The translations under genes and the position numbers were made by a program. The notes under the pieces are model-generated. The model ran no database searches and was not told where the DNA came from. It worked only from the letters and a program-made list of their open reading frames with translations. Below, in pieces: positions 1-64,000 of a stretch of DNA of 64,000 nucleotides. The first letter of the stretch is position 1. Each line of letters starts with the position of its first letter. The stretch comes from an uncultured Clostridia bacterium (GTDB lineage: Bacteria > Bacillota > Clostridia > Christensenellales > Pumilibacteraceae): NCBI GenBank assembly GCA_947581755.1, contig CANPVN010000001.1, forward strand, positions 62,001 through 126,000, written 5' to 3'.

Positions 1-1
1 C

Positions 2-322
2 GAAATAGAAAACGAAATGTTGAGAGTTCCCGATTTCTCTTCTCGGGGACCTGTCGATGACGCATCCAAACCGGATATAGTAGCCCCCGCCACGGATATA
101 GATTGCTGTAATTATAAAGGAGGATATGTCAAATACAGCGGAACAAGTTTTGCCGCTCCTTTTGTTGCGGGTATTTGCGCTCTCATAAAGTCAAAAAGAC
201 CGGAATATACTCCAGATAAAATTAAAGAATTACTTCTTGAAAATGCAGTTGAATTTTGCGGAGATAAAAACGTCTGCGGTAGCGGACTTATTAATATTGA
301 TTTTCTCTCATCCGATTTTTGA
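2..322 (+). CDS. Subtilisin-like (S8) serine protease, C-terminal fragment
   Basis: Only the last 106 or so codons are in the window; the reading frame is open to the left edge, so the gene starts outside and the internal ATG at 17 is not its start. Visible are FSSRGP and GTSFAAPFVAG, the subtilase block that carries the catalytic serine; the Asp and His of the triad lie upstream of the window. The family cleaves proteins, often outside the cell or during sporulation, but localisation cannot be judged without the N terminus. No anchor follows the catalytic domain. The gene converges on, and overlaps by 15 bp, the cysteine desulfurase on the other strand. Confidence 0.9.
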   Translation, partial: EIENEMLRVPDFSSRGPVDDASKPDIVAPATDIDCCNYKGGYVKYSGTSFAAPFVAGICALIKSKRPEYTPDKIKELLLENAVEFCGDKNVCGSGLINIDFLSSDF

Positions 323-1438
323 TAACGCTTTAATCAATTCATCGACTTCTTCCATAGTATTTTCCAATCCGAAGCTTACTCGCACCATTCCTTGTTTTGT
401 GGTTCCGAAATGTTTATGTACCAAAGGAGCGCAATGCAATCCGCCTCGTACGCATATACCATATTCTTTGCTGAGATAATTTGCCACGTCCTGAGAAGAT
501 ATATCTGCCGCATTAAAAGAGATTATGCCGTTAAGAATATCTGCAGAAGAATATATTTTAATTTTTTTTAGTGCATTTAGCCTTTCTATAAGATACATAG
601 AGAGGCTTGTGAGTTTTGTGCGGATTTTAAACATATTTTCTTTGTTCCAGTCGATTGCGGCATTGAGAGCGGCGATTGCCGGCGTTGCAAGAGTACCGGC
701 TTCCAAGGCTTCGGGCAATTCTCTCGGCTGCAACAGACTATAGCTTTCCGTTCCCGTGCCACCGTATTTCAGAGGTTTTATATACATTTTATCGGATAAA
801 ACCAGACAGCCTATGCCTTGACAACAGTGTAAGCCCTTGTGCGCGGCTATACTGAGCATATCTATGTTTTGTTCCTTTATATCGAGTTGTTGATAACCGA
901 TGCTTTGCGCGCCGTCAACGGAAAAAATGAGATTGTGCTTTTTGCAAATTTTTCCTATTTCTGTAATAGGCATAACTGCGCCTGTGACGTTGCTTATATG
1001 ATTCACCGCGACAAGATAAGTGTTGGGTTTTACGGCTCGTTCAATCATATCCGCCGTCACCACGCCAAAGTTGTTGGGTCTCAATACGGTTATATCGATC
1101 AAACCTTGTTTTTTCATTTCGAATAACGGTCTTAAGACGCTGTTATGCTCGTAAGCCGTTGTTATTACATGCCCATGTAGTTTTAACGATCCCAAAATCG
1201 CAATGTTAAGAGCTTCGGTGCAATTTGAAGTGAAAATGACTCTTTCGGAGACAGCGCCCACTAAAGAGGCGACTTTTGAGCGGGTCTTTTCCACGAGCAT
1301 TGCCGCGCGGGTGGACATTGTGTGACCGGCTCTTCCCGGATTTGCGGAAAGATATTTCATAGCGACTACGCTTGCATTAATTACGCATTGAGGTTTATAT
1401 CCTGTTGTGCTACTGTTATCAAAATAAATTATTTTCAC
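308..1438 (-). CDS. Cysteine desulfurase family protein (class V aminotransferase fold)
   Basis: A PLP enzyme of 376 residues that would take sulfur (or selenium) from cysteine (or selenocysteine). The N terminus IYFDNSSTT is the standard NifS/Csd opening. AAHKGLHCCQGIG contains the lysine expected to bind PLP, and RGGLHCAPLVH near residue 335 holds the cysteine expected to carry the persulfide. The start is GTG, with AGGAAGGG about nine bases upstream on the minus strand. The length and motifs fit the EF2568-like branch (TIGR01977) rather than IscS, which fits the absence of iscU or sufBCD here. It is divergent from the DUF3343 gene, whose family is a proposed Se/S carrier, so the pair may work together. 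Confidence 0.88.
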   Translation of the reverse strand: MKIIYFDNSSTTGYKPQCVINASVVAMKYLSANPGRAGHTMSTRAAMLVEKTRSKVASLVGAVSERVIFTSNCTEALNIAILGSLKLHGHVITTAYEHNSVLRPLFEMKKQGLIDITVLRPNNFGVVTADMIERAVKPNTYLVAVNHISNVTGAVMPITEIGKICKKHNLIFSVDGAQSIGYQQLDIKEQNIDMLSIAAHKGLHCCQGIGCLVLSDKMYIKPLKYGGTGTESYSLLQPRELPEALEAGTLATPAIAALNAAIDWNKENMFKIRTKLTSLSMYLIERLNALKKIKIYSSADILNGIISFNAADISSQDVANYLSKEYGICVRGGLHCAPLVHKHFGTTKQGMVRVSFGLENTMEEVDELIKALSKIG

Positions 1439-1540
1439 TTATAAATACCCTTCCTAATATAATGTATTAAAAGATGATATATTTTATTTTACGGCACAAG
1501 TTTGGATTTTAGCACTATTAATCAAAGGAAGTGACATAAG

Positions 1541-1798
1541 ATGTATGGTTTTTTTGCTTTTCGTTCTCGCGCCAATGCTATAAATTTTTATGAAACATTA
1601 TTGTCTCGCGGCATCAATGCCGAATTGATAAATACGCCATCGGCAGCGCAACTCGGATGCGGTTTGTCGGTACAGGTGCGTTATGAAGATATCGAAACCT
1701 CCTCGGAAATTTTATCTCAAGGGTATTACAGTACTTTCAAAGGACTGTTTTCTTTATATCAAGATGGGTGCAGAACTGTTGTAGGAAGAATCAAATAA
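1541..1798 (+). CDS. DUF3343 (putative Se/S carrier-like) protein
   Basis: A small soluble protein of 85 residues. It has the DUF3343 pattern: an N-terminal YGFFAFRSRANAINFYETL helix region and a central LGCGLSVQV motif whose cysteine is the proposed sulfur or selenium carrying site. The start ATG is preceded by AAAGGAAGTG at good spacing. It lies divergent from a cysteine desulfurase, an arrangement seen for this family, which supports a role in accepting sulfur or selenium. The biochemical role of the family is not firmly established, so function is inference. Confidence 0.75.
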   Translation: MYGFFAFRSRANAINFYETLLSRGINAELINTPSAAQLGCGLSVQVRYEDIETSSEILSQGYYSTFKGLFSLYQDGCRTVVGRIK

Positions 1799-1811
1799 AA
1801 TAAAATTTCAA

Positions 1812-1840
1812 TTTACATTTTTTTTCCGATGTGATATAAT
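1812..1840 (+). promoter_or_regulatory. Sigma-A type promoter for nth-obgE operon
   Basis: TTTACA at 1812-1817 and TATAAT at 1835-1840 are separated by 17 bases. The predicted start near 1847 leaves a leader of about 26 bases before nth. It follows the end of the DUF3343 gene directly. Confidence 0.7.
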
Positions 1841-1872
1841 CATTATACAAAGCTTGACAGTGGAGAAAAGCT

Positions 1873-2505
1873 ATGGATAGGGCGCAATCGGAAGAAATTT
1901 TGGATGAACTAAAGAAAACATATCCCACGGCAAATTGTGAACTTGAATACGGTTCGGAGTTTGAATTATTGGTTTCAGTAATTTTAAGCGCGCAGTGTAC
2001 CGATAAACGTGTCAATAAAGTTACGGAAGAGTTGTTTAAGGTTGCAAATACTCCGCAGCAATTTGCCGATATGCCGCAAGAAGTTTTGGAAAAATATATT
2101 TTCAGTTGCGGTTTTTACAGAAATAAGGCAAAAAGTATTATTGCGGCGAGTCGTGATATTGTAAATAAATTCGGGGGAAAAGTACCCGATACTTTTGAAA
2201 AATTGACGGAACTTAGCGGCGTAGGAAGAAAAACCGCAAATGTTATGATTGCCGAAGCATTTAAGGGACAAGCTATTGCCGTTGATACGCATGTTTTCAG
2301 AGTATCTAACCGTATCGGACTTGCTCATGCCGATACTCCCGAACAATGTGAAATGCAGTTGCGAGAACTTCTGAATCCGTCGAGATATACCGAATCTCAT
2401 CATTTGTTGATTTTCCACGGCAGATATTGTTGTCATTCCATGAAACCCGCTTGCAATGAGTGCCCGATTACTCGGGAATGCGAATTTTATAAAAAAACAG
2501 TATAA
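1873..2505 (+). CDS. nth: Endonuclease III (DNA glycosylase/AP lyase)
   Basis: Base-excision repair enzyme that removes oxidised pyrimidines and nicks the abasic site. The 210 residues are the normal family length. The helix-hairpin-helix segment LSGVGRKTANVM carries the catalytic lysine, and the following VDTHVFRVSNRIGL contains the catalytic aspartate. Four C-terminal cysteines with spacing C-X6-C-X2-C-X5-C bind a [4Fe-4S] cluster. GGAG lies upstream of the ATG at a normal distance. It heads an operon with obgE 16 bases downstream. Confidence 0.97.
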   Translation: MDRAQSEEILDELKKTYPTANCELEYGSEFELLVSVILSAQCTDKRVNKVTEELFKVANTPQQFADMPQEVLEKYIFSCGFYRNKAKSIIAASRDIVNKFGGKVPDTFEKLTELSGVGRKTANVMIAEAFKGQAIAVDTHVFRVSNRIGLAHADTPEQCEMQLRELLNPSRYTESHHLLIFHGRYCCHSMKPACNECPITRECEFYKKTV

Positions 2506-2521
2506 AGGAAATAATATAATT

Positions 2522-3781
2522 ATGTTTATAGATAAGGCTAAAATATACGTAAAGGCAGGTAACGGCGGAGATGGTTGCACTTCCTTTTATACCGAAAAGT
2601 ATATTTCAAAGGGCGGACCCGATGGCGGAGACGGCGGACGCGGAGGAGATATAATCTTTGAAGTAGATCCTGATAAAGGTTCTTTAATGGATTTTCAGTA
2701 TTCGCAACATTTCAAAGCAGAGGACGGAGAACGCGGCAGCGGTAAATTTTGTCATGGCAAGGCGGGAAAACCTCTCGTAATAAAGGTTCCGCAAGGCACG
2801 GTTATAAAGGATTTCGAAACAGGAAAAATAATTGCCGATATGTTTGAGAAAGGACAACAGATAGTCGTGCTTAACGGCGGTAACGGCGGAAAGGGAAATG
2901 CGCGTTTTAAGTCTTCTCGCAGACAAGCGCCTCATTTTTCTCAAAGAGGAGAAGTCACGGAAGAACATATAATTTCTTTGGAATTAAAAATAATTGCCGA
3001 TGTTTCGCTTGTAGGTTATCCCAATGCGGGGAAGTCAACTTTGATAAGTGTCATGAGCAATGCTCGTCCGAAAATTGCGAACTATCATTTCACCACTTTA
3101 AGCCCCAATCTCGGAGTCGTTAAATATTATGACAATAGTTTTGTGATAGCCGACATTCCCGGACTTATCGAGGGCGCAGCAGAGGGCGCCGGACTCGGAC
3201 ATGAATTTTTAAGACACATAGAGCGTACAAGAATGTTGGTTCATGTCGTAGATATAGCGGGTAGCGAGGGACGCGATCCCCGAGATGATTTTTCTATTAT
3301 AAATTCGGAAATAAAAAAATACAGTAAATATCTCAGCGCTTTACCGCAAATCGTTGCGCTCAATAAATGCGACATTTTGTGCGATGATTCCGCGATTCGC
3401 GATTTCAAGAAGCATACAAAAAAGAAATGCGTGCCCGTCAGCGCTGTTACGGGGGAAGGTATAGAAAATCTTATAGCGACTATATATGAAACTCTTTCCT
3501 CGTTGCCTCCCATAAAGCCGTTGGATTTCGAACCGTTTGTTTATGAAAAGAAAGATACGCAATCTTATTTTATAGGCAGAGACGATGACGGCGCGTATGA
3601 AGTGTATGGCGGTGTGATAGATGAACTTGCGCGCAATGTCGTCCTTGATGACTATGACAGTATGAGATATTTTCATAAGCGATTAAACGAAACGGGCATC
3701 ATAAAAGCGTTAAGAAATTCCGGAGCAAAAGACGGCGATTTGGTAAGAATATTAGACATAGAATTTGAGTTTGTGGAATAG
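2522..3781 (+). CDS. obgE: Obg family GTPase (ribosome assembly)
   Basis: Essential GTPase of late 50S assembly and stress response. The start at 2522 (MFIDKAKIYVKAG) was preferred over an upstream in-frame codon at 2456 because AAGGAA sits just upstream and Obg proteins begin at this motif. Domains in order are the glycine-rich Obg fold (about 1-157), the G domain with GYPNAGKST (G1), FTTLSPN (G2), DIPGLIEGA (G3) and NKCD (G4), and the C-terminal OCT domain after about residue 340. The next gene follows after one base, so expression is probably coupled with nadD-yqeK and rsfS. Confidence 0.97.
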   Translation: MFIDKAKIYVKAGNGGDGCTSFYTEKYISKGGPDGGDGGRGGDIIFEVDPDKGSLMDFQYSQHFKAEDGERGSGKFCHGKAGKPLVIKVPQGTVIKDFETGKIIADMFEKGQQIVVLNGGNGGKGNARFKSSRRQAPHFSQRGEVTEEHIISLELKIIADVSLVGYPNAGKSTLISVMSNARPKIANYHFTTLSPNLGVVKYYDNSFVIADIPGLIEGAAEGAGLGHEFLRHIERTRMLVHVVDIAGSEGRDPRDDFSIINSEIKKYSKYLSALPQIVALNKCDILCDDSAIRDFKKHTKKKCVPVSAVTGEGIENLIATIYETLSSLPPIKPLDFEPFVYEKKDTQSYFIGRDDDGAYEVYGGVIDELARNVVLDDYDSMRYFHKRLNETGIIKALRNSGAKDGDLVRILDIEFEFVE

Positions 3782-3782
3782 T

Positions 3783-4910
3783 ATGACAGATATAAACAGT
3801 AAAATTGCAATATTCGGCGGTAGTTTTGACCCCATACATAAGGCACATATAGAGTTGATAAAAAATCTTTGCAATAGGTTTGACAAAGTGATTATTGTGC
3901 CGGGATATAAGACTCCCTTTAAAGTCGATACAAAAACCGCTTCGCCGATCGATAGAATAGAAATGTTAAAATTGGCTGTCGGCAATATCGAAAAAGCGGA
4001 GATTTCCGAATTTGAGATAGATATGAAAGGCGTGAGTTATTCGATAGACACTGCGCTTCATTTCAGTGGTAGAGGCGAATTATATTGGGTTATCGGCAGT
4101 GAGATGCTATATAAACTTTGCGGGTGGCATAGAATAGACGAACTTAAAAAGTTGGTTACTTTTTATATAGTAAAACGTCCGGGGTTTGACATTAATAATC
4201 TTGCGGACTTGAAAAAAGCGGATATTGCATATCAAATTTCCGATTTTGAAGGGACAGAGGCGTCTTCATCAAAAGTAAAATTGGACATTGCTTTTAACGT
4301 ACATTCCGAATTGAGCAAAGGCGTTTATAAATATATCAAGAGTCACGGACTGTATTGTGATTATAAATATATTGTTGACAGATACAACGAGTTTAATATG
4401 TATCCCTCGAGAATTCGTCATTCATATAATGTGGCGTTAACTGCGATTGCTCTTGCAAAGAGATACGGAGTCAATGTAGAAAAGGCGATTACAGCGGCAT
4501 TGCTTCATGATATAGGAAAATGTTTGAATGAAACGGACTTGAAGAACCGAGGGCTTTATACCGACGAGCCTATCGAACCATGTCGTCACGCGCAAATAGG
4601 AGAGCAAATAGCATATAAATATTTTTCCGTAAAAGATAGGGAAATATTGAATGCGATAAAATTTCACACGGTAGGAAACAAATCCATGGACAATCTGGCA
4701 AAAATTATTTTTCTTGCCGATTATATCGAGCCGTCGAGAAAATTCAACGGACTCGATGAGATACGAAAGATGTCAATGATTGATTTGGATGAAACCGTTA
4801 TTATGGTTTTGCAAAATACCGTAAAGTATCTTCAAGGTAAGAGCGTTATACATAAGGACTCTATAGAGACTTTGAATTTTTTAATCGAACAAAGGAGTAA
4901 TAAAAAGTGA
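3783..4910 (+). CDS. nadD: Fused nicotinate-nucleotide adenylyltransferase (NadD) and YqeK HD hydrolase
   Basis: One frame encodes two enzymes that are usually adjacent genes. Residues 1 to about 190 are NadD, with GGSFDPIHKAH as the nucleotide-binding motif and an ASSSKVK segment standing for the usual ISST-x-R motif; this part would adenylate nicotinate mononucleotide for NAD synthesis. From about residue 195 an HD domain follows, with RHSYNVA and ALLHDIGK, matching YqeK, a family reported to hydrolyse diadenosine tetraphosphate. The ATG at 3783 is preferred over the TTG at 3765 because NadD starts here. rsfS follows with a 4-base overlap, the usual order nadD-yqeK-rsfS. Confidence 0.9.
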   Translation: MTDINSKIAIFGGSFDPIHKAHIELIKNLCNRFDKVIIVPGYKTPFKVDTKTASPIDRIEMLKLAVGNIEKAEISEFEIDMKGVSYSIDTALHFSGRGELYWVIGSEMLYKLCGWHRIDELKKLVTFYIVKRPGFDINNLADLKKADIAYQISDFEGTEASSSKVKLDIAFNVHSELSKGVYKYIKSHGLYCDYKYIVDRYNEFNMYPSRIRHSYNVALTAIALAKRYGVNVEKAITAALLHDIGKCLNETDLKNRGLYTDEPIEPCRHAQIGEQIAYKYFSVKDREILNAIKFHTVGNKSMDNLAKIIFLADYIEPSRKFNGLDEIRKMSMIDLDETVIMVLQNTVKYLQGKSVIHKDSIETLNFLIEQRSNKK

Positions 4911-5317
4911 AGAATTTGAAACAAGCAAGCTTAAAAGTTGCCAAAACCGAGGAACGAAAAGAGATAAATACTTCGTTTGACCTTGCCGAAACGATTGCAA
5001 AATTTCTCGATACCAAAAAAGCGAAAAAGATTACTCTCATAGATATAACGGGAAAAACAATAATTTCCGATTATTTTGTTATAGCTGGAGCCAATTCTTC
5101 GACTCAAGTAAAATCTTTGATGGATAATCTTGAGGAATATTTATCGAAAAATTATTCGATCGAGCCGTTGCACAGAGATGTGGATCCACAGTGGGCTGCC
5201 ATTGATTACGGGACGGTAATCGTCCATATTTTGAAAAACGAAGCGAGAGATTTTTATCAACTTGAACGACTTTGGAATGACGGAGATAATATCAAAGTAA
5301 TGGAAGATATAGAATGA
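4907..5317 (+). CDS. rsfS: Ribosomal silencing factor RsfS
   Basis: A protein of 136 residues that binds ribosomal protein L14 and blocks subunit joining under starvation. The body from about residue 26 shows the DUF143 pattern, including DYFVIAGANSSTQVKSL and the closing DYGTVIVHI and RDFYQLERLW segments. It is slightly long because of a lysine-rich N-terminal extension of about 25 residues. The start is GTG, overlapping the stop of nadD-yqeK (GTGA), with AAAGGAG upstream within nadD. The overlap with the PAP2 gene downstream is ATGA. Confidence 0.93.
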   Translation: MKNLKQASLKVAKTEERKEINTSFDLAETIAKFLDTKKAKKITLIDITGKTIISDYFVIAGANSSTQVKSLMDNLEEYLSKNYSIEPLHRDVDPQWAAIDYGTVIVHILKNEARDFYQLERLWNDGDNIKVMEDIE

Positions 5318-6207
5318 CTTTCGAAGCGGATTTGATCGTTTGGTTGCAGAGTTTTTCGTCTCCCGTATTGGACTATGTTGTGTATGCCATAACCATGTTC
5401 GGCGATCGAATTTTTTTTATTTTGTCATTGACGATAATTTATTGGTGTGTAGATAAAAATTTCGGATTTGAATTTTTTAATATTTATTTGCTCGGAGCTT
5501 CTTTGAACGAAGGAATAAAGATTGTATTCAAAAGAGCCCGACCTTATGTTAAATACGGAGACAGAATAAATTCCATAATTAAAAATTCCGACGGATATTC
5601 TTTTCCCAGCGGACATTCTCAAAGCGTTGCAAACATTGCGACGCAGAGTGTGATCTATTCCAAGCGCAAAAAAGGATTTATTGCAACAATATCTATATTT
5701 TCTTGTTTGATATTTGCGGTTATGTTAAGCAGAATGTACTTGGGACAGCATTATTTGACTGATGTAATTGTCGGAGCGTGTCTTGGGGTTGCTTTTGTAC
5801 TTATATCGAAAATGATTTACAAATATGTTTCCGCATTCAAATATAAATTCTATTGGGTAGTATTACCTGCAAGTATCATAATTTCTGTAATTTTCTTATG
5901 TTTGGGAAACGAAAAATTTTCGGATGTAATAAAAGTATGCGGCGCTTATGCGGGATTTACTTTGGGCTTTTCTTTAGAGAATAAAATTGTCGGATATAAA
6001 GTCGAAACAGATAAAAAATTCAAACTCGTATTGAGATTTTTATTGGGAATATTTATTGCGATTGTCTTAAAGATTTTGTTTGATTTTTTGAATTCGCTTG
6101 TAGACATTGTCCGCTTGAATGATTTAATATCTTATTTGAGTTATTTTGCGGTTACGATATGGATTTCTTTTGTCGCGCCTTACATTTTTTCCGAAATTCA
6201 TATATAA
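5314..6207 (+). CDS. PAP2 superfamily membrane phosphatase
   Basis: An integral membrane protein of 297 residues with about eight hydrophobic stretches. The three PAP2 motifs are present: KRARPYV preceded by a lysine (motif 1), PSGHSQS (motif 2) and SRMYLGQHYLTD (motif 3), giving the catalytic histidines and arginine. The family removes phosphate from lipid pyrophosphates or phosphatidic acid; undecaprenyl pyrophosphate is a reasonable substrate, but the sequence does not decide it. It overlaps rsfS by ATGA and is the last gene of the nth operon. Confidence 0.85.
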   Translation: MTFEADLIVWLQSFSSPVLDYVVYAITMFGDRIFFILSLTIIYWCVDKNFGFEFFNIYLLGASLNEGIKIVFKRARPYVKYGDRINSIIKNSDGYSFPSGHSQSVANIATQSVIYSKRKKGFIATISIFSCLIFAVMLSRMYLGQHYLTDVIVGACLGVAFVLISKMIYKYVSAFKYKFYWVVLPASIIISVIFLCLGNEKFSDVIKVCGAYAGFTLGFSLENKIVGYKVETDKKFKLVLRFLLGIFIAIVLKILFDFLNSLVDIVRLNDLISYLSYFAVTIWISFVAPYIFSEIHI

Positions 6208-6212
6208 AATGC

Positions 6213-6242
6213 TTGACAAGATATTTATATTTGTATTATTAT
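6213..6242 (+). promoter_or_regulatory. Promoter for riboswitch-controlled ribU
   Basis: TTGACA at 6213-6218 and TATTAT at 6237-6242 with an 18-base spacer predict transcription from about 6249, the first base of the riboswitch P1 stem. It lies immediately after the PAP2 stop codon. Confidence 0.65.
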
Positions 6243-6246
6243 ACAA

Positions 6247-6361
6247 ATGCTTAGGGGCGGAGTGAAAATCTCCACCGACGGTATAGTCCGTGACGAACGA
6301 AATCGTTCCCGATTGGGTGAAATTCCCAAACCGACAGTTAAAGTCTGGATGAGATAAGCTT
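6247..6361 (+). ncRNA. FMN riboswitch (RFN element)
   Basis: The conserved core is visible in order: AGGGGCGGAGTGAAAATC at the left, CCGACGGTATAGTCCGTG in the middle, GGGTGAAATTCCCAAACCGA as a stem-loop, and CAGTTAAAGTCTGGATGAGA at the right. The closing stem P1 pairs GCTTA at 6249 with TAAGC at 6355. FMN binding by such RNAs turns off riboflavin synthesis or uptake, which fits the RibU gene directly downstream. Confidence 0.95.
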
Positions 6362-6388
6362 TTTTTAATGCGTTTTTTCTCAATACGG

Positions 6389-6410
6389 CTCCTTGGCAAA
6401 GGAGTTTTTT
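6389..6410 (+). terminator. Expression-platform hairpin that hides the ribU ribosome site
   Basis: CTCCTT at 6389-6394 pairs with AAGGAG at 6399-6404 around a 4-base loop and is followed directly by six T. AAGGAG is also the Shine-Dalgarno of ribU (ATG at 6414). The one hairpin can thus act as intrinsic terminator and as ribosome-site sequesterer. It sits 28 bases after the FMN aptamer. Confidence 0.7.
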
Positions 6411-6413
6411 ATT

Positions 6414-7226
6414 ATGACTAAAATTTCTTTAATAACGTTAATTACTCTTATAATCACCGAAGTTTTGGCTTCGATTCAGATTGTATCGATTTTTTATCAA
6501 AGACCCGAAGAAGCTCTCGGATATGTGGTTATAGCGGTATTGATATTTTTTGCAATCGATTTGATTTTATTTACCAAGTTCGGTAATAAAAATAAGTTGC
6601 GCAAAAAAGGGAAGAATACCTTTTTCACCACGAAAAATATAACGCGAGTAGCGATTTTCAGCGCATTGTCTTTGGTCTTGTATTTGATTTTCAAATTCAA
6701 TTTACCGTTTTTTCCGCCTTGGTTGGATCTGCAAATTTCCGACATGCCCGCTATGCTTGCCGCCTTCATGATGAATCCGATAGCGGGAGCCATAGTGCTT
6801 TTGATAAGATCTTTGATTAAATTACCTTTTACTTCCACGGCAGGAGTAGGAGAACTTGCGGATTTCCTTATAGGATTGGCTTATATAATGCCCGCATATT
6901 TTATATACAGACATAAGAAAAATATAAAAAATGCAATTATAGGTATGGCAATAGGTACTGTTTGCGGAACCTGCGTCGCCATGCTTGCGAATTGGTTGTT
7001 GTTGATACCCATGTATGCAAAGATCTTTGCCGGTGGCTGGGATGCGCTTGTCGGAGCGTTAAAATCTTTATTTCCCAATATCACCAAGGCAACTTTCTAT
7101 AACTTTTACATTTTTTTATCGGTGCTTCCTTTCAATATTTTGCGTTTTATTCTGTCTTCGTTTGTTACATTCTTCTTGTACAAGCCGTTGAAACGTTTAT
7201 TCGATTCCTTAGTCAAAAACAGTTGA
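6414..7226 (+). CDS. ribU: Riboflavin ECF transporter S component RibU
   Basis: Substrate-binding membrane subunit of an energy-coupling factor transporter, expected to import riboflavin with a shared EcfAAT module that is not in this window. The region around FPPWLDLQISDMPAMLAAFM and the TSTAGVGELADFLIG stretch are typical of RibU. The protein is 270 residues, longer than the usual 190-210, because of about 75 extra N-terminal residues with two more hydrophobic segments and a lysine-rich loop. The ATG at 6414 is chosen because of AAAGGAG at 6398-6404; the TTG at 6393 lies inside the regulatory hairpin. The FMN riboswitch upstream supports the substrate. Confidence 0.9.
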   Translation: MTKISLITLITLIITEVLASIQIVSIFYQRPEEALGYVVIAVLIFFAIDLILFTKFGNKNKLRKKGKNTFFTTKNITRVAIFSALSLVLYLIFKFNLPFFPPWLDLQISDMPAMLAAFMMNPIAGAIVLLIRSLIKLPFTSTAGVGELADFLIGLAYIMPAYFIYRHKKNIKNAIIGMAIGTVCGTCVAMLANWLLLIPMYAKIFAGGWDALVGALKSLFPNITKATFYNFYIFLSVLPFNILRFILSSFVTFFLYKPLKRLFDSLVKNS

Positions 7227-7251
7227 AAAAAAATTCTTTTAATAGTATAAT
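7223..7251 (+). promoter_or_regulatory. Promoter giving a leaderless tsaE transcript
   Basis: TTGAAA at 7223-7228 and a perfect TATAAT at 7246-7251 are 17 bases apart. The normal start distance puts +1 at 7258, the A of the tsaE ATG. No Shine-Dalgarno sequence lies between the -10 box and the ATG. Confidence 0.75.
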
Positions 7252-7257
7252 ATCGGT

Positions 7258-7677
7258 ATGAATAAAATTTTCAATTCTTCCGAGCAAACTTATGAATTTG
7301 GGTATAATCTCGCTTCTTCTTTGTGCGGCGGCGAGATTATATTGCTATATGGCGAAATGGGGTGCGGCAAGACGGTTTTAACAAAAGGCATTGCCGCAGG
7401 ACTCAAAATCCGCGAGGAAATTTTAAGTCCAACCTTTACCATTATGAATGAGTATAAAAGCGGCAGACTGAAATTGTATCATTTTGACGCATACAGGCTT
7501 GTAAACGCTTCCCAAGCGGAAGAAACGGGGTTATCGGATTATATCGGACTTGACGATGCTGTTACCGTAATTGAATGGCCCGATGTTCTCATGCCCATTT
7601 TGAAAAATTATAACTGCAAAACAATCAGATTGGAATATCTGGACGAAAATAGCAGAGAGGTAACTTATGACGAGTAA
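7258..7677 (+). CDS. tsaE: tRNA threonylcarbamoyladenosine biosynthesis ATPase TsaE
   Basis: ATPase of 139 residues that works with TsaB and TsaD in making the t6A modification at position 37 of ANN-decoding tRNAs. The Walker A motif GEMGCGKT lies near residue 31, followed by SPTFTIMNEY and LYHFDAYRL, both family hallmarks, and VIEWPD as the Walker B-like segment. The start has no ribosome site and coincides with the predicted transcription start. tsaB lies two genes downstream; tsaD is not in the window. Confidence 0.95.
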   Translation: MNKIFNSSEQTYEFGYNLASSLCGGEIILLYGEMGCGKTVLTKGIAAGLKIREEILSPTFTIMNEYKSGRLKLYHFDAYRLVNASQAEETGLSDYIGLDDAVTVIEWPDVLMPILKNYNCKTIRLEYLDENSREVTYDE

Positions 7678-7957
7678 ACAACGAGCAAATCTGAGAGCCA
7701 TTGCAAGTAATATCGAAGCGATATTTCAAATAGGAAAGGGCAATATTTCCGATGAAATGCTTAATGCCTTGAACGATGCTTTGGAAAAAAGAGAACTTAT
7801 AAAAATAACGGTTCTTAAAACTTGCGAATATACAGCGAAGGAACTTATAGACGGGTTGGCAAAAAAACTCCGCGCCGAACCCGTAACTTCGATAGGCAAT
7901 AAGATAGTCCTTTACAGATACAGTCATACCGATGGAGTAAAACATATAGAGTTTTGA
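7667..7957 (+). CDS. yhbY: YhbY-type CRM-domain RNA-binding protein
   Basis: A single CRM domain of 96 residues, a KH-like RNA-binding fold associated with pre-50S ribosomal particles. Typical are LTSKQRANLRAIASN-like helix 1 (here MTSKQRANLR), the QIGKGNIS loop holding the GxxG motif, and IKITVLKTCEY. It overlaps tsaE by 11 bases and has AGAGAGG upstream of its ATG. In other Firmicutes yhbY usually sits near the nadD-yqeK-rsfS genes, which here lie about 3 kb upstream; here it is inserted between tsaE and tsaB. Confidence 0.9.
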   Translation: MTSKQRANLRAIASNIEAIFQIGKGNISDEMLNALNDALEKRELIKITVLKTCEYTAKELIDGLAKKLRAEPVTSIGNKIVLYRYSHTDGVKHIEF

Positions 7958-7958
7958 T

Positions 7959-8597
7959 ATGAAATATTTATTTTTGAATACCGCATCAAAAAACAACGAA
8001 GTTTTGCTTATTAATGACGGGCAAGTTTTTTATGATAAATGCGGCGAAAAAATACAGGCTACCGAAAATTTATTGCCTTGTATCGACAGGTTGTTTGATA
8101 AAGCAGGTATTACCCTTGATCAAACCGACGCTTTTTCATGCGTTTCGGGTCCCGGATCTTTTACAGGAATAAGAGTCGGGATAACTACCGTGCGCGCTTT
8201 TGCCTATGCGTGTAATAAAAAATGTCTCGAAATGGATTATTTTGATATTCTGATACAAAATGCCGATTGCAATGTCGAGTCGGCCGTCTTGATTGTGGAC
8301 AGCGGTAACGGCATGAAATATATATCGGTAAGAGACGGAAACAATAATGTTTTGCTTGCACCGCAATATGTTGATATTGATACGGTAAAAAAATTCTTAT
8401 CCGAAATAGAGGAGCCTTTTTGTATTATTTCCGACGCCGTGTTGGAAGGTTATGATGTAATTTTGCGTCCCGAAGATGGGAGCGACTTTCTGAAAGCGGC
8501 GGAATTAAAAGCAGCACAAGCAAAATTGATTGATTATAAAGATATTATTCCTTTATACATTGCAAAGTCTCAAGCGGAGCGTGATAAGGGATTATGA
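7959..8597 (+). CDS. tsaB: tRNA threonylcarbamoyladenosine biosynthesis protein TsaB
   Basis: A 212-residue ASKHA-fold partner of TsaD and TsaE in t6A synthesis. The family signature SGPGSFTGIRVGITTVRAFAY is clear near residue 64, together with the opening YLFLNTAS and AVLIVDSGNG. The C-terminal half is short and less conserved, as usual for TsaB. The gene starts one base after the yhbY stop and overlaps rimI by ATGA. Confidence 0.94.
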   Translation: MKYLFLNTASKNNEVLLINDGQVFYDKCGEKIQATENLLPCIDRLFDKAGITLDQTDAFSCVSGPGSFTGIRVGITTVRAFAYACNKKCLEMDYFDILIQNADCNVESAVLIVDSGNGMKYISVRDGNNNVLLAPQYVDIDTVKKFLSEIEEPFCIISDAVLEGYDVILRPEDGSDFLKAAELKAAQAKLIDYKDIIPLYIAKSQAERDKGL

Positions 8598-9031
8598 AAA
8601 TAGAAAGGTGTGTTTCCGAAGATATAATGAGAATCCTGGAACTTGACAGTTGTATCGAATGTGCTTGGAGTAAAGACAACTTTATTGATTCGTTTAATAA
8701 CGGAATAACGGAATTTCTTAAAGCGACGGACGGAGAAAAAATATTAGGTTATGTAGGATATGATGTCATTTTGGATGAAATCTGCATAAACAATATTGCC
8801 GTAGATGCCGCATATAGAAGGCTGGGAATAGGAACGGAACTTATAAAGCAAGTTATAAACAACGCTACCGAAACCGGAAAAAACAGAATTTTTTTGGAGG
8901 TTAACGAACAGAACATCTCGGCAATTGCATTATATAAAAAAATGGGTTTCGAACTTTTGGCTCATAGACCCAATTATTACGGTAAAGATAAAAATGCGGC
9001 GGTTTATGTAAAAAATATTGCATGGAAGTAG
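8594..9031 (+). CDS. rimI: Ribosomal-protein-alanine N-acetyltransferase RimI
   Basis: GNAT-fold acetyltransferase of 145 residues. NIAVDAAYRRLGIGTELIKQ is acetyl-CoA motif A, followed by IFLEVNEQNISAIALYKKMGF (motif B), the typical RimI ending. RimI acetylates the N-terminal alanine of ribosomal protein S18. The location directly after tsaB, with an ATGA overlap, is the usual one in Firmicutes. Confidence 0.9.
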   Translation: MKIERCVSEDIMRILELDSCIECAWSKDNFIDSFNNGITEFLKATDGEKILGYVGYDVILDEICINNIAVDAAYRRLGIGTELIKQVINNATETGKNRIFLEVNEQNISAIALYKKMGFELLAHRPNYYGKDKNAAVYVKNIAWK

Positions 9032-9744
9032 TCTTGGACGGAGTTTCTCTTCATTATGAAAGGAGTTCGGGTTCCGGTCCCGTCATTCTTTTGCTTCATG
9101 GTTGGGGTGTGGACGGAAAAATTTTCAGAGGTATTTTCGAATTTTTGTCTTCTGTGGGAGCCGATGTTATTAATTTGGATTTTCCCGGCTTCGGCGCAAG
9201 CGGAGAACCGGGAAACGAATGGGGTATTTATGAATATGCTTCGTTTATCGACAAATTTATCGAGCGATTGTCTTTGAAAGATGTGATTTTATTGGGGCAT
9301 AGTTTTGGCGGTAGGGTTGCCATCATTCTTGCGTCTCGGTTTGATTATGTTAAGAAATTGATTTTGGTTTCGGCGGCGGGACTCAAACCGAAGAGGAGTA
9401 TCAAAAAGAAAATAGCGATTTTGAAATATAAAATCGCAAAGCGCAGAGGGAAAGATGTTTCCGATTACGGATCGGAAGATTTCAAGGCATTGAATCCCAA
9501 AATGCAGAGGATTTTTGTCAGGATTGTAAATGCTTTTCTTGATGAGAATTTAAAGTTTATAACAGTTCCCACATTGATCGTTTGGGGAGACGGAGACACT
9601 CAAACTCCGCTTTATATGGCAGATAAACTCCATTCGGCGATAAAAAACAGCGAGATAAAAGTTTTTTCGGGTTGCGGGCATTTCTGTTTTTTGGAAAGAC
9701 CCGAACAATTCGATATAGTAATAGATAATTTTATAAGGAGATGA
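9022..9744 (+). CDS. Alpha/beta hydrolase
   Basis: A soluble hydrolase of 240 residues. HGWGVDG is the oxyanion-hole segment, GHSFGG near residue 92 carries the nucleophilic serine, WGDGDTQTP the acid, and GCGHFCFLERPEQF the histidine. The fold is certain but the substrate is not; MhpC-like hydrolases and carboxylesterases look alike at this level. It overlaps rimI by 10 bases and leads into murF with an ATGA overlap if the first ATG of murF is used, so it is in the same operon. Confidence 0.85.
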   Translation: MEVVLDGVSLHYERSSGSGPVILLLHGWGVDGKIFRGIFEFLSSVGADVINLDFPGFGASGEPGNEWGIYEYASFIDKFIERLSLKDVILLGHSFGGRVAIILASRFDYVKKLILVSAAGLKPKRSIKKKIAILKYKIAKRRGKDVSDYGSEDFKALNPKMQRIFVRIVNAFLDENLKFITVPTLIVWGDGDTQTPLYMADKLHSAIKNSEIKVFSGCGHFCFLERPEQFDIVIDNFIRR

Positions 9745-9746
9745 CA

Positions 9747-11339
9747 ATGGATCATATTTTGCAGATTTTGCTTACGCTTATTGCGGCTGTAATACTTGCT
9801 TTTTGTTGCGGACGTATTTTGCAAATATTACAATTATCATCTTATCGAACAGAGGGCATTTTTAATTGGTTGAAGCAAACGGGCGGTGAATTTATTTTAC
9901 GTTATTTTTCGCTTGCATTTTTTAGTTTTTTACCGATGATGGTATATTGGGTATGCTTTCGAGGTTATGAATATTATATATCCAATATCGGATTTGTTAT
10001 TTTTGTAGCCATAGGCATTATGTTTATTCGTTTGACATATAAACAGTTTAAGGTACCCATTAAGTATACGCCTCGAATGATACGACTTACGGTTGTATTG
10101 ATTGTTTTGTTCGCAGCGGCGGTATTTCCCTTGATATATTTCAGTAATTATTTTTGGCTTTTCGGAAATTCTTTGTTTTGCTGGCTGGCTTTACTTTGCC
10201 CGATTTTTGTATTGGCGGCATATTATATAACTTTACCTATAGAAACTCTTATAGGCAGAAAATTTATAAAAAAAGCGACAAAAAAACTCGACTCTATGGC
10301 GGGATTAATAAAAATCGGAATTACAGGCAGTTACGGCAAGACAACAGCAAAAAATATTTTGGCGGAAATGCTATCAAGTAATTTCAAAGTTTGTAAAACG
10401 CCTTCAAGTTATAATACGCTTATGGGACTTTGCCGTACCGTAAATGAAAACCTCTCCTCGGAGGATGAAATTTTCATTGCGGAAATGGGGGCGCGTCACG
10501 TGGGTGATATAAAAGAACTTGCGGAATTTATAAAACCTCAATATGGAATGATAACCGCAATAGGCAATATGCACATCGAAACGTTCGGTTCGAGAGAAAA
10601 CATAGCGAAAACCAAATATGAATTAATAGACTCGCTTGACGAAAACGGAGTAGCCGTGTTTAACGGAGAAGATGATTTCGGTAAAAAGTTCTTCGAAAAA
10701 ACCAAATGCAATAAACTGATGTCTTTCAGTAAAGACAGCGAGATAAAAGCCCAATATCATGATGTGAAATTCGGAGCAGACGGCACGGAATTTATTCTTG
10801 AAATCGACGGTAATTCGTTAAAAGTAACAACAAAATTATTGGGAAAGCATATTCCTTCTTTGATTACCCAATGCGCTTTGTTGAGTTATCGACTCGGAGT
10901 TTCGCCTGAAGATATTCTCGACGCTTGCGCAAGGACAGAGCAGATTCCGCACAGATTACAGGTCATAAAAAACGGCAATATTACCGTCATCGATGATTCT
11001 TTCAATTCGAACCCCGAAGGCTCTAAAAATGCCGTAGAGATATTACAATATTTCGAAGGTACCAAAATTTTGATTACACCCGGCATGGTGGAACTCGGAG
11101 ATATTCAATCCGAATGCAATTTCGAGTTTGGGGCAAAGGCTGCTCAATGTGTGGATCTCATAATTGCGATTGCAAAGAATGCCGAAAGTATTGCAAAGGG
11201 CGCCGCGGAGGCGGGAATGAGCGAAGAAAAAATAATCAAATGCGATACGCTCGATTCTGCAACGGAAATTATAAAAAATTTACCTTTGGGGCAGTATGTA
11301 ATTCTCTATGAGAACGACTTGCCCGATAATTACAGATAA
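9747..11339 (+). CDS. murF: Mur ligase (MurF type) with an N-terminal membrane domain
   Basis: The C-terminal 350 residues form an ATP-dependent Mur ligase: GITGSYGKTT is the P-loop near residue 192, with AEMGARHVGDI, HRLQVI and DDSFNSNP downstream, typical of MurF, which adds D-Ala-D-Ala to the peptidoglycan precursor. The first 165 residues hold about five hydrophobic segments, so the enzyme is tethered to the membrane. The ATG at 9747 is preferred to that at 9741 because AAGGAG ends at 9740, leaving a spacer of 6 rather than 0. A relative that amidates or couples another substrate cannot be excluded. Confidence 0.82.
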   Translation: MDHILQILLTLIAAVILAFCCGRILQILQLSSYRTEGIFNWLKQTGGEFILRYFSLAFFSFLPMMVYWVCFRGYEYYISNIGFVIFVAIGIMFIRLTYKQFKVPIKYTPRMIRLTVVLIVLFAAAVFPLIYFSNYFWLFGNSLFCWLALLCPIFVLAAYYITLPIETLIGRKFIKKATKKLDSMAGLIKIGITGSYGKTTAKNILAEMLSSNFKVCKTPSSYNTLMGLCRTVNENLSSEDEIFIAEMGARHVGDIKELAEFIKPQYGMITAIGNMHIETFGSRENIAKTKYELIDSLDENGVAVFNGEDDFGKKFFEKTKCNKLMSFSKDSEIKAQYHDVKFGADGTEFILEIDGNSLKVTTKLLGKHIPSLITQCALLSYRLGVSPEDILDACARTEQIPHRLQVIKNGNITVIDDSFNSNPEGSKNAVEILQYFEGTKILITPGMVELGDIQSECNFEFGAKAAQCVDLIIAIAKNAESIAKGAAEAGMSEEKIIKCDTLDSATEIIKNLPLGQYVILYENDLPDNYR

Positions 11340-11352
11340 AAAAAGGAGCGAT

Positions 11353-12087
11353 ATGAAAAGGACTGCTTTAATTACAGGTTCAAGCAGAGGGATCGGAAAA
11401 GCCATAGCGTTGAGCCTTGCAAAAGAGGGCTATAACATAATAGTCAATTATATTAACGATAAGGTCGCTGCGGAAAATACAGCCGAGCTTATTTCGAAAA
11501 TCGGCGCGCGCTGTTCTGTTATAAAAGCGGATGTATCCGATTCCCATGAAGTAAAAAATTTAAGACAGAAAGCAGAGAGTTGTTTCGGCTTTATAGACAC
11601 GATAGTAAATAATGCGGGAGTAAGCAGTTATGCTTTATTGGATCGTGTGGAAGATGCGGAGTATGACAGGGTGATGAACGTCAATATGAAAGGAGTATTT
11701 AATGTCAGCCGCGAATTTTATTCGCCCATGGTGAGTAAGAAATTCGGCAGAATAATTAATATATCTTCGATGTGGGGAATTACAGGCTCTGCCATGGAAA
11801 GCGTTTATTCGGCTTCCAAGGCAGCTGTAATAGGATTTACGAAGGCGTTGGCAAAAGAATTGGCTCCATCCGGTATAACAGTAAATGCCATAGCTCCGGG
11901 TGTTATAAATACCGATATGTTAAAGGATATTTCGGCAGATATTGTGGAGTCGCTGATAGAAGGAACTCCCGTCAATCGTTTGGGTACTCCCGAGGATATA
12001 GCCTCTGCGGTACGATTTTTTGCTTCGGATAGCAGCGGCTTTATAACAGGCGAAGTTTTGAATGTAAGCGGGGGATTTGTGATTTAG
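11353..12087 (+). CDS. fabG: Short-chain dehydrogenase/reductase, FabG type
   Basis: NAD(P)-dependent reductase of 244 residues. TGSSRGIG binds the cofactor, NNAG is present, and the catalytic Ser and YSASK complete the site. The start at 11353 has AAAGGAG upstream; an in-frame ATG at 11308 lies inside murF. The best-known role is 3-oxoacyl-ACP reductase of fatty acid synthesis, but no other fab genes are near, and the SSMWG segment also recalls the reductase that finishes the 5-aminopentanol modification of elongation factor P (YmfI). The choice between these is open. A strong bidirectional terminator follows. Confidence 0.85.
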   Translation: MKRTALITGSSRGIGKAIALSLAKEGYNIIVNYINDKVAAENTAELISKIGARCSVIKADVSDSHEVKNLRQKAESCFGFIDTIVNNAGVSSYALLDRVEDAEYDRVMNVNMKGVFNVSREFYSPMVSKKFGRIINISSMWGITGSAMESVYSASKAAVIGFTKALAKELAPSGITVNAIAPGVINTDMLKDISADIVESLIEGTPVNRLGTPEDIASAVRFFASDSSGFITGEVLNVSGGFVI

Positions 12088-12151
12088 CAGGTTGGAGAGA
12101 CTATGAAATAACTAAAAATCCCGCTATTATGTATGAAGTGATTTTTTATAT

Positions 12152-12190
12152 AAAAAAACGAGTTATCGAATTTATCGATAACTCGTTTTA
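12152..12190. terminator. Bidirectional terminator
   Basis: CGAGTTATCGA at 12159-12169 pairs perfectly with TCGATAACTCG at 12175-12185. A run of A precedes it and a run of T follows, so it can end transcription from fabG (plus) and from the surface protein gene (minus). Confidence 0.88.
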
Positions 12191-12209
12191 AGTTTGGTTT
12201 TAATAATTA

Positions 12210-15200
12210 TCAGTCATTGAAGTCCTCGTGAGATTCGGGTTTTTCGGTCGGTTCCTGAGGATTTCCTTCTTCTGCTGCAGTCGTTTCGGTTGTTGCTGCG
12301 GTTTCATCGGTATCGGATTTTTCCGTAGATTGCGCCTGTTCTTCGGTTGCTTCTTCTGGTTCCGTTATGGGTTTTTCTTCGTGAGTTTCCTCGGGAACAT
12401 TGTTAACGGGTTCGGGAACAGGAGCGTCCTCGTCAAAGCTTTCGTATTTATCGACTGCCTTCTTTGCCTTTTGAGTCGTTTCGGGATTGTTGACATCGAT
12501 ATGCAACGTATTGTCTCTGTCGTAGGTATTGGATTTTTCTTTGCGTTTACGATTGGAAACTTTATTGCCGAGTTTTCTGATTATAACTGCAACTATAGCC
12601 AACAGTAAGAATATTCCGAATAATACGGAAGGAAGAATATACCAATAAAGATTATCGGGGGGATTCAATTCACTGTCAACAAGATCGTTGTCATTGTTTT
12701 CTGGAGGAGTGTTATCATCTTCGGTAGTATTTTGAGTAAACTCTATTTTCATACCGAATTCGGTTTTGTCCTTATTGTCCTCGTTATATTCTACAAGATT
12801 ATCTATCGCATTATTATATGACGATTCGGTAATATCGGAGATCGAAATATTATTAACATAGAACTTGCCTTGAGCGAATTGATTGATGTTTTCGGTGCCA
12901 CCGAAAGTCAATGACAGATAAGTCGAATCCGCATCTTGATCTCCGACGGAAACATAGAATGAATATGTCTTAAATTCGCTGTCCGATTCGAGTGTTCTTG
13001 TCTGAATAATATTCGAGAATGCATAATCGGTATTGTCGAGTCTTATTCCGAGACCAACTGCGTCGGGATGATCTTTAAGATAACTTTCGGACATTTCCAC
13101 TTTCGCTGTAACTTTGATTTCATAATATGTGTTTGCAAGGAAGTCTATTGCTTTATTGTAAGTGAAAACAGAAGCGTTGGGAGCGGTATTTTGAGCATAG
13201 AAGATATAATCTTTGGGAGCAAGTCCTTTATCGAAATCCGAAGGAAGATAAGTCTTTCTGCTGTCTTTCAAATACAGTATTCCGTACTTGACGTCATTTG
13301 TTGCCTTTGAATGATCGCCTTTTTTAAAGTTCCAATGATAGGAAGTCATCAAAGGATCGGAATTATATTCGGATGTGTCGCAAGCATATACATCGTCATA
13401 GTCGTATACGGCAATACCCGAATTATAAAAACTCCTTGTCTTTATGTTGTCATAATCGAATTCCGTTACCGATTCCGATTTGACATTGGAAACGATAATT
13501 GCTCCTTGAGATTTGCGAGAGGCATTGCCGAGCGCTATTTCCAATGTAACGCTATGAGAAACGGTTCCGTTCTTGATATAAATTTTATAGTCTGTAAATT
13601 CATGTTCCGAAGAAACGCCGATTATTTTTGCGACAGATGTTCCGTTATTTTTTGCAGATATATACGCTTTTGCACCGTTTTCAGTTCTTAAACGAACTGT
13701 AATAAGAGTTGTTGTCTCCGTTGCCACGGTAATTTCCGAGGAGGTGAATGAATAGTTAACGGGTTTTTCGGAACTTATAACCAAAGCGTTGCCGAAATTT
13801 TCCGAAGGAAGAAGTTCGGTAAAAGGATATGTGATATTGTAATCACTCCAAATATTGATATTATCTTTGGGCAAAAGACCCGCAACGATATCTTCTTTAT
13901 CTTCGGTGCTTGCCGTCCAACCCGTGGGATTGAGGGGATAAGTGTTGTCCTCGGTATTTTCCGACGATACGAAATTACCGTTAGTGACGCCCGAATTATC
14001 CGTATAATCCGAAGAGAGATTTACATTTGTAAAACTCGAGGAGTAATCGTTATAAGTTTCGGCGTCTATGGTTTCGATTTTTATTTCATCGAACATAGCG
14101 ACGCCCTTGGCGGGAGTATCTCCGCGACCGAACCAAAGTTGGAGCGCAATATCATAATCGCGAGCGTTGGAAGCTTTGATAAAGAAAGCGTTGTAAACCC
14201 AACCGTAATTTTTATTATTTTCGGTGTTTCCTTTAATGCTCGATATTGTGTTTATAACCTCGTTTTCGGGATCGTTGGGATTGACATATACGAGAGAGGC
14301 GGAAGCGGCAGTGTTGTCATCCTTAAGATTTGCGGTGTTTGTCCAAAAACCTATTTTCATATAGGAGTTCTTTTTTACCGTAATTGCGGGAGAAGAAAGT
14401 CCCTTGTATTCGAGTTCCGTATTGTAGAACAATAAAATATTATTGCCTTTGTCGGAAAGACCGAAAGGAGTTGCGGGATTCTTCTCGAGTTTTATGTTAT
14501 TGTCGGGAGTAAAATTATTGGGATTATAGATAAAGGGCGCTTCGTTTGTTTGCGGTGAAAATTGTTCGCCGTTCAACGAAGTTATCTGCGTCCAACCGTT
14601 GATATTATGGTTGTCTCCGTCGTAAGAGGAAAAACTACCGATATCTTTTCCGTTGGCATCGGTAAGATAGGTACTCGAATCGCAATCGACTATAATCACG
14701 CGCTCTCTGTTTACCGAGGTAGCCGATTCAAAATCTTCGGGGGATATCGAATAAGCCGTAACCGTATCGAAAAGCGCGTATCCGTTTGCGGGTTCCAAAA
14801 CAGAGGTCTCTTTACCCGAGAAAGCATAACCTACGGACAGATCCAAAGTTACGGAATAAGAATGATAATCGGTAGCGATATAAAATACATATTCTTGCCA
14901 TCCGTAGTAATTATCCGCAGTCGCTTCTTTGGAATCTTCCATGGTGTTAATTGCCGTAAAGGCAATACCTTGATCGAAACCGTTTTTAACGGCGGTAGAT
15001 TCATCTATACCGTTAAGCGCAATAGAAGCGCCGACTCCCGCATTATGCGAAGTCGAAGCAAAATCGCCGGTTTTCACCCAAGCGCCGATTTTATAAAAAC
15101 CGTGCGCGTCCAGACTTAAAGTCGGAGAGGTAAAACCATAGACGGTTTCGTGCTTATCGGTATTGATCATCAACGCCGAAGAAGAGGAGCCTTCGAAATA

Positions 15201-15599
15201 AGGAAGACTGCCGTTTTCCGTCTTTGATTTTCCGAAAGGAGTTTGAGGGATCGCCCCGTTCTCGTATTCCGGATATTGGTTCAATTTGATTTCATTGGCA
15301 CTTGAGGAATATGCTTTTGTAAGTTCTATAACGCCCGATACCACAAAGTCTCCGGAAAGGTTTCCTTTGTAACCGCCGCTCCAACTGTTGACGTTGGCGG
15401 GATAAGACGAAGACGTAGTATTGAAATGTCCGTTAGCCAACGAAAGTTGGGTGGGAGGAATTTCGGTAAAATAATCTTCTGCCGAAACTTTCGTAACGGC
15501 GGAAGGAAGTAAACCGAAAATCGAGGCTATCAACAAAAGAGCGATAAGCACACAAGTAAATTTTCTGAAGCCGAGAAATAAAGTTTTTGATTTTTCCAT
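12210..15599 (-). CDS. Large membrane-anchored surface protein with four related beta-rich domains
   Basis: I do not recognise a named family. The 1129 residues begin with a signal peptide (hydrophobic stretch about 15-33, likely cleaved near VSA-ED). Four domains of about 190-240 residues follow (about 52-290, 300-515, 525-718, 728-930). Each contains, in order, an aromatic start motif such as NSWSG or TGWTA, a strand like HGFYKIGAWVKT or NSYMKIGFWTNT, and a closing pair of strands like YGWQEYVFYIA followed by FDTVTAYSISPEDF or FDEIKIETIDAETY. This order recalls carbohydrate-binding jelly-roll modules. A spacer rich in Asn and Asp, one membrane helix (about 984-1007), a basic stop-transfer stretch and an acidic Glu/Thr-rich tail of about 110 residues end it. 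The tail would be cytoplasmic. Confidence 0.75.
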   Translation of the reverse strand: MEKSKTLFLGFRKFTCVLIALLLIASIFGLLPSAVTKVSAEDYFTEIPPTQLSLANGHFNTTSSSYPANVNSWSGGYKGNLSGDFVVSGVIELTKAYSSSANEIKLNQYPEYENGAIPQTPFGKSKTENGSLPYFEGSSSSALMINTDKHETVYGFTSPTLSLDAHGFYKIGAWVKTGDFASTSHNAGVGASIALNGIDESTAVKNGFDQGIAFTAINTMEDSKEATADNYYGWQEYVFYIATDYHSYSVTLDLSVGYAFSGKETSVLEPANGYALFDTVTAYSISPEDFESATSVNRERVIIVDCDSSTYLTDANGKDIGSFSSYDGDNHNINGWTQITSLNGEQFSPQTNEAPFIYNPNNFTPDNNIKLEKNPATPFGLSDKGNNILLFYNTELEYKGLSSPAITVKKNSYMKIGFWTNTANLKDDNTAASASLVYVNPNDPENEVINTISSIKGNTENNKNYGWVYNAFFIKASNARDYDIALQLWFGRGDTPAKGVAMFDEIKIETIDAETYNDYSSSFTNVNLSSDYTDNSGVTNGNFVSSENTEDNTYPLNPTGWTASTEDKEDIVAGLLPKDNINIWSDYNITYPFTELLPSENFGNALVISSEKPVNYSFTSSEITVATETTTLITVRLRTENGAKAYISAKNNGTSVAKIIGVSSEHEFTDYKIYIKNGTVSHSVTLEIALGNASRKSQGAIIVSNVKSESVTEFDYDNIKTRSFYNSGIAVYDYDDVYACDTSEYNSDPLMTSYHWNFKKGDHSKATNDVKYGILYLKDSRKTYLPSDFDKGLAPKDYIFYAQNTAPNASVFTYNKAIDFLANTYYEIKVTAKVEMSESYLKDHPDAVGLGIRLDNTDYAFSNIIQTRTLESDSEFKTYSFYVSVGDQDADSTYLSLTFGGTENINQFAQGKFYVNNISISDITESSYNNAIDNLVEYNEDNKDKTEFGMKIEFTQNTTEDDNTPPENNDNDLVDSELNPPDNLYWYILPSVLFGIFLLLAIVAVIIRKLGNKVSNRKRKEKSNTYDRDNTLHIDVNNPETTQKAKKAVDKYESFDEDAPVPEPVNNVPEETHEEKPITEPEEATEEQAQSTEKSDTDETAATTETTAAEEGNPQEPTEKPESHEDFND

Positions 15600-15663
15600 T
15601 GTTCACCTTGCAAAAATATATGATTTTCTTAGCTGTATATGGTAACTAAACCTATACTAATCA

Positions 15664-15692
15664 ATTATATATCATTTCGGCATAATTTGCAA
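15664..15692 (-). promoter_or_regulatory. Promoter of the large surface protein gene
   Basis: On the minus strand TTGCAA (15692-15687) and TATAAT (15669-15664) are 17 bases apart, predicting a start near 15657 and a leader of about 58 bases. Confidence 0.65.
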
Positions 15693-15774
15693 TCAATTTA
15701 GCCATAAAAATGAAAAAAAATGAGGATTATTCATTCTATTGTATTTTGTGATTTTTTGGCAAAAACTATTTGCG

Positions 15775-16143
15775 ATGAGAAAATTTATTCATAAGCTATT
15801 AATGATTGTAGGTGGTATCCTTATAGGAGTCGCCAACGGATTTTTGGGAGGCGGTGGCGGAATGCTTTTGGTGCCGCTTTTGGAAAGGATTTTCAAAGTG
15901 CCTACGAAAAAAGCCCATGCAACAGCGTTGTTGATAATTTTACCTGTTACGATAGCAAGCGCAGTTATATATATTATCAACGGTTATTTCAAATGGGATT
16001 TCTTTCTTTGCGTTTCCGTCGGTGTAATTGCCGGCGGTATTGTCGGCGCGCTCTTATTGAAAAAACTCGGGTCTTTTGTAATCGGCACAGTCTTTGCCTT
16101 ACTTATGGTAGGTGTGGGAATAAGGATGATTATGGGAAAATGA
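15775..16143 (+). CDS. Half-size TSUP (TauE/SafE) family membrane protein
   Basis: A protein of 122 residues with about four membrane helices, matching one half of the TauE/SafE anion-exporter fold; GFLGGGGGMLLVPLL near residue 20 is the conserved family motif. A second half follows immediately (16140 onward), so the pair likely assembles into one transporter. Family members move sulfite, sulfonates or other small organic anions; the substrate is unknown. The ATG at 15775 has no clear ribosome site; a TTG at 15739 in frame is the alternative and would add 12 residues. Confidence 0.75.
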   Translation: MRKFIHKLLMIVGGILIGVANGFLGGGGGMLLVPLLERIFKVPTKKAHATALLIILPVTIASAVIYIINGYFKWDFFLCVSVGVIAGGIVGALLLKKLGSFVIGTVFALLMVGVGIRMIMGK

Positions 16144-17903
16144 GCGCAATAATTATTTATATAATAATAGGAATAGCGGGAGGAATAATAGGCGGAATGG
16201 GAATGGGCGGAGGAACATTGTTGATTCCTTTATTGACTTTGTTTACTTCCGCAGAACAGCATTTGGCGCAATCGGTAAACTTGATTGCATTTATTCCGAT
16301 GTCGGTAGTTGCGCTTGGAATTCATATCAAAAACAAACTTGTCGACTTCAAATATTTTTGGTGGATCAGCGTTCCCGCCGTAATCACAAGCGCCATAGGT
16401 GCTTTTTTTGTAAAAGACGTCCAAAGCAAAGTTCTCAAAATCTGTTTTGGCGCATTTCTTATTGCTCTCGGAGTATTGCAATTGATATTTATTGTTGTTG
16501 ATATTGTTAAGAAATACAAAAAGATTAAAAAAAACAATCAAAATGACTTTTCAAAAGGCACAAATTATGTTAAAATATATAAAACAATTTTTTTGGGGGA
16601 AAAGTATATGCAAAATACTTTTAAGCACGGCATTCATCCGGATGGAAAAAAGTATTTGAGTGAAAATGCCGAAATAGAATCTTTTCCTGATCCGCAGTTT
16701 GTCTATATTCCCGTTCAGCAACATTCGGGGCCACCATCGGAACCCGTTGTGACAATAGGCGAAAAAGTAAAGGCAGGACAATTGATTGCAAAGGCGCAAG
16801 GCAGAGGCTGCAATGTTTTTGCCTCTATTGCGGGAGTGGTAAAAGGAATAGAAAAAAGACCGACGGCGACGGGAAAATGCGACCATATAATTATCGAAAA
16901 TGATTTTTCAGGTGACCGACAATTTTTTACGAAACTTGTAGACCCTTCGAGAGAAGAGATAATCGAAAGGGTGACGGAAGCAGGTATCGTGGGAATGGGC
17001 GGCGCAGGATTTCCCGTAGGCGCAAAACTCAAAACGGATAATAAAATCAAAACATTTATTATAAACGGAGCGGAATGTGAACCTTACATTACTTGCGATT
17101 ATCGTCTTATGGTAGAACATCCCGAGGAAATAATCAAGGGTTCCTTGTATTTGGCAAAGGCGGTCAATGCCGAAAATGTAGTGATAGCGGTTGAGGATAA
17201 CAAGCCCAAGGGAATAGACTCTTTGAATGGAGTTCTGAGTAGCGGGAAATATCCCAATGTCGAAGTACGCGCATTGAAAACAAAATATCCGCAAGGAGAC
17301 GCAAAAAAACTCATTTATTCGGTAACGGGCTATAAAATTTCCGCCACGAGGCGTTCGAACGAATTCGGAGTTTTGGTCAATAATATTCATACGGCTTTTT
17401 CCGTTTATACTGCCATAGAAGGTCTGCCGAGTTATTCGAGGGTCATGACGGTTACGGGGGAAGCAATAAATAATCCCAAGAATTTAATAGTTCCCAACGG
17501 AACGTTGTTTTCCGACCTTATAGACTTTTGCGGCGGCAACAACGGCGCCGTAGAGATTATTTCCGGCGGACCCATGACGGGATTCGGCGTTCTCTCGGAC
17601 AAAATAGCTACGACCAAGACAACGGGCTGTTTGTTGTTGCTTCCAAGGAAAGAAGCCTGGCTCGACAAACCCGGGCCTTGCATAAATTGCGGAAGATGCG
17701 CCCGAGCCTGTCCTTCATTGCTTATGCCGATGTATATTGATTTATATTATAAAAACGGGAACCTCGATTTGGCGGAAAAATACGGTGCGTTACATTGTAT
17801 AGAATGCGGTTCTTGCGCTTTTGTATGTCCCGCAAAAAGGCCTTTGGTTGCTTCCATAAAACAAGCAAAAGCTAAACTCAAAGAGAGGAGTAAAAAGAAA
17901 TGA
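16140..17903 (+). CDS. Second TSUP half, reading in frame without a stop into rnfC
   Basis: The ATGA overlap with the previous gene gives a start at 16140. The first 125 or so residues form another half TSUP protein with about four membrane helices (MGMGGGTLLIPLL is the family motif). A lysine-rich linker follows (about residues 125-156). The frame then continues with no stop codon into the complete RnfC sequence, 587 residues in all. Either a TSUP-RnfC fusion is made, or RnfC is made alone from the internal start at 16608 and the TSUP half has lost its stop. Read as sequence, the fusion frame is intact. Confidence 0.6.
   Translation: MSAIIIYIIIGIAGGIIGGMGMGGGTLLIPLLTLFTSAEQHLAQSVNLIAFIPMSVVALGIHIKNKLVDFKYFWWISVPAVITSAIGAFFVKDVQSKVLKICFGAFLIALGVLQLIFIVVDIVKKYKKIKKNNQNDFSKGTNYVKIYKTIFLGEKYMQNTFKHGIHPDGKKYLSENAEIESFPDPQFVYIPVQQHSGPPSEPVVTIGEKVKAGQLIAKAQGRGCNVFASIAGVVKGIEKRPTATGKCDHIIIENDFSGDRQFFTKLVDPSREEIIERVTEAGIVGMGGAGFPVGAKLKTDNKIKTFIINGAECEPYITCDYRLMVEHPEEIIKGSLYLAKAVNAENVVIAVEDNKPKGIDSLNGVLSSGKYPNVEVRALKTKYPQGDAKKLIYSVTGYKISATRRSNEFGVLVNNIHTAFSVYTAIEGLPSYSRVMTVTGEAINNPKNLIVPNGTLFSDLIDFCGGNNGAVEIISGGPMTGFGVLSDKIATTKTTGCLLLLPRKEAWLDKPGPCINCGRCARACPSLLMPMYIDLYYKNGNLDLAEKYGALHCIECGSCAFVCPAKRPLVASIKQAKAKLKERSKKK
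16608..17903 (+). CDS. rnfC: Rnf electron transport complex subunit RnfC
   Basis: Peripheral subunit that takes electrons from NADH (or gives them to NAD) in the ferredoxin:NAD oxidoreductase. The internal ATG has GGGGGAAA upstream and yields 431 residues, the usual clostridial RnfC length, starting with the conserved TFKHGIHPDGKK. GMGGAGFPVGAKL and INGAECEPYITCDYR are the NADH/FMN-site motifs. CINCGRCARACP and CIECGSCAFVCP bind two [4Fe-4S] clusters. TGTTAAAAT just before the start could be an extended -10 box. It opens the operon rnfC-D-G-E-A-B. Confidence 0.92.
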   Translation: MQNTFKHGIHPDGKKYLSENAEIESFPDPQFVYIPVQQHSGPPSEPVVTIGEKVKAGQLIAKAQGRGCNVFASIAGVVKGIEKRPTATGKCDHIIIENDFSGDRQFFTKLVDPSREEIIERVTEAGIVGMGGAGFPVGAKLKTDNKIKTFIINGAECEPYITCDYRLMVEHPEEIIKGSLYLAKAVNAENVVIAVEDNKPKGIDSLNGVLSSGKYPNVEVRALKTKYPQGDAKKLIYSVTGYKISATRRSNEFGVLVNNIHTAFSVYTAIEGLPSYSRVMTVTGEAINNPKNLIVPNGTLFSDLIDFCGGNNGAVEIISGGPMTGFGVLSDKIATTKTTGCLLLLPRKEAWLDKPGPCINCGRCARACPSLLMPMYIDLYYKNGNLDLAEKYGALHCIECGSCAFVCPAKRPLVASIKQAKAKLKERSKKK

Positions 17904-19033
17904 GCGAATCGGAAAATATAAAAAACATACAGAACTCTTCCAATAACCCCAACGAAAACAATACTGAACAACTTTATATAACAAGCGCTCCGCATATTAC
18001 AAAGAAAGGCAATTCCACAAGAAGAGTAATGATAGATGTACTTATTGCCTTATGTCCGTCTGCGATTGCCGCAATTTACTACTTTGGATATATGGTTGCG
18101 ATCAATATTGTCCTTTGTTGCGTCTCTTGTTTTGGGTTTGAATTACTTTATAATTGTATAAAAGAAAAGAAATTCGACAAAGAGACAGTCCAATCCGCGA
18201 GCGTTTGGGACTTGTCATGCTTAGTGACGGGAGTGATACTTGCGCTCAATCTGCCTACGTCATTTGTAATATGGGAAAAAGTACCGATTTTGGGAATGAT
18301 CATAGCCGATATATTGGGAAGTTTGGTAGCGATAATTATCGTTAAAATGCTTTTCGGCGGAATCGGAAGGAACTTTGCCAATCCCGCGGCAGTGGGTAGA
18401 ATATTTTTATTCTTGTGTTTTGCCTCTGCCTTCAAAGCGGTTGCGGCAGACGGAATCGGGTTGGAACCTACGACGGGAGCGACTTGGTTAAGTCAAGGCA
18501 TAGCTGATCGTCCCGTAAACGCTAAACAGCTTCTTGATATGTTTTTGGGAAACGTCGGATCTGCGTCGGTAGGAGAAACTTGTGTGCCCGCGATTTTGTT
18601 GGGATATATTTATTTATGTATACGCAAAGTCATTGATTGGAAACTTCCTTTATATATAGTAGGCTCAGTCGCAGTATTTTCTTTGTTATTCGAAGGATTG
18701 ATAGTATCCCATCTTCCCGCAAAAGAATTATTTATGAATATGCTTGCTAATATTTTGAGCGGAGGACTTTTATTCGGAGCCGTATTTATGGCAACGGATT
18801 ATGCAACGAGTCCAAACACTGCGATAGGTCTTGTCATATACGGAATAGCAATAGGCTTTATAACCGTGCTTATAAGAGTCTTTGCATCTTATCCCGAGGG
18901 TATGAGTTTCGCTATCGTGATAATGAATATTATCACACCGCTTATTGACAAATATATTTATCCCAAGCCTTTCGGTTTTGTTAAGGAAAAGAAAAACAAG
19001 AATAAACCCGAGACAAAGGAGGCGGCAAAATGA
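17900..19033 (+). CDS. rnfD: Rnf complex subunit RnfD
   Basis: Membrane subunit of 377 residues with many helices. TTGATWLS near residue 190 is the site where FMN is attached covalently to threonine; NPAAVGRIFLF and FMATDYATSP are also family motifs. The first 35 residues are an Asn-rich soluble extension before the SAPHITKKGNST start common to RnfD. The ATG overlaps the rnfC stop and has AGAGGAG upstream. Confidence 0.94.
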   Translation: MSESENIKNIQNSSNNPNENNTEQLYITSAPHITKKGNSTRRVMIDVLIALCPSAIAAIYYFGYMVAINIVLCCVSCFGFELLYNCIKEKKFDKETVQSASVWDLSCLVTGVILALNLPTSFVIWEKVPILGMIIADILGSLVAIIIVKMLFGGIGRNFANPAAVGRIFLFLCFASAFKAVAADGIGLEPTTGATWLSQGIADRPVNAKQLLDMFLGNVGSASVGETCVPAILLGYIYLCIRKVIDWKLPLYIVGSVAVFSLLFEGLIVSHLPAKELFMNMLANILSGGLLFGAVFMATDYATSPNTAIGLVIYGIAIGFITVLIRVFASYPEGMSFAIVIMNIITPLIDKYIYPKPFGFVKEKKNKNKPETKEAAK

Positions 19034-20100
19034 AAAAGATGAATCTGACGCTGAAATGCATATTGGTTATGTCTGTCATAGCCATTGTTTCGGTAGCGTT
19101 GTTAGCTGTCGCAAATACATTTTTGGTTCCCGCAAAATCTTCGGGTCTTAATGATAAAGTGATCGCTCGGTTGCAAACCTTCTGTCCTGCGGATAGTTAT
19201 AATGATTTAACCGATACCTATGCGGATGAAATAGAAAAATTCAATTCCGAAAACGGCGACAATTACAGTAAAATTAACGGAGTTTATTCGGCTGTCGGCG
19301 GCGACAATGACGGTAATAATATTATAGAAGCAGACGGTCCCGGATTTCAGAGCGGAATAATAACCATGCTTATAGCATTTAATGGCGAAACAATATCGGG
19401 CATAGGAAATCGAACTTACGATACGAAGAACACCTATTGGAAAGATCATGTAGAACCGAATTGGGATAACGTGGTAAATTATTTTGTAGGCAAATCGGAT
19501 TTGGGATCCGCCTCGGGCAAGGATCTGAATACAGGCGCGACGTTGTCGAGTAACGGCATTCTAAAGGCTGTAAGATTGGCTATTGATTTTAATAAAAACA
19601 TAAACGGGAATGTACAGAAACCCGAGCCCGAAGAGGTTACGGACAGCGATATTCTCGAAAAACTTAAAGCCATGACAAATTCCGAAACTTTTATAAAGTA
19701 TCCTTATAAAGTCAATCAACAAGTTAATTGCGTTTATGTAGACAATACGGGAAGCGTCATTATCGATGCTCTCGGCGCCGAAGGAAGTTTCGGCGGCTGT
19801 AATTTATTGGTAATGGTAGATGCCTCAAGTAAAACGGTATTAAAAGTAACTCCTATAAGGATGGATTATCAAGTTTACGGAGAATATGACGCTTCGGGAC
19901 TCGACGATCCCGATGTTCTCACAAATCATTTCAAAGGAAAGAATATTTCGGATATAGATGCAATGGAAAAATATTTATCTCCCGCTACAGGAGCGACAGA
20001 GAGCAGTACGGGACTTAAAAATTGCATTAAAAATGCATTGAAAAATATCGACGGTTTTTTATCGTCCGAATGGGGTTCGGAGGTGCAAACAAATGAGTAA
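19030..20100 (+). CDS. rnfG: Rnf complex subunit RnfG with two FMN-binding motifs
   Basis: One N-terminal membrane helix (about 9-32) anchors an extracytoplasmic flavoprotein. RnfG usually has about 190-210 residues and one FMN-binding domain with a single S/T-GAT-x-S/T motif. Here 356 residues hold two such motifs, NTGATLSSNGI at about 167-177 and ATGATESSTGL at about 319-329, each followed by a helix. The protein therefore looks like an internal duplication of the FMN-binding domain. The gene overlaps rnfD by ATGA and rnfE by 8 bases. Confidence 0.9.
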   Translation: MKKMNLTLKCILVMSVIAIVSVALLAVANTFLVPAKSSGLNDKVIARLQTFCPADSYNDLTDTYADEIEKFNSENGDNYSKINGVYSAVGGDNDGNNIIEADGPGFQSGIITMLIAFNGETISGIGNRTYDTKNTYWKDHVEPNWDNVVNYFVGKSDLGSASGKDLNTGATLSSNGILKAVRLAIDFNKNINGNVQKPEPEEVTDSDILEKLKAMTNSETFIKYPYKVNQQVNCVYVDNTGSVIIDALGAEGSFGGCNLLVMVDASSKTVLKVTPIRMDYQVYGEYDASGLDDPDVLTNHFKGKNISDIDAMEKYLSPATGATESSTGLKNCIKNALKNIDGFLSSEWGSEVQTNE

Positions 20101-20719
20101 TAAAATGCTTTTGAATAAAAGAATTATTAAAAAGACTGCTTTGGGCGGCATTTTGGAAAATCCTGTTTTTGTATTGGTTTTGGGAATGTGTCCTACCATA
20201 AAGGCAAGTACCAATATTACCGACGCCTTTGCTTTGGGTATCGCAACGACATTTGTCTTGATATGCAGTAACGTTATAATATCGTTATTCAGAAAATTTA
20301 TTCCCGATCAAGTTCGATTGCCTGCATATATAGTGATTATTGCAACCTTTGTAACGATAGTTCAATTGTTTCTTGCGTCGCTTTTGCCCGATCTGAATCA
20401 AAGCATAGGACCTATAGTGGCGATGATAGTCGTCAACTGTATAGTTTTGGGTAGGGCGGAATCGTTCGCAAGTAAAAACAGCGTGTTGTTAACACTTATA
20501 GATTGCACTTCAATGGGTATCGGCTTTACACTGTCTTTATTGCTTATGGGCGCGATAAGGCAAGGCTTGATTGCATTGAACTTTTCTATTTTCTCCACAA
20601 CGGCGGGAGGATTTTTGGTACTCGGCTTACTCATGGCGTTGTTTAATTTTATCATGATGACGGTAGAAAAAAGAAAAATGCAAAAGAGCAGAGCAGGGCT
20701 CAATGAGGAGGTGGAATAA
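20093..20719 (+). CDS. rnfE: Rnf complex subunit RnfE
   Basis: Membrane protein of 208 residues with about six helices. ENPVFVLVLGMCPTIKASTN near residue 18 includes the cysteine that, with its partner in RnfA, is known to hold an iron-sulfur cluster inside the membrane. IVVNCIVLGRAESFASKN in the second half is the matching repeat motif. It overlaps rnfG, and its TAA shares an A with the rnfA ATG. Confidence 0.95.
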   Translation: MSNKMLLNKRIIKKTALGGILENPVFVLVLGMCPTIKASTNITDAFALGIATTFVLICSNVIISLFRKFIPDQVRLPAYIVIIATFVTIVQLFLASLLPDLNQSIGPIVAMIVVNCIVLGRAESFASKNSVLLTLIDCTSMGIGFTLSLLLMGAIRQGLIALNFSIFSTTAGGFLVLGLLMALFNFIMMTVEKRKMQKSRAGLNEEVE

Positions 20720-21342
20720 TGTTACTCAGTATTGTTTCCATAGTTATAGCGGGACTCATTACCAATAATATAGTTCTTGTGCAATCCTGGGGAATGTGTC
20801 CTTATCTCGGAGTGAGTAAAAAGACGAATTCGGCAGTCGGAATGGGTTTGGCTGTTACATTTGTTATAACTTTATCAAGTATTATTTGTTGGTTGTTGTA
20901 TAATTATATGCTTGTTCCCTTAAAACTCGAATATCTTCAGACCATAGTATTTATTCTTATTATAGCCGTGCTCGTTCAGATAATAGATATTGTATTGAAG
21001 AAATTCAGCCCCTCGCTTTACAATGCGTTGGGTGTATATCTTGCGTTGATCACCACCAATTGCGCAGTATTAAGTACGGCAAATAACAGTATAAACAGTG
21101 ACTTTATTACCATGCTCGTTACTGCGATAACGACGGGACTTGGATTTTTGTTGGCATTGATACTTATGGCGGGAATAAGGGAAAAATCCGAACTTTCGAA
21201 AACACCCAAGATTTTTCAGGGTTTTTCCATAGCGCTCATAATAGCCGCAATAATGGCTATGGCATTCCAAGGTTTTTCGGGATTTAATATCGACGTCGGA
21301 AGTTATAAACTTATGATGATGGGAGGTGCTTTATGGTTATGA
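20719..21342 (+). CDS. rnfA: Rnf complex subunit RnfA
   Basis: Membrane protein of 207 residues, paralogous to RnfE in inverted topology. ITNNIVLVQSWGMCPYLGVS includes the cluster-binding cysteine and LITTNCAVLSTANN is the second half-motif. The TAATG overlap with rnfE and the close following rnfB fit the standard clostridial order. Confidence 0.95.
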   Translation: MLLSIVSIVIAGLITNNIVLVQSWGMCPYLGVSKKTNSAVGMGLAVTFVITLSSIICWLLYNYMLVPLKLEYLQTIVFILIIAVLVQIIDIVLKKFSPSLYNALGVYLALITTNCAVLSTANNSINSDFITMLVTAITTGLGFLLALILMAGIREKSELSKTPKIFQGFSIALIIAAIMAMAFQGFSGFNIDVGSYKLMMMGGALWL

Positions 21343-22172
21343 TTTTTGCCGCCGAAGAATATACCGGCTTTATGAAAATATTCATGACTTATTTATTGCC
21401 CGTAATTATAATAATGGCAATCGCCGGAATTTTGGCATTTTTGTTGGCTTTTTTGGGTCAAAAACTTGCCGTTAAACGCGACGAGAAGATAGATGTAATA
21501 AAATCTCTTTTGGCGGGAGCAAATTGCGGAGGTTGCGGATATGCCGGTTGCGATGCTTTTGCCGAAGCCTTGAACAAAGGCGAGGCGAAAATGAGTCAAT
21601 GCAAACCGACTACGCCCGAAAACAAAGCGTTGATTTCCAATGTTCTCGGAATTGCAAATGTAGTGGAAGAGCCGATGGTTGCTTGCGTGAAATGCGGAGG
21701 CGGGCATAATTGTCTCGATAAGGGCGGTTATGTCGGATACGGCGATTGCGAATCCGTAGATATGTTGAGCGGAGGAACAAAAGCATGCCCCGTAGGTTGC
21801 ATGGGTTTGAATACCTGTTCTACCGTTTGCGGTTATAATGCGGTCGGCGTCAACAGAGAGAACGGATGTTCCGAAGTTGACTTCTCGAAATGTGTTGCTT
21901 GCGGAGCATGCGTCAAAGCCTGTCCGCAACGCATAATATCCTTTATCCCGCAAAAAGCAAAGGTTTATGTTGCCTGTTCGAATAATGAGCCGGGCAAGGA
22001 AGTCAATAAGTATTGTAAAGTCGGTTGTATCGGTTGCGGAATTTGTCAAAGAAATTGTCCCAATGACGCAATTCATGTAGTGGACAATCTTGCCGTAATA
22101 GATTATGCAAAATGTACGGGCTGTGGAATTTGCGCAGAGAAATGTCCCAAAAAGACCATTCATCTGAAATAA
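21333..22172 (+). CDS. rnfB: Rnf complex subunit RnfB (ferredoxin-type)
   Basis: Accepts electrons from reduced ferredoxin. One N-terminal membrane helix (about 15-42) is followed by the ANCGGCGYAGCDAFA motif (first [4Fe-4S] site), the CVKCGGG and GYGDC region, and three ferredoxin-type motifs: CVACGACVKACP, CIGCGICQRNCP and CTGCGICAEKCP. At 279 residues it is of ordinary length. GGAGGT lies 5 bases before the ATG at 21333, so that start is preferred to the ATG at 21339. It ends the operon, followed by a terminator. Confidence 0.96.
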   Translation: MVMIFAAEEYTGFMKIFMTYLLPVIIIMAIAGILAFLLAFLGQKLAVKRDEKIDVIKSLLAGANCGGCGYAGCDAFAEALNKGEAKMSQCKPTTPENKALISNVLGIANVVEEPMVACVKCGGGHNCLDKGGYVGYGDCESVDMLSGGTKACPVGCMGLNTCSTVCGYNAVGVNRENGCSEVDFSKCVACGACVKACPQRIISFIPQKAKVYVACSNNEPGKEVNKYCKVGCIGCGICQRNCPNDAIHVVDNLAVIDYAKCTGCGICAEKCPKKTIHLK

Positions 22173-22224
22173 CCGAATTTTATAATACTTTGATTCGTAT
22201 TAATTGAATTAAATCCTATTTTAT

Positions 22225-22260
22225 AAAAATCGCGGAAACTTTTATTTCCGCGATTTTTTT
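22225..22260 (+). terminator. Terminator of the rnf operon
   Basis: AAAAATCGCGGAAA at 22225-22238 pairs with TTTCCGCGATTTTT from 22245, loop of six, ending in seven T. The A-rich left arm means it may also act on minus-strand transcripts from the DUF421 gene. Confidence 0.9.
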
Positions 22261-22294
22261 ATGCTTGATTTTTTTTAAGAGAGTTTGAATTATG

Positions 22295-23005
22295 TCATTG
22301 GAACAGACTTTTGTTTGTTTTACCGTTCTCTTTGAGATAGACATTCAATTCTCCTTTGTCCGATAAAGTTGCAAGTAAAATATCTTTTATGCGTTGAATT
22401 TTTTGCGCATTGAGTTCACCGTTAAGCCAAGCCTCATCTTTATTCATGGCTTTTAAGTTATTCTTTAAAATTTTGCCGTCTATTATTATGTTGGCTTTTA
22501 TGCCGTTCTCGGCAGGAGTAAGTCCCGCTTCTGCTGCCGTAGCGGGGCGGTCGGCTGCTTTGGGGAGTACGGATAGCATACCGTTTGATTCCAAAATCGC
22601 ATAATTGATTTGTGTTATATCGAAATAACCTTGAGATCTCAATTCTCTTAAAAGGTCATTGATATCGAATCGTATGCGTTTAAGCCCATCATAAAGAATA
22701 TTGCCTTGATCAATCAGCATTATCGGTTTTCCCGTTATCAAACGCCTCAACATGATGCTTTTGTTTGTGAGAAATGAAAACAGCATACTTGAAAGCATAA
22801 ATAAAACGATGCCGATGAGAGCGATCCATATAGACAATTCTCGGTCTGTACATAAAGATGCGGCAATCGAGCCTGCTGTAATTCCGACAATATAATCATA
22901 AAAAGTAAGTTGTGAAATTTGTTTTGCTCCGTCAAGTCTGCATAATATGAGCAATACCGCTATAGAAAGCAATGTGCGCAATAAAGTTTCAAGATATATA
23001 TTCAT
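22295..23005 (-). CDS. DUF421 (YetF-like) membrane protein
   Basis: A 236-residue protein with three N-terminal membrane helices and a soluble C-terminal part. The block AKQISQLTFYDYIVGITAGSIAA is the DUF421 hallmark, and DLLRELRSQGYFDITQINYAILESNG in the soluble part is also typical. Relatives in Bacillus are membrane proteins of spores and vegetative cells with no settled molecular role. It stands alone between two plus-strand operons. Confidence 0.88.
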   Translation of the reverse strand: MNIYLETLLRTLLSIAVLLILCRLDGAKQISQLTFYDYIVGITAGSIAASLCTDRELSIWIALIGIVLFMLSSMLFSFLTNKSIMLRRLITGKPIMLIDQGNILYDGLKRIRFDINDLLRELRSQGYFDITQINYAILESNGMLSVLPKAADRPATAAEAGLTPAENGIKANIIIDGKILKNNLKAMNKDEAWLNGELNAQKIQRIKDILLATLSDKGELNVYLKENGKTNKSLFQ

Positions 23006-23228
23006 TATAAATTCTCCTTTTTCGGTTTGATAAATTAATTTCCATTAATATAGAGATTTATACTTGACTATAAAAAATATTAAACGTAAGGAATAATGTT
23101 TCGTCACGGCAAATATATATAAGTATATCTCCGAAAAGAGTATTTTCGGTAACCTATAAATCGTCATAATTTTATGTTAAATGACAAATATCTTGCTTGA
23201 AATTATTATATTATTGAGGAGCGGATCA
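23006..23228. other. Intergenic region with a stem-loop before the deacetylase gene
   Basis: This stretch lies between the divergent DUF421 and PdaB-like genes, so it must hold both promoters. CCGAAAA at 23131-23137 pairs with TTTTCGG at 23143-23149 around a 5-base loop with no T run, so it is not an ordinary terminator. TTGACT near 23064 and AT-rich blocks are candidate promoter parts, but I could not settle on a clear -35/-10 pair. No known riboswitch was recognised. Confidence 0.4.
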
Positions 23229-24008
23229 ATGAAATTCTTAGTGTTAAAGAAGAGAGATTTATTCAAAGGCTTATGTATGTGTCTTGCTTTGGTTATCGGG
23301 ATAGTTCTTGTGAGCGCAAGCGGATCTTACGTAATATATGCCGGACAAACAACGAGAAAATTGCCGATTTACTGTGTGGATACTGATGAAAAAACGGTTG
23401 CGTTATCATTTGACGCAAGTTGGGGAGCAGATAAAACTCTCGGGATTTTGGAGACGCTTGAAAAATTCGATATTAAAGCAAATTATTTTGTCGTGGGATT
23501 TTGGGCTACAAAATACTCCGATGTGCTTAAAAAATTATCGGACAGCGGTAGAGTGGAAATAGGCACTCATAGCAATACGCATCCTCATATGAACAAGAAG
23601 AGTAAAAGCGAAATGAAACTCGAACTCGAAACCTCTGTGAATATCATAGAGGAAATCACGGGGAAAAAGCCCGATCTTTTCAGAGCTCCTTTCGGAGAGT
23701 ATAACGATAATTTGCTTACCGTGGCGGAAGAAATGGGACTGTACACAATACAGTGGGATGTAGACAGTTTGGATTGGAAGAATCTTTCCGCGACGGAAAT
23801 AACCAACCGAATTCTCGGCAAGGTTAAAAACGGAAGCATCGTGCTTATGCATAATGACGGAGCGCACACTCCGGAAGCACTTCCCGCAATTATAACGGGT
23901 TTGAAAAACAAAGGCTTTTCCTTTAAGACGATCGGAGAACTTATCTATAGAGATAATTATTCGATTGACCATACGGGAAAGCAGATAAAGGAGATAAAAA
24001 ACTTATGA
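23229..24008 (+). CDS. pdaB: PdaB-like polysaccharide deacetylase
   Basis: A carbohydrate esterase family 4 protein of 259 residues with one N-terminal membrane anchor (about 16-37). The metal-site motif is SFDASWG rather than the usual TFDDG, the variant found in PdaB (YbaN), a sporulation protein needed to keep spores stable. THSNTHPHM supplies the metal histidines, RAPFGEYND and WDVDSLDW the rest, and LMHNDGAHTPEALP the catalytic histidine. GAGGAG before the ATG at 23229 decides the start. The reduced aspartate motif leaves catalytic activity uncertain. It overlaps the next gene by ATGA. Confidence 0.85.
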   Translation: MKFLVLKKRDLFKGLCMCLALVIGIVLVSASGSYVIYAGQTTRKLPIYCVDTDEKTVALSFDASWGADKTLGILETLEKFDIKANYFVVGFWATKYSDVLKKLSDSGRVEIGTHSNTHPHMNKKSKSEMKLELETSVNIIEEITGKKPDLFRAPFGEYNDNLLTVAEEMGLYTIQWDVDSLDWKNLSATEITNRILGKVKNGSIVLMHNDGAHTPEALPAIITGLKNKGFSFKTIGELIYRDNYSIDHTGKQIKEIKNL

Positions 24009-24631
24009 ACAACGAAAACAATTTACTTCCCAATAACAAAGTGTTTTTAATGGGAACCGTGCAAAGCGAACCGACTTATAGCCACGAGCTTTACGGAGAA
24101 GCATTCTATGAATTTTTTCTTACCGTTCCTCGTCTCAGCAATCAAAACGATATTATTCCCATTACCGTTTCGGAAAGACTCATGAATGAAGCGGACATAA
24201 AAGTAGGAAACAAAATAGCATTTTACGGACAGTTCAGAAGCTATAATAAATTGGTGGAAGATCACAGCAAGTTGATGTTGACTGTTTTTATAAGAGAATT
24301 TGCGGATATCGAAGTTGTAGCGGATGAAAATCCCAATACGGTAGAACTGAGCGGGTATGTTTGCAAATCGCCTGTATACAGGACAACGCCTTTTAATCGC
24401 GAAATCTGCGATGTTTTAATTGCAGTAAACCGCGCATACAATAAGAGTGATTATATTCCTTGCATTGCATGGGGGAGGAATGCGCGTTTTGTCCGCAATG
24501 CAAACGTCGGTCAACGAATTAGGGTAAGCGGAAGAATCCAGTCGAGAATGTATACAAAAAAGCTGAGCGAAACCGAATCGGAAGATCGCACAGCGTATGA
24601 GTTATCTATAAATAAAATAGTTCTTAATTGA
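24005..24631 (+). CDS. Single-stranded-DNA-binding-like protein with two OB folds
   Basis: A 208-residue protein with two weakly similar halves. Residues about 12-102 start NKVFLMGTVQSEPTYSH and include FYEFFLTVPRLS; residues about 112-208 start NTVELSGYVCKSPVYRTTP and include CDVLIAVNRAYNKSDYIPCIAWG, followed by GQRIRVSGRIQSR. Each matches the SSB OB-fold order. The acidic SSB tail that recruits partners is missing. The link to a deacetylase gene through an ATGA overlap is unexplained. A role in DNA repair or replication restart is inference. Confidence 0.8.
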   Translation: MNNENNLLPNNKVFLMGTVQSEPTYSHELYGEAFYEFFLTVPRLSNQNDIIPITVSERLMNEADIKVGNKIAFYGQFRSYNKLVEDHSKLMLTVFIREFADIEVVADENPNTVELSGYVCKSPVYRTTPFNREICDVLIAVNRAYNKSDYIPCIAWGRNARFVRNANVGQRIRVSGRIQSRMYTKKLSETESEDRTAYELSINKIVLN

Positions 24632-27103
24632 TTATTTCAAAGTACGACGCTTTTTGATATACTTTATCAAAATGAAGGTACAAATGCCCAAAAATACGCA
24701 AGATACAATTATTATAACAGCAATATATTGAGCAAAATTTTTGCTGTTGTAACGTACAAAATCCGATAGTACATAACATTCGACGGTTCCCGTGCCTTCT
24801 TTATGATAGAGGATTCTGCAATATTTAACCGTAGGATCAAAGGGCAGGTCAAGAATTTCTATTCTTGTACCTGCTTCTAATGTGTCGCCGGTAGGAATAT
24901 AATTTTTGCTTACTTCATCGTAGATATATATTTGAGTTCGTGTTTTTCCGTTAAATTCTATAATGGAACCGTTTATTTGAGGATATATATCGGGTTTTGT
25001 TATATCGTTATTTGTCAAATCCGACGCTATAATAAAGCCTTCATTGCCGTTTTCAAGTTCTATTCTGAACCATTTGTAATCGAGATCATCCAAAAAATAG
25101 CCATCGGAAATATCGCCTTCCGAAGTCAATGCGGCAAAGTCGAGGAGTTTGACCGTATCGTTTTTTTGGAACTTTTTTAATGTAGGAGAGAATACCGACG
25201 GATATTTATATACGGGAGTATTATTATTGTAAATTATTGATTCGGGAGTCGTCGGTTTGGCATATTCGTAATTCACGGGAGTAAGTGATTCCGTGTAAAC
25301 GAAACCGTAAACAAGTTTTTCGGACATTCCCGAAAGGGCATTTGAGTATAAAATCAGAGAAAAACATTCGGTTGATTGCAGATAATCCACAATAACGCGT
25401 TGTCCTTTACTTAAAGTGAGTTTGACGTCGGAGTCAAAAGGCGCTGTAAAGAGTTTTGTATCGTTGGCTATCATTCTTATTATAGGGGCAGATTGCGCAA
25501 TATTCGGTATGGGCGCGTTGATATTTGGATTTTCGAAAGTATGAGCAATGGACTTCGAACCGATTTCCGAATAGGGGATTTTACTCAAGCAATGTTTTAT
25601 GGAGTTTACTATCAGCAAATCTCCGTAGTCAATGTTTCTGCTTTTGACGGTACTCAAATAAATATAGGAATCGCCTTCGTCCGCTTCTATATCTACTCCG
25701 ATATTATTATCGGAGTAAGAAGTTATCCGATTGTTTTTAAGTACAAAAACCGTTTCCTCATCATCTACCGCAAAAATATTCGCATCGACGTCGGCAATCG
25801 ATTGAGTTATCCATTTTTCATCTTCGTTTATAAGTCTGTAAATTCCGGAAGCGGAGGACAGATAAGTTTTTCCGTTGTTTGAATTGCAATAAATATTGTT
25901 CGGCTCGAACTCCAAAGGAATTTTAGCCGCAGTGTCGTCGTCAATCAAATACAACGATTTTTCGGCAATGGCAAAGATATGATTGAAACTGTCGGACGAG
26001 ATCGCTTTTATTCTTCCCGGCAAGGTAAGTTTTTTTATGTACTTTAAGTTACCGTCGAAAACAGAAAGGGAATTTACTTCGTGCGCTATATAATAATTGT
26101 TGTAATTATTTAACACGGCGCCTATCGGACGTGAGATGTCGGAAATATATTTGTATCCGTTGTCATCGGCAACGGATATTCTGTTGTTTAAAAAATCCGC
26201 GACGATGATCGAATGATTTTTTGTAAAAACGGATACGGGCATATTATAGAATCCGACAGCATCGGACGCGGAAGCGATAAGAGTTTTTATTGTGCCGTAA
26301 GAATCAATCGATTTAACCGTTCCCAATAAATCCAAAGTATATATCGATCCGCCGTATGCGCATAAATCTTTCAGTTCGTCATCTTCGTATACAGACGAGA
26401 CGATAAGCTCATCAAAAGATTCGTCAAAGCGGACAATGCCGCGATTTATTTTCGCAATCAATCTATCATTATACGCAAGTTCGGAAATTTGCTGTTGTTG
26501 TCGATAGAGCAATGTGACAATGCTGTTCATCGTGTCAAATTTATATATGTCACTGAAATTTTTATTTATATGTCCCGGAACGGAAAAGTAAATGTCCGTT
26601 CCCACCGCCGTAATGGCTTGTATGGTAAAATATCTGACATTGTCGAGATAATTTTTAATATCGTAAGTTGCAGGTTCCGATTGCGGATTGTCGATAAGGT
26701 AGGAATATATATAATTGTCGTTTACGGTGTATAACAAATTCTCCGAACAGGCAAAATCGGAAAATTCTCCTTGTACAAAAGTTTTTCCGTCTCGCATTAT
26801 CCCGTCGGGGGAAAGGGAAAACAAATATTTTCCGTAATAATTAATTTTAAAAGTATCGTTCGAAACTTTCAGAGATTGAATAAACTCGTTTTCATTATCG
26901 AAAACTTTGATTTCATTGTTGTCGAGTATCGCAACGCCGTCTTCATTTGCCGCAATAGAAGTCGGTTCCGCAAAATAATAATATTTTATTTGCGAATCCG
27001 AATATACGGGCTCTTGAGCCAATGCCGAAAATTCATTCAAGCAAAGTCCCAAGGATAACAGTATCGAATATATAAAAGTCGATAAAATCAATAATTTCTT
27101 CAT
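24632..27103 (-). CDS. Membrane-anchored protein with repeat-rich sensor-like region and SH3-like domains
   Basis: No named family recognised. The 823 residues start with a signal peptide (hydrophobic about 7-28). Residues about 35-530 are made of short beta-rich repeats with patterns such as DGVAILDNNEIKVFDNE and LYLIDDDTAAKI, resembling a beta-propeller. Three bacterial SH3-like segments follow (about 550-615, 625-695, 705-780), for example KNDTVKLLDF...YKWFRIELENGNEGFI, typical of wall-binding modules. One membrane helix (about 793-815) and a short basic tail end it, so it faces outward. It ends directly against the stop of the SSB-like gene with no spacer, which is unusual for convergent genes. 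Confidence 0.6.
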   Translation of the reverse strand: MKKLLILSTFIYSILLSLGLCLNEFSALAQEPVYSDSQIKYYYFAEPTSIAANEDGVAILDNNEIKVFDNENEFIQSLKVSNDTFKINYYGKYLFSLSPDGIMRDGKTFVQGEFSDFACSENLLYTVNDNYIYSYLIDNPQSEPATYDIKNYLDNVRYFTIQAITAVGTDIYFSVPGHINKNFSDIYKFDTMNSIVTLLYRQQQQISELAYNDRLIAKINRGIVRFDESFDELIVSSVYEDDELKDLCAYGGSIYTLDLLGTVKSIDSYGTIKTLIASASDAVGFYNMPVSVFTKNHSIIVADFLNNRISVADDNGYKYISDISRPIGAVLNNYNNYYIAHEVNSLSVFDGNLKYIKKLTLPGRIKAISSDSFNHIFAIAEKSLYLIDDDTAAKIPLEFEPNNIYCNSNNGKTYLSSASGIYRLINEDEKWITQSIADVDANIFAVDDEETVFVLKNNRITSYSDNNIGVDIEADEGDSYIYLSTVKSRNIDYGDLLIVNSIKHCLSKIPYSEIGSKSIAHTFENPNINAPIPNIAQSAPIIRMIANDTKLFTAPFDSDVKLTLSKGQRVIVDYLQSTECFSLILYSNALSGMSEKLVYGFVYTESLTPVNYEYAKPTTPESIIYNNNTPVYKYPSVFSPTLKKFQKNDTVKLLDFAALTSEGDISDGYFLDDLDYKWFRIELENGNEGFIIASDLTNNDITKPDIYPQINGSIIEFNGKTRTQIYIYDEVSKNYIPTGDTLEAGTRIEILDLPFDPTVKYCRILYHKEGTGTVECYVLSDFVRYNSKNFAQYIAVIIIVSCVFLGICTFILIKYIKKRRTLK

Positions 27104-27121
27104 AGGCTTTCCACCACTATA

Positions 27122-27150
27122 AGTTTAACATATTCAGACTAAAAAGTAAA
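27122..27150 (-). promoter_or_regulatory. Likely promoter of the SH3-domain membrane protein gene
   Basis: On the minus strand TTTACT (27150-27145) and TAAACT (27127-27122) are 17 bases apart, with TG one base before the -10 box (extended -10). Confidence 0.45.
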
Positions 27151-27278
27151 TAAAAATGATTAAAATGTCGAATTATTTTTTTATTATTTTGCCTTATTCC
27201 GTGTGGAATTGTTGTATTGCGTTTTATTAAAGATATTTTATATATAAGTGAAAGTTGAATGGTATTTTAAAAAAACTA

Positions 27279-27307
27279 TTTACAAAAAATTTTTTATATG
27301 ATATAAT
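27279..27307 (+). promoter_or_regulatory. Sigma-A type promoter of ppx-maf operon
   Basis: TTTACA at 27279-27284 and TATAAT at 27302-27307 with 17 bases between them. The start near 27314 leaves a leader of about 39 bases before the GTG of ppx. Confidence 0.75.
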
Positions 27308-27352
27308 AACGCGGGTTCAATAGGAATCCGAATAATTTTGGAGTGATGTTTT

Positions 27353-28864
27353 GTGGAAAAAATTGCAGTAATCGATTTGGGAAGTAATTCGGCGAGACTT
27401 GTTTTGGCGAATATTTTACCCGGAGGACATTTTGTTGTTTTCGACGAACAAAAAGAAAGTGTGAGATTGGGTCAGGACATGGAAAGAGACGGCTTTCTGA
27501 AACCCGCAAGGATCGCGCAGGCGATAAAAACACTTAAAATGTTTCGCAAACTTTGCGACAGTTACAATGTAGATAGGGTATATGCCGTAGCTACCAATGC
27601 CGTACGAAGGGCAAAAAATCAAAAAAGTTTCATCGAAGAGATAAACGCCGTTTGCAATTTTAAATTCAAAGTGCTTACGGAAGAGGAAGAAGCCATGTAT
27701 ATTTATCATGGTATAATCAATTCAATGGATATACCGAAAGCGGTTATTATGGATATAAGCGGTAGCAGTTTACAGCTTATACATTATAACAGAAGGAATA
27801 TACTGAATCGTATAAATTTACCTATCGGAACAATGACTTTGTCGGAAATTTTCAGCGATCAACTTTCGCCCGAAAGACAGGCAAAGATGATAGAGGAATA
27901 TGTTTTGGATCAACTTCAACAGATACCTTGGCTCAAAGAGTTGGAACCCGATGTTCAATTTATAGGAGTGGGAGGTTCTTTCAGAAATCTGGCAAAGATT
28001 TGCCGAAGATTGAAAAAATATCCCTTCGACATGATTCACAATTATCATGTACAAAAAGATGACTTCGATTATATATACAATACGATTAAAGTGCTTGACA
28101 CCGATAAACGTACAAAAATCAAGGGCTTGAATTCCGAGAGAGCGGATATTTTCGTTGCGGCTTTGGCATGTATGAAAACGATTTTCGAGTATATCGGTTT
28201 TCAGGAATGCGTAATATCCGGTTCGGGTTTAAGAGAAGGAATTATGTTTAATCACGCCGTTCCCTCTACTATAGAAAAGCCCATTATGGATGTTTTATCT
28301 CATTCCGTTTATACCGCAATGCATTATTATGATGTAAATATTCCTCATGCCGAGCAGGTATGTAATTTATCGATTCAGTTGTATAAGCAGTTGAGAGTTT
28401 TGCACAAATTGCCGAGACAGTATATAACGGTTTTGAGAATTGCGGCGCTTATGCACGATTCGGGTATGAGAATTAAGTATTATGATCATAATCGTCATTC
28501 GTTTTATTTTATCCTCAATTCAAATTTATACGGTGTAAGCCATAGGGATATCATACTTGCGGGATTTGTCGCTTTGGGGCACAGATCCGAAGATTTCAAT
28601 ATAAACGAATGGAATAAATATAAGGATATTTTGCGTGAAGAGGACTTGTTTGCGGTAACCAAACTCAGCGTTATTTTAAGAATTGCCGAAAGTCTCGATC
28701 GCTCGATGGCGTCAAACATAAAAGGGATAAATTGCGATGTACTCGGCGATTCGGTCATCATAAAAACCGAAGTAGAAGGAGATTGTTCTTTGGAAATAAA
28801 GGACGCGATGAAAGCAAGCGGAGAGTTCGCAAAAGCATTCAGAAAAAATCTTGAGATATTATGA
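27353..28864 (+). CDS. ppx: Ppx/GppA exopolyphosphatase
   Basis: Hydrolyses inorganic polyphosphate, or the related (p)ppGpp substrate of GppA. It starts with GTG (GGAG upstream) and VIDLGSNSARLV, the phosphate-1 loop of the ASKHA fold; MDISGSSLQLIHY near residue 130 and GVGGSFRNLA near residue 205 complete the ATPase-like fold. After about residue 310 an HD-type domain follows (AALMHDSGMRIKYYDH), as in full-length Ppx enzymes. The length of 503 residues is normal. It overlaps maf by ATGA. Confidence 0.92.
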   Translation: MEKIAVIDLGSNSARLVLANILPGGHFVVFDEQKESVRLGQDMERDGFLKPARIAQAIKTLKMFRKLCDSYNVDRVYAVATNAVRRAKNQKSFIEEINAVCNFKFKVLTEEEEAMYIYHGIINSMDIPKAVIMDISGSSLQLIHYNRRNILNRINLPIGTMTLSEIFSDQLSPERQAKMIEEYVLDQLQQIPWLKELEPDVQFIGVGGSFRNLAKICRRLKKYPFDMIHNYHVQKDDFDYIYNTIKVLDTDKRTKIKGLNSERADIFVAALACMKTIFEYIGFQECVISGSGLREGIMFNHAVPSTIEKPIMDVLSHSVYTAMHYYDVNIPHAEQVCNLSIQLYKQLRVLHKLPRQYITVLRIAALMHDSGMRIKYYDHNRHSFYFILNSNLYGVSHRDIILAGFVALGHRSEDFNINEWNKYKDILREEDLFAVTKLSVILRIAESLDRSMASNIKGINCDVLGDSVIIKTEVEGDCSLEIKDAMKASGEFAKAFRKNLEIL

Positions 28865-29433
28865 AATTGATTCTTGCCTCGGCGTCGCCTCGCAGAAAAG
28901 AACTTATAAAAAGTATTCCCTTTTTGGATGTGGAATGTGTACCGTCGCATTATAACGAGAATTTTATTAAATGCGAAACGCCGGAAATTTATGCTTCAAT
29001 ACAAGCTTACGGAAAAGCTTCCGATGTGTTTCGTAAACACGGTATTCTGACTTTGGGTGTAGATACTGTTGTTGCCGTCAATGACCGTATTTTGGGAAAA
29101 CCCTCCTCGAGAGATAACGCTATACAGATGCTTAAACTTTTATCTGACACTACTCATAAGGTTATAAGCGGCTTTTGTCTGCATTTTTCGGATAAAATAA
29201 TCGTCGATTATGAAAAGACGGAAGTAACTTTCGGAGTTTTGACAGATGATTTTATTGCGAAATATATTGATTGCGGCAGTTGCTTTGATAAAGCAGGGGC
29301 GTATGGGATACAAGATGATATGATACAAGATATTGTCCTTAAAATTAGCGGAGATTATAATAACGTGGTCGGTCTGCCGGTAAAGAGAATTGAAAAAATA
29401 CTTATGGAGAACGTAAGAAATGGCTCAAATTGA
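28861..29433 (+). CDS. maf: Maf-family nucleotide pyrophosphatase
   Basis: House-cleaning enzyme that splits non-canonical nucleoside triphosphates (dTTP/UTP type) to monophosphates. LILASASPRRKELI is the signature N terminus, GVDTVVAV holds the catalytic aspartate, and YGIQD is near the C terminus. In Firmicutes maf often precedes mreB, and here an MreB-like gene follows with a 14-base overlap. Confidence 0.94.
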   Translation: MKLILASASPRRKELIKSIPFLDVECVPSHYNENFIKCETPEIYASIQAYGKASDVFRKHGILTLGVDTVVAVNDRILGKPSSRDNAIQMLKLLSDTTHKVISGFCLHFSDKIIVDYEKTEVTFGVLTDDFIAKYIDCGSCFDKAGAYGIQDDMIQDIVLKISGDYNNVVGLPVKRIEKILMENVRNGSN

Positions 29434-30427
29434 TTTGGCTGTTAAAATGGGTACCGCCAATACTGCCATATTTATGGCGGGCAACGGAATAGTATTGTAT
29501 GAACCTACGATATTGGCTTATGTAGGCGATCCGATAAAGGGACATGTCAAGGCGGTAGGTTCCGAAGCGTTGGAAATGGTCGGTCGTACTTCGGATTATT
29601 CGACATTGGTTAATCCCGTGATTGACGGAATGATTTACGATCCCGATGCGTGCGTTGAAATCCTTACAAAATTTTTGAAAAAAGTTATTCCTCCTTTTAT
29701 TGTAAAACCCAATATCAATTTAATAATGGGCATACCCGCAGGTTTGTCTTTACAAGACAGACTTTTATACGAGGAAATAGCGTTGAAATCTGGAGTGAAG
29801 TCCGTAACTTTAGTGGAAAACATTATTTTGGCTGCAATAGGTCTTGATTTGCCCGTACAAGCCAATTACGGCGCTTTTATCGTAAACATAGGCGCGGGAC
29901 TTACCGAAATAGGATCGATAAGTTTGTGTTCGGTAGTAGGCGGTTGCGCCGTCAATATCGGCGGAAATATGATGGATTCCGCTTTCAAAGATTATCTGTC
30001 GGGAAAGTATAATATAAGAGTGGGGATTAACGAACTGAGAAAATTAAAACTTTCTATAGGCTCTCTTTTTCCCAACGATTCGCGAGTGGAAACGGTAAGC
30101 GGGATGAATACGTATACTTCGAATATCGCCACTGCGGATGTTGCCGCTGTAGACATTCGTAAAGTATTATTGCCTTATTATTTGCAAATTGCGGAAACCA
30201 TCGAAGGAGTAATAAACAATTGCACACCCGAGATTGCTTCCGATATAAAGCATAGAGGTATTTTTTTAACGGGAGGGGGAAGTACTATAAGCGGACTTAA
30301 GGAAGTTTTCGAGAAAAAACTCGGTTTGAGAGTTCATATTTCAGAAGATTCCGAATATGCCGCTATTATCGGCGCGGGCAAATTAATGTCCAATCCCGCT
30401 CTTTTGAAAGCGATAGTGGAAAAATAA
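29420..30427 (+). CDS. Divergent MreB-like actin homologue with altered ATP-site residues
   Basis: The 335-residue protein follows MreB along its whole length, including GTANTAIFMAGNGIVLYEPT, GRTSDYSTLVNPVIDG and LTGGGSTISGL. The ATP-site residues are changed: the phosphate-1 motif is VKMGT instead of IDLGT (Lys 9 for Asp), phosphate-2 is VNIGAG instead of VDIGGG (Asn 156, Ala 159), and the EEP segment with the catalytic Glu region is ENI. It may bind but not hydrolyse ATP. Position after maf is that of mreB, but mreC and mreD are absent. It may be an accessory filament protein. A terminator follows. Confidence 0.8.
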   Translation: MAQIDLAVKMGTANTAIFMAGNGIVLYEPTILAYVGDPIKGHVKAVGSEALEMVGRTSDYSTLVNPVIDGMIYDPDACVEILTKFLKKVIPPFIVKPNINLIMGIPAGLSLQDRLLYEEIALKSGVKSVTLVENIILAAIGLDLPVQANYGAFIVNIGAGLTEIGSISLCSVVGGCAVNIGGNMMDSAFKDYLSGKYNIRVGINELRKLKLSIGSLFPNDSRVETVSGMNTYTSNIATADVAAVDIRKVLLPYYLQIAETIEGVINNCTPEIASDIKHRGIFLTGGGSTISGLKEVFEKKLGLRVHISEDSEYAAIIGAGKLMSNPALLKAIVEK

Positions 30428-30447
30428 AATACGATATTTATTGTTAT

Positions 30448-30489
30448 AAAAAATGCACTGCAAAACAATGATTTCGGTGCATTTTTTTT
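30448..30489 (+). terminator. Terminator after the MreB-like gene
   Basis: AAAAAATGCAC at 30448-30458 pairs with GTGCATTTTTT at 30477-30487, with T continuing to 30488. The 18-base loop is long, but the closing stem and T run are strong. Confidence 0.8.
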
Positions 30490-30593
30490 GTTTTCCGAAA
30501 AAAACAATTTTCGGCAATTTGTATGAAATTATATTATATAAATCCACTAAAACAAAGTTATAATATAGATACAAATTTTCGGAGTGAAAAAGA

Positions 30594-31376
30594 ATGCGTT
30601 CTATAGTCATTACTTCCGGTAAGGGCGGTGTGGGAAAAACCACTCTTACCGCAAATCTCGGTAAGGCACTTTCGCGTTTGGGAAATAGGGTTGTGTTAAT
30701 GGATACGGATATAGGATTAAACAACCTTGATGTGCTGATGGGAATAGAAAATAAAATAGTTTATGATCTCGTTGATGTCGTGCAAAATCGTTGCCGTGTA
30801 AAACAAGCCCTTTTACAGGACCCTTTAAATCCGAATTTATTTGTTTTACCTTCTTCGAAAGGATATAGCGAGGATATTAACGGACAAAATATAAAAGCCG
30901 TAATCAGAAATTTGGAACAAGTGTTTGATTATGTCCTTGTGGACAGCCCCGCGGGAATAGAACTCGGATTTCACAGGGCGGTTGCCTCTTGCAAGGAATC
31001 TATAGTCGTTACTACGCCTCATATTTCAGCATTGAGAGATGCGCTCAAAGTCATCAAGTTATTGTACAGTTATAAAATGAAAGTCTATGTTATTATAAAC
31101 AGATGCAGAGGAGATCTCATGGTTACCGATAATGCATTGGATCTAAAAAGCATTTCCGAGTTTTTGGGGATCGACCCCATAGGCATTATTCCCGATGATG
31201 ACACTGTAAATCAATTAAGCAATATCGTAAGCATTACTTCGAATTCTCCGGGATTGAAAGCGATAGAAATGACAGCAAAAAACATTCATTTGGGTACCCA
31301 TGATATCCTTGATATCGAAAAGAAATATCGCGGATTTTTGGGCAGCATAAAAAGAAAATTCAAGAGGATGGGATAA
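30594..31376 (+). CDS. minD: Septum-site determining ATPase MinD
   Basis: ParA-type ATPase of 260 residues that cycles on the membrane to place the division septum. GKGGVGKTT is the deviant Walker A motif, DTDIGLNNLD and DSPAGIE follow, and the last 14 residues (GFLGSIKRKFKRMG) form the amphipathic membrane-targeting helix. GGAGTG lies upstream, and TATAAT at about 30560 may be part of its promoter. minE follows with a TAATG overlap; minC is not in the window. Confidence 0.95.
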   Translation: MRSIVITSGKGGVGKTTLTANLGKALSRLGNRVVLMDTDIGLNNLDVLMGIENKIVYDLVDVVQNRCRVKQALLQDPLNPNLFVLPSSKGYSEDINGQNIKAVIRNLEQVFDYVLVDSPAGIELGFHRAVASCKESIVVTTPHISALRDALKVIKLLYSYKMKVYVIINRCRGDLMVTDNALDLKSISEFLGIDPIGIIPDDDTVNQLSNIVSITSNSPGLKAIEMTAKNIHLGTHDILDIEKKYRGFLGSIKRKFKRMG

Positions 31377-31618
31377 TGCAAAATAATATAAGCGAACAAA
31401 TGAAACAGCGTTTGGAAACGGCAAAAATGGACTGCGATTATAATATAGATAATTATCTCAGAGTTCTTAAAAGCGATTTATATAATTTGCTTTTGGCGTT
31501 TATGGACATACAATATTCCGATATTCAAATAGATATAGGAAAAAACAATGAAATATATAATTTTTATATCAAAGTAAATACGAAAAAAATTTATGATATC
31601 GGCAGCATAATTGATTAA
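31376..31618 (+). CDS. minE: MinE-like topological specificity factor (divergent)
   Basis: 80 residues starting on the minD stop. EQMKQRLETAKMDCDYNIDNYLRVLKSDLYNLLLAFMDI lines up with the anti-MinCD helix and the start of the MinE dimer domain (AKERLQIIVAERR...LRKDILEVICKYVQI in E. coli), and the following strand IQIDIG...YNFYIKVNT with its C-terminal beta region. It lacks the N-terminal amphipathic MALLDFF sequence. The neighbour minD makes the assignment likely; the sequence alone would be weak. Confidence 0.75.
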   Translation: MQNNISEQMKQRLETAKMDCDYNIDNYLRVLKSDLYNLLLAFMDIQYSDIQIDIGKNNEIYNFYIKVNTKKIYDIGSIID

Positions 31619-31621
31619 AGC

Positions 31622-31921
31622 GTGCAATATATATACTTTATGAGAATTGAAAATGAGTTTATAAACGAAATGTCGCAGGAAGGAATCCGTATTACATATA
31701 CTCGGAAAAGAACGTTACATAAATTTTTTTGGATAAGGTATATCGTTGCGACTTTGATATTTGTCATTTTATTTGGTCTTTCCAAGTTGGATCTTCCGCC
31801 GATACAAAAAGTAACGGAGTTGGTTAAGACATGCATTACTTATGATCTGAACAAAGGTGAAAACTTAAACTACGGCGAAATTCCCGCCTTTCAAAAGGAT
31901 GAAGCGGAAGCCGAATCATGA
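31622..31921 (+). CDS. Small single-pass membrane protein before a SpoIVFB-like protease
   Basis: 99 residues from GTG at 31622, or 93 from ATG at 31640; neither start has a good ribosome site. One membrane helix (about 38-55) separates a basic N-terminal part from an acidic outer tail ending KDEAEAES. It overlaps the protease gene by ATGA. In the sporulation pathway SpoIVFA, a one-helix regulator, is encoded directly before SpoIVFB. This protein is at that place and has that topology but lacks the M23-like domain of Bacillus SpoIVFA. The homology is not proven. Confidence 0.6.
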   Translation: MQYIYFMRIENEFINEMSQEGIRITYTRKRTLHKFFWIRYIVATLIFVILFGLSKLDLPPIQKVTELVKTCITYDLNKGENLNYGEIPAFQKDEAEAES

Positions 31922-32784
31922 AAGTCGATTTTAAGGTTTCACCGCTTTTTTTCGTCTTGATTGTTTTGTCGATTTTTTCGCATACCGTCTTACGGTGTTT
32001 TATTTATATCTTAATCGTTATTCTTCATGAATTTGCTCATTATGCCGTGGCGCAAAGATTGGGATATGAATTAAACACATTGCATCTTATGCCTTACGGA
32101 GCCGCGTTGAGCGGGGATATGGCGGCAGCCTCTGCAAAGGAAGAGATTACAATAGCCTTGGCAGGACCGATCTTCAATATTTTGTGCGCGATATTTTTTG
32201 TTGCTTTATGGTGGCTTTGGCCTGCGATATATGTCTTTTCCGATACTATAGTTTGGGCAAATACGGCGATAGCGTTGTTTAACTTCTTGCCTGTATATCC
32301 ATTGGATGGCGGAAGAATCTTATATGCGATTCTGAGATCCCGAATTTCAATCAAAAAAGCAAATATTGTTATGAAAATTTCCGCTGTTGTAATAAGCGTT
32401 TTGTTTTGTTTTTGTTGTTTGCTTTCGGTGCTGAAAAAGAAGTTGAATTTTTCTATGGCGATAGCCGCGATTTTCATAATGTCGGGAACGTTTATAAAGG
32501 ATAAATCCGCATATTATCAAAATTTATATTCCATGACATACAGAACCGAAAAAATAAAGAAAGGACTTGAGGTAAGGGAGATTATGGTGTTCGAAGATGA
32601 AACCATAGGCTCTCTTCTCAAAAAAATTTCTTCGTCATATTATACGAAGTTTATAATCGTAGATAAGAATATAGAGGTAAAAAAGGAGTTATCCGAGACC
32701 GAACTTTTATCTTTTGCAACAAAAGTCCACCAAAATTCAATGATTTCTAATATAATTGGGCAAAATAACTTGAAAAGTTTTTAA
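31918..32784 (+). CDS. spoIVFB: SpoIVFB-like M50 intramembrane metalloprotease
   Basis: Site-2 protease of 288 residues, the length of Bacillus SpoIVFB, which cleaves pro-sigma-K in the mother cell. HEFAH (about residue 38) is the zinc motif HExxH and NFLPVYPLDGGRIL (about 120) holds the third ligand. About five or six membrane helices precede a C-terminal CBS-like domain (LEVREIMVFEDETIGSLL...KFIIVD), also present in SpoIVFB. Whether it works in sporulation depends on sigma-K elsewhere in the genome. Confidence 0.83.
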   Translation: MKVDFKVSPLFFVLIVLSIFSHTVLRCFIYILIVILHEFAHYAVAQRLGYELNTLHLMPYGAALSGDMAAASAKEEITIALAGPIFNILCAIFFVALWWLWPAIYVFSDTIVWANTAIALFNFLPVYPLDGGRILYAILRSRISIKKANIVMKISAVVISVLFCFCCLLSVLKKKLNFSMAIAAIFIMSGTFIKDKSAYYQNLYSMTYRTEKIKKGLEVREIMVFEDETIGSLLKKISSSYYTKFIIVDKNIEVKKELSETELLSFATKVHQNSMISNIIGQNNLKSF

Positions 32785-32831
32785 GATAGTGATATTATTA
32801 TATAGGAAAATTTATTTTGAGGAGTATACAA

Positions 32832-34466
32832 ATGACAGTTGCGGATTTAAAGAAAGCAGTGATTGAACAATTACTGCCCATGAAAGAAATAGGGTTCGAT
32901 CTGTTTTCCAAAGACAGAGAAGATTCCGAGATCAAAGATTTTATCGAAACTTTGTTGGACAAAAAATTATACGAGGAAATATGCGCAATTATGAGTTGCG
33001 GCTTTATCAGCAAGCAGTATTATTCAGGATATATGTCGTTTTCGGCAGGCAATATAGGAGCGCAGTATTTTGGGGCATTTTTGAATTTATGTTCGGAGAC
33101 AAAAGTTGACGACGATAAAATTTTTCCTATGTTGATTGCAAGTTTTTATGCCGATAAAGATTCTTTCTTATATTCCTGGAAAGGGGCTTCGGAAAATATT
33201 TTGATTTCTTTTTTACGGGAAGATTTTCCGAAATATTCGCAAAAAATATATGCGTTGGATCCCGAACTGAAATGTTTTGCTTTGTTTGTCGAAGCAGATA
33301 AAGAAGCGAGCGAGACGTTCTTATTCGATTTGCTTTTTTCTCGGGATACGCCACCTGCCACAAAAATGATTTTGAGAAAATTTACAATGGATTACAATTT
33401 GAATGTAACATTGTTATTTGATATTTACAAGGGAAGTCCCTTGGAAAAAAGAAAGGATATTTTGCGCGTTCTTTTATTGCAAAAGAACGATAACAGAATA
33501 GCGGACTTTTTCAAATATGTCTTGACGTTTGAAGAGAACATTGTCTTGCGTAGCATGCTTATAAACAAAAGATACCAAGTCAAGATGAAACTCCGCACAA
33601 GAAACAAGTATTATTCCGATGAAAAATCCTCTTGTTTTACGTTTGTGGAAGTGGACGGAAAAAAATATCGCATAGATATAGACCATGATTTACAACTTAT
33701 ATATAAGAAAAAGGGCGCGCGTAAGGTAGAACAGTTCAAAAACCTTATAAGAACGGTCAAAAAAGATGTAGCCTCTAAAAAACAAGCTTTTATTGACGGT
33801 ATGATTTGTAAGGTCGGTATAAAAGCAAGTAAATTTTTAAAGCTTTTACGAGACGATAAGTTATTCAATCTCATTTCCGAATCTTTATTGTTCTATACGG
33901 AAGATAAATACAATTACAAATTCGCAATAACTTTCAACGGAGGATTGCGAACTCTCGACAATGAAGAATTTACAGTGGATCCCAACGAGAAAATTTACAT
34001 AGTTCATCCTATAATATTGACAGGAGAGAATGCTTATCTGAAAGATTTGGAAATATCTCAATGTATAAATCAATTACAAAGAGAGATTTATTATACCGAC
34101 AGCCATGATATAATGTCCAATGTTTGTATGCGCTTCAACGGATTGCTTGTCAATGCGCACGATTTTAAAACCAGAGTCAGAAGAAACGATTTTAAGTTTT
34201 TCCATTTTGATGAAGACGGATATGCCGTACAGGCGGGTAAGTTGCGCGCCGGCATTTGGTGTGTACTTGATTTTTCGCCGTTCAATATGAAAGTATTGAA
34301 TACAAATATTACTTTGGGAAATGTAAGATTTTATTCCGATTCGGATGTGGTAAAGACCGGTGGAAGTATTTATACTTTTAATGTTCCCGTAAAACCGATT
34401 TCCGGTATTTCGAAAAGAGAATTCAGTGAATTTATAGCGGATGTTTATAGTTTGGTAAGAGAATGA
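32832..34466 (+). CDS. Protein with a DUF4132-like C-terminal region
   Basis: A cytoplasmic protein of 544 residues without signal or membrane segments. The N-terminal 260 residues are helical and charged, perhaps HEAT-like. From about 275 to the end the order of motifs (YRIDIDHDLQLIYKK, IYIVHPIILTGENAYLKDLEISQCINQLQREIY, then WCVLDFSPF) resembles DUF4132, whose members carry a VHP segment followed by a QPF-QL-REVY segment. The match is from memory. GAGGAG before ATG 32832 decides the start over a TTG at 32817. It overlaps the next gene by ATGA. Function unknown. Confidence 0.55.
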   Translation: MTVADLKKAVIEQLLPMKEIGFDLFSKDREDSEIKDFIETLLDKKLYEEICAIMSCGFISKQYYSGYMSFSAGNIGAQYFGAFLNLCSETKVDDDKIFPMLIASFYADKDSFLYSWKGASENILISFLREDFPKYSQKIYALDPELKCFALFVEADKEASETFLFDLLFSRDTPPATKMILRKFTMDYNLNVTLLFDIYKGSPLEKRKDILRVLLLQKNDNRIADFFKYVLTFEENIVLRSMLINKRYQVKMKLRTRNKYYSDEKSSCFTFVEVDGKKYRIDIDHDLQLIYKKKGARKVEQFKNLIRTVKKDVASKKQAFIDGMICKVGIKASKFLKLLRDDKLFNLISESLLFYTEDKYNYKFAITFNGGLRTLDNEEFTVDPNEKIYIVHPIILTGENAYLKDLEISQCINQLQREIYYTDSHDIMSNVCMRFNGLLVNAHDFKTRVRRNDFKFFHFDEDGYAVQAGKLRAGIWCVLDFSPFNMKVLNTNITLGNVRFYSDSDVVKTGGSIYTFNVPVKPISGISKREFSEFIADVYSLVRE

Positions 34467-36238
34467 GAGAAGATATAAAACAAATTTTGTCGCAGGTGGA
34501 AAAACCGGCGAGATATGCGGGTGGAGAATTTAATTCTTTGCCTGTAAAGCCTTCGGCTGCAATTAAATTTTTACTGTGTTTTCCCGACGTCTATGAAGTC
34601 GCAATGTCCAATCTCGGAATAAAAATTCTTTACGAAATTTTAAATCGTAATGAAGATATTTCTTGCGAAATGTGCTATGCTCCTTGGCCCGATATGGCAA
34701 AGCTACTGAAAGACAACGATATATCCTTATTCGGTTTGTCAAGCCAAACATCTATGCGAGATTTTGATATTGTCGGTTTCAGTATGCAGTATGAGATGTC
34801 ATATACAAACATGTTGTATATGTTGGATCTCGGCAATATTCCTTTGTTGAGGAAGGAACGATCGGAAAAGGATCCTATTATAATAGCGGGCGGACCGTGT
34901 TGTATAAATCCCTTTCCTCTCGTCGATTTTGTAGATATATTTTGTATCGGAGACGGGGAATATAACGACGAAAAACTTTGTATGCTTTTGAAACAAGCAA
35001 AGACGTCGGGGATGAGCAGAGCGGATTTTCTCAAAATGGCTTCGGATATAGAGGGAATTTATGTTCCCGAGATTGAAAATTATGTAAAAAGAGCTGTTGT
35101 TCCTTTGGAAGAAGCGGTCTTTCCGACAAAAGTGCAAATTCCCAATGTGGAAGCGGTTCATAATCGCGCTATGCTCGAATTGTTCCGCGGATGTTCGAGA
35201 GGTTGCAGGTTTTGTCAAGCCGGAATGATATATCGTCCCGTAAGGAATCGTACCGTAGAAACTTTAACGAAGTATGCGCTTGATCTTGTTAAGAACAACG
35301 GTTTCGAAGAAATATCTTTATCCTCGTTAAGTACTTGCGATTATCCCGATCTCAAACAATTATTGACGGCTATAAAACCCGAATTGGATAAACGAGGGGT
35401 CCATATATCTTTGCCGAGTACTCGGGTTGACAGTTTCGAAGCGCAATATGCAGAAGACTCGCGTTTGAGTTCCATAACTTTCGCACCGGAAGCGGGAACG
35501 CAAAGATTAAGAGACGTGATCAATAAAAATGTTACAGAAGAAGACATTTTCAATTCTATGAAATTTGCCTTTGAAAAAGGATATTCGTCCGTTAAATTAT
35601 ATTTTATGATAGGCTTACCGACCGAAACCGAAGAGGATTTGGCGGGAATTGTGGATATTGCCTCTCGTATAAAAAAACTGTACAGAGAATGTGCGGTATC
35701 GAAAAAACAATTGAGTATAACTATTTCCACCTCTACATTGGTGCCCAAGCCGTTTACGCCTTTTCAATGGGAAAGACAGATAAGTTTAGCCGAAATAGAG
35801 CAGAGACAGACTTATTTAAAAACAGAGTTGAAAAAAATCGGCGTTAAATATAAATGGCATGACGGATTGACTTCTCGATTGGAAACGGCGTTGGCGCGAG
35901 GGGATTCCAAACTCGGAAAGGTTATTTTAAGCGCTTATGAGAATGGCGCAATCTTTGACAGTTGGGATGAGTTTTTCGATTTTGAAAAATGGCAAAATGC
36001 TTTTGACAAATTCAATATCGTAATAGATGAATACACTTCGGAAATCCCCGTGGATGCGAATTTGCCTTGGGATAAAATAGACGTCGGAATCGATAAAGAA
36101 TTCTTAAAACGAGAAAGAGAAAAAGCCTATGCAAAAGTACTTACGCAGGATTGCAGAAAAATTTGCAATGACTGTGGTATACGCGTTGCTTACCCCGAAA
36201 TATACTCCGAGTTCTGCAAAAAGAGGGTAGATCGATGA
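34463..36238 (+). CDS. Radical SAM protein (TIGR03960 family)
   Basis: 591 residues. The N-terminal cobalamin-binding-like region (CYAPWPDMAKLL, PIIIAGGPCCINPFPL) is followed by the radical SAM cluster motif FRGCSRGCRFCQAG (three cysteines, near residue 240) and a TIM-barrel (SLPSTRVDSF, FAPEAGTQRLRDVINK). These B12-type radical SAM proteins are commonly encoded next to a DUF2344 gene, as here. They are suspected of RNA or ribosome-related modification, but no reaction is proven. It overlaps both neighbours by ATGA. Confidence 0.9.
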   Translation: MREDIKQILSQVEKPARYAGGEFNSLPVKPSAAIKFLLCFPDVYEVAMSNLGIKILYEILNRNEDISCEMCYAPWPDMAKLLKDNDISLFGLSSQTSMRDFDIVGFSMQYEMSYTNMLYMLDLGNIPLLRKERSEKDPIIIAGGPCCINPFPLVDFVDIFCIGDGEYNDEKLCMLLKQAKTSGMSRADFLKMASDIEGIYVPEIENYVKRAVVPLEEAVFPTKVQIPNVEAVHNRAMLELFRGCSRGCRFCQAGMIYRPVRNRTVETLTKYALDLVKNNGFEEISLSSLSTCDYPDLKQLLTAIKPELDKRGVHISLPSTRVDSFEAQYAEDSRLSSITFAPEAGTQRLRDVINKNVTEEDIFNSMKFAFEKGYSSVKLYFMIGLPTETEEDLAGIVDIASRIKKLYRECAVSKKQLSITISTSTLVPKPFTPFQWERQISLAEIEQRQTYLKTELKKIGVKYKWHDGLTSRLETALARGDSKLGKVILSAYENGAIFDSWDEFFDFEKWQNAFDKFNIVIDEYTSEIPVDANLPWDKIDVGIDKEFLKREREKAYAKVLTQDCRKICNDCGIRVAYPEIYSEFCKKRVDR

Positions 36239-36885
36239 TTTTATGTAAATATACAAAACTTGACAGAGCAGTATACCTCGGGCATCTCGATGTGCTTAAG
36301 ATGTTCGGCATGGCAATAAGAAGAACCGCTATACCCGTGGCATACAGCATGGGCTTCAATAAACACATTTTATTATATATGTCTCAACCATTGTCTTTAG
36401 GGTTGGCAAGTGAATGTGAATATTTTTGTATCGATTCTCCTTGTGATCCCGATGAATTTGCCGAGAAGATGAACTCCTCTTTGCCCGAGGGGATAAGGTT
36501 GACAAAGGCATTTTTCGTACAAAAAAATCCCAATATTGCAGGGCTGATGTGCGCGGCGGACTATACGGCGGAATTTGCGGATAGAAATTATGACCCCGAT
36601 GATATTTTGAAAATTACCGAAAAACCTGCTATTGAAATGGAAATCGTTTCCAAGGGAGTAAAAAAAATCAAAGATATAAAACCTTTGATATATGATATTT
36701 CCATCGAGAATAATTTTTTGAAATTTTGTCTTGCGTGCGGGAATTCAAATCTCAAAGCAGATCGTTTCATAAGTTATATTACTGAAACGACGGGAATACG
36801 ATTTTCAGGTTTTATCACTAAAAAACATTTATATACCGCAGTTAACGGTAAACTTACAGATATAGATGATTATCTCGGAAAATGA
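36235..36885 (+). CDS. DUF2344 (TIGR03936) protein
   Basis: 216 residues beginning ILCKYTKLDRAVYLGHLDVLKMFGMAIRR, the family N terminus; GFNKHILLYMSQPLSLGLASECEYF is the second typical block. It is the usual partner of the radical SAM gene before it (ATGA overlap) and in some organisms is fused to it. Molecular role unknown. No ordinary terminator follows closely; a long imperfect hairpin lies 66 bases downstream. Confidence 0.88.
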   Translation: MILCKYTKLDRAVYLGHLDVLKMFGMAIRRTAIPVAYSMGFNKHILLYMSQPLSLGLASECEYFCIDSPCDPDEFAEKMNSSLPEGIRLTKAFFVQKNPNIAGLMCAADYTAEFADRNYDPDDILKITEKPAIEMEIVSKGVKKIKDIKPLIYDISIENNFLKFCLACGNSNLKADRFISYITETTGIRFSGFITKKHLYTAVNGKLTDIDDYLGK

Positions 36886-36951
36886 AAAAGACCCAAAACC
36901 GTATCTGTTTCAAGTCTCTTTCATCGTTTTCCACAGAGAAAAACATTTATG

Positions 36952-36991
36952 ATTTTCAAGGCGTCTATATCAATATAGTCACCTTGAAAAT
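36952..36991. repeat. Forty-base imperfect palindrome, function unknown
   Basis: ATTTTCAAGG (36952-36961) pairs with CCTTGAAAAT (36982-36991). Inside, CTATAT (36965-36970) pairs with ATATAG (36973-36978), separated from the outer stem by 3-base internal loops on each side. A T run is absent, so a terminator is doubtful. The rest of 36886-37120 shows no gene. Confidence 0.5.
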
Positions 36992-37122
36992 TTCTTGAAT
37001 TTATCTCCGTTTAATAAGGTAACTTCTATTTGATTTAGGCAATCCTTGTATTGATATTATCTGCAACATACTTAAAGCTATTCATTCAAAATGCAACCGA
37101 GTTAGACTTGTAAAATAATAAC

Positions 37123-37161
37123 AAAAAAAGTCCTTTCGAAAAAATTCCGAAAGGACTTTTA
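37123..37161 (-). terminator. groEL terminator
   Basis: AAAAGTCCTTTCG pairs with CGAAAGGACTTTT (37148-37160) with a 9-base loop. On the minus strand the stem is followed by a run of T (A at 37123-37129), right after groEL. It could also stop plus-strand transcripts from the DUF2344 gene. Confidence 0.88.
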
Positions 37162-37179
37162 TCATTTATTGGGTCTGAA

Positions 37180-38835
<1,656 letters not shown>

Positions 38836-39120
38836 TTATTCTATGATTGCAAGGACATCGCTTTGACGCAATATAGTAACTTCCTTGCCATCGATTTTAA
38901 ATTCACTGCCTGCATATTTGGAATACAAAATAGTATCTCCGACTTTGACTTGCATAACAACTTCTTTGCCGTCTATCATGCCGCCGGGGCCGACTGCAAT
39001 AATTTTTGCCATCTGAGGCTTTTCTTGATCCTTACTGAGCAGTACAATACCGCTTTTTGTCTTTTCTTCCGCTTCGATCTGTTCGATAACGATGCGGTCA
39101 AATAAAGGTTTAATTCGCAT
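38836..39120 (-). CDS. groES: Co-chaperonin GroES
   Basis: 94 residues. RIKPLFDRIVIEQIEAEEKTKSGIVL is the mobile-loop region and VGDTILYSKYAGSEFKIDGKEVTILRQSDVLAIIE the C-terminal half. AGGAGG lies on the minus strand at good distance. First gene of a two-gene operon. No CIRCE inverted repeat and no CtsR heptad was found upstream, unlike most Firmicutes. Confidence 0.98.
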   Translation of the reverse strand: MRIKPLFDRIVIEQIEAEEKTKSGIVLLSKDQEKPQMAKIIAVGPGGMIDGKEVVMQVKVGDTILYSKYAGSEFKIDGKEVTILRQSDVLAIIE

Positions 39121-39150
39121 TTCTTTTCCTCCTATAATTAACTAAGGGAT

Positions 39151-39179
39151 ATTATAATCAAATTAAATCTAAAAAGCAA
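39151..39179 (-). promoter_or_regulatory. groESL promoter (sigma-A type)
   Basis: On the minus strand TTGCTT (39179-39174) and TATAAT (39156-39151) with 17 bases between. The predicted start is near 39144. No TTAGCACTC/GAGTGCTAA halves are found between 39121 and 39266. Confidence 0.7.
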
Positions 39180-39218
39180 GTATTTACACGAAAAAATTTT
39201 CAAGTTTTAACTATTTAT

Positions 39219-39247
39219 TTGCTATTTATGTAATTATTTGATATAAT
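39219..39247 (+). promoter_or_regulatory. Promoter of the dCMP deaminase gene
   Basis: TTGCTA at 39219-39224 and TATAAT at 39242-39247, 17 bases apart. Start near 39254, short leader, then GAGGTG before the ATG at 39267. Confidence 0.7.
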
Positions 39248-39266
39248 TTAGTCGAGGTGAATAAAT

Positions 39267-39731
39267 ATGAGAAAAATCGAAAATACAAAGTGGGACAGAA
39301 GATTTATGGAAGTGGCAGAGCTTGTTTCCACTTGGTCAAGTTGTTATAAAGAAGATCGCCACGTCGGTGCCGTTATAGTAATAAATAAAAGAATTGTCGC
39401 CACAGGTTATAACGGCGCAAGTTCGGGAATCGAAAGTTGTGTTGACAGAGGCTCTTGCTTAAGACAAGAACTGAATATCGCCAGCGGAACTTGTCACGAA
39501 ATTTGTTACGCAACGCATGCGGAACAAAATGCAATTATTCAAGCGGCAAGATTGGGAATTGCAATCGACGGGGGAACATTGTACTGCACTCATCAGCCTT
39601 GTACAATATGCGCCAAAATGATTATTAATGCGGGTATTAAAAGATTGGTATTTAAGAAAGGTTATCCCGATGAATTTGCTCTTAAATTGTTGAATGAAGC
39701 GCATATAGATATAGTCAATTATAAAGAGTAG
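39267..39731 (+). CDS. dCMP/cytidine deaminase family (ComEB-like)
   Basis: 154 residues. Zinc deaminase motifs are ATHAEQNAI (His and catalytic Glu) and HQPCTICAKMI (two zinc cysteines). WDRRFMEVAELVSTWSSC and RHVGAVIVINKRIVATGYNGASSG are typical of dCMP deaminases, which make dUMP for thymidylate synthesis. Single gene with its own promoter, next to the heat-shock operon. Confidence 0.92.
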   Translation: MRKIENTKWDRRFMEVAELVSTWSSCYKEDRHVGAVIVINKRIVATGYNGASSGIESCVDRGSCLRQELNIASGTCHEICYATHAEQNAIIQAARLGIAIDGGTLYCTHQPCTICAKMIINAGIKRLVFKKGYPDEFALKLLNEAHIDIVNYKE

Positions 39732-39763
39732 TAAGAAAAAGTAAAAATTTTACAAAAAATCTC

Positions 39764-39792
39764 TTGACAAAAGAGGTTTTTTGTTATATGAT
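39764..39792 (+). promoter_or_regulatory. ctsR operon promoter, overlapping a weak terminator
   Basis: TTGACA at 39764-39769 and TATGAT at 39787-39792, 17 bases apart, predict a start near 39799. The -35 box lies in a small hairpin (CTCTT/AAGAG, with A-T extension, followed by six T) that could terminate the upstream deaminase transcript. Confidence 0.75.
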
Positions 39793-39794
39793 AA

Positions 39795-39818
39795 AGTCAA
39801 AGGTCAAAGATAGTCAAA
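39795..39818 (+). promoter_or_regulatory. CtsR operator
   Basis: GGTCAAA at 39802-39808 and AGTCAAA at 39812-39818, separated by three bases, match the CtsR heptad repeat. A further AGTCAAA copy at 39795-39801 directly precedes the first. The site covers the predicted transcription start of ctsR. Confidence 0.88.
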
Positions 39819-39871
39819 CTTTTATCAAAACTATCGAAAATGGCCATTATATAAAGGAAAGGGACGGGCGA

Positions 39872-40333
39872 ATGGCTAATGTAAGTAAAATAATAGAGAG
39901 CTTTTTGCTGGAAGTTTTGGGAGACGACGAGAAAGTTGAAATTAATCGCAATCAACTTGCAAAATATTTTTCTTGTTCTCCGAGTCAGATAAATTACGTC
40001 CTCACGACTCGATTCAGTCTTGACAGAGGATACCTTATAGAATCTCAGCGAGGGACAGGCGGATTTGTGACGTTGATTAAAGTCAACGATACAAGATATC
40101 ATCAATTATCCGAGATTATAGAGGAAGCCTCAAAAGGAAACGGAATTTCTTATCACAGAGCAAATAATATAATTGACAGAATGATACGGGAAAATTTGAT
40201 TTCCGACAAGCAAGCCGAGATAATAAGAACGGTACTGAGCGACAAATCGCTCTTGGTTCCCATTTCAATAAGGGATCATTTAAGAGCGAATATATTAAAG
40301 AATATCATTAATACATTATTACAAGGAGAATAG
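39872..40333 (+). CDS. ctsR: Heat-shock repressor CtsR
   Basis: Winged helix-turn-helix repressor of clp genes. From ATG 39872 (MANVSKIIESFLLEVL) the protein has 153 residues, the length of Bacillus CtsR; a longer frame from 39764 would begin in the promoter. AKYFSCSPSQINYVLTTRFSLDRGYLIESQRGTGGF is the DNA-binding part, including the glycine-rich wing loop that serves as heat sensor. It has its own operator just upstream, so it is autoregulated. Confidence 0.96.
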   Translation: MANVSKIIESFLLEVLGDDEKVEINRNQLAKYFSCSPSQINYVLTTRFSLDRGYLIESQRGTGGFVTLIKVNDTRYHQLSEIIEEASKGNGISYHRANNIIDRMIRENLISDKQAEIIRTVLSDKSLLVPISIRDHLRANILKNIINTLLQGE

Positions 40334-40335
40334 GT

Positions 40336-40791
40336 ATGCTTTGCGACGACTGTAAAAATAATGAAGCGGTTTTTGACATAAAACTTAATAATAACGGGGT
40401 TATTTCTAATTTGCATCTGTGTCAAAAATGCTATAATAACAGAAAAAACAACATTTTCAATTCCACTTTCGGCTTTATGAATGATTTCGGCAGACCTCTT
40501 TTAAAGGAGCGCCGTTGTTCGGTTTGTAAAACTTCTGTAAGCGAAATAAACGAAAGTTGTTTTGTGGGCTGCCCTCATTGTTATACCGAACTTGAGGATT
40601 ATATCATGCCCACTATCAAAAACATTCAAAATGCGACGACATATCAAGGAAAAGTTCCGGTAAGGGATGAATATAAGGCAAAGGAAAGGGAAAGGCTTTT
40701 GATTGAATTGAATAAAGCGCGCGCCGAAGAGGATTATATGAGAGCGGCGCAAATAAGCGAACAACTGAAAAAACTTTCGGGGGAACAATAA
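40336..40791 (+). CDS. mcsA: McsA, activator of the McsB arginine kinase
   Basis: 151 residues with CXXC pairs in CDDCKNNEAVF, CQKCY, CSVCK and CPHCY that bind zinc, and a C-terminal UVR motif (LLIELNKARAEEDYMRAAQISEQLKKL). McsA activates McsB and can bind ClpC. Sits between ctsR and mcsB in the standard order. Confidence 0.93.
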   Translation: MLCDDCKNNEAVFDIKLNNNGVISNLHLCQKCYNNRKNNIFNSTFGFMNDFGRPLLKERRCSVCKTSVSEINESCFVGCPHCYTELEDYIMPTIKNIQNATTYQGKVPVRDEYKAKERERLLIELNKARAEEDYMRAAQISEQLKKLSGEQ

Positions 40792-40792
40792 T

Positions 40793-41815
40793 ATGGATAA
40801 AAACGATATTGTTATTTCAAGCCGTGTAAGGTTGGCGCGCAATGTTGCGGATTATCCTTTTACTCTCAATGACGAAAGGGCTACGCTTATTGCAAAAAGA
40901 GTTATTGACGTCGTTTCTCAACTTGATAACTTTTCGGTATATCCTATTTCCAAACTCGGTGAACTCGACGGCAGGCTTTTGGTCGAAAAACATCTCGTAA
41001 GTCCCGATCTTCTGAATAACAAAAAGTACGGCGTTGCCGTTATCAATTCGAATCAAACCGTTTCGATTATGTTAAATGAAGAAGATCATATAAGAGAACA
41101 ATGTATCTTGCCGGGATTGGCTTTGTCCGAAGGGTTGAATCAATTGAATATTATAGACGATATCTTGTCTCAAAATATCGACTTTGCTTTTAATTCGAAA
41201 CTCGGTTATTTGACGAGTTGTCTTACAAATGTCGGCACGGGGCTCAGAGCGTCCGTAATGATGTTTTTGCCTGGATTGACTCTTTCTGGTCAGATCGATA
41301 GATTTATTTACAAAATGAACAGACTGAATATGACTGTACGAGGAGTCTACGGAGAGGGTACCGAATATCTCGGTTGTTTATATCAGATTTCAAATCAAAA
41401 AACATTGGGTATCAGCGAAGAAGAAACAATTCTTTCCGTAAAATTTGCAATAGAACAGATCGTTGAAACGGAAAAGGCAATGCGAATGCAATTGATGCAA
41501 CAAAACGGCGATGAGTTGATAGATAAAATTTTGAGAGCCTATGGACAACTTATTAATTGCTATACGATAGGCACTCACGAATTTATGGAGTTGTTTGCAT
41601 ACCTTAAATTGGGGATATTTTACGGATTGTTTGAGGCTCAATCCGAGGATGCTTTGAAAGAATTGATAACCGAAGTTCAACCTGCCGGAATATGTTCCAA
41701 GGCGGGTCGCATGCTCGATGATGAAACGAGAGATAAATTAAGGGCAAAAATTGTAGGCGAAAAACTACAAAATAATATAAAAAGACTGTTTATATCAGAT
41801 ATAACAAATAAATAA
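40793..41815 (+). CDS. mcsB: Protein arginine kinase McsB
   Basis: 340 residues of the phosphagen kinase fold. ISSRVRLARNVADYPF is the N-terminal nucleotide motif, SCLTNVGTGLRASV carries the catalytic cysteine, and RGVYGEGTE and YQISNQKTLG follow. It phosphorylates arginines on misfolded proteins and marks them for ClpCP. It lacks the creatine kinase N-terminal domain, as expected. Confidence 0.95.
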   Translation: MDKNDIVISSRVRLARNVADYPFTLNDERATLIAKRVIDVVSQLDNFSVYPISKLGELDGRLLVEKHLVSPDLLNNKKYGVAVINSNQTVSIMLNEEDHIREQCILPGLALSEGLNQLNIIDDILSQNIDFAFNSKLGYLTSCLTNVGTGLRASVMMFLPGLTLSGQIDRFIYKMNRLNMTVRGVYGEGTEYLGCLYQISNQKTLGISEEETILSVKFAIEQIVETEKAMRMQLMQQNGDELIDKILRAYGQLINCYTIGTHEFMELFAYLKLGIFYGLFEAQSEDALKELITEVQPAGICSKAGRMLDDETRDKLRAKIVGEKLQNNIKRLFISDITNK

Positions 41816-41829
41816 GGAGTAAAATTTTT

Positions 41830-44250
41830 ATGGAAATACCTGTATCAAAAAATTTAAAGAAAGCGTTTGATGTAGCGAAATTTATTGCCGTGAAATACAA
41901 CAATCAAGAAATAGGTACCGAGCATATATTATACGGTATTGCCTATGATGAAGAATCCAAAACGGGAAAATTGCTCAGAGATAACGGCATTGATCTGAAT
42001 ATAATGGAACAAATTTTCGCAGAAGAAGAGGTGCATTTTTCTGCAATAAGTCCCGATTTTACGGACCGTGTGAAACAGACTTTGACTTTGGCTTACGGTT
42101 TTGCGAGACAAAACGAAACCGAACTTGTGGATACCGAACATATGTTATATTGTATGCTCGGAGATACATCGAGTTACGCATTTTCCATTTTGACGAATTT
42201 ATTCCATGTAAACATTAAAAATTTGTATCAACAATTGGGACAAATGATAACAAAGAATTTTTCCTCTTCCAATTCCGCAAGCGGACAACCGCAGTTGCCT
42301 GCGCAACTCAATGATTTGGGTATAGATCTTACACAGAAGGCAATGCAGCACAGAATAGACCCTATTATAGGCAGAAAAGCGGAAATAGAAAGAATAATTC
42401 AAATTCTTTGTCGTAAAACAAAGAATAATCCCGTGCTCATAGGAGAACCGGGCGTCGGTAAAAGCGCCGTTGTCGAGGGCTTGGCAAAGGCTATTATAGA
42501 AGGTAACGTACCCGAGTTATTGAAAAACAAAATTATTTTTCAACTTGATATAGGAAGTTTGATGGCGGGTACCAAATATCGAGGAGCCTTGGAAGAAAAA
42601 CTCAAAGATGCGATAAATCTGATAATGGAACAAAAAAACATAATTGTGTTTATAGATGAGTTGCATACTTTGGCGCAGGCGGGCAGCAAAGACGGAGAAG
42701 TATCTCCGGCGGATATTTTGAAGCCATATTTGGCAAGGGGCGACTTGCAGACAATAGGCGCGACAACTACCGATGAATACAGAAAATTCATAGAAAAAGA
42801 CAGAGCGCTTGAAAGAAGATTTCAGCCAATAATAGTCAATCCTCCTACCGTAGAAGAAACCATTGAGATATTGAAGGGCTTGAAAGAAAACTATGAAGCT
42901 TTTCATAAAATCAAGTTGACCGACGAAGCGATAGTTGCCGCTGCGAAGTTGTCGGACAGATATATCACAGACCGTTTCTTACCCGATAAAGCGATAGATT
43001 TGATAGACGAAGCCATGAGCAAAGCGAAGGTGAGCGGAAATACCACACCTCCCGATATAAGAGAACTCGAGGAGCAATATGAAAGCCTCGACAGAGAAAC
43101 AAAAAAGGCAGCCGACTATCAAGATTTTGTGGCTGCTGCGGAATTGAAAAAGAAACGAGAAGAAATAAGCAAACAGATCGAGCAAGTAAAACTCGATTGG
43201 AGCAAATCCAGCGATAGAAGCGGAGGAACGATAACGGCAGATCATATTGCCGAAATCGTATCAAAATGGACAAATATTCCCGTAACGAGGTTGAGCGAAA
43301 GTGAAACACAACGACTTATGGGACTTGAAAATTTGCTTCATAATAGAGTGGTGGGACAAGATGAAGCGGTCGAAAGTGTCGCAAAAGCGATAAGAAGAGC
43401 AAGAGCGGGACTCAAGGATCCCAATCGTCCCATAGGAACTTTCTTGTTTTTGGGACCTACGGGCGTAGGTAAGACTGAACTCACAAAAGCGTTATGCGAG
43501 GCTATGTATGACGATGAAAATGCCGTTATTCGTTTGGATATGTCGGAATTTATGGAAGCGCACAGCGTAAGTAAGCTTATAGGCGCGCCTCCGGGATATG
43601 TCGGCTTCGATGATGGCGGACAACTTACCGAACAAGTAAGGCGCAGACCTTATTCGGTGGTTTTGTTCGATGAAATAGAAAAGGCGCATCCCGATGTTTA
43701 TAACGCTTTGTTGCAAATTTTGGATGACGGCAGACTGACCGATTCTCAAGGCAGAACCGTAAGTTTTAAGAATACGATTATCATTATGACAAGCAATGTC
43801 GGAGTTTCCGAGTTGCATAATGCGTCGAGACCTTTGGGATTCGGCGCCGATGATGTTCAAGTGGAACAAAACAACAACGAAATTCTTATGAATGCCGTAA
43901 AACGTCATTTTAAGCCTGAGTTTGTAAATCGTATAGATGTTATCACTATATTCCACCATCTTACAAAAACGGATATGGCTAAGATTTGTGACATCATGCT
44001 TAAAAAGCTCAAAAACACATTAAAGGAAAAAAATATAGAATTGGAACTTACTCAGGACGCCAAGAACTATATTATAGATAAAGGTTATGATCCCGAATAC
44101 GGCGCAAGACCTTTGAGAAGGGTAATAGAGCAGGTTGTTGAAGATAATATCGCGGAAATGTATTTGCAAGGACGCATTCAGGATAATTCCAAAGTCATTT
44201 TCAACATTTCTAACGGTACTCCCGATATAAGAGCAGAAAAAATTAATTAA
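41830..44250 (+). CDS. clpC: ATP-dependent unfoldase ClpC
   Basis: 806 residues: Clp-N double repeat (1 to about 145), AAA module 1 with GEPGVGKS near residue 205, a UVR-containing coiled-coil (DFVAAAELKKKREEI near 434), and AAA module 2 with GPTGVGKT near 541 and a C-terminal domain (YDPEYGARPLRRVIEQ). Unfolds tagged proteins for ClpP. It closes the ctsR-mcsA-mcsB-clpC operon. Confidence 0.97.
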   Translation: MEIPVSKNLKKAFDVAKFIAVKYNNQEIGTEHILYGIAYDEESKTGKLLRDNGIDLNIMEQIFAEEEVHFSAISPDFTDRVKQTLTLAYGFARQNETELVDTEHMLYCMLGDTSSYAFSILTNLFHVNIKNLYQQLGQMITKNFSSSNSASGQPQLPAQLNDLGIDLTQKAMQHRIDPIIGRKAEIERIIQILCRKTKNNPVLIGEPGVGKSAVVEGLAKAIIEGNVPELLKNKIIFQLDIGSLMAGTKYRGALEEKLKDAINLIMEQKNIIVFIDELHTLAQAGSKDGEVSPADILKPYLARGDLQTIGATTTDEYRKFIEKDRALERRFQPIIVNPPTVEETIEILKGLKENYEAFHKIKLTDEAIVAAAKLSDRYITDRFLPDKAIDLIDEAMSKAKVSGNTTPPDIRELEEQYESLDRETKKAADYQDFVAAAELKKKREEISKQIEQVKLDWSKSSDRSGGTITADHIAEIVSKWTNIPVTRLSESETQRLMGLENLLHNRVVGQDEAVESVAKAIRRARAGLKDPNRPIGTFLFLGPTGVGKTELTKALCEAMYDDENAVIRLDMSEFMEAHSVSKLIGAPPGYVGFDDGGQLTEQVRRRPYSVVLFDEIEKAHPDVYNALLQILDDGRLTDSQGRTVSFKNTIIIMTSNVGVSELHNASRPLGFGADDVQVEQNNNEILMNAVKRHFKPEFVNRIDVITIFHHLTKTDMAKICDIMLKKLKNTLKEKNIELELTQDAKNYIIDKGYDPEYGARPLRRVIEQVVEDNIAEMYLQGRIQDNSKVIFNISNGTPDIRAEKIN

Positions 44251-44255
44251 AAATC

Positions 44256-44285
44256 TATACAAAAATTATAATTCTATGTTATAAT
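44256..44285 (+). promoter_or_regulatory. Promoter of hpf
   Basis: TATACA at 44256-44261 and TATAAT at 44280-44285, 18 bases apart, in the short gap after clpC. No CtsR or CIRCE site is visible here. Confidence 0.6.
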
Positions 44286-44315
44286 TAAAGTGCCCGAGGG
44301 CAAGGAGGAAAATTT

Positions 44316-44852
44316 ATGAAAATCGAAATGCTCAACAAAAATTACTCCCCGAGTGAAAAGCTCAAAGACATTATCGACAAAAAGGTTTCAAAACTCGATA
44401 AATTCTTTGACGACGACACGAAGGTGCGAATCCTGTTAAAACAGATTGGCGATAACATTTATACAATGGAGCTTACTATTTTTGTCGATAATGAAATTAT
44501 TCGAGCCGAAGTATCAAGCGATAATATGTATAATAACATAGATTTGGTTTTGCCCAAAGTCGAAAAACAGATCATAAAACATCATAGCAAAATAGCGGGT
44601 AAGAGCAAAAAATTCCGCGAAAAGATGCTTGTCGAAGAACCTGTACACGAGGAAGAGTACAAGACTCATAAAGTCGTAAGAAGTAAATCTTATGAATTGG
44701 TTCCCATGACTATAGATGACGCAATAGAAGAGTTGGAACTCGTCGGACACAGTTTTTTCGTATTTTTGAATAAGGCAACCAATGAAATAAACGTCCTTTA
44801 CAGACGTTTGGATGATGATTACGGTTTGATCGAAACTCATGTATCGCATTAA
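44316..44852 (+). CDS. hpf: Long ribosome hibernation promoting factor
   Basis: 178 residues: an N-terminal HPF domain (1 to about 100, NKNYSPSEKLKDIIDKKVSKLDKFF) and a C-terminal dimerisation domain (EEPVHEEEYKTHKVVRSKSYELVPMTIDDAIEELELVGHSFFVF...INVLYRR). This long form pairs 70S ribosomes into 100S dimers at rest. GGAGG precedes the ATG. pgi follows within 15 bases. Confidence 0.95.
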   Translation: MKIEMLNKNYSPSEKLKDIIDKKVSKLDKFFDDDTKVRILLKQIGDNIYTMELTIFVDNEIIRAEVSSDNMYNNIDLVLPKVEKQIIKHHSKIAGKSKKFREKMLVEEPVHEEEYKTHKVVRSKSYELVPMTIDDAIEELELVGHSFFVFLNKATNEINVLYRRLDDDYGLIETHVSH

Positions 44853-44866
44853 GGAGATTGTAATAT

Positions 44867-46222
44867 TTGAAATCCGAATATGATTTTTCAGGAGCGTTTT
44901 TATCCGATGGCGTACATGAAGATTGTTTGAAAAAAGATTCACGTAAAATAGCAGACGCCTTTTCCCATGTTATCGACAACATGGGAAAAGGTTGGCAAGA
45001 ATGGTGTAATTTGCCGTATTGCTCCGAGAATGAACTCGATGAGATAATAAAATACGGCAAGAAAGTTGCGGAAAAAACGGAATATTTGGTGGTTTTCGGG
45101 ATAGGCGGTTCTGCGTTGGGAACAATTGCGGTTGCCAATGCGCTCAATCATCTGCATCATAATGAATTGGCGCGAGATAAAAGACAAAAGCCAAAACTTT
45201 ATGTAGAAGACAATATCGATCCCGAAAGAATGGCGTCTCTTTTTGACGTCATTGATTTAGAAACCGCACATTTCAATGTTATTACCAAAAGCGGCTCTAC
45301 ATCCGAAACATTGAGTCAATTTATGATTGTGATTAAACGTTTAAGGGACGCTTTGGGTGATGATTTTAAATCGCATATTACCGTAACCACAACAATAGGT
45401 AAAGGCTCGTTATATCGCGCTGCCTCCGAAATGGGACTGAAAACATTCGGAATAGGCGAAGGCGTCGGCGGTAGATTTTCCGTTTTGTCTGCAGTCGGAC
45501 TTGTTCCGTTCGCTATTTTGGGATACGATATAAAAGCCCTTCTTAAAGGCGCAAGAACCGTTACCGAGGCAAGCAAAAATCCTTCTCCGAATGAAAACCC
45601 CGCATTAAAGGCAGCTTATCTTATGACCGAGTATCTAAAACAAGGGAAAAACATAAGCGTAATTATGCCTTATTCCGATAAATTAAAATATACAGCTGAT
45701 TTTTACTGCCAATTATGGGGAGAATCCCTCGGTAAAGCGCTGAATTGGTCGGGCGAAAAAGTTAATTGCGGGCAGACTCCCGTAAAAGCGTTGGGCGTTA
45801 CCGATCAGCATAGTCAGGTTCAACTTTATACCGAAGGACCTTTTGATAAGATATTTACTTTTATAGGCGTGAAAAATTTCGATAACGATGTCGGAATACC
45901 GTCTTGTTCGGCATTGCGGGATTATGACTTTTTATCGGGACATACTTTGGGAGAACTGTTGAATTGCGAAAGGAAGGCGACACAATTAGCTGTTTCTGAT
46001 TCAGGCAAGCCTTCATTTACGATATTGTTGGATAAAGTTGATGAAGAAAATTTGGGAGAGCTTTTGTATTTCTTTATGTACGAGACGGCATTTGCAGGGG
46101 CTTTTCTCGGAATAAATACTTTCGACCAGCCCGGAGTCGAGTTTGGTAAAAAGGCTACTTTTGCAATGTTGAATCGTCCCGGATATGAAGGTATTTTGGA
46201 AAACTTGACTAAAAAACATTAA
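44867..46222 (+). CDS. pgi: Glucose-6-phosphate isomerase
   Basis: 451 residues; interconverts glucose-6-phosphate and fructose-6-phosphate. GIGGSALG, KSGSTSETLSQF, GESLGKALNWSG and TDQHSQVQLYTEGP are family signatures. It starts at TTG (KSEYDFSGAFL), with AAGGAG 10 bases upstream that begins on the hpf stop codon. It likely shares its transcript with hpf and pgk. Confidence 0.95.
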   Translation: MKSEYDFSGAFLSDGVHEDCLKKDSRKIADAFSHVIDNMGKGWQEWCNLPYCSENELDEIIKYGKKVAEKTEYLVVFGIGGSALGTIAVANALNHLHHNELARDKRQKPKLYVEDNIDPERMASLFDVIDLETAHFNVITKSGSTSETLSQFMIVIKRLRDALGDDFKSHITVTTTIGKGSLYRAASEMGLKTFGIGEGVGGRFSVLSAVGLVPFAILGYDIKALLKGARTVTEASKNPSPNENPALKAAYLMTEYLKQGKNISVIMPYSDKLKYTADFYCQLWGESLGKALNWSGEKVNCGQTPVKALGVTDQHSQVQLYTEGPFDKIFTFIGVKNFDNDVGIPSCSALRDYDFLSGHTLGELLNCERKATQLAVSDSGKPSFTILLDKVDEENLGELLYFFMYETAFAGAFLGINTFDQPGVEFGKKATFAMLNRPGYEGILENLTKKH

Positions 46223-46249
46223 TATACAAATAGTTAATAAGGAGTTTTT

Positions 46250-47440
46250 ATGAACAAACAAACAATAACCGATGTCGATGTAAGCGGTAAGAAGGTTTTT
46301 GTCCGCTGCGATTTCAATGTTCCTCAGGACAAAAACGGAAAAATCACCGATGATAAAAGAATAAGAGCCGCTTTACCTACGATCAAATATCTTTCCGAGC
46401 ATGGCGCAAAGGTGATTCTTTGTTCGCATCTCGGCAGACCGAAGGGTACATTCGATCCCAAATACAGCCTTTTGCCTGTCGCTCAAAGATTATCCGAATT
46501 GTTGCAAAAAGAAATCCCTCTTGCTGCGGATGTTATCGGAGAAGATGCGATAAAACATGCCAATGCACTGAAAAACGGAGATATAATGCTTTTGGAAAAT
46601 GTTCGTTTTCATGCCGAAGAGGAAAAGAACGATCCCGAATTTGCCAAGAAATTGAGCAACTTTGCGGATATTTATGTCAATGATGCCTTCGGTACGGCGC
46701 ATAGAGCGCATGCCTCTACTGCGGGTATAGCGCAATTTTGCAAGCACAATGTTTCGGGGTTCCTTATAGAGAAAGAATTAAAAGTTATCGGTGGCGCGCT
46801 TGAGAATCCTCAACGTCCTTTTGTGGCAATTTTGGGCGGAGCGAAGGTTTCGGATAAAATAGGCGTCATAGAAAATTTAATCAAAAAAGTGGACGCTCTC
46901 ATTATCGGCGGTGCAATGGCATTTACATTTATTGCCGCGAAAGGCGTTAAAGTAGGTAATTCCAAAGTCGAAGAGGATAAGTTGGAACTTGCTCGCGAAT
47001 TGATGAAAAAAGCGGAAAAAGCAAATGTGAAAATATATTTTCCTTGCGACGTAGTAGCGGCAAAAGAGTTTTCCGCCGATGCCGAAGCAAAAGAATTTGA
47101 TATAGATAAAATTCCCGACGGCTATATGGGATTGGATATCGGCAAAAAGACTGTTGTCGAGTTTGGAAATGTTATTGCAAACGCAAAAACACTTATATGG
47201 AACGGTCCAATGGGAGTTTTCGAATTTGAAAAATTCGCAAACGGAACAAAAGCTGTAGCCAAAGCAATGGCGGACAATTCTGAGGCTGTTACAATAATAG
47301 GAGGCGGCGACAGCGCAGCGGCGGTAGAGCAGATGGGCTTTTCCGATAAGTTGACGCATATTTCTACCGGCGGCGGCGCAAGTCTTGAATATATAGAGGG
47401 CAAATTGCTTCCGGGAATAGAATGTCTCGACAATAAATAA
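46250..47440 (+). CDS. pgk: Phosphoglycerate kinase
   Basis: 396 residues; makes ATP from 1,3-bisphosphoglycerate. [56 protein letters not shown] and [11 protein letters not shown] are typical. AAGGAG precedes the ATG. GAPDH and other glycolysis genes are not adjacent. Confidence 0.98.
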
Positions 47441-47465
47441 TATAAAAATTGTTTGAATAACAGCA

Positions 47466-47500
47466 AAGGGTTGATTGCGTTAAGCGCCAGCCCTTAATTT
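47466..47500 (+). terminator. pgk terminator
   Basis: An imperfect hairpin, AAGGGTTG... with ...CAGCCCTT using a G-T pair, ends in AATTTTAT. The T run is short; strength is uncertain. Confidence 0.55.
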
Positions 47501-47566
47501 TATATATAAAACTTAAAGGTTTATGCGTGTCAAGACAACAATAATTGCCGACCTCAAAAGCGGTAT

Positions 47567-47595
47567 TTGACAGTAGGACAATTTTATGGTATAGT
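47567..47595 (+). promoter_or_regulatory. Promoter of the sigma factor gene
   Basis: TTGACA at 47567-47572 and TATAGT at 47590-47595, 17 bases apart, a housekeeping type. The promoter-like block of the downstream intergenic repeats is not present here, so direct self-activation is not suggested. Confidence 0.7.
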
Positions 47596-47642
47596 CAATA
47601 TAAAGATTTATCTTATGCTATCAAACAGTACAAGAGGAAAAA

Positions 47643-48185
47643 ATGTCGAAATATCTCGGACAAGTTAATCGATGTTTGATGAGGATAAAACAAGGCGACG
47701 AATCTCGGTACAGAGAATTATTCGACTTGACTTTTAACCACCTCAAAGGAATAGCAAAAATGTATTTATGCAACAAATCATATTGCGACGATGTTGTAAT
47801 GGAGACTTACGAGAGGGTAATGAAGTACATAAATACATTTGACGAGAGACAGAATGGATATAATTGGTTGTGTCAGATAACAAAGAGGGTAGCGTATGCA
47901 ACCAATTCCGAAAATCGTATTTTCGACAATGCGAAAGAAATAGAGGAAACCGATATTTGTGATGACTTTTTTGGAAAAACGGATCAAAGTTTGGAGCTTG
48001 GCAATATTATCGATAAACTCGACCCCGAAGATAAGACGATAGTTATTTCGTACTATTATTTGGATATGACCTATGAAGAGATAGGAAAGAAAATGGGAAA
48101 AACAAAATCGGCGGTACATAAGCGATTAAAGATTGTTTTAAGAAAGTTAAAGAAAAAATTACAAGAAGGAAACTTTGATCAATAA
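47643..48185 (+). CDS. Sigma-70 family (ECF-type) RNA polymerase sigma factor
   Basis: 180 residues with region 2 (about 20-85: DESRYRELFDLTFNHLKGIAKMYL and MYLCNKSYCDDVVMETYERVMKYINTF) and region 4 (about 120-172: LDPEDKTIVISYYYLDMTYEEIGKKMGKTKSAVHKRLK). Regions 1 and 3 are absent, as in ECF factors. GAGG precedes the ATG. It lies directly before a one-helix membrane protein that could be its anti-sigma partner, and before the lipoprotein array. Confidence 0.88.
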   Translation: MSKYLGQVNRCLMRIKQGDESRYRELFDLTFNHLKGIAKMYLCNKSYCDDVVMETYERVMKYINTFDERQNGYNWLCQITKRVAYATNSENRIFDNAKEIEETDICDDFFGKTDQSLELGNIIDKLDPEDKTIVISYYYLDMTYEEIGKKMGKTKSAVHKRLKIVLRKLKKKLQEGNFDQ

Positions 48186-48248
48186 AATAAGATATGTATT
48201 ATTAGTAAAACAACCTAAGGAGAAAAAAAGTATTAGTCGGGAGTAATT

Positions 48249-48905
48249 ATGAAAGATAACGACATTCATAAATTGATAGAACAACAAGAGAAAGAAAGAA
48301 AAGCCGAGTTGTATGCGGAGTTTGAACAAAAACATAATATAACTGCCGAACAGCCTGACAAACGAAAATACGCAATAAAAATAGCGTCTTGCGCGGCGGC
48401 AGCCGTGGTGATAATTTGTTTGATTGTTTCTTTGCCTTTTATAATGCAAAATAACATAAAAAATTCAACGAGATATTGTTCGGTAAATGATTGTATTGCA
48501 GAAGATGCAAATTTTACGCTTCAAGAATATGCGGCTAATAATAATTTGCCTCTTTTATATGTTGATTGGTACGATATTGCCGATGAAATTCAGACAAAGA
48601 TATTTGTAAATAAAGATGACAGAGAAGATATTATATTTTTTCAAGAGAATATAATCAATGGTCAGAATGGAATTATAGTTGAATTATATATAACAAAGGA
48701 AAATGTCGAAGTGGATTTTATCTCATCATTTGAAGAGCGATGCGGTAGGGCATCTACAATTAAAGATGTATGTGTAAGTTGGAATTTTAGGAATTCGTTC
48801 GGATTAGCGGTATTTGTATATAAAGGATATAAATACTATTTAATATTAGAAGATATCGCCGATGAAAATGTAATTACCGATATAATTGAGGAAATGATAC
48901 CTTAG
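48249..48905 (+). CDS. One-helix membrane protein, possible anti-sigma factor
   Basis: 218 residues: a charged N-terminal cytoplasmic part of about 45 residues rich in Glu and Lys, one membrane helix (about 48-70), and an extracytoplasmic domain of about 145 residues that I do not recognise. GGGAG precedes the ATG. The position 63 bases after an ECF sigma gene and the topology suggest that it holds the sigma factor at the membrane. No zinc anti-sigma motif (HxxxCxxC) is visible, so this remains inference. Confidence 0.6.
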   Translation: MKDNDIHKLIEQQEKERKAELYAEFEQKHNITAEQPDKRKYAIKIASCAAAAVVIICLIVSLPFIMQNNIKNSTRYCSVNDCIAEDANFTLQEYAANNNLPLLYVDWYDIADEIQTKIFVNKDDREDIIFFQENIINGQNGIIVELYITKENVEVDFISSFEERCGRASTIKDVCVSWNFRNSFGLAVFVYKGYKYYLILEDIADENVITDIIEEMIP

Positions 48906-48927
48906 TAATAAAATAAAAATCTTTGTT

Positions 48928-48956
48928 TCCCTCGTCTTAAGGCGGGGCTTTTTTTT
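48928..48956 (+). terminator. Terminator after the anti-sigma-like gene
   Basis: CCCTCGTCTT and AAGGCGGGG form an imperfect stem (one bulge, one G-T pair), followed by eight T. Confidence 0.75.
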
Positions 48957-49030
48957 GCACAAAAATGCTTAGTGTAAAATTTTTACAGATCGGGAAACTT
49001 TGCCTTATATTTTTCGATATATATTAGTGA
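48955..49030 (+). repeat. Intergenic module, copy A
   Basis: About 75 bases conserved with copies B (near 51192-51268) and C (near 53300-53374). The core GGGAAACTT, CTTATATTTTTCGATATATATTAGTGA is nearly identical in all three. In this copy TTTACA (48982-48987) and TATATT (49006-49011) are 18 bases apart and would fit a sigma-A promoter; GGGAAAC and CGATAT are 16 bases apart and would fit an ECF promoter. The preceding hairpin is its terminator-like half. Confidence 0.75.
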
Positions 49031-49129
49031 CAGGGGTAAAAAGCATATCTGTCCAAGATCAAGATGACGCCTATGTATGTCGAAGTTTGTAGACAGTAAA
49101 TCAAAGTTTACTTTTAAGGATGGTTTCTA

Positions 49130-49204
49130 TTGAAAAAGGCTGATTCCAAGCGCCGTATACTTTCTGTAATAAAAAGATATTTTAGAGGAGAGATTTTTGA
49201 ATGA
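49130..49204 (+). CDS. Short upstream ORF overlapping the lipoprotein start
   Basis: A 24-residue basic peptide from TTG at 49130 (KKADSKRRILSVIKR...) with AAGGATGG upstream; its TGA overlaps the lipoprotein ATG at 49201 (ATGA). It could couple translation or act as a leader. It is short and without known relatives, so it may be chance. Confidence 0.3.
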   Translation: MKKADSKRRILSVIKRYFRGEIFE

Positions 49205-50718
49205 TTAAAAAAGTTATAAGTATTATGGTTTTAATGCTGATAGTGTTTTCTTTGGCTGCGTGTGGAACAACGGGCGAAGTCGATTTGCACGCTAAACTTG
49301 ATGGTTTGCAAACGCAACTTGAGAGAATGGGGGATAAGTTGGCAAAAATGGAAGATGAGCTTAGTGAACGCAATTCCGCCATAGAGTATATGCGCGAGCA
49401 GATAGAAAAGCGCAATAAGATAATAGACGATTTGAAAAAAGAACTTTTAGACACTGTGCCGAGAGAGAATGAGTTCGGCATATGTTATACCTTGCAAGAG
49501 GCTTACGATTACGGATATTTAGCAAGAAAGGATTTGGAGCAAATCGCCTATTATCACAATAACCATAAATCATATCCCGAAAACTTGAACGAAGATATAG
49601 TGCAATCAATAAAAAAATCCTGGGCGAAAAAATTGAGAGATGAAGAAGCAGAGTATATACCGGAATACAAGGTTAGGATATGGGAATATTACGGAACTTA
49701 TAATGGGTGTGTAGTTGCAATAATAGATCGTATAGACGCACAGTACGCCGCTGTACATTTCTATAATCCAATGATAGTAGGTGGCGTAATTTTCGAATTT
49801 TACGGTTACGGACCGCGAATTTTTGTATGGAAAAAAACAAACACGGATAACACAAGTAAAATCAAAAATATAGAATTTGAAAGCGAACGATGTATTAATG
49901 AACTCTCTGATACAAAACCAAGAAATATAATAATAAATTCTCGTTCTGATTTTGATAAATTCTTAGATGAGAATTTAGTTGATAAGACCGAAAAACAACA
50001 GTTTGAACAATATGATAGGGGATTTTTTAATAACAATGCTCTTATTATTTGTTTGTATTGGGCAACGGATGCAAGACTTGAAACGAAGATAAAATATATA
50101 ATTTCTTATGATGATTGGATCTATATCGAAATAGAGTCTATAATTCCCGATCATTTGATTTTGGCAGACGGCTCTTTTGTAATGAATTCGGATAGATATT
50201 TTATCTTCGATATGGTTCAAGTAAAAAAATCCGATATAATCGGAATTAACGAGATAACATTAAGTATTGATACGGGAAATGGTTATACAAAGAGTGGAAA
50301 TGTCGAGTTTAACGTAGCATATAGCAATATGGATCTATGGAGAGAATACAAATTTAATGGTGTCTATATCAACAGCATAATTATGTCAATTAAGTCTTTG
50401 GATGTTATGAGTCAATGCCTCGAGGAATTCAAGTTTTCGTATGATGCTGAGTTCTTTGAAGAAAACTTCCTTATTGTTTTTATGGGGAGTAGAGGAAATG
50501 GCGGATCACAATTACAAAATATAGAAATGCAAATTAATGATAATATTGCCTCGATTAAAATAAATGCCAATAACGGAATTTTAGATGTTGTTAGAGAGTG
50601 GGCAATAGTACTTGAAGTAAAAAAGAAAGATTTTTCTTCGGTAAAAGAAATATTTTTGGAAACGGATTATTACAGACCTATTTCAATACTTATTAATTTT
50701 CAAAACTTATTAATGTAG
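49201..50718 (+). CDS. Lipoprotein 1 with coiled coil and two copies of a shared domain
   Basis: 505 residues. Lipobox LAAC with Cys about residue 21 gives a lipid-anchored outer-face protein. Residues about 28-80 are a coiled coil (KLDGLQTQLERMGDKL). About 93-208 hold a block (CYTLQEAYDYGYLARKDLEQIAYYHN... IFVWKK) also found in lipoprotein 4. Then come two copies of a domain of about 110 residues: about 240-360 (NIIINSRSDFDKFL...FFNNNALIICLYWATD) and about 395-495 (SIIMSIKSLDVMSQ...FFEENFLIVFM). This domain recalls PrcB_C, tentatively. Upstream lie module A and a short ORF. Confidence 0.7.
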   Translation: MIKKVISIMVLMLIVFSLAACGTTGEVDLHAKLDGLQTQLERMGDKLAKMEDELSERNSAIEYMREQIEKRNKIIDDLKKELLDTVPRENEFGICYTLQEAYDYGYLARKDLEQIAYYHNNHKSYPENLNEDIVQSIKKSWAKKLRDEEAEYIPEYKVRIWEYYGTYNGCVVAIIDRIDAQYAAVHFYNPMIVGGVIFEFYGYGPRIFVWKKTNTDNTSKIKNIEFESERCINELSDTKPRNIIINSRSDFDKFLDENLVDKTEKQQFEQYDRGFFNNNALIICLYWATDARLETKIKYIISYDDWIYIEIESIIPDHLILADGSFVMNSDRYFIFDMVQVKKSDIIGINEITLSIDTGNGYTKSGNVEFNVAYSNMDLWREYKFNGVYINSIIMSIKSLDVMSQCLEEFKFSYDAEFFEENFLIVFMGSRGNGGSQLQNIEMQINDNIASIKINANNGILDVVREWAIVLEVKKKDFSSVKEIFLETDYYRPISILINFQNLLM

Positions 50719-50726
50719 ACGAATTA

Positions 50727-51101
50727 TTGACGGAGCAAAATGATGAATTATTGACGGAGCAATTTGACTCTACCGATCCGAAAATTTTTTGGGAAGGGAA
50801 CATTGACGAGGATTTCGATGATGATCGGGTGGTGGTTGTTCTGAAAAGAACAAAGACATACCCGGAATTGAAAATCAGACATTTTGGGCTTGATAACGGA
50901 GAACGCCTGGAGTATCTTTGGTTTAGGCCCTATGGAGATCCGCCCTATGGAGATCCGCCCTCTGACTTCCGTCAAATATTAGTGATTTATCTCAAGCAAC
51001 ATGGGAAAGAAAAAGTACTTGAGGCGATAAAAGAATTGGAAAAGTTGAGTTTCATTAAAGTGGCAGTACCTAAGTATAATTATGGGACGATGGATAATTA
51101 A
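50727..51101 (+). CDS. Small acidic protein, possibly a subtilase prodomain-like orphan
   Basis: 124 residues from TTG at 50727 (no good ribosome site), 9 bases after lipoprotein 1. No signal peptide. DRVVVVLKRTKTYPELKIRHFGL, FRQILVIYLKQHGKEKVLEAIKELEKLSFIKVAVPKY has the strand-helix-strand order and closing motif (V..A.P.Y) of subtilase prodomains, but no protease follows. Two in-frame tandem duplications are visible: a 24-base one at its start (ELLTEQ repeated) and a 15-base one near 50930 (PYGDP repeated). It may be a remnant or an inhibitor-like protein; neither is proven. Confidence 0.45.
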   Translation: MTEQNDELLTEQFDSTDPKIFWEGNIDEDFDDDRVVVVLKRTKTYPELKIRHFGLDNGERLEYLWFRPYGDPPYGDPPSDFRQILVIYLKQHGKEKVLEAIKELEKLSFIKVAVPKYNYGTMDN

Positions 51102-51132
51102 AGTAGTAAAACGTTTACTTAATAATGAGCAA

Positions 51133-51270
51133 TGTTATTGAGGAATGAGTTAAGAAGTTTTATTACCTCGCTCTATGGCGAAGTTTTCCTTTTGCGCAAA
51201 ATTACTTAATTGCAAAATTTTTATAGATTGGGAAACTTGGCTTTATATTTTTCGATATATATTAGTGAAA
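51133..51270 (+). repeat. Intergenic module, copy B
   Basis: Matches copy C over about 140 bases, from TTATTGAGGAATGA through a degenerate hairpin (CTCGC...GGCGAAG) to the core GGGAAACTTGGCTTTATAT and CGATATATATTAGTGAAAGC. It lies 44 bases before lipoprotein 2. Confidence 0.75.
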
Positions 51271-51313
51271 GCAAAAAAGAAAGGTTGTATGATTAATCAA
51301 TTAGGAGGTAGAA

Positions 51314-52621
51314 ATGAAAAAAAGTATAATACCTATTTTATCTGTTGTTCTTTTAGTACTTTGTGTCGCCTGCAATCCGCACAGTGAAGATATAGCTGAG
51401 TATAAATACTTTGCAAAAGAGCAAATTACTTCTTATGTTCAAAAATCCGGTTTTCATAAAGAAAAGGATAAGTATATTTATGAGATCTTAGATGAATGTG
51501 TAGAGCAAATAGAATTATCGAATAGCAAAGAAAAAATAGATGCTACAGTGAATTCGGGGAAAGAAAAAATAATAAAAACATATAAAGACTTTGTCAAGAA
51601 TCAAATCATATCTCAGACTCAAAGATTTTATTATAATGATGAGTTGCTCGAAGCAATGGATGAAATCAAAGACAATTCAATAAGTCAAATAGAATCGGCA
51701 AACGACAAAAAAGAGATAGATTTAAAAATGTATTCGGCTCTAAAAGAAATATATAAGCAAATAAAAGAGGTAATGAAATTTGATAAGTCTATAGAATTTG
51801 AAAGCAAGAGATATGATGAAAAGCTACATGTTGAGACGCCTCAAAATATAATCATAAGATCTATCGAAGAAATGGAAAAGTTTTTAGAAGATTATAAGAT
51901 TTCCGAAGAAAATCGCTCTGCATTTGAGAACTATGATAAAGACTTTTTTAATAAATATGCACTGATTTTTAGCTTATATTGGGAATCGGGTGGAAATATC
52001 TCACGTCGAGTAGAAAATATTTATATAAGTGGAGAAAAAGTCTATATAGAAATAATGGGCATAGTCTCAGAGGAGGACTTTACGTCCGAAGGTTATGTCG
52101 TCTTAAATGAAGATGTTGAATTTAGATTTTACATTATAAAGATCAAGCAATCGGATATTGAAAATATAAAAGATGTTGAGTTATTTTCTACTTTCACAGG
52201 TGAAGAAAATCAAGGAGATGAAATTCAAGATTATGTTTTAAAAATAGCGGCAGATAAACAAGTTTATGCCAAAGATGAAGATATAGTTATTGATATTACT
52301 TTGGAAAATCGAAGCGGCGCAGATGTGGAGATTGCTTACTATCTGTTGTTTTATCCGGAGAGTTCCACAGGACAATTCCCCGAAATAGAGCTTGCTCCGG
52401 TAACTACAGAGCTTGCTCCGGTAACTACAAAGAGACTTTTTAAAAATGGTAATACAATTCATGAGACAGCTCGTTTGGGCGGGTGCTTTTTAGTTGGACA
52501 TCATGAATTAAAATATAGAGCAGTATTTTACCTAACTTGGAAGATGACGGAATTTGGATATGAAACTGGGGACAACGGAGTTGAGGTTTGGTCAAACGTC
52601 ATAAAATTTGCGGTTAATTAA
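51314..52621 (+). CDS. Lipoprotein 2 with helical repeats, shared domain and Ig-like end
   Basis: 435 residues. Lipobox CVAC (Cys about residue 20). Residues about 28-155 are helical, of two similar units (AKEQITSYVQKSGFHKEKDKYIYEI and the following ISQIESANDKKEID part). About 175-290 is the shared domain (NIIIRSIEEMEKFLEDYK...FFNKYALIFSLYWES). The C-terminal 130 residues look like a beta sandwich (ADKQVYAKDEDIVIDITLENRSGADVEI), perhaps BsuPI-like. A perfect 21-base tandem repeat (ELAPVTT twice, 52389-52430) lies in it. AGGAGG precedes the ATG. Function unknown. Confidence 0.68.
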   Translation: MKKSIIPILSVVLLVLCVACNPHSEDIAEYKYFAKEQITSYVQKSGFHKEKDKYIYEILDECVEQIELSNSKEKIDATVNSGKEKIIKTYKDFVKNQIISQTQRFYYNDELLEAMDEIKDNSISQIESANDKKEIDLKMYSALKEIYKQIKEVMKFDKSIEFESKRYDEKLHVETPQNIIIRSIEEMEKFLEDYKISEENRSAFENYDKDFFNKYALIFSLYWESGGNISRRVENIYISGEKVYIEIMGIVSEEDFTSEGYVVLNEDVEFRFYIIKIKQSDIENIKDVELFSTFTGEENQGDEIQDYVLKIAADKQVYAKDEDIVIDITLENRSGADVEIAYYLLFYPESSTGQFPEIELAPVTTELAPVTTKRLFKNGNTIHETARLGGCFLVGHHELKYRAVFYLTWKMTEFGYETGDNGVEVWSNVIKFAVN

Positions 52622-52706
52622 GTATTTTTTCTTATAATGCGCCTTTTTCGATAAAGAAACAAATATCTATATTACTTTAAATCACAAGATAATGCGGTAG
52701 AAATTT

Positions 52707-53150
52707 ATGAATAACAAGAACCGAATTTTTAAAAAGGCAATCGGAATAATACAAGAGATTTACTCCTTACTTATAGTTATATACTGTAGCTATAACATTC
52801 TGCTTGCGTTTGTTACCGAAAATCAATATTGGAACGTAGAAGAGATTTTTCTGTTTACTTGTTACGGTATATTCATTATTATAAATATAATACTGTTTAT
52901 TCTGGGTGAACTTATTTCTAAAAATGAAATCGAGGGCGCGGCTTCATCATATATCAATAAGCAAGATGGAATAAAAAAAGAAGTTTTTATTTTAGTTTTG
53001 AATTGTATATTTTTCTTGATTGCATTAGCTGTTTTCCTCGTAATAACTTGGAACTTACTGACTTTTTTTACTGTCCTCATTTTTCTGCTTACATTTACAC
53101 CATGCCTTATAATTGTCATTCTTACAAGCATTTCTCTAAAATTCAGATAA
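52707..53150 (+). CDS. Small four-helix membrane protein
   Basis: 147 residues with four hydrophobic segments (about 17-36, 47-67, 90-113, 116-142). Not a recognised family. No clear ribosome site (GGTAG upstream). Within the lipoprotein array but without a copy of the module directly before it, so it may be read through from lipoprotein 2. Confidence 0.55.
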   Translation: MNNKNRIFKKAIGIIQEIYSLLIVIYCSYNILLAFVTENQYWNVEEIFLFTCYGIFIIINIILFILGELISKNEIEGAASSYINKQDGIKKEVFILVLNCIFFLIALAVFLVITWNLLTFFTVLIFLLTFTPCLIIVILTSISLKFR

Positions 53151-53230
53151 TTGTTGCCCTAACAAAATAAATTTTTATTATAGATATAATTAAATTACAA
53201 AAATGGATGAGGTACCGTCCGTTCTTTGTA

Positions 53231-53380
53231 TTTCCGATGTTATTGAGGAATGAATAAATAAGTTTTATTACTTCGCCATAGGGCGCGGTTTTTCTTTGAG
53301 CAAAATTACTTAATTGCAAAATTTTTACAGATTGGGAAACTTGGCTTTATATTTTTCGATATATATTAGTGAAAGCAAAG
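53231..53380 (+). repeat. Intergenic module, copy C
   Basis: Nearly the same as copy B: TTATTGAGGAATGA, then CTTCGCCATAGGGCGCGG as a hairpin with a following T run, then TTGCAAAATTTTTACAG, GGGAAACTTGGCTTTATAT and CGATATATATTAGTGAAAGC. It lies about 120 bases before lipoprotein 3. This stretch 53151-53500 otherwise holds only a short ORF. Confidence 0.75.
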
Positions 53381-53409
53381 AAAAGAACGACTAAGGTGGT
53401 ATTAAAAAC

Positions 53410-53448
53410 ATGAGTAAGGCTCTTCTTATAAAACAAGAATTTACATAG
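53410..53448 (+). CDS. Possible leader peptide before lipoprotein 3
   Basis: A 12-residue frame (MSKALLIKQEFT) with AAGGTGG 9 bases upstream of its ATG, between module C and the lipoprotein gene. It is too short to judge alone. Confidence 0.25.
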   Translation: MSKALLIKQEFT

Positions 53449-53500
53449 TTAAATACGAAGGTTGAGGTTCTTATCTAAATTTATATATAAGGAGAAATTT

Positions 53501-54322
53501 ATGAATAAAAAACTTATATTCATTCTAATTCAGTGCTTGGTTCTTATTCTATTTTGCTGTTCTTGCACTCCGTCAGTTAATGAGTTGAATGAGTATGGCG
53601 AAGAGATAGATAAATTGAATTTGCGAATAGGTGAGTTACAGAGCCGATACGAGGATTTGCAAAACAAATTAGATAATGCAGATAAAGAAATCAAAGAGAG
53701 TCGTCAAAAGCAAATTGAATATCAAAATGAAATTGATTTATTAAAAGCAAAAGTAGCCAATCTTTCGGGAGCAGCTCCGAAATTTACCGAACAAAGTCCG
53801 CATTTTCAATCAGAGTATTATGATGAAGTCATCAGATTTGATCATCATAACGATGCTAACGTATCTTTTAATGGATTTATTCGATATTGTATGAATGAGT
53901 TATCTTCTTATAACTTGATATTTCTGGCTCCCATAGAAAGCGAATATGATATACATCCCAATATGCACAGAACTTACGCTGTATTAACAGACAATAGGAC
54001 GACCGACAGCACTCCTATTATTTACGAACGACTTATGATGTATTCGGAAGTTTTGGGAAGCAATGACAAACTAACGCCTCAAGAAGAGGGACCGATATCT
54101 TGGAGTATCGATATGGAGATTTATATAAAGCCCGTTGAAAAGCCGGTGACATTAAAAAATAATATCGAACTTCGGTTTGGAATTATTGCAAATAGAAATT
54201 ACATTAACATTTTTGTGGAAGGGAAAATTATTGCAACTTGTTATTATAGAGAAAATGTTTATGTCTCGGTAGGTTGGTACGAAAACTATTTTATAAATAA
54301 TTTATGTTACTCTTATAAATAA
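53501..54322 (+). CDS. Lipoprotein 3 with coiled coil
   Basis: 273 residues from ATG 53501 (AAGGAG upstream; a TTG at 53462 is a false longer start). Lipobox CSC near residue 22. Residues about 30-85 form a coiled coil (LNLRIGELQSRYEDLQNKLDNADKEI). The remaining 180 residues form a domain I do not recognise; it lacks the shared domain of lipoproteins 1, 2 and 4. Similar coiled-coil spacers after the lipid anchor are seen in lipoprotein 1. Confidence 0.6.
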   Translation: MNKKLIFILIQCLVLILFCCSCTPSVNELNEYGEEIDKLNLRIGELQSRYEDLQNKLDNADKEIKESRQKQIEYQNEIDLLKAKVANLSGAAPKFTEQSPHFQSEYYDEVIRFDHHNDANVSFNGFIRYCMNELSSYNLIFLAPIESEYDIHPNMHRTYAVLTDNRTTDSTPIIYERLMMYSEVLGSNDKLTPQEEGPISWSIDMEIYIKPVEKPVTLKNNIELRFGIIANRNYINIFVEGKIIATCYYRENVYVSVGWYENYFINNLCYSYK

Positions 54323-54375
54323 TCTAATGAAAGCAAAAAAGAAAGGTTGTATGATTAATCAATTAGGAGGTAGAA

Positions 54376-55455
54376 ATGAAAAAAAGTATAATAATACATA
54401 TTTTATCTGTTGTTCTTTTAATATTTTGTGTCGCCTGTAATCCGCACAGTGAAGATATAACTGAGTATAAAGGCATTGCGAAAGAGCAAATTACTTCTTA
54501 TGTTCAAAAATCCGGTTTTCATAAAGAAAAGGATAAGTTTATTTATGAAATCCTGGATGAATATGTGGATCAAATAGAATTGTCGAATAGTAAAGAGGAA
54601 ATAGACAATTTAGTGAAGTCCGGAAAGGAAAGAATTATAAAAACATATAAAAATTATATGATTGTAAGTCTAACGACATATAAAAATTATAAAATCGAAA
54701 GTAATTTTTATAGCGGAGCAAATTTTATAAAATTAATAGGTGAAGTAGATAGTTTTATGGCATCGAATTTTAATGATAAAGCAAGTATTGATGTTGAATA
54801 TAAAAAATGCCTTAAAGAAATGGATTCAATAGAAATCTTGGAAGTGAGCGGCAATTTTTACTCTTTGGAGGACGCCTATAAAAATGAAAAATTGACAAAA
54901 GATGACCTTATTTTGATATCTAAGGATCAATTCGAAGTAGAGGAATTGGATCTAAAAACACAGACGGCAATCAAAACAGATTTTTTAAAGTTGATTGACG
55001 AAAAAGAATATTCTGTTGATGATATTGTTATCTCTCATTTTTTCGGTAAATATCAAGGTTGTTATGTCGTTCAAATAAAAGATAAGTATCATGATTATCC
55101 TGCGGAATCATTGCAATGTGTAATTTCAGATATCGTTATTAATTATAGCGGACCGAAATTATTGGTATGGGAAAAAACAAATACGGATAACACAAGTAAA
55201 ATCAAAAATATAGAATTTGAAAACGAACGATGTATTAATGAACTCTCTGATACAAAACCAAGAAATATAATAATAAATTCTCGTTTTGATTTTGATAAAT
55301 TCTTAGATGAGAATTTAGTTGATAAGACCGAAAAACAACAGTTTGAACAATATGATAGGGGATTTTTTAATAACAATGCTCTTATTATTTGTTTGTATTG
55401 GGCAACGGATAAAAAACTTTATCCCGATGTTAATTTTATTGCAATAGCCGACTGA
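54376..55455 (+). CDS. Lipoprotein 4, mosaic of lipoproteins 2 and 1, truncated
   Basis: 359 residues. The N terminus and the 48 bases before it copy lipoprotein 2 (KKSII..ILSVVLL, NPHSEDI-EYK, AKEQITSYVQKSGFHKEKDK). The middle (about 155-263) has the SLEDAYKNEKLTKDDLILIS...LLVWEK block of lipoprotein 1, and 246 bases from 55165 are 242/246 identical to 49825-50070. The shared domain breaks off after CLYWATDKKLY and ends within eight codons, so the domain is truncated compared with lipoprotein 1. It is either a functional short version or a decaying recombinant. It lacks its own module and may be read with lipoprotein 3. Confidence 0.65.
   Translation: MKKSIIIHILSVVLLIFCVACNPHSEDITEYKGIAKEQITSYVQKSGFHKEKDKFIYEILDEYVDQIELSNSKEEIDNLVKSGKERIIKTYKNYMIVSLTTYKNYKIESNFYSGANFIKLIGEVDSFMASNFNDKASIDVEYKKCLKEMDSIEILEVSGNFYSLEDAYKNEKLTKDDLILISKDQFEVEELDLKTQTAIKTDFLKLIDEKEYSVDDIVISHFFGKYQGCYVVQIKDKYHDYPAESLQCVISDIVINYSGPKLLVWEKTNTDNTSKIKNIEFENERCINELSDTKPRNIIINSRFDFDKFLDENLVDKTEKQQFEQYDRGFFNNNALIICLYWATDKKLYPDVNFIAIAD
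55165..55410 (+). repeat. Second copy of a 246-bp block shared with 49825-50070
   Basis: The block aligns without gaps at an offset of 5340 bases and differs at only four positions (98%). Sequence before and after it is much less alike. The two copies lie in the same orientation in lipoprotein genes 1 and 4. Confidence 0.9.
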
Positions 55456-55597
55456 TATTTTATAGTTATAATAAAATAATTATTAGAGAAAGTCATATTT
55501 TTCAAGCAAAGGGATTATATGCAACAACTAAACCCAAGAAAAGGTGAGGGATTATTGATTTTAGTTTGACATATTCAATATAATCCGAGAATATATT

Positions 55598-55648
55598 AAA
55601 AAAGACTGCCACAAGCGGATTTTATCCACGCGTGACAGTCTCTTTTTT
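55598..55648. terminator. Bidirectional terminator between lipoprotein 4 and the XRE gene
   Basis: AGACTG (55603-55608) pairs with CAGTCT (55636-55641); A run to the left, T run to the right. Inner CAC/GTG pairs extend the stem imperfectly. The rest of 55456-55786 is AT-rich and shows no gene. Confidence 0.7.
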
Positions 55649-55786
55649 AAAAATCATGTGTAAATAATAGAGAGCATTTTTTTATAAACATAAAAACATA
55701 CTCAAATTAAAGTCGCTATTAAAAGCAACTTACTATATAAATAAGTAGGAATTTTTATACTTATTTAATTATTATCGATTTAATTA

Positions 55787-55996
55787 TTATTTGCGATCGG
55801 GAACATTGCTTATGCCGAGCATATAGTCAATGCTTACGTCGTAAATATTGGATAATTTAATCAAAATGGCCGTAGGTATGTCGTTTTCTCCGGTTTCATA
55901 TTTAGAGTATCCGGTCTGAGACATGGCAAGTTTGAGAGCTAAATCTTTCTGAGTTAATCCATTGTCATTTCTTAACGTTTTGAGTCTTTCGTACAT
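55787..55996 (-). CDS. Small XRE-family (helix-turn-helix) regulator
   Basis: 69 residues, a bare DNA-binding domain. LKTLRNDNGLTQKDLALKLAMSQTGYSKYETGENDIP is the HTH, followed by LIKLSNIYDVSIDYMLG, the usual fourth and fifth helices. GAGGGA precedes the ATG on the minus strand. The upstream sequence has a near-palindrome around GTAC (about 56022-56033), a possible operator. It separates the lipoprotein array from the heat-shock operon. Confidence 0.85.
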   Translation of the reverse strand: MYERLKTLRNDNGLTQKDLALKLAMSQTGYSKYETGENDIPTAILIKLSNIYDVSIDYMLGISNVPDRK

Positions 55997-56111
55997 ATTA
56001 AAAATCCCTCTTTCTAAAAATATGTACTTATATTATGCACGAAAAGGCGTATCTTTGTCCCGCCTTACTACAAAAAATATTAAAAAAAATTATATTTTTT
56101 AACAAAATAGA

Positions 56112-56140
56112 TTGACAAAAAGTTCCTTAAGTGGTATATT
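56112..56140 (+). promoter_or_regulatory. hrcA operon promoter
   Basis: TTGACA at 56112-56117 and TATATT at 56135-56140 with a 17-base spacer. The predicted start (about 56147) falls inside the CIRCE-type site. Confidence 0.82.
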
Positions 56141-56189
56141 TAGCAATGTCAGACAAAGAGTGCTAAATTCTGTAACGGCAGAGTGCTAA
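56140..56189 (+). promoter_or_regulatory. CIRCE-type HrcA operator with an extra half-site
   Basis: TTAGCAATG (56140-56148), nine bases, then a perfect GAGTGCTAA (56158-56166). Compared with TTAGCACTC-N9-GAGTGCTAA the left arm has two changes. A second perfect GAGTGCTAA lies at 56181-56189 in the same orientation, 23 bases downstream, without a left arm of its own. Confidence 0.85.
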
Positions 56190-56213
56190 AAATCGATAAG
56201 GAGGATTGATAAG

Positions 56214-57236
56214 ATGGCGTTAAGTCAAAGACGAGAGAAAATTCTACAAGCCGTAATCGACTCGTATATAAATAATTGCGAGCCCATTTCAAGCGCGGAA
56301 ATAAAATCGAATTTTTTGCCTGAACTTTCGAGCGCCACAATAAGAAACGAGTTGGCTATATTGGAAGAACTCGGTTATCTGTCTCAACCTCATACTTCGG
56401 CAGGCAGGGTGCCGACGAGAGAGGCATATAAGTTATACGTCGATAAATTAATGCCAAAACGCAAACTCGGCGAGAATGAATTGGAGATTATAAATAAATA
56501 TTTTAATCGCAAGTTATCCGATATAGATGACATCGTTAAATGTACGGCTAAAGTAATTTCGGAAATAACAAATCTGACGGGCGTAGTATATATTAAAAAT
56601 ATGAATAACGCCTTGATAGAAAAGATAAAAATCGTTAAAATAACGGATAAAACAGCGTTGTTTGCCATTGCGACAGATCAAGGTGTTTTGACCGAAAGCA
56701 TGACTATAAACAGACCTTATGATGATAATTACTATTTGAAAGCCTCGGATTTTGTTTCCTCGATATTCAAGGGAAAAAGTTTGGAAGAGGCAAGCAATGC
56801 CGATGCCGTGGTTTTGCGAGTAAGAGAGGAATTTATAAGGATCTTCAATGCCATATTAAACATATTGCGGGAATATTCTTTTAACGATAAGGGTGACCTT
56901 ATTCTCGAAGGAAGTTCCAAACTTCTCGAGCAACCGGAATATAAAAATATAAATAAAGCGAGAGCGATGCTTCACTTGCTTGATGCGAAAAACGAATTGT
57001 ATCCGTTGTTGGAAGACTCAAATGAAGCGGAATTGAATATTCGTATAGGTATGGATAATGAAATAATGGAAGGCGTCCCCGAATGTGCCATTGTTACCGT
57101 AGGTTGTACCGTGGGCGGAAGAAACGTCGGGAATGCCGGAGTTATAGGACCTATGAGAATGGACTATTCAAAAGTCGTTTCGGTTTTGGAATATATCGGA
57201 AACATAATTAATTCATTACCTTCCGGCAATGAATAA
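56214..57236 (+). CDS. hrcA: Heat-inducible transcription repressor HrcA
   Basis: 340 residues. SQRREKILQAVIDSYINNCEPISS and LSSATIRNELAILEELGYLSQPHTSAGRVPT form the winged helix; the C-terminal GAF-like part ends with VGCTVGGRNVGNAGVIGPMRMDYSKVVSVLEYIG. Represses the dnaK operon; GroEL usually assists its folding. AAGGAGG precedes the ATG. First gene of hrcA-grpE-dnaK-dnaJ. Confidence 0.97.
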   Translation: MALSQRREKILQAVIDSYINNCEPISSAEIKSNFLPELSSATIRNELAILEELGYLSQPHTSAGRVPTREAYKLYVDKLMPKRKLGENELEIINKYFNRKLSDIDDIVKCTAKVISEITNLTGVVYIKNMNNALIEKIKIVKITDKTALFAIATDQGVLTESMTINRPYDDNYYLKASDFVSSIFKGKSLEEASNADAVVLRVREEFIRIFNAILNILREYSFNDKGDLILEGSSKLLEQPEYKNINKARAMLHLLDAKNELYPLLEDSNEAELNIRIGMDNEIMEGVPECAIVTVGCTVGGRNVGNAGVIGPMRMDYSKVVSVLEYIGNIINSLPSGNE

Positions 57237-57256
57237 AAAAGGAGAGCTTTTATAGA

Positions 57257-57796
57257 ATGGGTAAAAACGAAAAACAAGAATCAAAGGACGAAGAGCAAAT
57301 ACAGGTCGAAGATGGTGATAGTTGCGAAGAAGTCAATGTGAGCAATGAATTGTCGGACGCCATGAGACGCGCCGAAGATGCGCAAAAAAAAGTGCTTGAA
57401 TTGACGGATGTTTGTCAACGCTTGCAAGCCGATTTCGATAATTACAGAAAGCGCAATATCGAGCAAGCAAAGCGAATCAAAGAAGATTCCGTTGCGGAAG
57501 TTGTAATTAAATTTCTCCCCGTTTTGGACGTTGTAGATAGGGCTATTGCGATGATAGAAGACAGCAATGTTTTGAGCGGTTTAAGCATGATCCGAAAACA
57601 ACTTATTGCGATTTTCGAAGAGAACGGAGTCAAAGAAATAAATGCCTTAAACCAAGATTTCGATCCGAATTTTCATAATGCCGTTTTGTGCGTGGACGAT
57701 CCCGAAAATTCGGGCAAGGTTGTTGAGGTAATGCAAAAAGGTTACATTTGCGGCGATAAAGTCATAAGACACAGCGCCGTTAAAATAGCAAAATAA
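57257..57796 (+). CDS. grpE: Nucleotide exchange factor GrpE
   Basis: 179 residues: acidic N-terminal tail, long helix (DAMRRAEDAQKKVLELTDVCQRLQADFDNYRKRN) and C-terminal beta wing (NPNFHNAVLCVDDPENSGKVVEVMQKGYICGDKVIRHSAVKIAK). Releases ADP from DnaK. GGAGAG precedes the ATG. Confidence 0.96.
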   Translation: MGKNEKQESKDEEQIQVEDGDSCEEVNVSNELSDAMRRAEDAQKKVLELTDVCQRLQADFDNYRKRNIEQAKRIKEDSVAEVVIKFLPVLDVVDRAIAMIEDSNVLSGLSMIRKQLIAIFEENGVKEINALNQDFDPNFHNAVLCVDDPENSGKVVEVMQKGYICGDKVIRHSAVKIAK

Positions 57797-57818
57797 TAAT
57801 ATGGAGGATTAATTTATT

Positions 57819-59630
57819 ATGGGTAAAGTTATTGGAATAGATTTGGGTACTACCAACTCATGTGTAGCGGTTTTGGAAGGCGGAGAGCCTGTCGTTATTC
57901 CCAATTCCGAGGGCGCGAGAACAACTCCTTCTGTAGTGGGATTTTCAAAGGACGGCGAACGTCTTGTAGGTCAGGTTGCAAAAAGACAGGCGGTTGCAAA
58001 CCCCGAGAGAACGGTCATTTCCATAAAAAGGGAAATGGGTACAAATCATAAGGTTACGATAGACAACAAAACTTATTCGCCTCAGGAAATTTCGGCAATG
58101 ATACTTTCGAAATTGAAGCAAGACGCCGAAGCCTATTTGGGTGAAAAAGTAACTCAAGCGGTAATTACGGTTCCCGCATATTTTACGGATGCGCAAAGAC
58201 AAGCAACGAAAGACGCAGGCAGAATTGCGGGTATGGAGGTATTGAGAATAATAAACGAGCCTACGGCGGCTTCTCTTGCTTACGGCTTGGATAAAGCGCA
58301 AAATGCCAACCAAAAGATATTTGTGTTCGACTTGGGCGGCGGAACTTTCGATATTTCCGTTTTGGAGATAGGAGACGGCGTTTTCGAAGTTATAGCAACA
58401 GCGGGCGATAACAGACTCGGCGGCGATGATTTCGATCAGAAAATAATGGATTATCTTATAGATGAGTTCAAAAAAGATAACGGAGTCGATCTCAGCAAAG
58501 ACAAAATGGCTTTACAACGTTTGAAAGAAGCGGCTGAAAAAGCAAAGATCGAACTTTCGTCTCTAATGAAAACAACAATCAGTTTGCCTTTTATTTCTAT
58601 GGGAAGTTCGGGACCTTTGCATCTTGAGTATGAACTGACAAGAAGCAAATTCGATGCTCTTACTCAGCCTTTGGTGGAAAAGACAATAAAACTTACCAAA
58701 CAAGCGATGGACGATGCTGGATTGACGGCAAACAATATAGATAAAGTAATATTGGTGGGCGGTTCTACTCGTATTCCCGCAGTTGTGGACGCAGTAAGAC
58801 AAATTGCGGGAAAAGAGCCTTTTAAGGGTATCAATCCCGATGAATGCGTGGCAATAGGCGCGGCTATTCAGGGCGGCGTGCTCGCCGGTGAAGTTAAAGA
58901 TGTATTGTTGCTTGACGTTACTCCTTTGTCTATGGGCATAGAAACGATGGGCGGTATCTTTACCAGACTTATAGACAGAAATACAACAATTCCCACAAAG
59001 AAATCGCAAATCTTTTCTACCGCTTCGGATAACCAGCCAGCCGTCGATATTCACGTTTTACAGGGCGAAAGAGAACTTGCGGCATATAACAAGACTTTGG
59101 GTAGATTCGAACTTACGGGCATTCCTCCCGCCCCCAGAGGCGTTCCTCAAATCGAAGTTACTTTCGATATAGATGCAAACGGTATTGTTCATGTTTCGGC
59201 TCAAGATAAAGGCACGGGAAAGGAACAGCATATCACAATTACTGCATCTTCCAATCTTTCGGAAGATCAAATCAACGAAGCCATAAAAGATGCGGAAAAA
59301 TATGCGGATGAGGACAAGAAGCGAAAAGAGCTTGTCGAAACCAAAAATCAAGCGGATATGTTGACTTTCCAAATTGAAAAAGTCCTTAATGAGAACGGAG
59401 ACAAGATTTCCGAAGAAGATAAAAATGCGCTCAAAGAGGCGTGCGATAAATTGAAAGACGCAAGCAAGGGCGACAATATCGATAATATAAAATCCGCAAT
59501 GGATAATTTGAACAAGGTTTCTCAAACGGTATTTACAAAGCTTTATCAAAACGCCGGCGGTGCAAATGAAGGCGGTCCGAAAGCGTCAACCGATAACGGA
59601 GACGACATAAAAGTAGAAGACGCACAATAA
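57819..59630 (+). CDS. dnaK: Chaperone DnaK (Hsp70)
   Basis: 603 residues. [41 protein letters not shown] and the substrate-binding domain ([25 protein letters not shown]) are all present. The length is slightly shorter than 638 residues in E. coli, as usual in Gram-positive DnaK, which lacks about 24 residues in the ATPase domain. GGAGG upstream of the ATG. Confidence 0.98.
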
Positions 59631-59642
59631 TTCAGGAGACTT

Positions 59643-60743
59643 ATGGCTAAATCTTATTATGATGTTTTGGGAGTCAAGAAAGACGCAACTCAAGACGAAA
59701 TCAAAAGCGCGTATCGAAAACTCGCCAGACAATATCATCCCGATTTGAATCCGAATAATCCCGAGGCTGCAGAGAAATTCAAAGAGATAAGCGAGGCATA
59801 TGATACTTTGGGTGATGAAAAAAAACGCGCCGAGTATGATAATCCCGCTCCTCAATTTAATTTCGGATCCGGCGGCGGAGGAAATGCCGACTTCGGCGGT
59901 TTCGGAAGTTTCGGCAGTTCCATTTTCGGCGATATATTCAATATGTTCGGAGGCGGCAGCGAGCGTACGCAAACTGCCGCAATCGGACGAGATATTAAAA
60001 TCAGCCTTGTACTTACTTTTACCGAAGCGGCTTTCGGCGCGCAAAAAATAGTTTCCTTTAACAGGACGGAGCAATGTTCCTTATGCAAAGGCAACGGCGC
60101 TAAAAACGGAACGGAATATACCAAATGTACGACGTGCGGCGGCACGGGGCGTATAAGACAGACTCAAGAAACTCCCTTCGGAAGAATTGCCAGCGAAAGA
60201 GTTTGTTCTTCATGCGGCGGTACGGGAAGAAAAATAAAGGAATATTGCAGTGAATGCGGTGGTAGGGGCTATATAAAGAAAAAAGCGGAACTCAAATTGA
60301 CACTTCCCGCAGGGCTTGAAAACGGTCAAGTCGTAACCGTTACGGGCGCAGGAGAATACGGAAAAGGCGGCAATGGAGATTTGCTTATTATAATATCGGT
60401 TCAGCCGCATAAGCTTTATGCAAGAAAAGGGAATGATTTATATTTAACAGTGCCCATTACATTGTCTCAGGCAACGTTGGGAGATAAGATATCGATTCCT
60501 TCCCTTACGGATAAAAAAATAACTTTGAATATTCCCGAGTGTACGCAATCGGGTGATGTCGTAAAATTATCCGGACAGGGAATTGTTACCAAAAAAGGTA
60601 CGGGAAATCTTTATGTTACGTTAAATGTCGAAACGCCCAAAAACCTTAATCGTCAGCAAAAAGCCTTACTCAAAGAGTTTGAGGATAGCTTGAAAAAAGA
60701 GCAATACGATAAAGTAAATAAATTCGAGAAAACCTCTCGGTAA
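59643..60743 (+). CDS. dnaJ: Chaperone DnaJ (Hsp40)
   Basis: 366 residues: J domain with HPD (about 34-36), Gly/Phe-rich region (about 75-110), four CXXCXGXG-type zinc repeats ([32 protein letters not shown]) and C-terminal domains. Activates the DnaK ATPase. GGAG 6 bases before the ATG. A strong terminator follows. Confidence 0.97.
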
Positions 60744-60771
60744 AAAAATCATATTAAATAATAATAGATAC

Positions 60772-60810
60772 GAAAAACCGTTCTTTTAATCAAAAAGAAC
60801 GGTTTTTTTC
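60772..60810 (+). terminator. Terminator of the dnaK operon
   Basis: AAAAACCGTTCTTTT (60773-60787) pairs with AAAAGAACGGTTTTT, closed by seven T. Confidence 0.92.
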
Positions 60811-60827
60811 GAGCAATCGACGGTAAC

Positions 60828-60860
60828 TTGCTTGTGTTTTAAATTTAAGTATGATAAAAT
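60828..60860 (+). promoter_or_regulatory. Promoter giving a (nearly) leaderless prmA transcript
   Basis: TTGCTT (60828-60833) and TATGAT (60850-60855) at 16 bases give +1 near 60862, five bases before the ATG. With TTGTGT and TAAAAT (60855-60860) at 17 bases, +1 would be the A of the ATG itself. No ribosome site is present in either case. Confidence 0.6.
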
Positions 60861-60866
60861 AAATCT

Positions 60867-61778
60867 ATGAAATATTTACAAGTAAGTATAATCACGACTC
60901 ATGAAGCAGCCGATCTCGTCTCGCTTATTTTGATAGATAACGGTAGTGAAGGGACTGTTATCAAGGATGGGGAAGATATAAAAGAACTTTACAAATCGGG
61001 CATTATTTGGGATTATATCGATAACGAGGTTCTTGAACAGGCAAATCTCCCCGTGACCGTCAGCGGATTTTTTTCCGAGAATTTTGATTTGACTTGTTTG
61101 GAATCGGATTTGTCGGATTTGAAGTCGTATTGCAAAGATTGCGGTTCTTTGGAAATAAGTTTGACAAAAATAGACTCCGAAAATTGGGAAAACGAATGGA
61201 AAAAATATTATAAGCCCATAGAGATAGGTAATGTTTTGATTTTGCCTAAATGGTTGAAATCCGACTCGAATGCGATAACAGTAAAATTGGATCCCGGCAT
61301 GGCTTTCGGAACGGGAAATCATGAAACGACGAGTTTCTGCATTCGACTCATGCAAGAACTTGATTTGAAGAACAAGACGGTATTCGATGTGGGATGCGGT
61401 AGCGGTATTTTGGGCATTACTGCTTCAAAATTGGGAGCAAAATCCGTGTTTATGTCTGACATAGACAATGTTGCAATAGATGCTGCGAGGGAAAATGTGG
61501 CTCTGAATGAAGTAAAAAACATTGAGTTATATACTACCGATACAATTGGTAGTTTCGGTGTTATGGCTGATATAATCATAGCCAATATAACCGTCGATAT
61601 TCTAAAGAAATACAGAGATGAGTTTTGTGAGTATTTGTCGAGCAAAGGAGCGCTTATAGTAAGCGGAATTATTCGCAACAGATTTGAAGAGATAAAAAAA
61701 TTTTTTGAAGAAAAATTCTCATGTTCGGACATTATAACCGGCGGAGAATGGTGCGCTATGCTCATGAGGAAAATATGA
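60867..61778 (+). CDS. prmA: Ribosomal protein L11 methyltransferase
   Basis: 303 residues: substrate-recognition N-terminal domain and SAM-dependent methyltransferase domain (about 125-303) with LDPGMAFGTGNHETT, VFDVGCGSGILGI (SAM motif I) and IIANITVDIL (motif IV). Methylates L11 (uL11). The start has no Shine-Dalgarno. It overlaps rsmE by ATGA. Confidence 0.93.
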   Translation: MKYLQVSIITTHEAADLVSLILIDNGSEGTVIKDGEDIKELYKSGIIWDYIDNEVLEQANLPVTVSGFFSENFDLTCLESDLSDLKSYCKDCGSLEISLTKIDSENWENEWKKYYKPIEIGNVLILPKWLKSDSNAITVKLDPGMAFGTGNHETTSFCIRLMQELDLKNKTVFDVGCGSGILGITASKLGAKSVFMSDIDNVAIDAARENVALNEVKNIELYTTDTIGSFGVMADIIIANITVDILKKYRDEFCEYLSSKGALIVSGIIRNRFEEIKKFFEEKFSCSDIITGGEWCAMLMRKI

Positions 61779-62503
61779 GAAGATTTTATTATGACTTTAT
61801 TCCCGAAGAACAGGTAAGATTTGAAGGTGAACAGTTTATACACCTTGCTTTTGTCTTGAGAGCGAAGAACGGAGATCGCATAACTTTGATTCGTAATGAT
61901 GAGTATGATTATATATATGAAATAATAGATATAGAAAAAAAATTTGCGGAATTAAAATTTATCGAAAAGATCCCCAATAAATGCAATCCTTGTCTTTATG
62001 TGCGCTTATTTGCAGCCTTGGAAAAAGGCGATAAAATGGAATTTGTTGTCCAAAAAGCAGTTGAACTCGGAGTCAGTGAAATTGTTCCGATAAAAACCGC
62101 ATTTTCTCAGGTTAAACCCGAATCAATAAGGATCGAAAGGTTACAAAAGATAGCAAATGAGGCTTGCAAACAATGCGGTAGATCGAAGTCCGCAAAAATA
62201 TCCGATGTTGTTGTTTTTGAAAAAATGAATATCGAAAATACGGATTCCGATTTGGTATGTTTTTTGTACGAAGGAAAGTGTGAATACGATTTATTGGACT
62301 ATTTGAGAAAACAAGATCACTCAAAAATAAAAAGAGTCGATATAATAATAGGCAGTGAAGGCGGTTTCTCGGAAAAGGAAGCGGAATTTTTGAATCGACG
62401 CAAAATTCCTTCTTTGACGTTGGGGGCAAGAATTTTAAGAGCAGAAACGGCGTGCGTTGCGGCATGCTCTGTAATTATGGCGGAAATGGGAGAATTGCGA
62501 TGA
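61775..62503 (+). CDS. rsmE: 16S rRNA (uracil1498-N3)-methyltransferase
   Basis: 242 residues of the SPOUT fold. From ATG 61775 (RRFYYDFIPEEQVRFEGEQFIHLAFVLRAKNGD) the N-terminal PUA-like domain is followed by ALEKGDKMEFVVQKAVELGVSEIVPI and the knot motifs IGSEGGFSEKEAEF and LGARILRAETA. Start taken at the ATGA overlap with prmA; a frame from 61721 lies inside prmA. Confidence 0.95.
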   Translation: MRRFYYDFIPEEQVRFEGEQFIHLAFVLRAKNGDRITLIRNDEYDYIYEIIDIEKKFAELKFIEKIPNKCNPCLYVRLFAALEKGDKMEFVVQKAVELGVSEIVPIKTAFSQVKPESIRIERLQKIANEACKQCGRSKSAKISDVVVFEKMNIENTDSDLVCFLYEGKCEYDLLDYLRKQDHSKIKRVDIIIGSEGGFSEKEAEFLNRRKIPSLTLGARILRAETACVAACSVIMAEMGELR

Positions 62504-63732
62504 AGATTGTTGTCTTTTCGCTCGGGTGCAAAGTCAATCAATATGAAAGTCAAGTTCTTGCGATGAAATTTTTCAATGCGGGATTCGATGTTTCCGAGCA
62601 GCTTGAATTTGCGGATATTTATGTTATAAATACCTGTTCGGTGACGGGCGAGGCAGATAAAAAATCAAGGCAAGCAGTATCTCGGGTGAGGAAATTCAAC
62701 CCCGAAGCGAAAATATATATATGCGGATGCAGCAGCCAAAATTCGAGCGAAGCTTTTTACAAGAAGGAAAATGTTGTCTTTGTAATGGGCACGAACAATA
62801 AAAATCAAATATTTAATCAAGTTATGTCAGACATAAACAGTGGTTTTTCGAAAGATTTTGACTCGTATTCTGAGTTGCCATTGTCCGAGAAAAGCAGAAT
62901 ATATGTTAAAATTCAAGATGGCTGCAATAGATTTTGCTCATACTGTATAGTGCCTTATTTACGTGGTCGAAGTCGTTCGAGAACAATAGACAGTATCAAA
63001 CAAGAAGTGGAAATTCTTGCGACAAAAGCAGATGAAATTGTTCTTACGGGCGTGGATATTTCGGCGTATGGATTGGATATAGGCACGAATTTGACTGAAT
63101 TGTTGAATCAATTAAGCGATATAGCCGTAAGGAAGCGATTGGGGTCTCTTGAGTGCGGTATAGTAGATGAGTCTTTTTTGGAAGCCGTGGCAAAAGCCAA
63201 CGTTTGCGAACATTTTCATTTATCTTTACAAAGCGGCAGCGATGCGGTTTTGAAAAAAATGAACAGACATTATACTACTGCCGAATATAAAGAAAAGGTC
63301 GATTTGATTAAAAAAGTTTTTCCTTGTGCGGGAATTACTACGGATATAATTGCCGGATTCCCCGGAGAGACACAGATGCAACATCTCGAAACGGTGGAAT
63401 TTGCATATAACATAGGTTTTTCCGATATACATGTTTTTCCTTACAGTCAAAGGAAAGGAACCGTTGCAGCCAATATGAAACAAATACCTGTTAGCGAAAG
63501 AGTAGGAAGAGCCAATGAATTGATAAAAGTAAAAAATAATCTCATCGAAAAATTTATCGAAAAAAATTTCGGACGGCAAGAGGAAGTTTTGATAGAAGAA
63601 ACAATCGATGGATATGGAGTTGGGCATACACGCAATTTTTTAAAGGCATATATTCCCAATGCAACAAAAGGTCTATTAAGCGTCACGCTTAAAAATAAAT
63701 TCAATGATGGAATAAAAGGAGAATTATTATGA
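62500..63732 (+). CDS. mtaB: tRNA t6A37 methylthiotransferase MtaB
   Basis: 410 residues. Methylthiotransferase domain with VVFSLGCKVNQYESQ and CSVTGEAD cysteines for the second cluster, radical SAM motif CNRFCSYCIVP (about residue 145), and a TRAM domain at the C terminus. Converts t6A to ms2t6A in tRNAs that read ANN codons, so it uses the product of TsaBE. Start at the ATGA overlap with rsmE. Confidence 0.94.
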   Translation: MKIVVFSLGCKVNQYESQVLAMKFFNAGFDVSEQLEFADIYVINTCSVTGEADKKSRQAVSRVRKFNPEAKIYICGCSSQNSSEAFYKKENVVFVMGTNNKNQIFNQVMSDINSGFSKDFDSYSELPLSEKSRIYVKIQDGCNRFCSYCIVPYLRGRSRSRTIDSIKQEVEILATKADEIVLTGVDISAYGLDIGTNLTELLNQLSDIAVRKRLGSLECGIVDESFLEAVAKANVCEHFHLSLQSGSDAVLKKMNRHYTTAEYKEKVDLIKKVFPCAGITTDIIAGFPGETQMQHLETVEFAYNIGFSDIHVFPYSQRKGTVAANMKQIPVSERVGRANELIKVKNNLIEKFIEKNFGRQEEVLIEETIDGYGVGHTRNFLKAYIPNATKGLLSVTLKNKFNDGIKGELL

Positions 63733-64000
63733 GAAACAATTGTGTTTTTTGCGCAATTATGGACGGAGAGATTCCCTCTCAAAAGGTCTATGAGGATGAG
63801 AAGTTTATAATAATCAAAGACATCAATCCCAAGGCAAAGTTGCATTATTTGTGCATTCCCAAAAACCACTACAAACTGTTGGAGCAAATGACGGAAGAAG
63901 ATTTGGATAACATACGTTATATTTTTAAAAAAATTCCGGAATTAAAAAAGGAATTGGGATTGGAAAACGGCTATAGAATAATTATAAATCAGGGTGACGA
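63729..64000 (+). CDS. hinT: HIT-family protein, 5' part
   Basis: The gene runs off the right edge; 90 codons are visible. CVFCAIMDGEIPSQKVYEDEKFIIIKDINPKAKLHYLCIPKNHYKLL is the standard HinT (HIT) N terminus with zinc-type CxxC and the H-x-L-x-I-P strand. The catalytic H-x-H-x-H lies beyond the window. HinT hydrolyses nucleoside phosphoramidates. ATGA overlap with mtaB. Confidence 0.9.
   Translation, partial: MRNNCVFCAIMDGEIPSQKVYEDEKFIIIKDINPKAKLHYLCIPKNHYKLLEQMTEEDLDNIRYIFKKIPELKKELGLENGYRIIINQGD

Follow-up and report, generated by a model that had tools for sequence, protein, structure and literature searches.

A block of about 59 bases, present in three near-identical copies upstream of lipoprotein genes and found nowhere else in the genome, is very likely a promoter recognised by the ECF-type sigma factor encoded at 47643-48185 of the window (the whole stretch of 64,000 nucleotides that was analysed; all features described in it lie on the forward strand). 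Judging from the sequences of relatives, the same circuit is very probably kept in related uncultured gut Clostridia. The system, an uncharacterised ECF sigma factor with a putative anti-sigma factor, is a new member of a known general type.

The three-copy block described in the earlier note was borne out. The 39-base pattern GGGAAACTTNNNNTTATATTTTTCGATATATATTAGTGA was matched exactly at 48992-49030, 51230-51268 and 53334-53372, as opposed to no occurrence in 100 shuffled sequences, and a search of the 1.67 Mb genome for the 16-base core CGATATATATTAGTGA with up to two mismatches returned only the three blocks. The seed originally put forward for such a search, GGGAAACTT-N16-TTTCGATAT, gave no match; it was mis-spaced, the true spacing being GGGAAAC-N16-CGATAT, equivalent to GGAAAC-N17-GATA. 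The predicted ECF promoter of block 1 (48976-49034) consists of an A/T tract (48976-48987), GGAAAC (48993-48998) and GATA (49016-49019), with a predicted transcription start at about 49026-49029; the corresponding boxes of the promoters predicted in block 2 (51214-51272) and block 3 (53318-53376) lie at 51231-51236 and 51254-51257, and at 53335-53340 and 53358-53361, respectively. Blocks 2 and 3 are contained in a longer recent duplication (51132-51281 versus 53237-53387, 152 bp, 90% identity), so that the similarity upstream of these two is partly due to duplication; alignments of block 1 with these two extend over 82-123 bp, at 80-87% identity.

As had also been noted, each block stands upstream of a lipobox-bearing gene: lipoprotein gene 1 (49201-50718, 505 aa, lipobox SLAAC), gene 2 (51314-52621, 435 aa, lipobox LCVAC) and gene 3 (53501-54322, 273 aa, a coiled coil followed by a C-terminal domain). 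The products of genes 1 and 2 are 36% identical over 133 aa. A fourth lipoprotein gene (54376-55455) has no block of its own and is a mosaic of genes 2 and 1: its start (54325-54651) is 89% identical to 51263-51586 in gene 2, and its end (55149-55419) is 96% identical to 49809-50079 in gene 1. The mosaic (54325-55455) points to recombination within the cluster, and gene 4 is probably read through from block 3.

Overlooked at first were the genes immediately upstream of the three blocks, and with them a diverged fourth site. The gene at 47643-48185 encodes a protein of 180 aa with sigma regions 2 and 4 only, an assignment based on TIGR02937, Pfam and orthologues. It scored 71.8 bits against TIGR02937 (sigma70-ECF; cut-off 42.9), and Sigma70_r4_2, r4 and r2 of Pfam all exceeded their cut-offs; among the best 25 matches listed, no curated equivalog was above its cut-off. 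A probable sigma-A promoter precedes the gene at 47567-47595 (TTGACA-N17-TATAGT, with a TG before the -10 and 11 of 12 consensus matches), and no GGAAAC-N17-GATA site was found upstream of it in the window.

The next gene (48249-48905, 218 aa) encodes a putative membrane anti-sigma factor, composed of a short cytoplasmic helix, one transmembrane helix and an extracellular beta domain, the last covered by an AlphaFold model with a pLDDT of about 90 or more over residues 81-216. A short cytoplasmic part, a single membrane pass and an extracellular domain are the usual layout of membrane anti-sigma factors. All six genomes that carry the sigma factor encode a single-pass membrane protein beside it, with one gene between the two in G025, and two homologues of the putative anti-sigma factor have weak matches to DUF4367. 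Its position, its topology and this weak similarity suggest that the product of 48249-48905 is the anti-sigma factor of the adjacent sigma.

In relatives, a gene between or near those for sigma and anti-sigma often encodes a secreted protein, about 270 aa long and bearing motifs such as NACGAVAGSEIVAFYDKY (L012, 703-1509; the gene after sigma in L162, L163 and L166; L011, 12505-13341). By eye it resembles papain or C39 peptidases and might act on the anti-sigma factor; the one member tested had no Pfam family above cut-off.

The fourth predicted promoter copy (48151-48209; GGAAAC at 48168-48173, GATA at 48191-48194) overlaps the codons for EGNF at the end of the sigma gene and is directed towards the anti-sigma gene. 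Its sequence, GGAAACTTTGATCAATAAAATAAGATA at 48168, matched the motif profile with an E-value of 6.4e-6, the site itself being part of the training set. A site at the sigma/anti-sigma boundary was seen in all six sigma-positive genomes: in G025 and G026 it likewise overlaps the end of the sigma gene (DGNF), and in G028, G021 and G022 it lies just past the sigma stop codon, in a more degenerate form in the latter two. Junction sites were also observed beside distant sigma homologues, namely GGGAAACTTTAAGCAAATTCCGCGATATATATTG in G223, a member of another family, where the spacer is shorter by one, GTAAAC-N17-GGTATATAG in G277 and GTGAAC-N17-GGTATATATAG in G050. Given that the window has no site of this kind ahead of the sigma gene, the arrangement would most simply be explained by negative feedback via the anti-sigma factor.

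The anatomy of the motif was examined in 22 tabulated sites. In all of them the -35 box (GGAAAC or a variant) is separated by exactly 17 bases from GATA, GGTA or GATT, and the sequence of the spacer is free. The -35 box contains AAC in at least 21 of the 22 sites, its C being invariant, and an A/T tract like AAAATTTTTA lies 5' of it; this tract and the two boxes are the only parts kept between species. The -10 is C/T-GATA or CGGTA and thus differs from the textbook CGT of ECF promoters, a feature no longer regarded as defining (PMC8103513). At most sites the start codon follows GATA by about 27-56 bases, and by up to 181 at lipoprotein gene 1, the leader of which is about 170 bases long. When 13 spacer lengths were allowed in a scan of nine genomes, 13 matches were obtained, of which 11 were regulon sites, ten of them directly at the fixed distance and one, in G028, via a second GATA just downstream. 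The matches with other spacer lengths were one in G026 and one in the window's own genome, and three genomes of the same genus without a sigma orthologue yielded none.

The occurrence of the motif was compared with that of the sigma factor in metagenome-assembled genomes of the family. Sigma orthologues of 51-75% identity were found in five other genomes, representing five other species, which together with the window's genome (G000) form the sigma-positive set (G000, G021, G022, G025, G026 and G028). In each of these five species, whose sigma orthologues all reach the 50% identity threshold, the same motif occurs with its 17-base spacing; the 68 genomes of the family that lack an orthologue at this level contain no match of equal strength. 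A sequence-only profile (R1), built from six sites and run on 74 family genomes, gave matches at E<1e-3 only in G000, G021, G022, G026 and G028, all of which have a sigma orthologue of at least 51% identity. G026 and G025, neither of which had contributed to its training, took the top two places among the 70 untrained genomes, an outcome with a chance probability of 1 in 2415. With a refined profile (R2) the best E-values were 6e-12 to 4e-6 in sigma-positive genomes and 0.033-0.66 in three sigma-negative genomes of the same genus, a separation that is partly built in because the training sites came from all six sigma-positive genomes. R2 also picked up sites that had not been used to train it, ahead of an ABC/FtsX transporter operon of G025 and ahead of lipoprotein genes of G021 (C88 and C45).

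Several other matches were rejected. A loose-pattern match at G000:C13:17714 was taken as chance, as were R2 matches in contigs C23 and C32 of the same genome, which fall in long open frames. Matches of R1 in G015 and G016 belong to a different conserved sequence, AAATTTCTACAAACAGGAAAAATTTTCGAYGTTTTTCRTGTAGATATAAAT, which has a TCTAC/GTAGA stem (G015:C1:103298 and G016:C56:11251; L105 and L104) and which we presume to be reminiscent of a Cas12a-type repeat.

The idea that such sites occur only before lipoprotein genes held for 15 of the 19 targets assigned in six genomes, the anti-sigma gene being left out of this count; it failed for the other four and for the junction site at the anti-sigma gene. 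A loose lipobox test picked 11 of 134 background open reading frames, which gives the enrichment a binomial probability of 1.5e-13, a value that includes one target called by eye (G022_C3b) and is overstated, because many of the targets are paralogues and the counts are not independent. Of the four remaining targets, two are in G025, namely a gene for a secreted protein with the anti-sigma gene behind it and a transporter operon; the other two, in G026 and G021, encode membrane proteins. No lipoprotein gene stands directly behind a site in G025, where the lipoprotein comes after the transporter operon: one of the promoters in the sigma cluster is followed by a tandem pair of FtsX-domain ABC transporter genes and then by the lipoprotein gene (L012, 2726-7221). 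These FtsX transporters hint at a role in antimicrobial-peptide or envelope stress.

The lipoprotein encoded in the G025 sigma cluster is a homologue of lipoprotein 2 (44% identity over 210 aa). An orthologue of lipoprotein 3 (46-47%) is encoded in G028 on the opposite strand, at a distance of about 3 kb from the sigma gene, and despite this rearrangement it retains GGGAAACTTTTCTTTTGCTTTATAGATAGATATAAGTGA upstream (GGGAAACTT...GATA). No Pfam domain exceeded its cut-off in the lipoproteins. A decoy or feedback model, in which the lipoproteins would share the sensor domain of the anti-sigma factor, found no support in a comparison of profiles (hhalign probability 0.7 of 100, E 0.087). Fold searches with models of the putative anti-sigma factor and a lipoprotein gave weak matches, and the RseB C-terminal domain was common to the two sets (Z 6.7 and 5.5), at scores too low to assign or dismiss a known fold for either protein.

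The earlier note had left two kinds of promoter open, of which the ECF type has gained from the adjacent sigma gene, the fixed spacing, the co-occurrence across genomes and the lipoprotein targets. The other type would make the blocks ordinary housekeeping sigma-A promoters (TTTACA-N18-TATATT), alike through recent duplication. Their fit to the sigma-A consensus is considerable, with 10, 9 and 10 of 12 matches at the three blocks, and blocks 2 and 3 do lie inside a 90% identical duplication; however, relatives do not conserve the -10: they have CAAAAA, TTGCTT, CCTTTT and similar sequences at the offset of TATATT, and they keep GGAAAC and GATA at 17 bases. The occurrence of the sites also tracks the ECF sigma factor, and sigma-A-like matches are not in excess in the region (50, compared to 43.5 in shuffles). 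We therefore regard a sigma-A identity as very unlikely.

A slightly smaller chance is given to the view that the blocks are not promoters kept for their own function but a mobile or recombination element in several copies, a cassette of terminator and promoter by which new surface genes are seeded. The 152 bp shared at 90% by blocks 2 and 3, the breakpoint of the gene 4 leader duplication (54325), which coincides with the 3' end of the block (51263), and the several near-identical copies present also in G021 and G022 would all agree with such an origin. Against it, the genome holds three copies and one diverged copy, no inverted ends or transposase were noted, and conservation between species is limited to the A/T tract, the -35 and the -10, with a free spacer between the boxes. 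The hairpins, which had been taken for three terminators, lend this reading little: the first (48930-48947, 7 pairs, -9.4 kcal/mol, followed by T8) is a credible terminator which by its position would end the anti-sigma transcript, but the second, a weak structure of 5 pairs upstream of block 2 (51168-51181), and the third fold no better than shuffled sequences (z -0.40 and -0.22). The notion of a repeated terminator-plus-promoter cassette is thus weak, with two of its three hairpins unconvincing and the sites of relatives devoid of the block's other parts. Least probable of all, and scarcely to be expected, is that the genes share some other regulator, for which the block would be the target in DNA or RNA, such as a repressor operator or a 5' leader RNA. 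GGAAAC...GATA could in principle be bound by a protein, and the leader of lipoprotein gene 1 is of the length given above; yet two boxes at one fixed distance, a free spacer, an A/T tract and a nearby ribosome-binding site make up the anatomy of a promoter, and it is with a sigma gene that the motif co-occurs.

Under the preferred reading of the block as an ECF promoter, the sigma gene would be expressed at a basal level from its sigma-A promoter and its product kept inactive by the membrane anti-sigma factor (48249-48905). An envelope signal sensed by the extracellular domain of the latter would free the sigma factor, which together with RNA polymerase would initiate transcription at the arrangement of UP-like A/T tract, GGAAAC, 17 bases and GATA, that is, at the three lipoprotein promoters and at the one in the sigma/anti-sigma junction. 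As the junction promoter would raise the anti-sigma factor and not the sigma factor, the loop is proposed to shut itself down. Recognition of the sites by this sigma, the identity of the anti-sigma factor, the signal and the feedback are all inferred from sequence.

The classical ECF sigma factors of Firmicutes with membrane anti-sigma factors include SigW, SigX, SigM and SigV of Bacillus subtilis, paired with RsiW, RsiX, etc. The present system shares with the Firmicutes ECF systems a two-domain sigma encoded next to a single-pass membrane protein, a -35 with AAC, a spacing of about 16-17 bases and envelope targets (hallmarks in PMC8103513). It differs from the classical ones in its -10 (C/TGATA or CGGTA, compared to CGT), in having no self-type promoter visible upstream of the sigma gene, in its mostly uncharacterised lipoprotein targets, and in the lack of a curated sigma equivalog among the best 25 matches listed. 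A self-type promoter upstream of sigma is not required for ECF membership, since about 55% of ECFs are autoregulated (PMC8103513).

The closest parallel in wiring is sigH-rshA of Corynebacterium glutamicum, in which housekeeping promoters read the sigma gene, a sigma-dependent promoter drives the anti-sigma gene only, and negative feedback via the anti-sigma factor was demonstrated experimentally (PMC3489674). Here too a sigma gene with a probable housekeeping promoter is combined with a separate, predicted sigma-type promoter before the anti-sigma gene. The sigma and anti-sigma factors are different ones, the -35 here is located within the final sigma codons or immediately behind them, and a lipoprotein regulon takes the place of disulphide and heat stress. 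Clostridia have further ECF systems in SigV, CsfT and CsfU of Clostridioides difficile, for which no promoter consensus had been identified as of 2020 and of which SigV has a link to lysozyme resistance (PMC7438776).

GGAAAC-N17-GATA would be a sharply defined promoter code for this uncharacterised ECF sigma factor of uncultured Clostridia. By means of it, lipoproteins that defy annotation by other means, together with the FtsX-type ABC transporters of one species, can be assigned to one envelope-signal regulon, and the question of the envelope signal becomes testable. With its junction promoter, the sigma system would offer a compact example of wiring that leads to shut-off and not to self-amplification. 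A wider proposal, which we hold as tentative and somewhat less likely to be right than wrong, is that of an undescribed, order-wide ECF circuit of uncultured gut Clostridia with built-in negative feedback. In such a circuit the -35 of the anti-sigma promoter would lie in or directly behind the last sigma codons (Gly-Asn-Phe being encoded by GGAAACTTT), an active sigma would make its inhibitor and not itself, and the promoter would be copied along with duplicated lipoprotein genes to yield species-specific surface regulons.

A separate observation concerns the junctions behind more remote sigma homologues (L023-L042, 29-39% identity, genera g2 and g4). These carry other recurring motifs, e.g. 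GAAAAAAC...CTATTTATTAGTA, TTGGAAAAATTA...GATATAGC and GGACAAAAC...CGATATACC, as if promoter and sigma had changed together.
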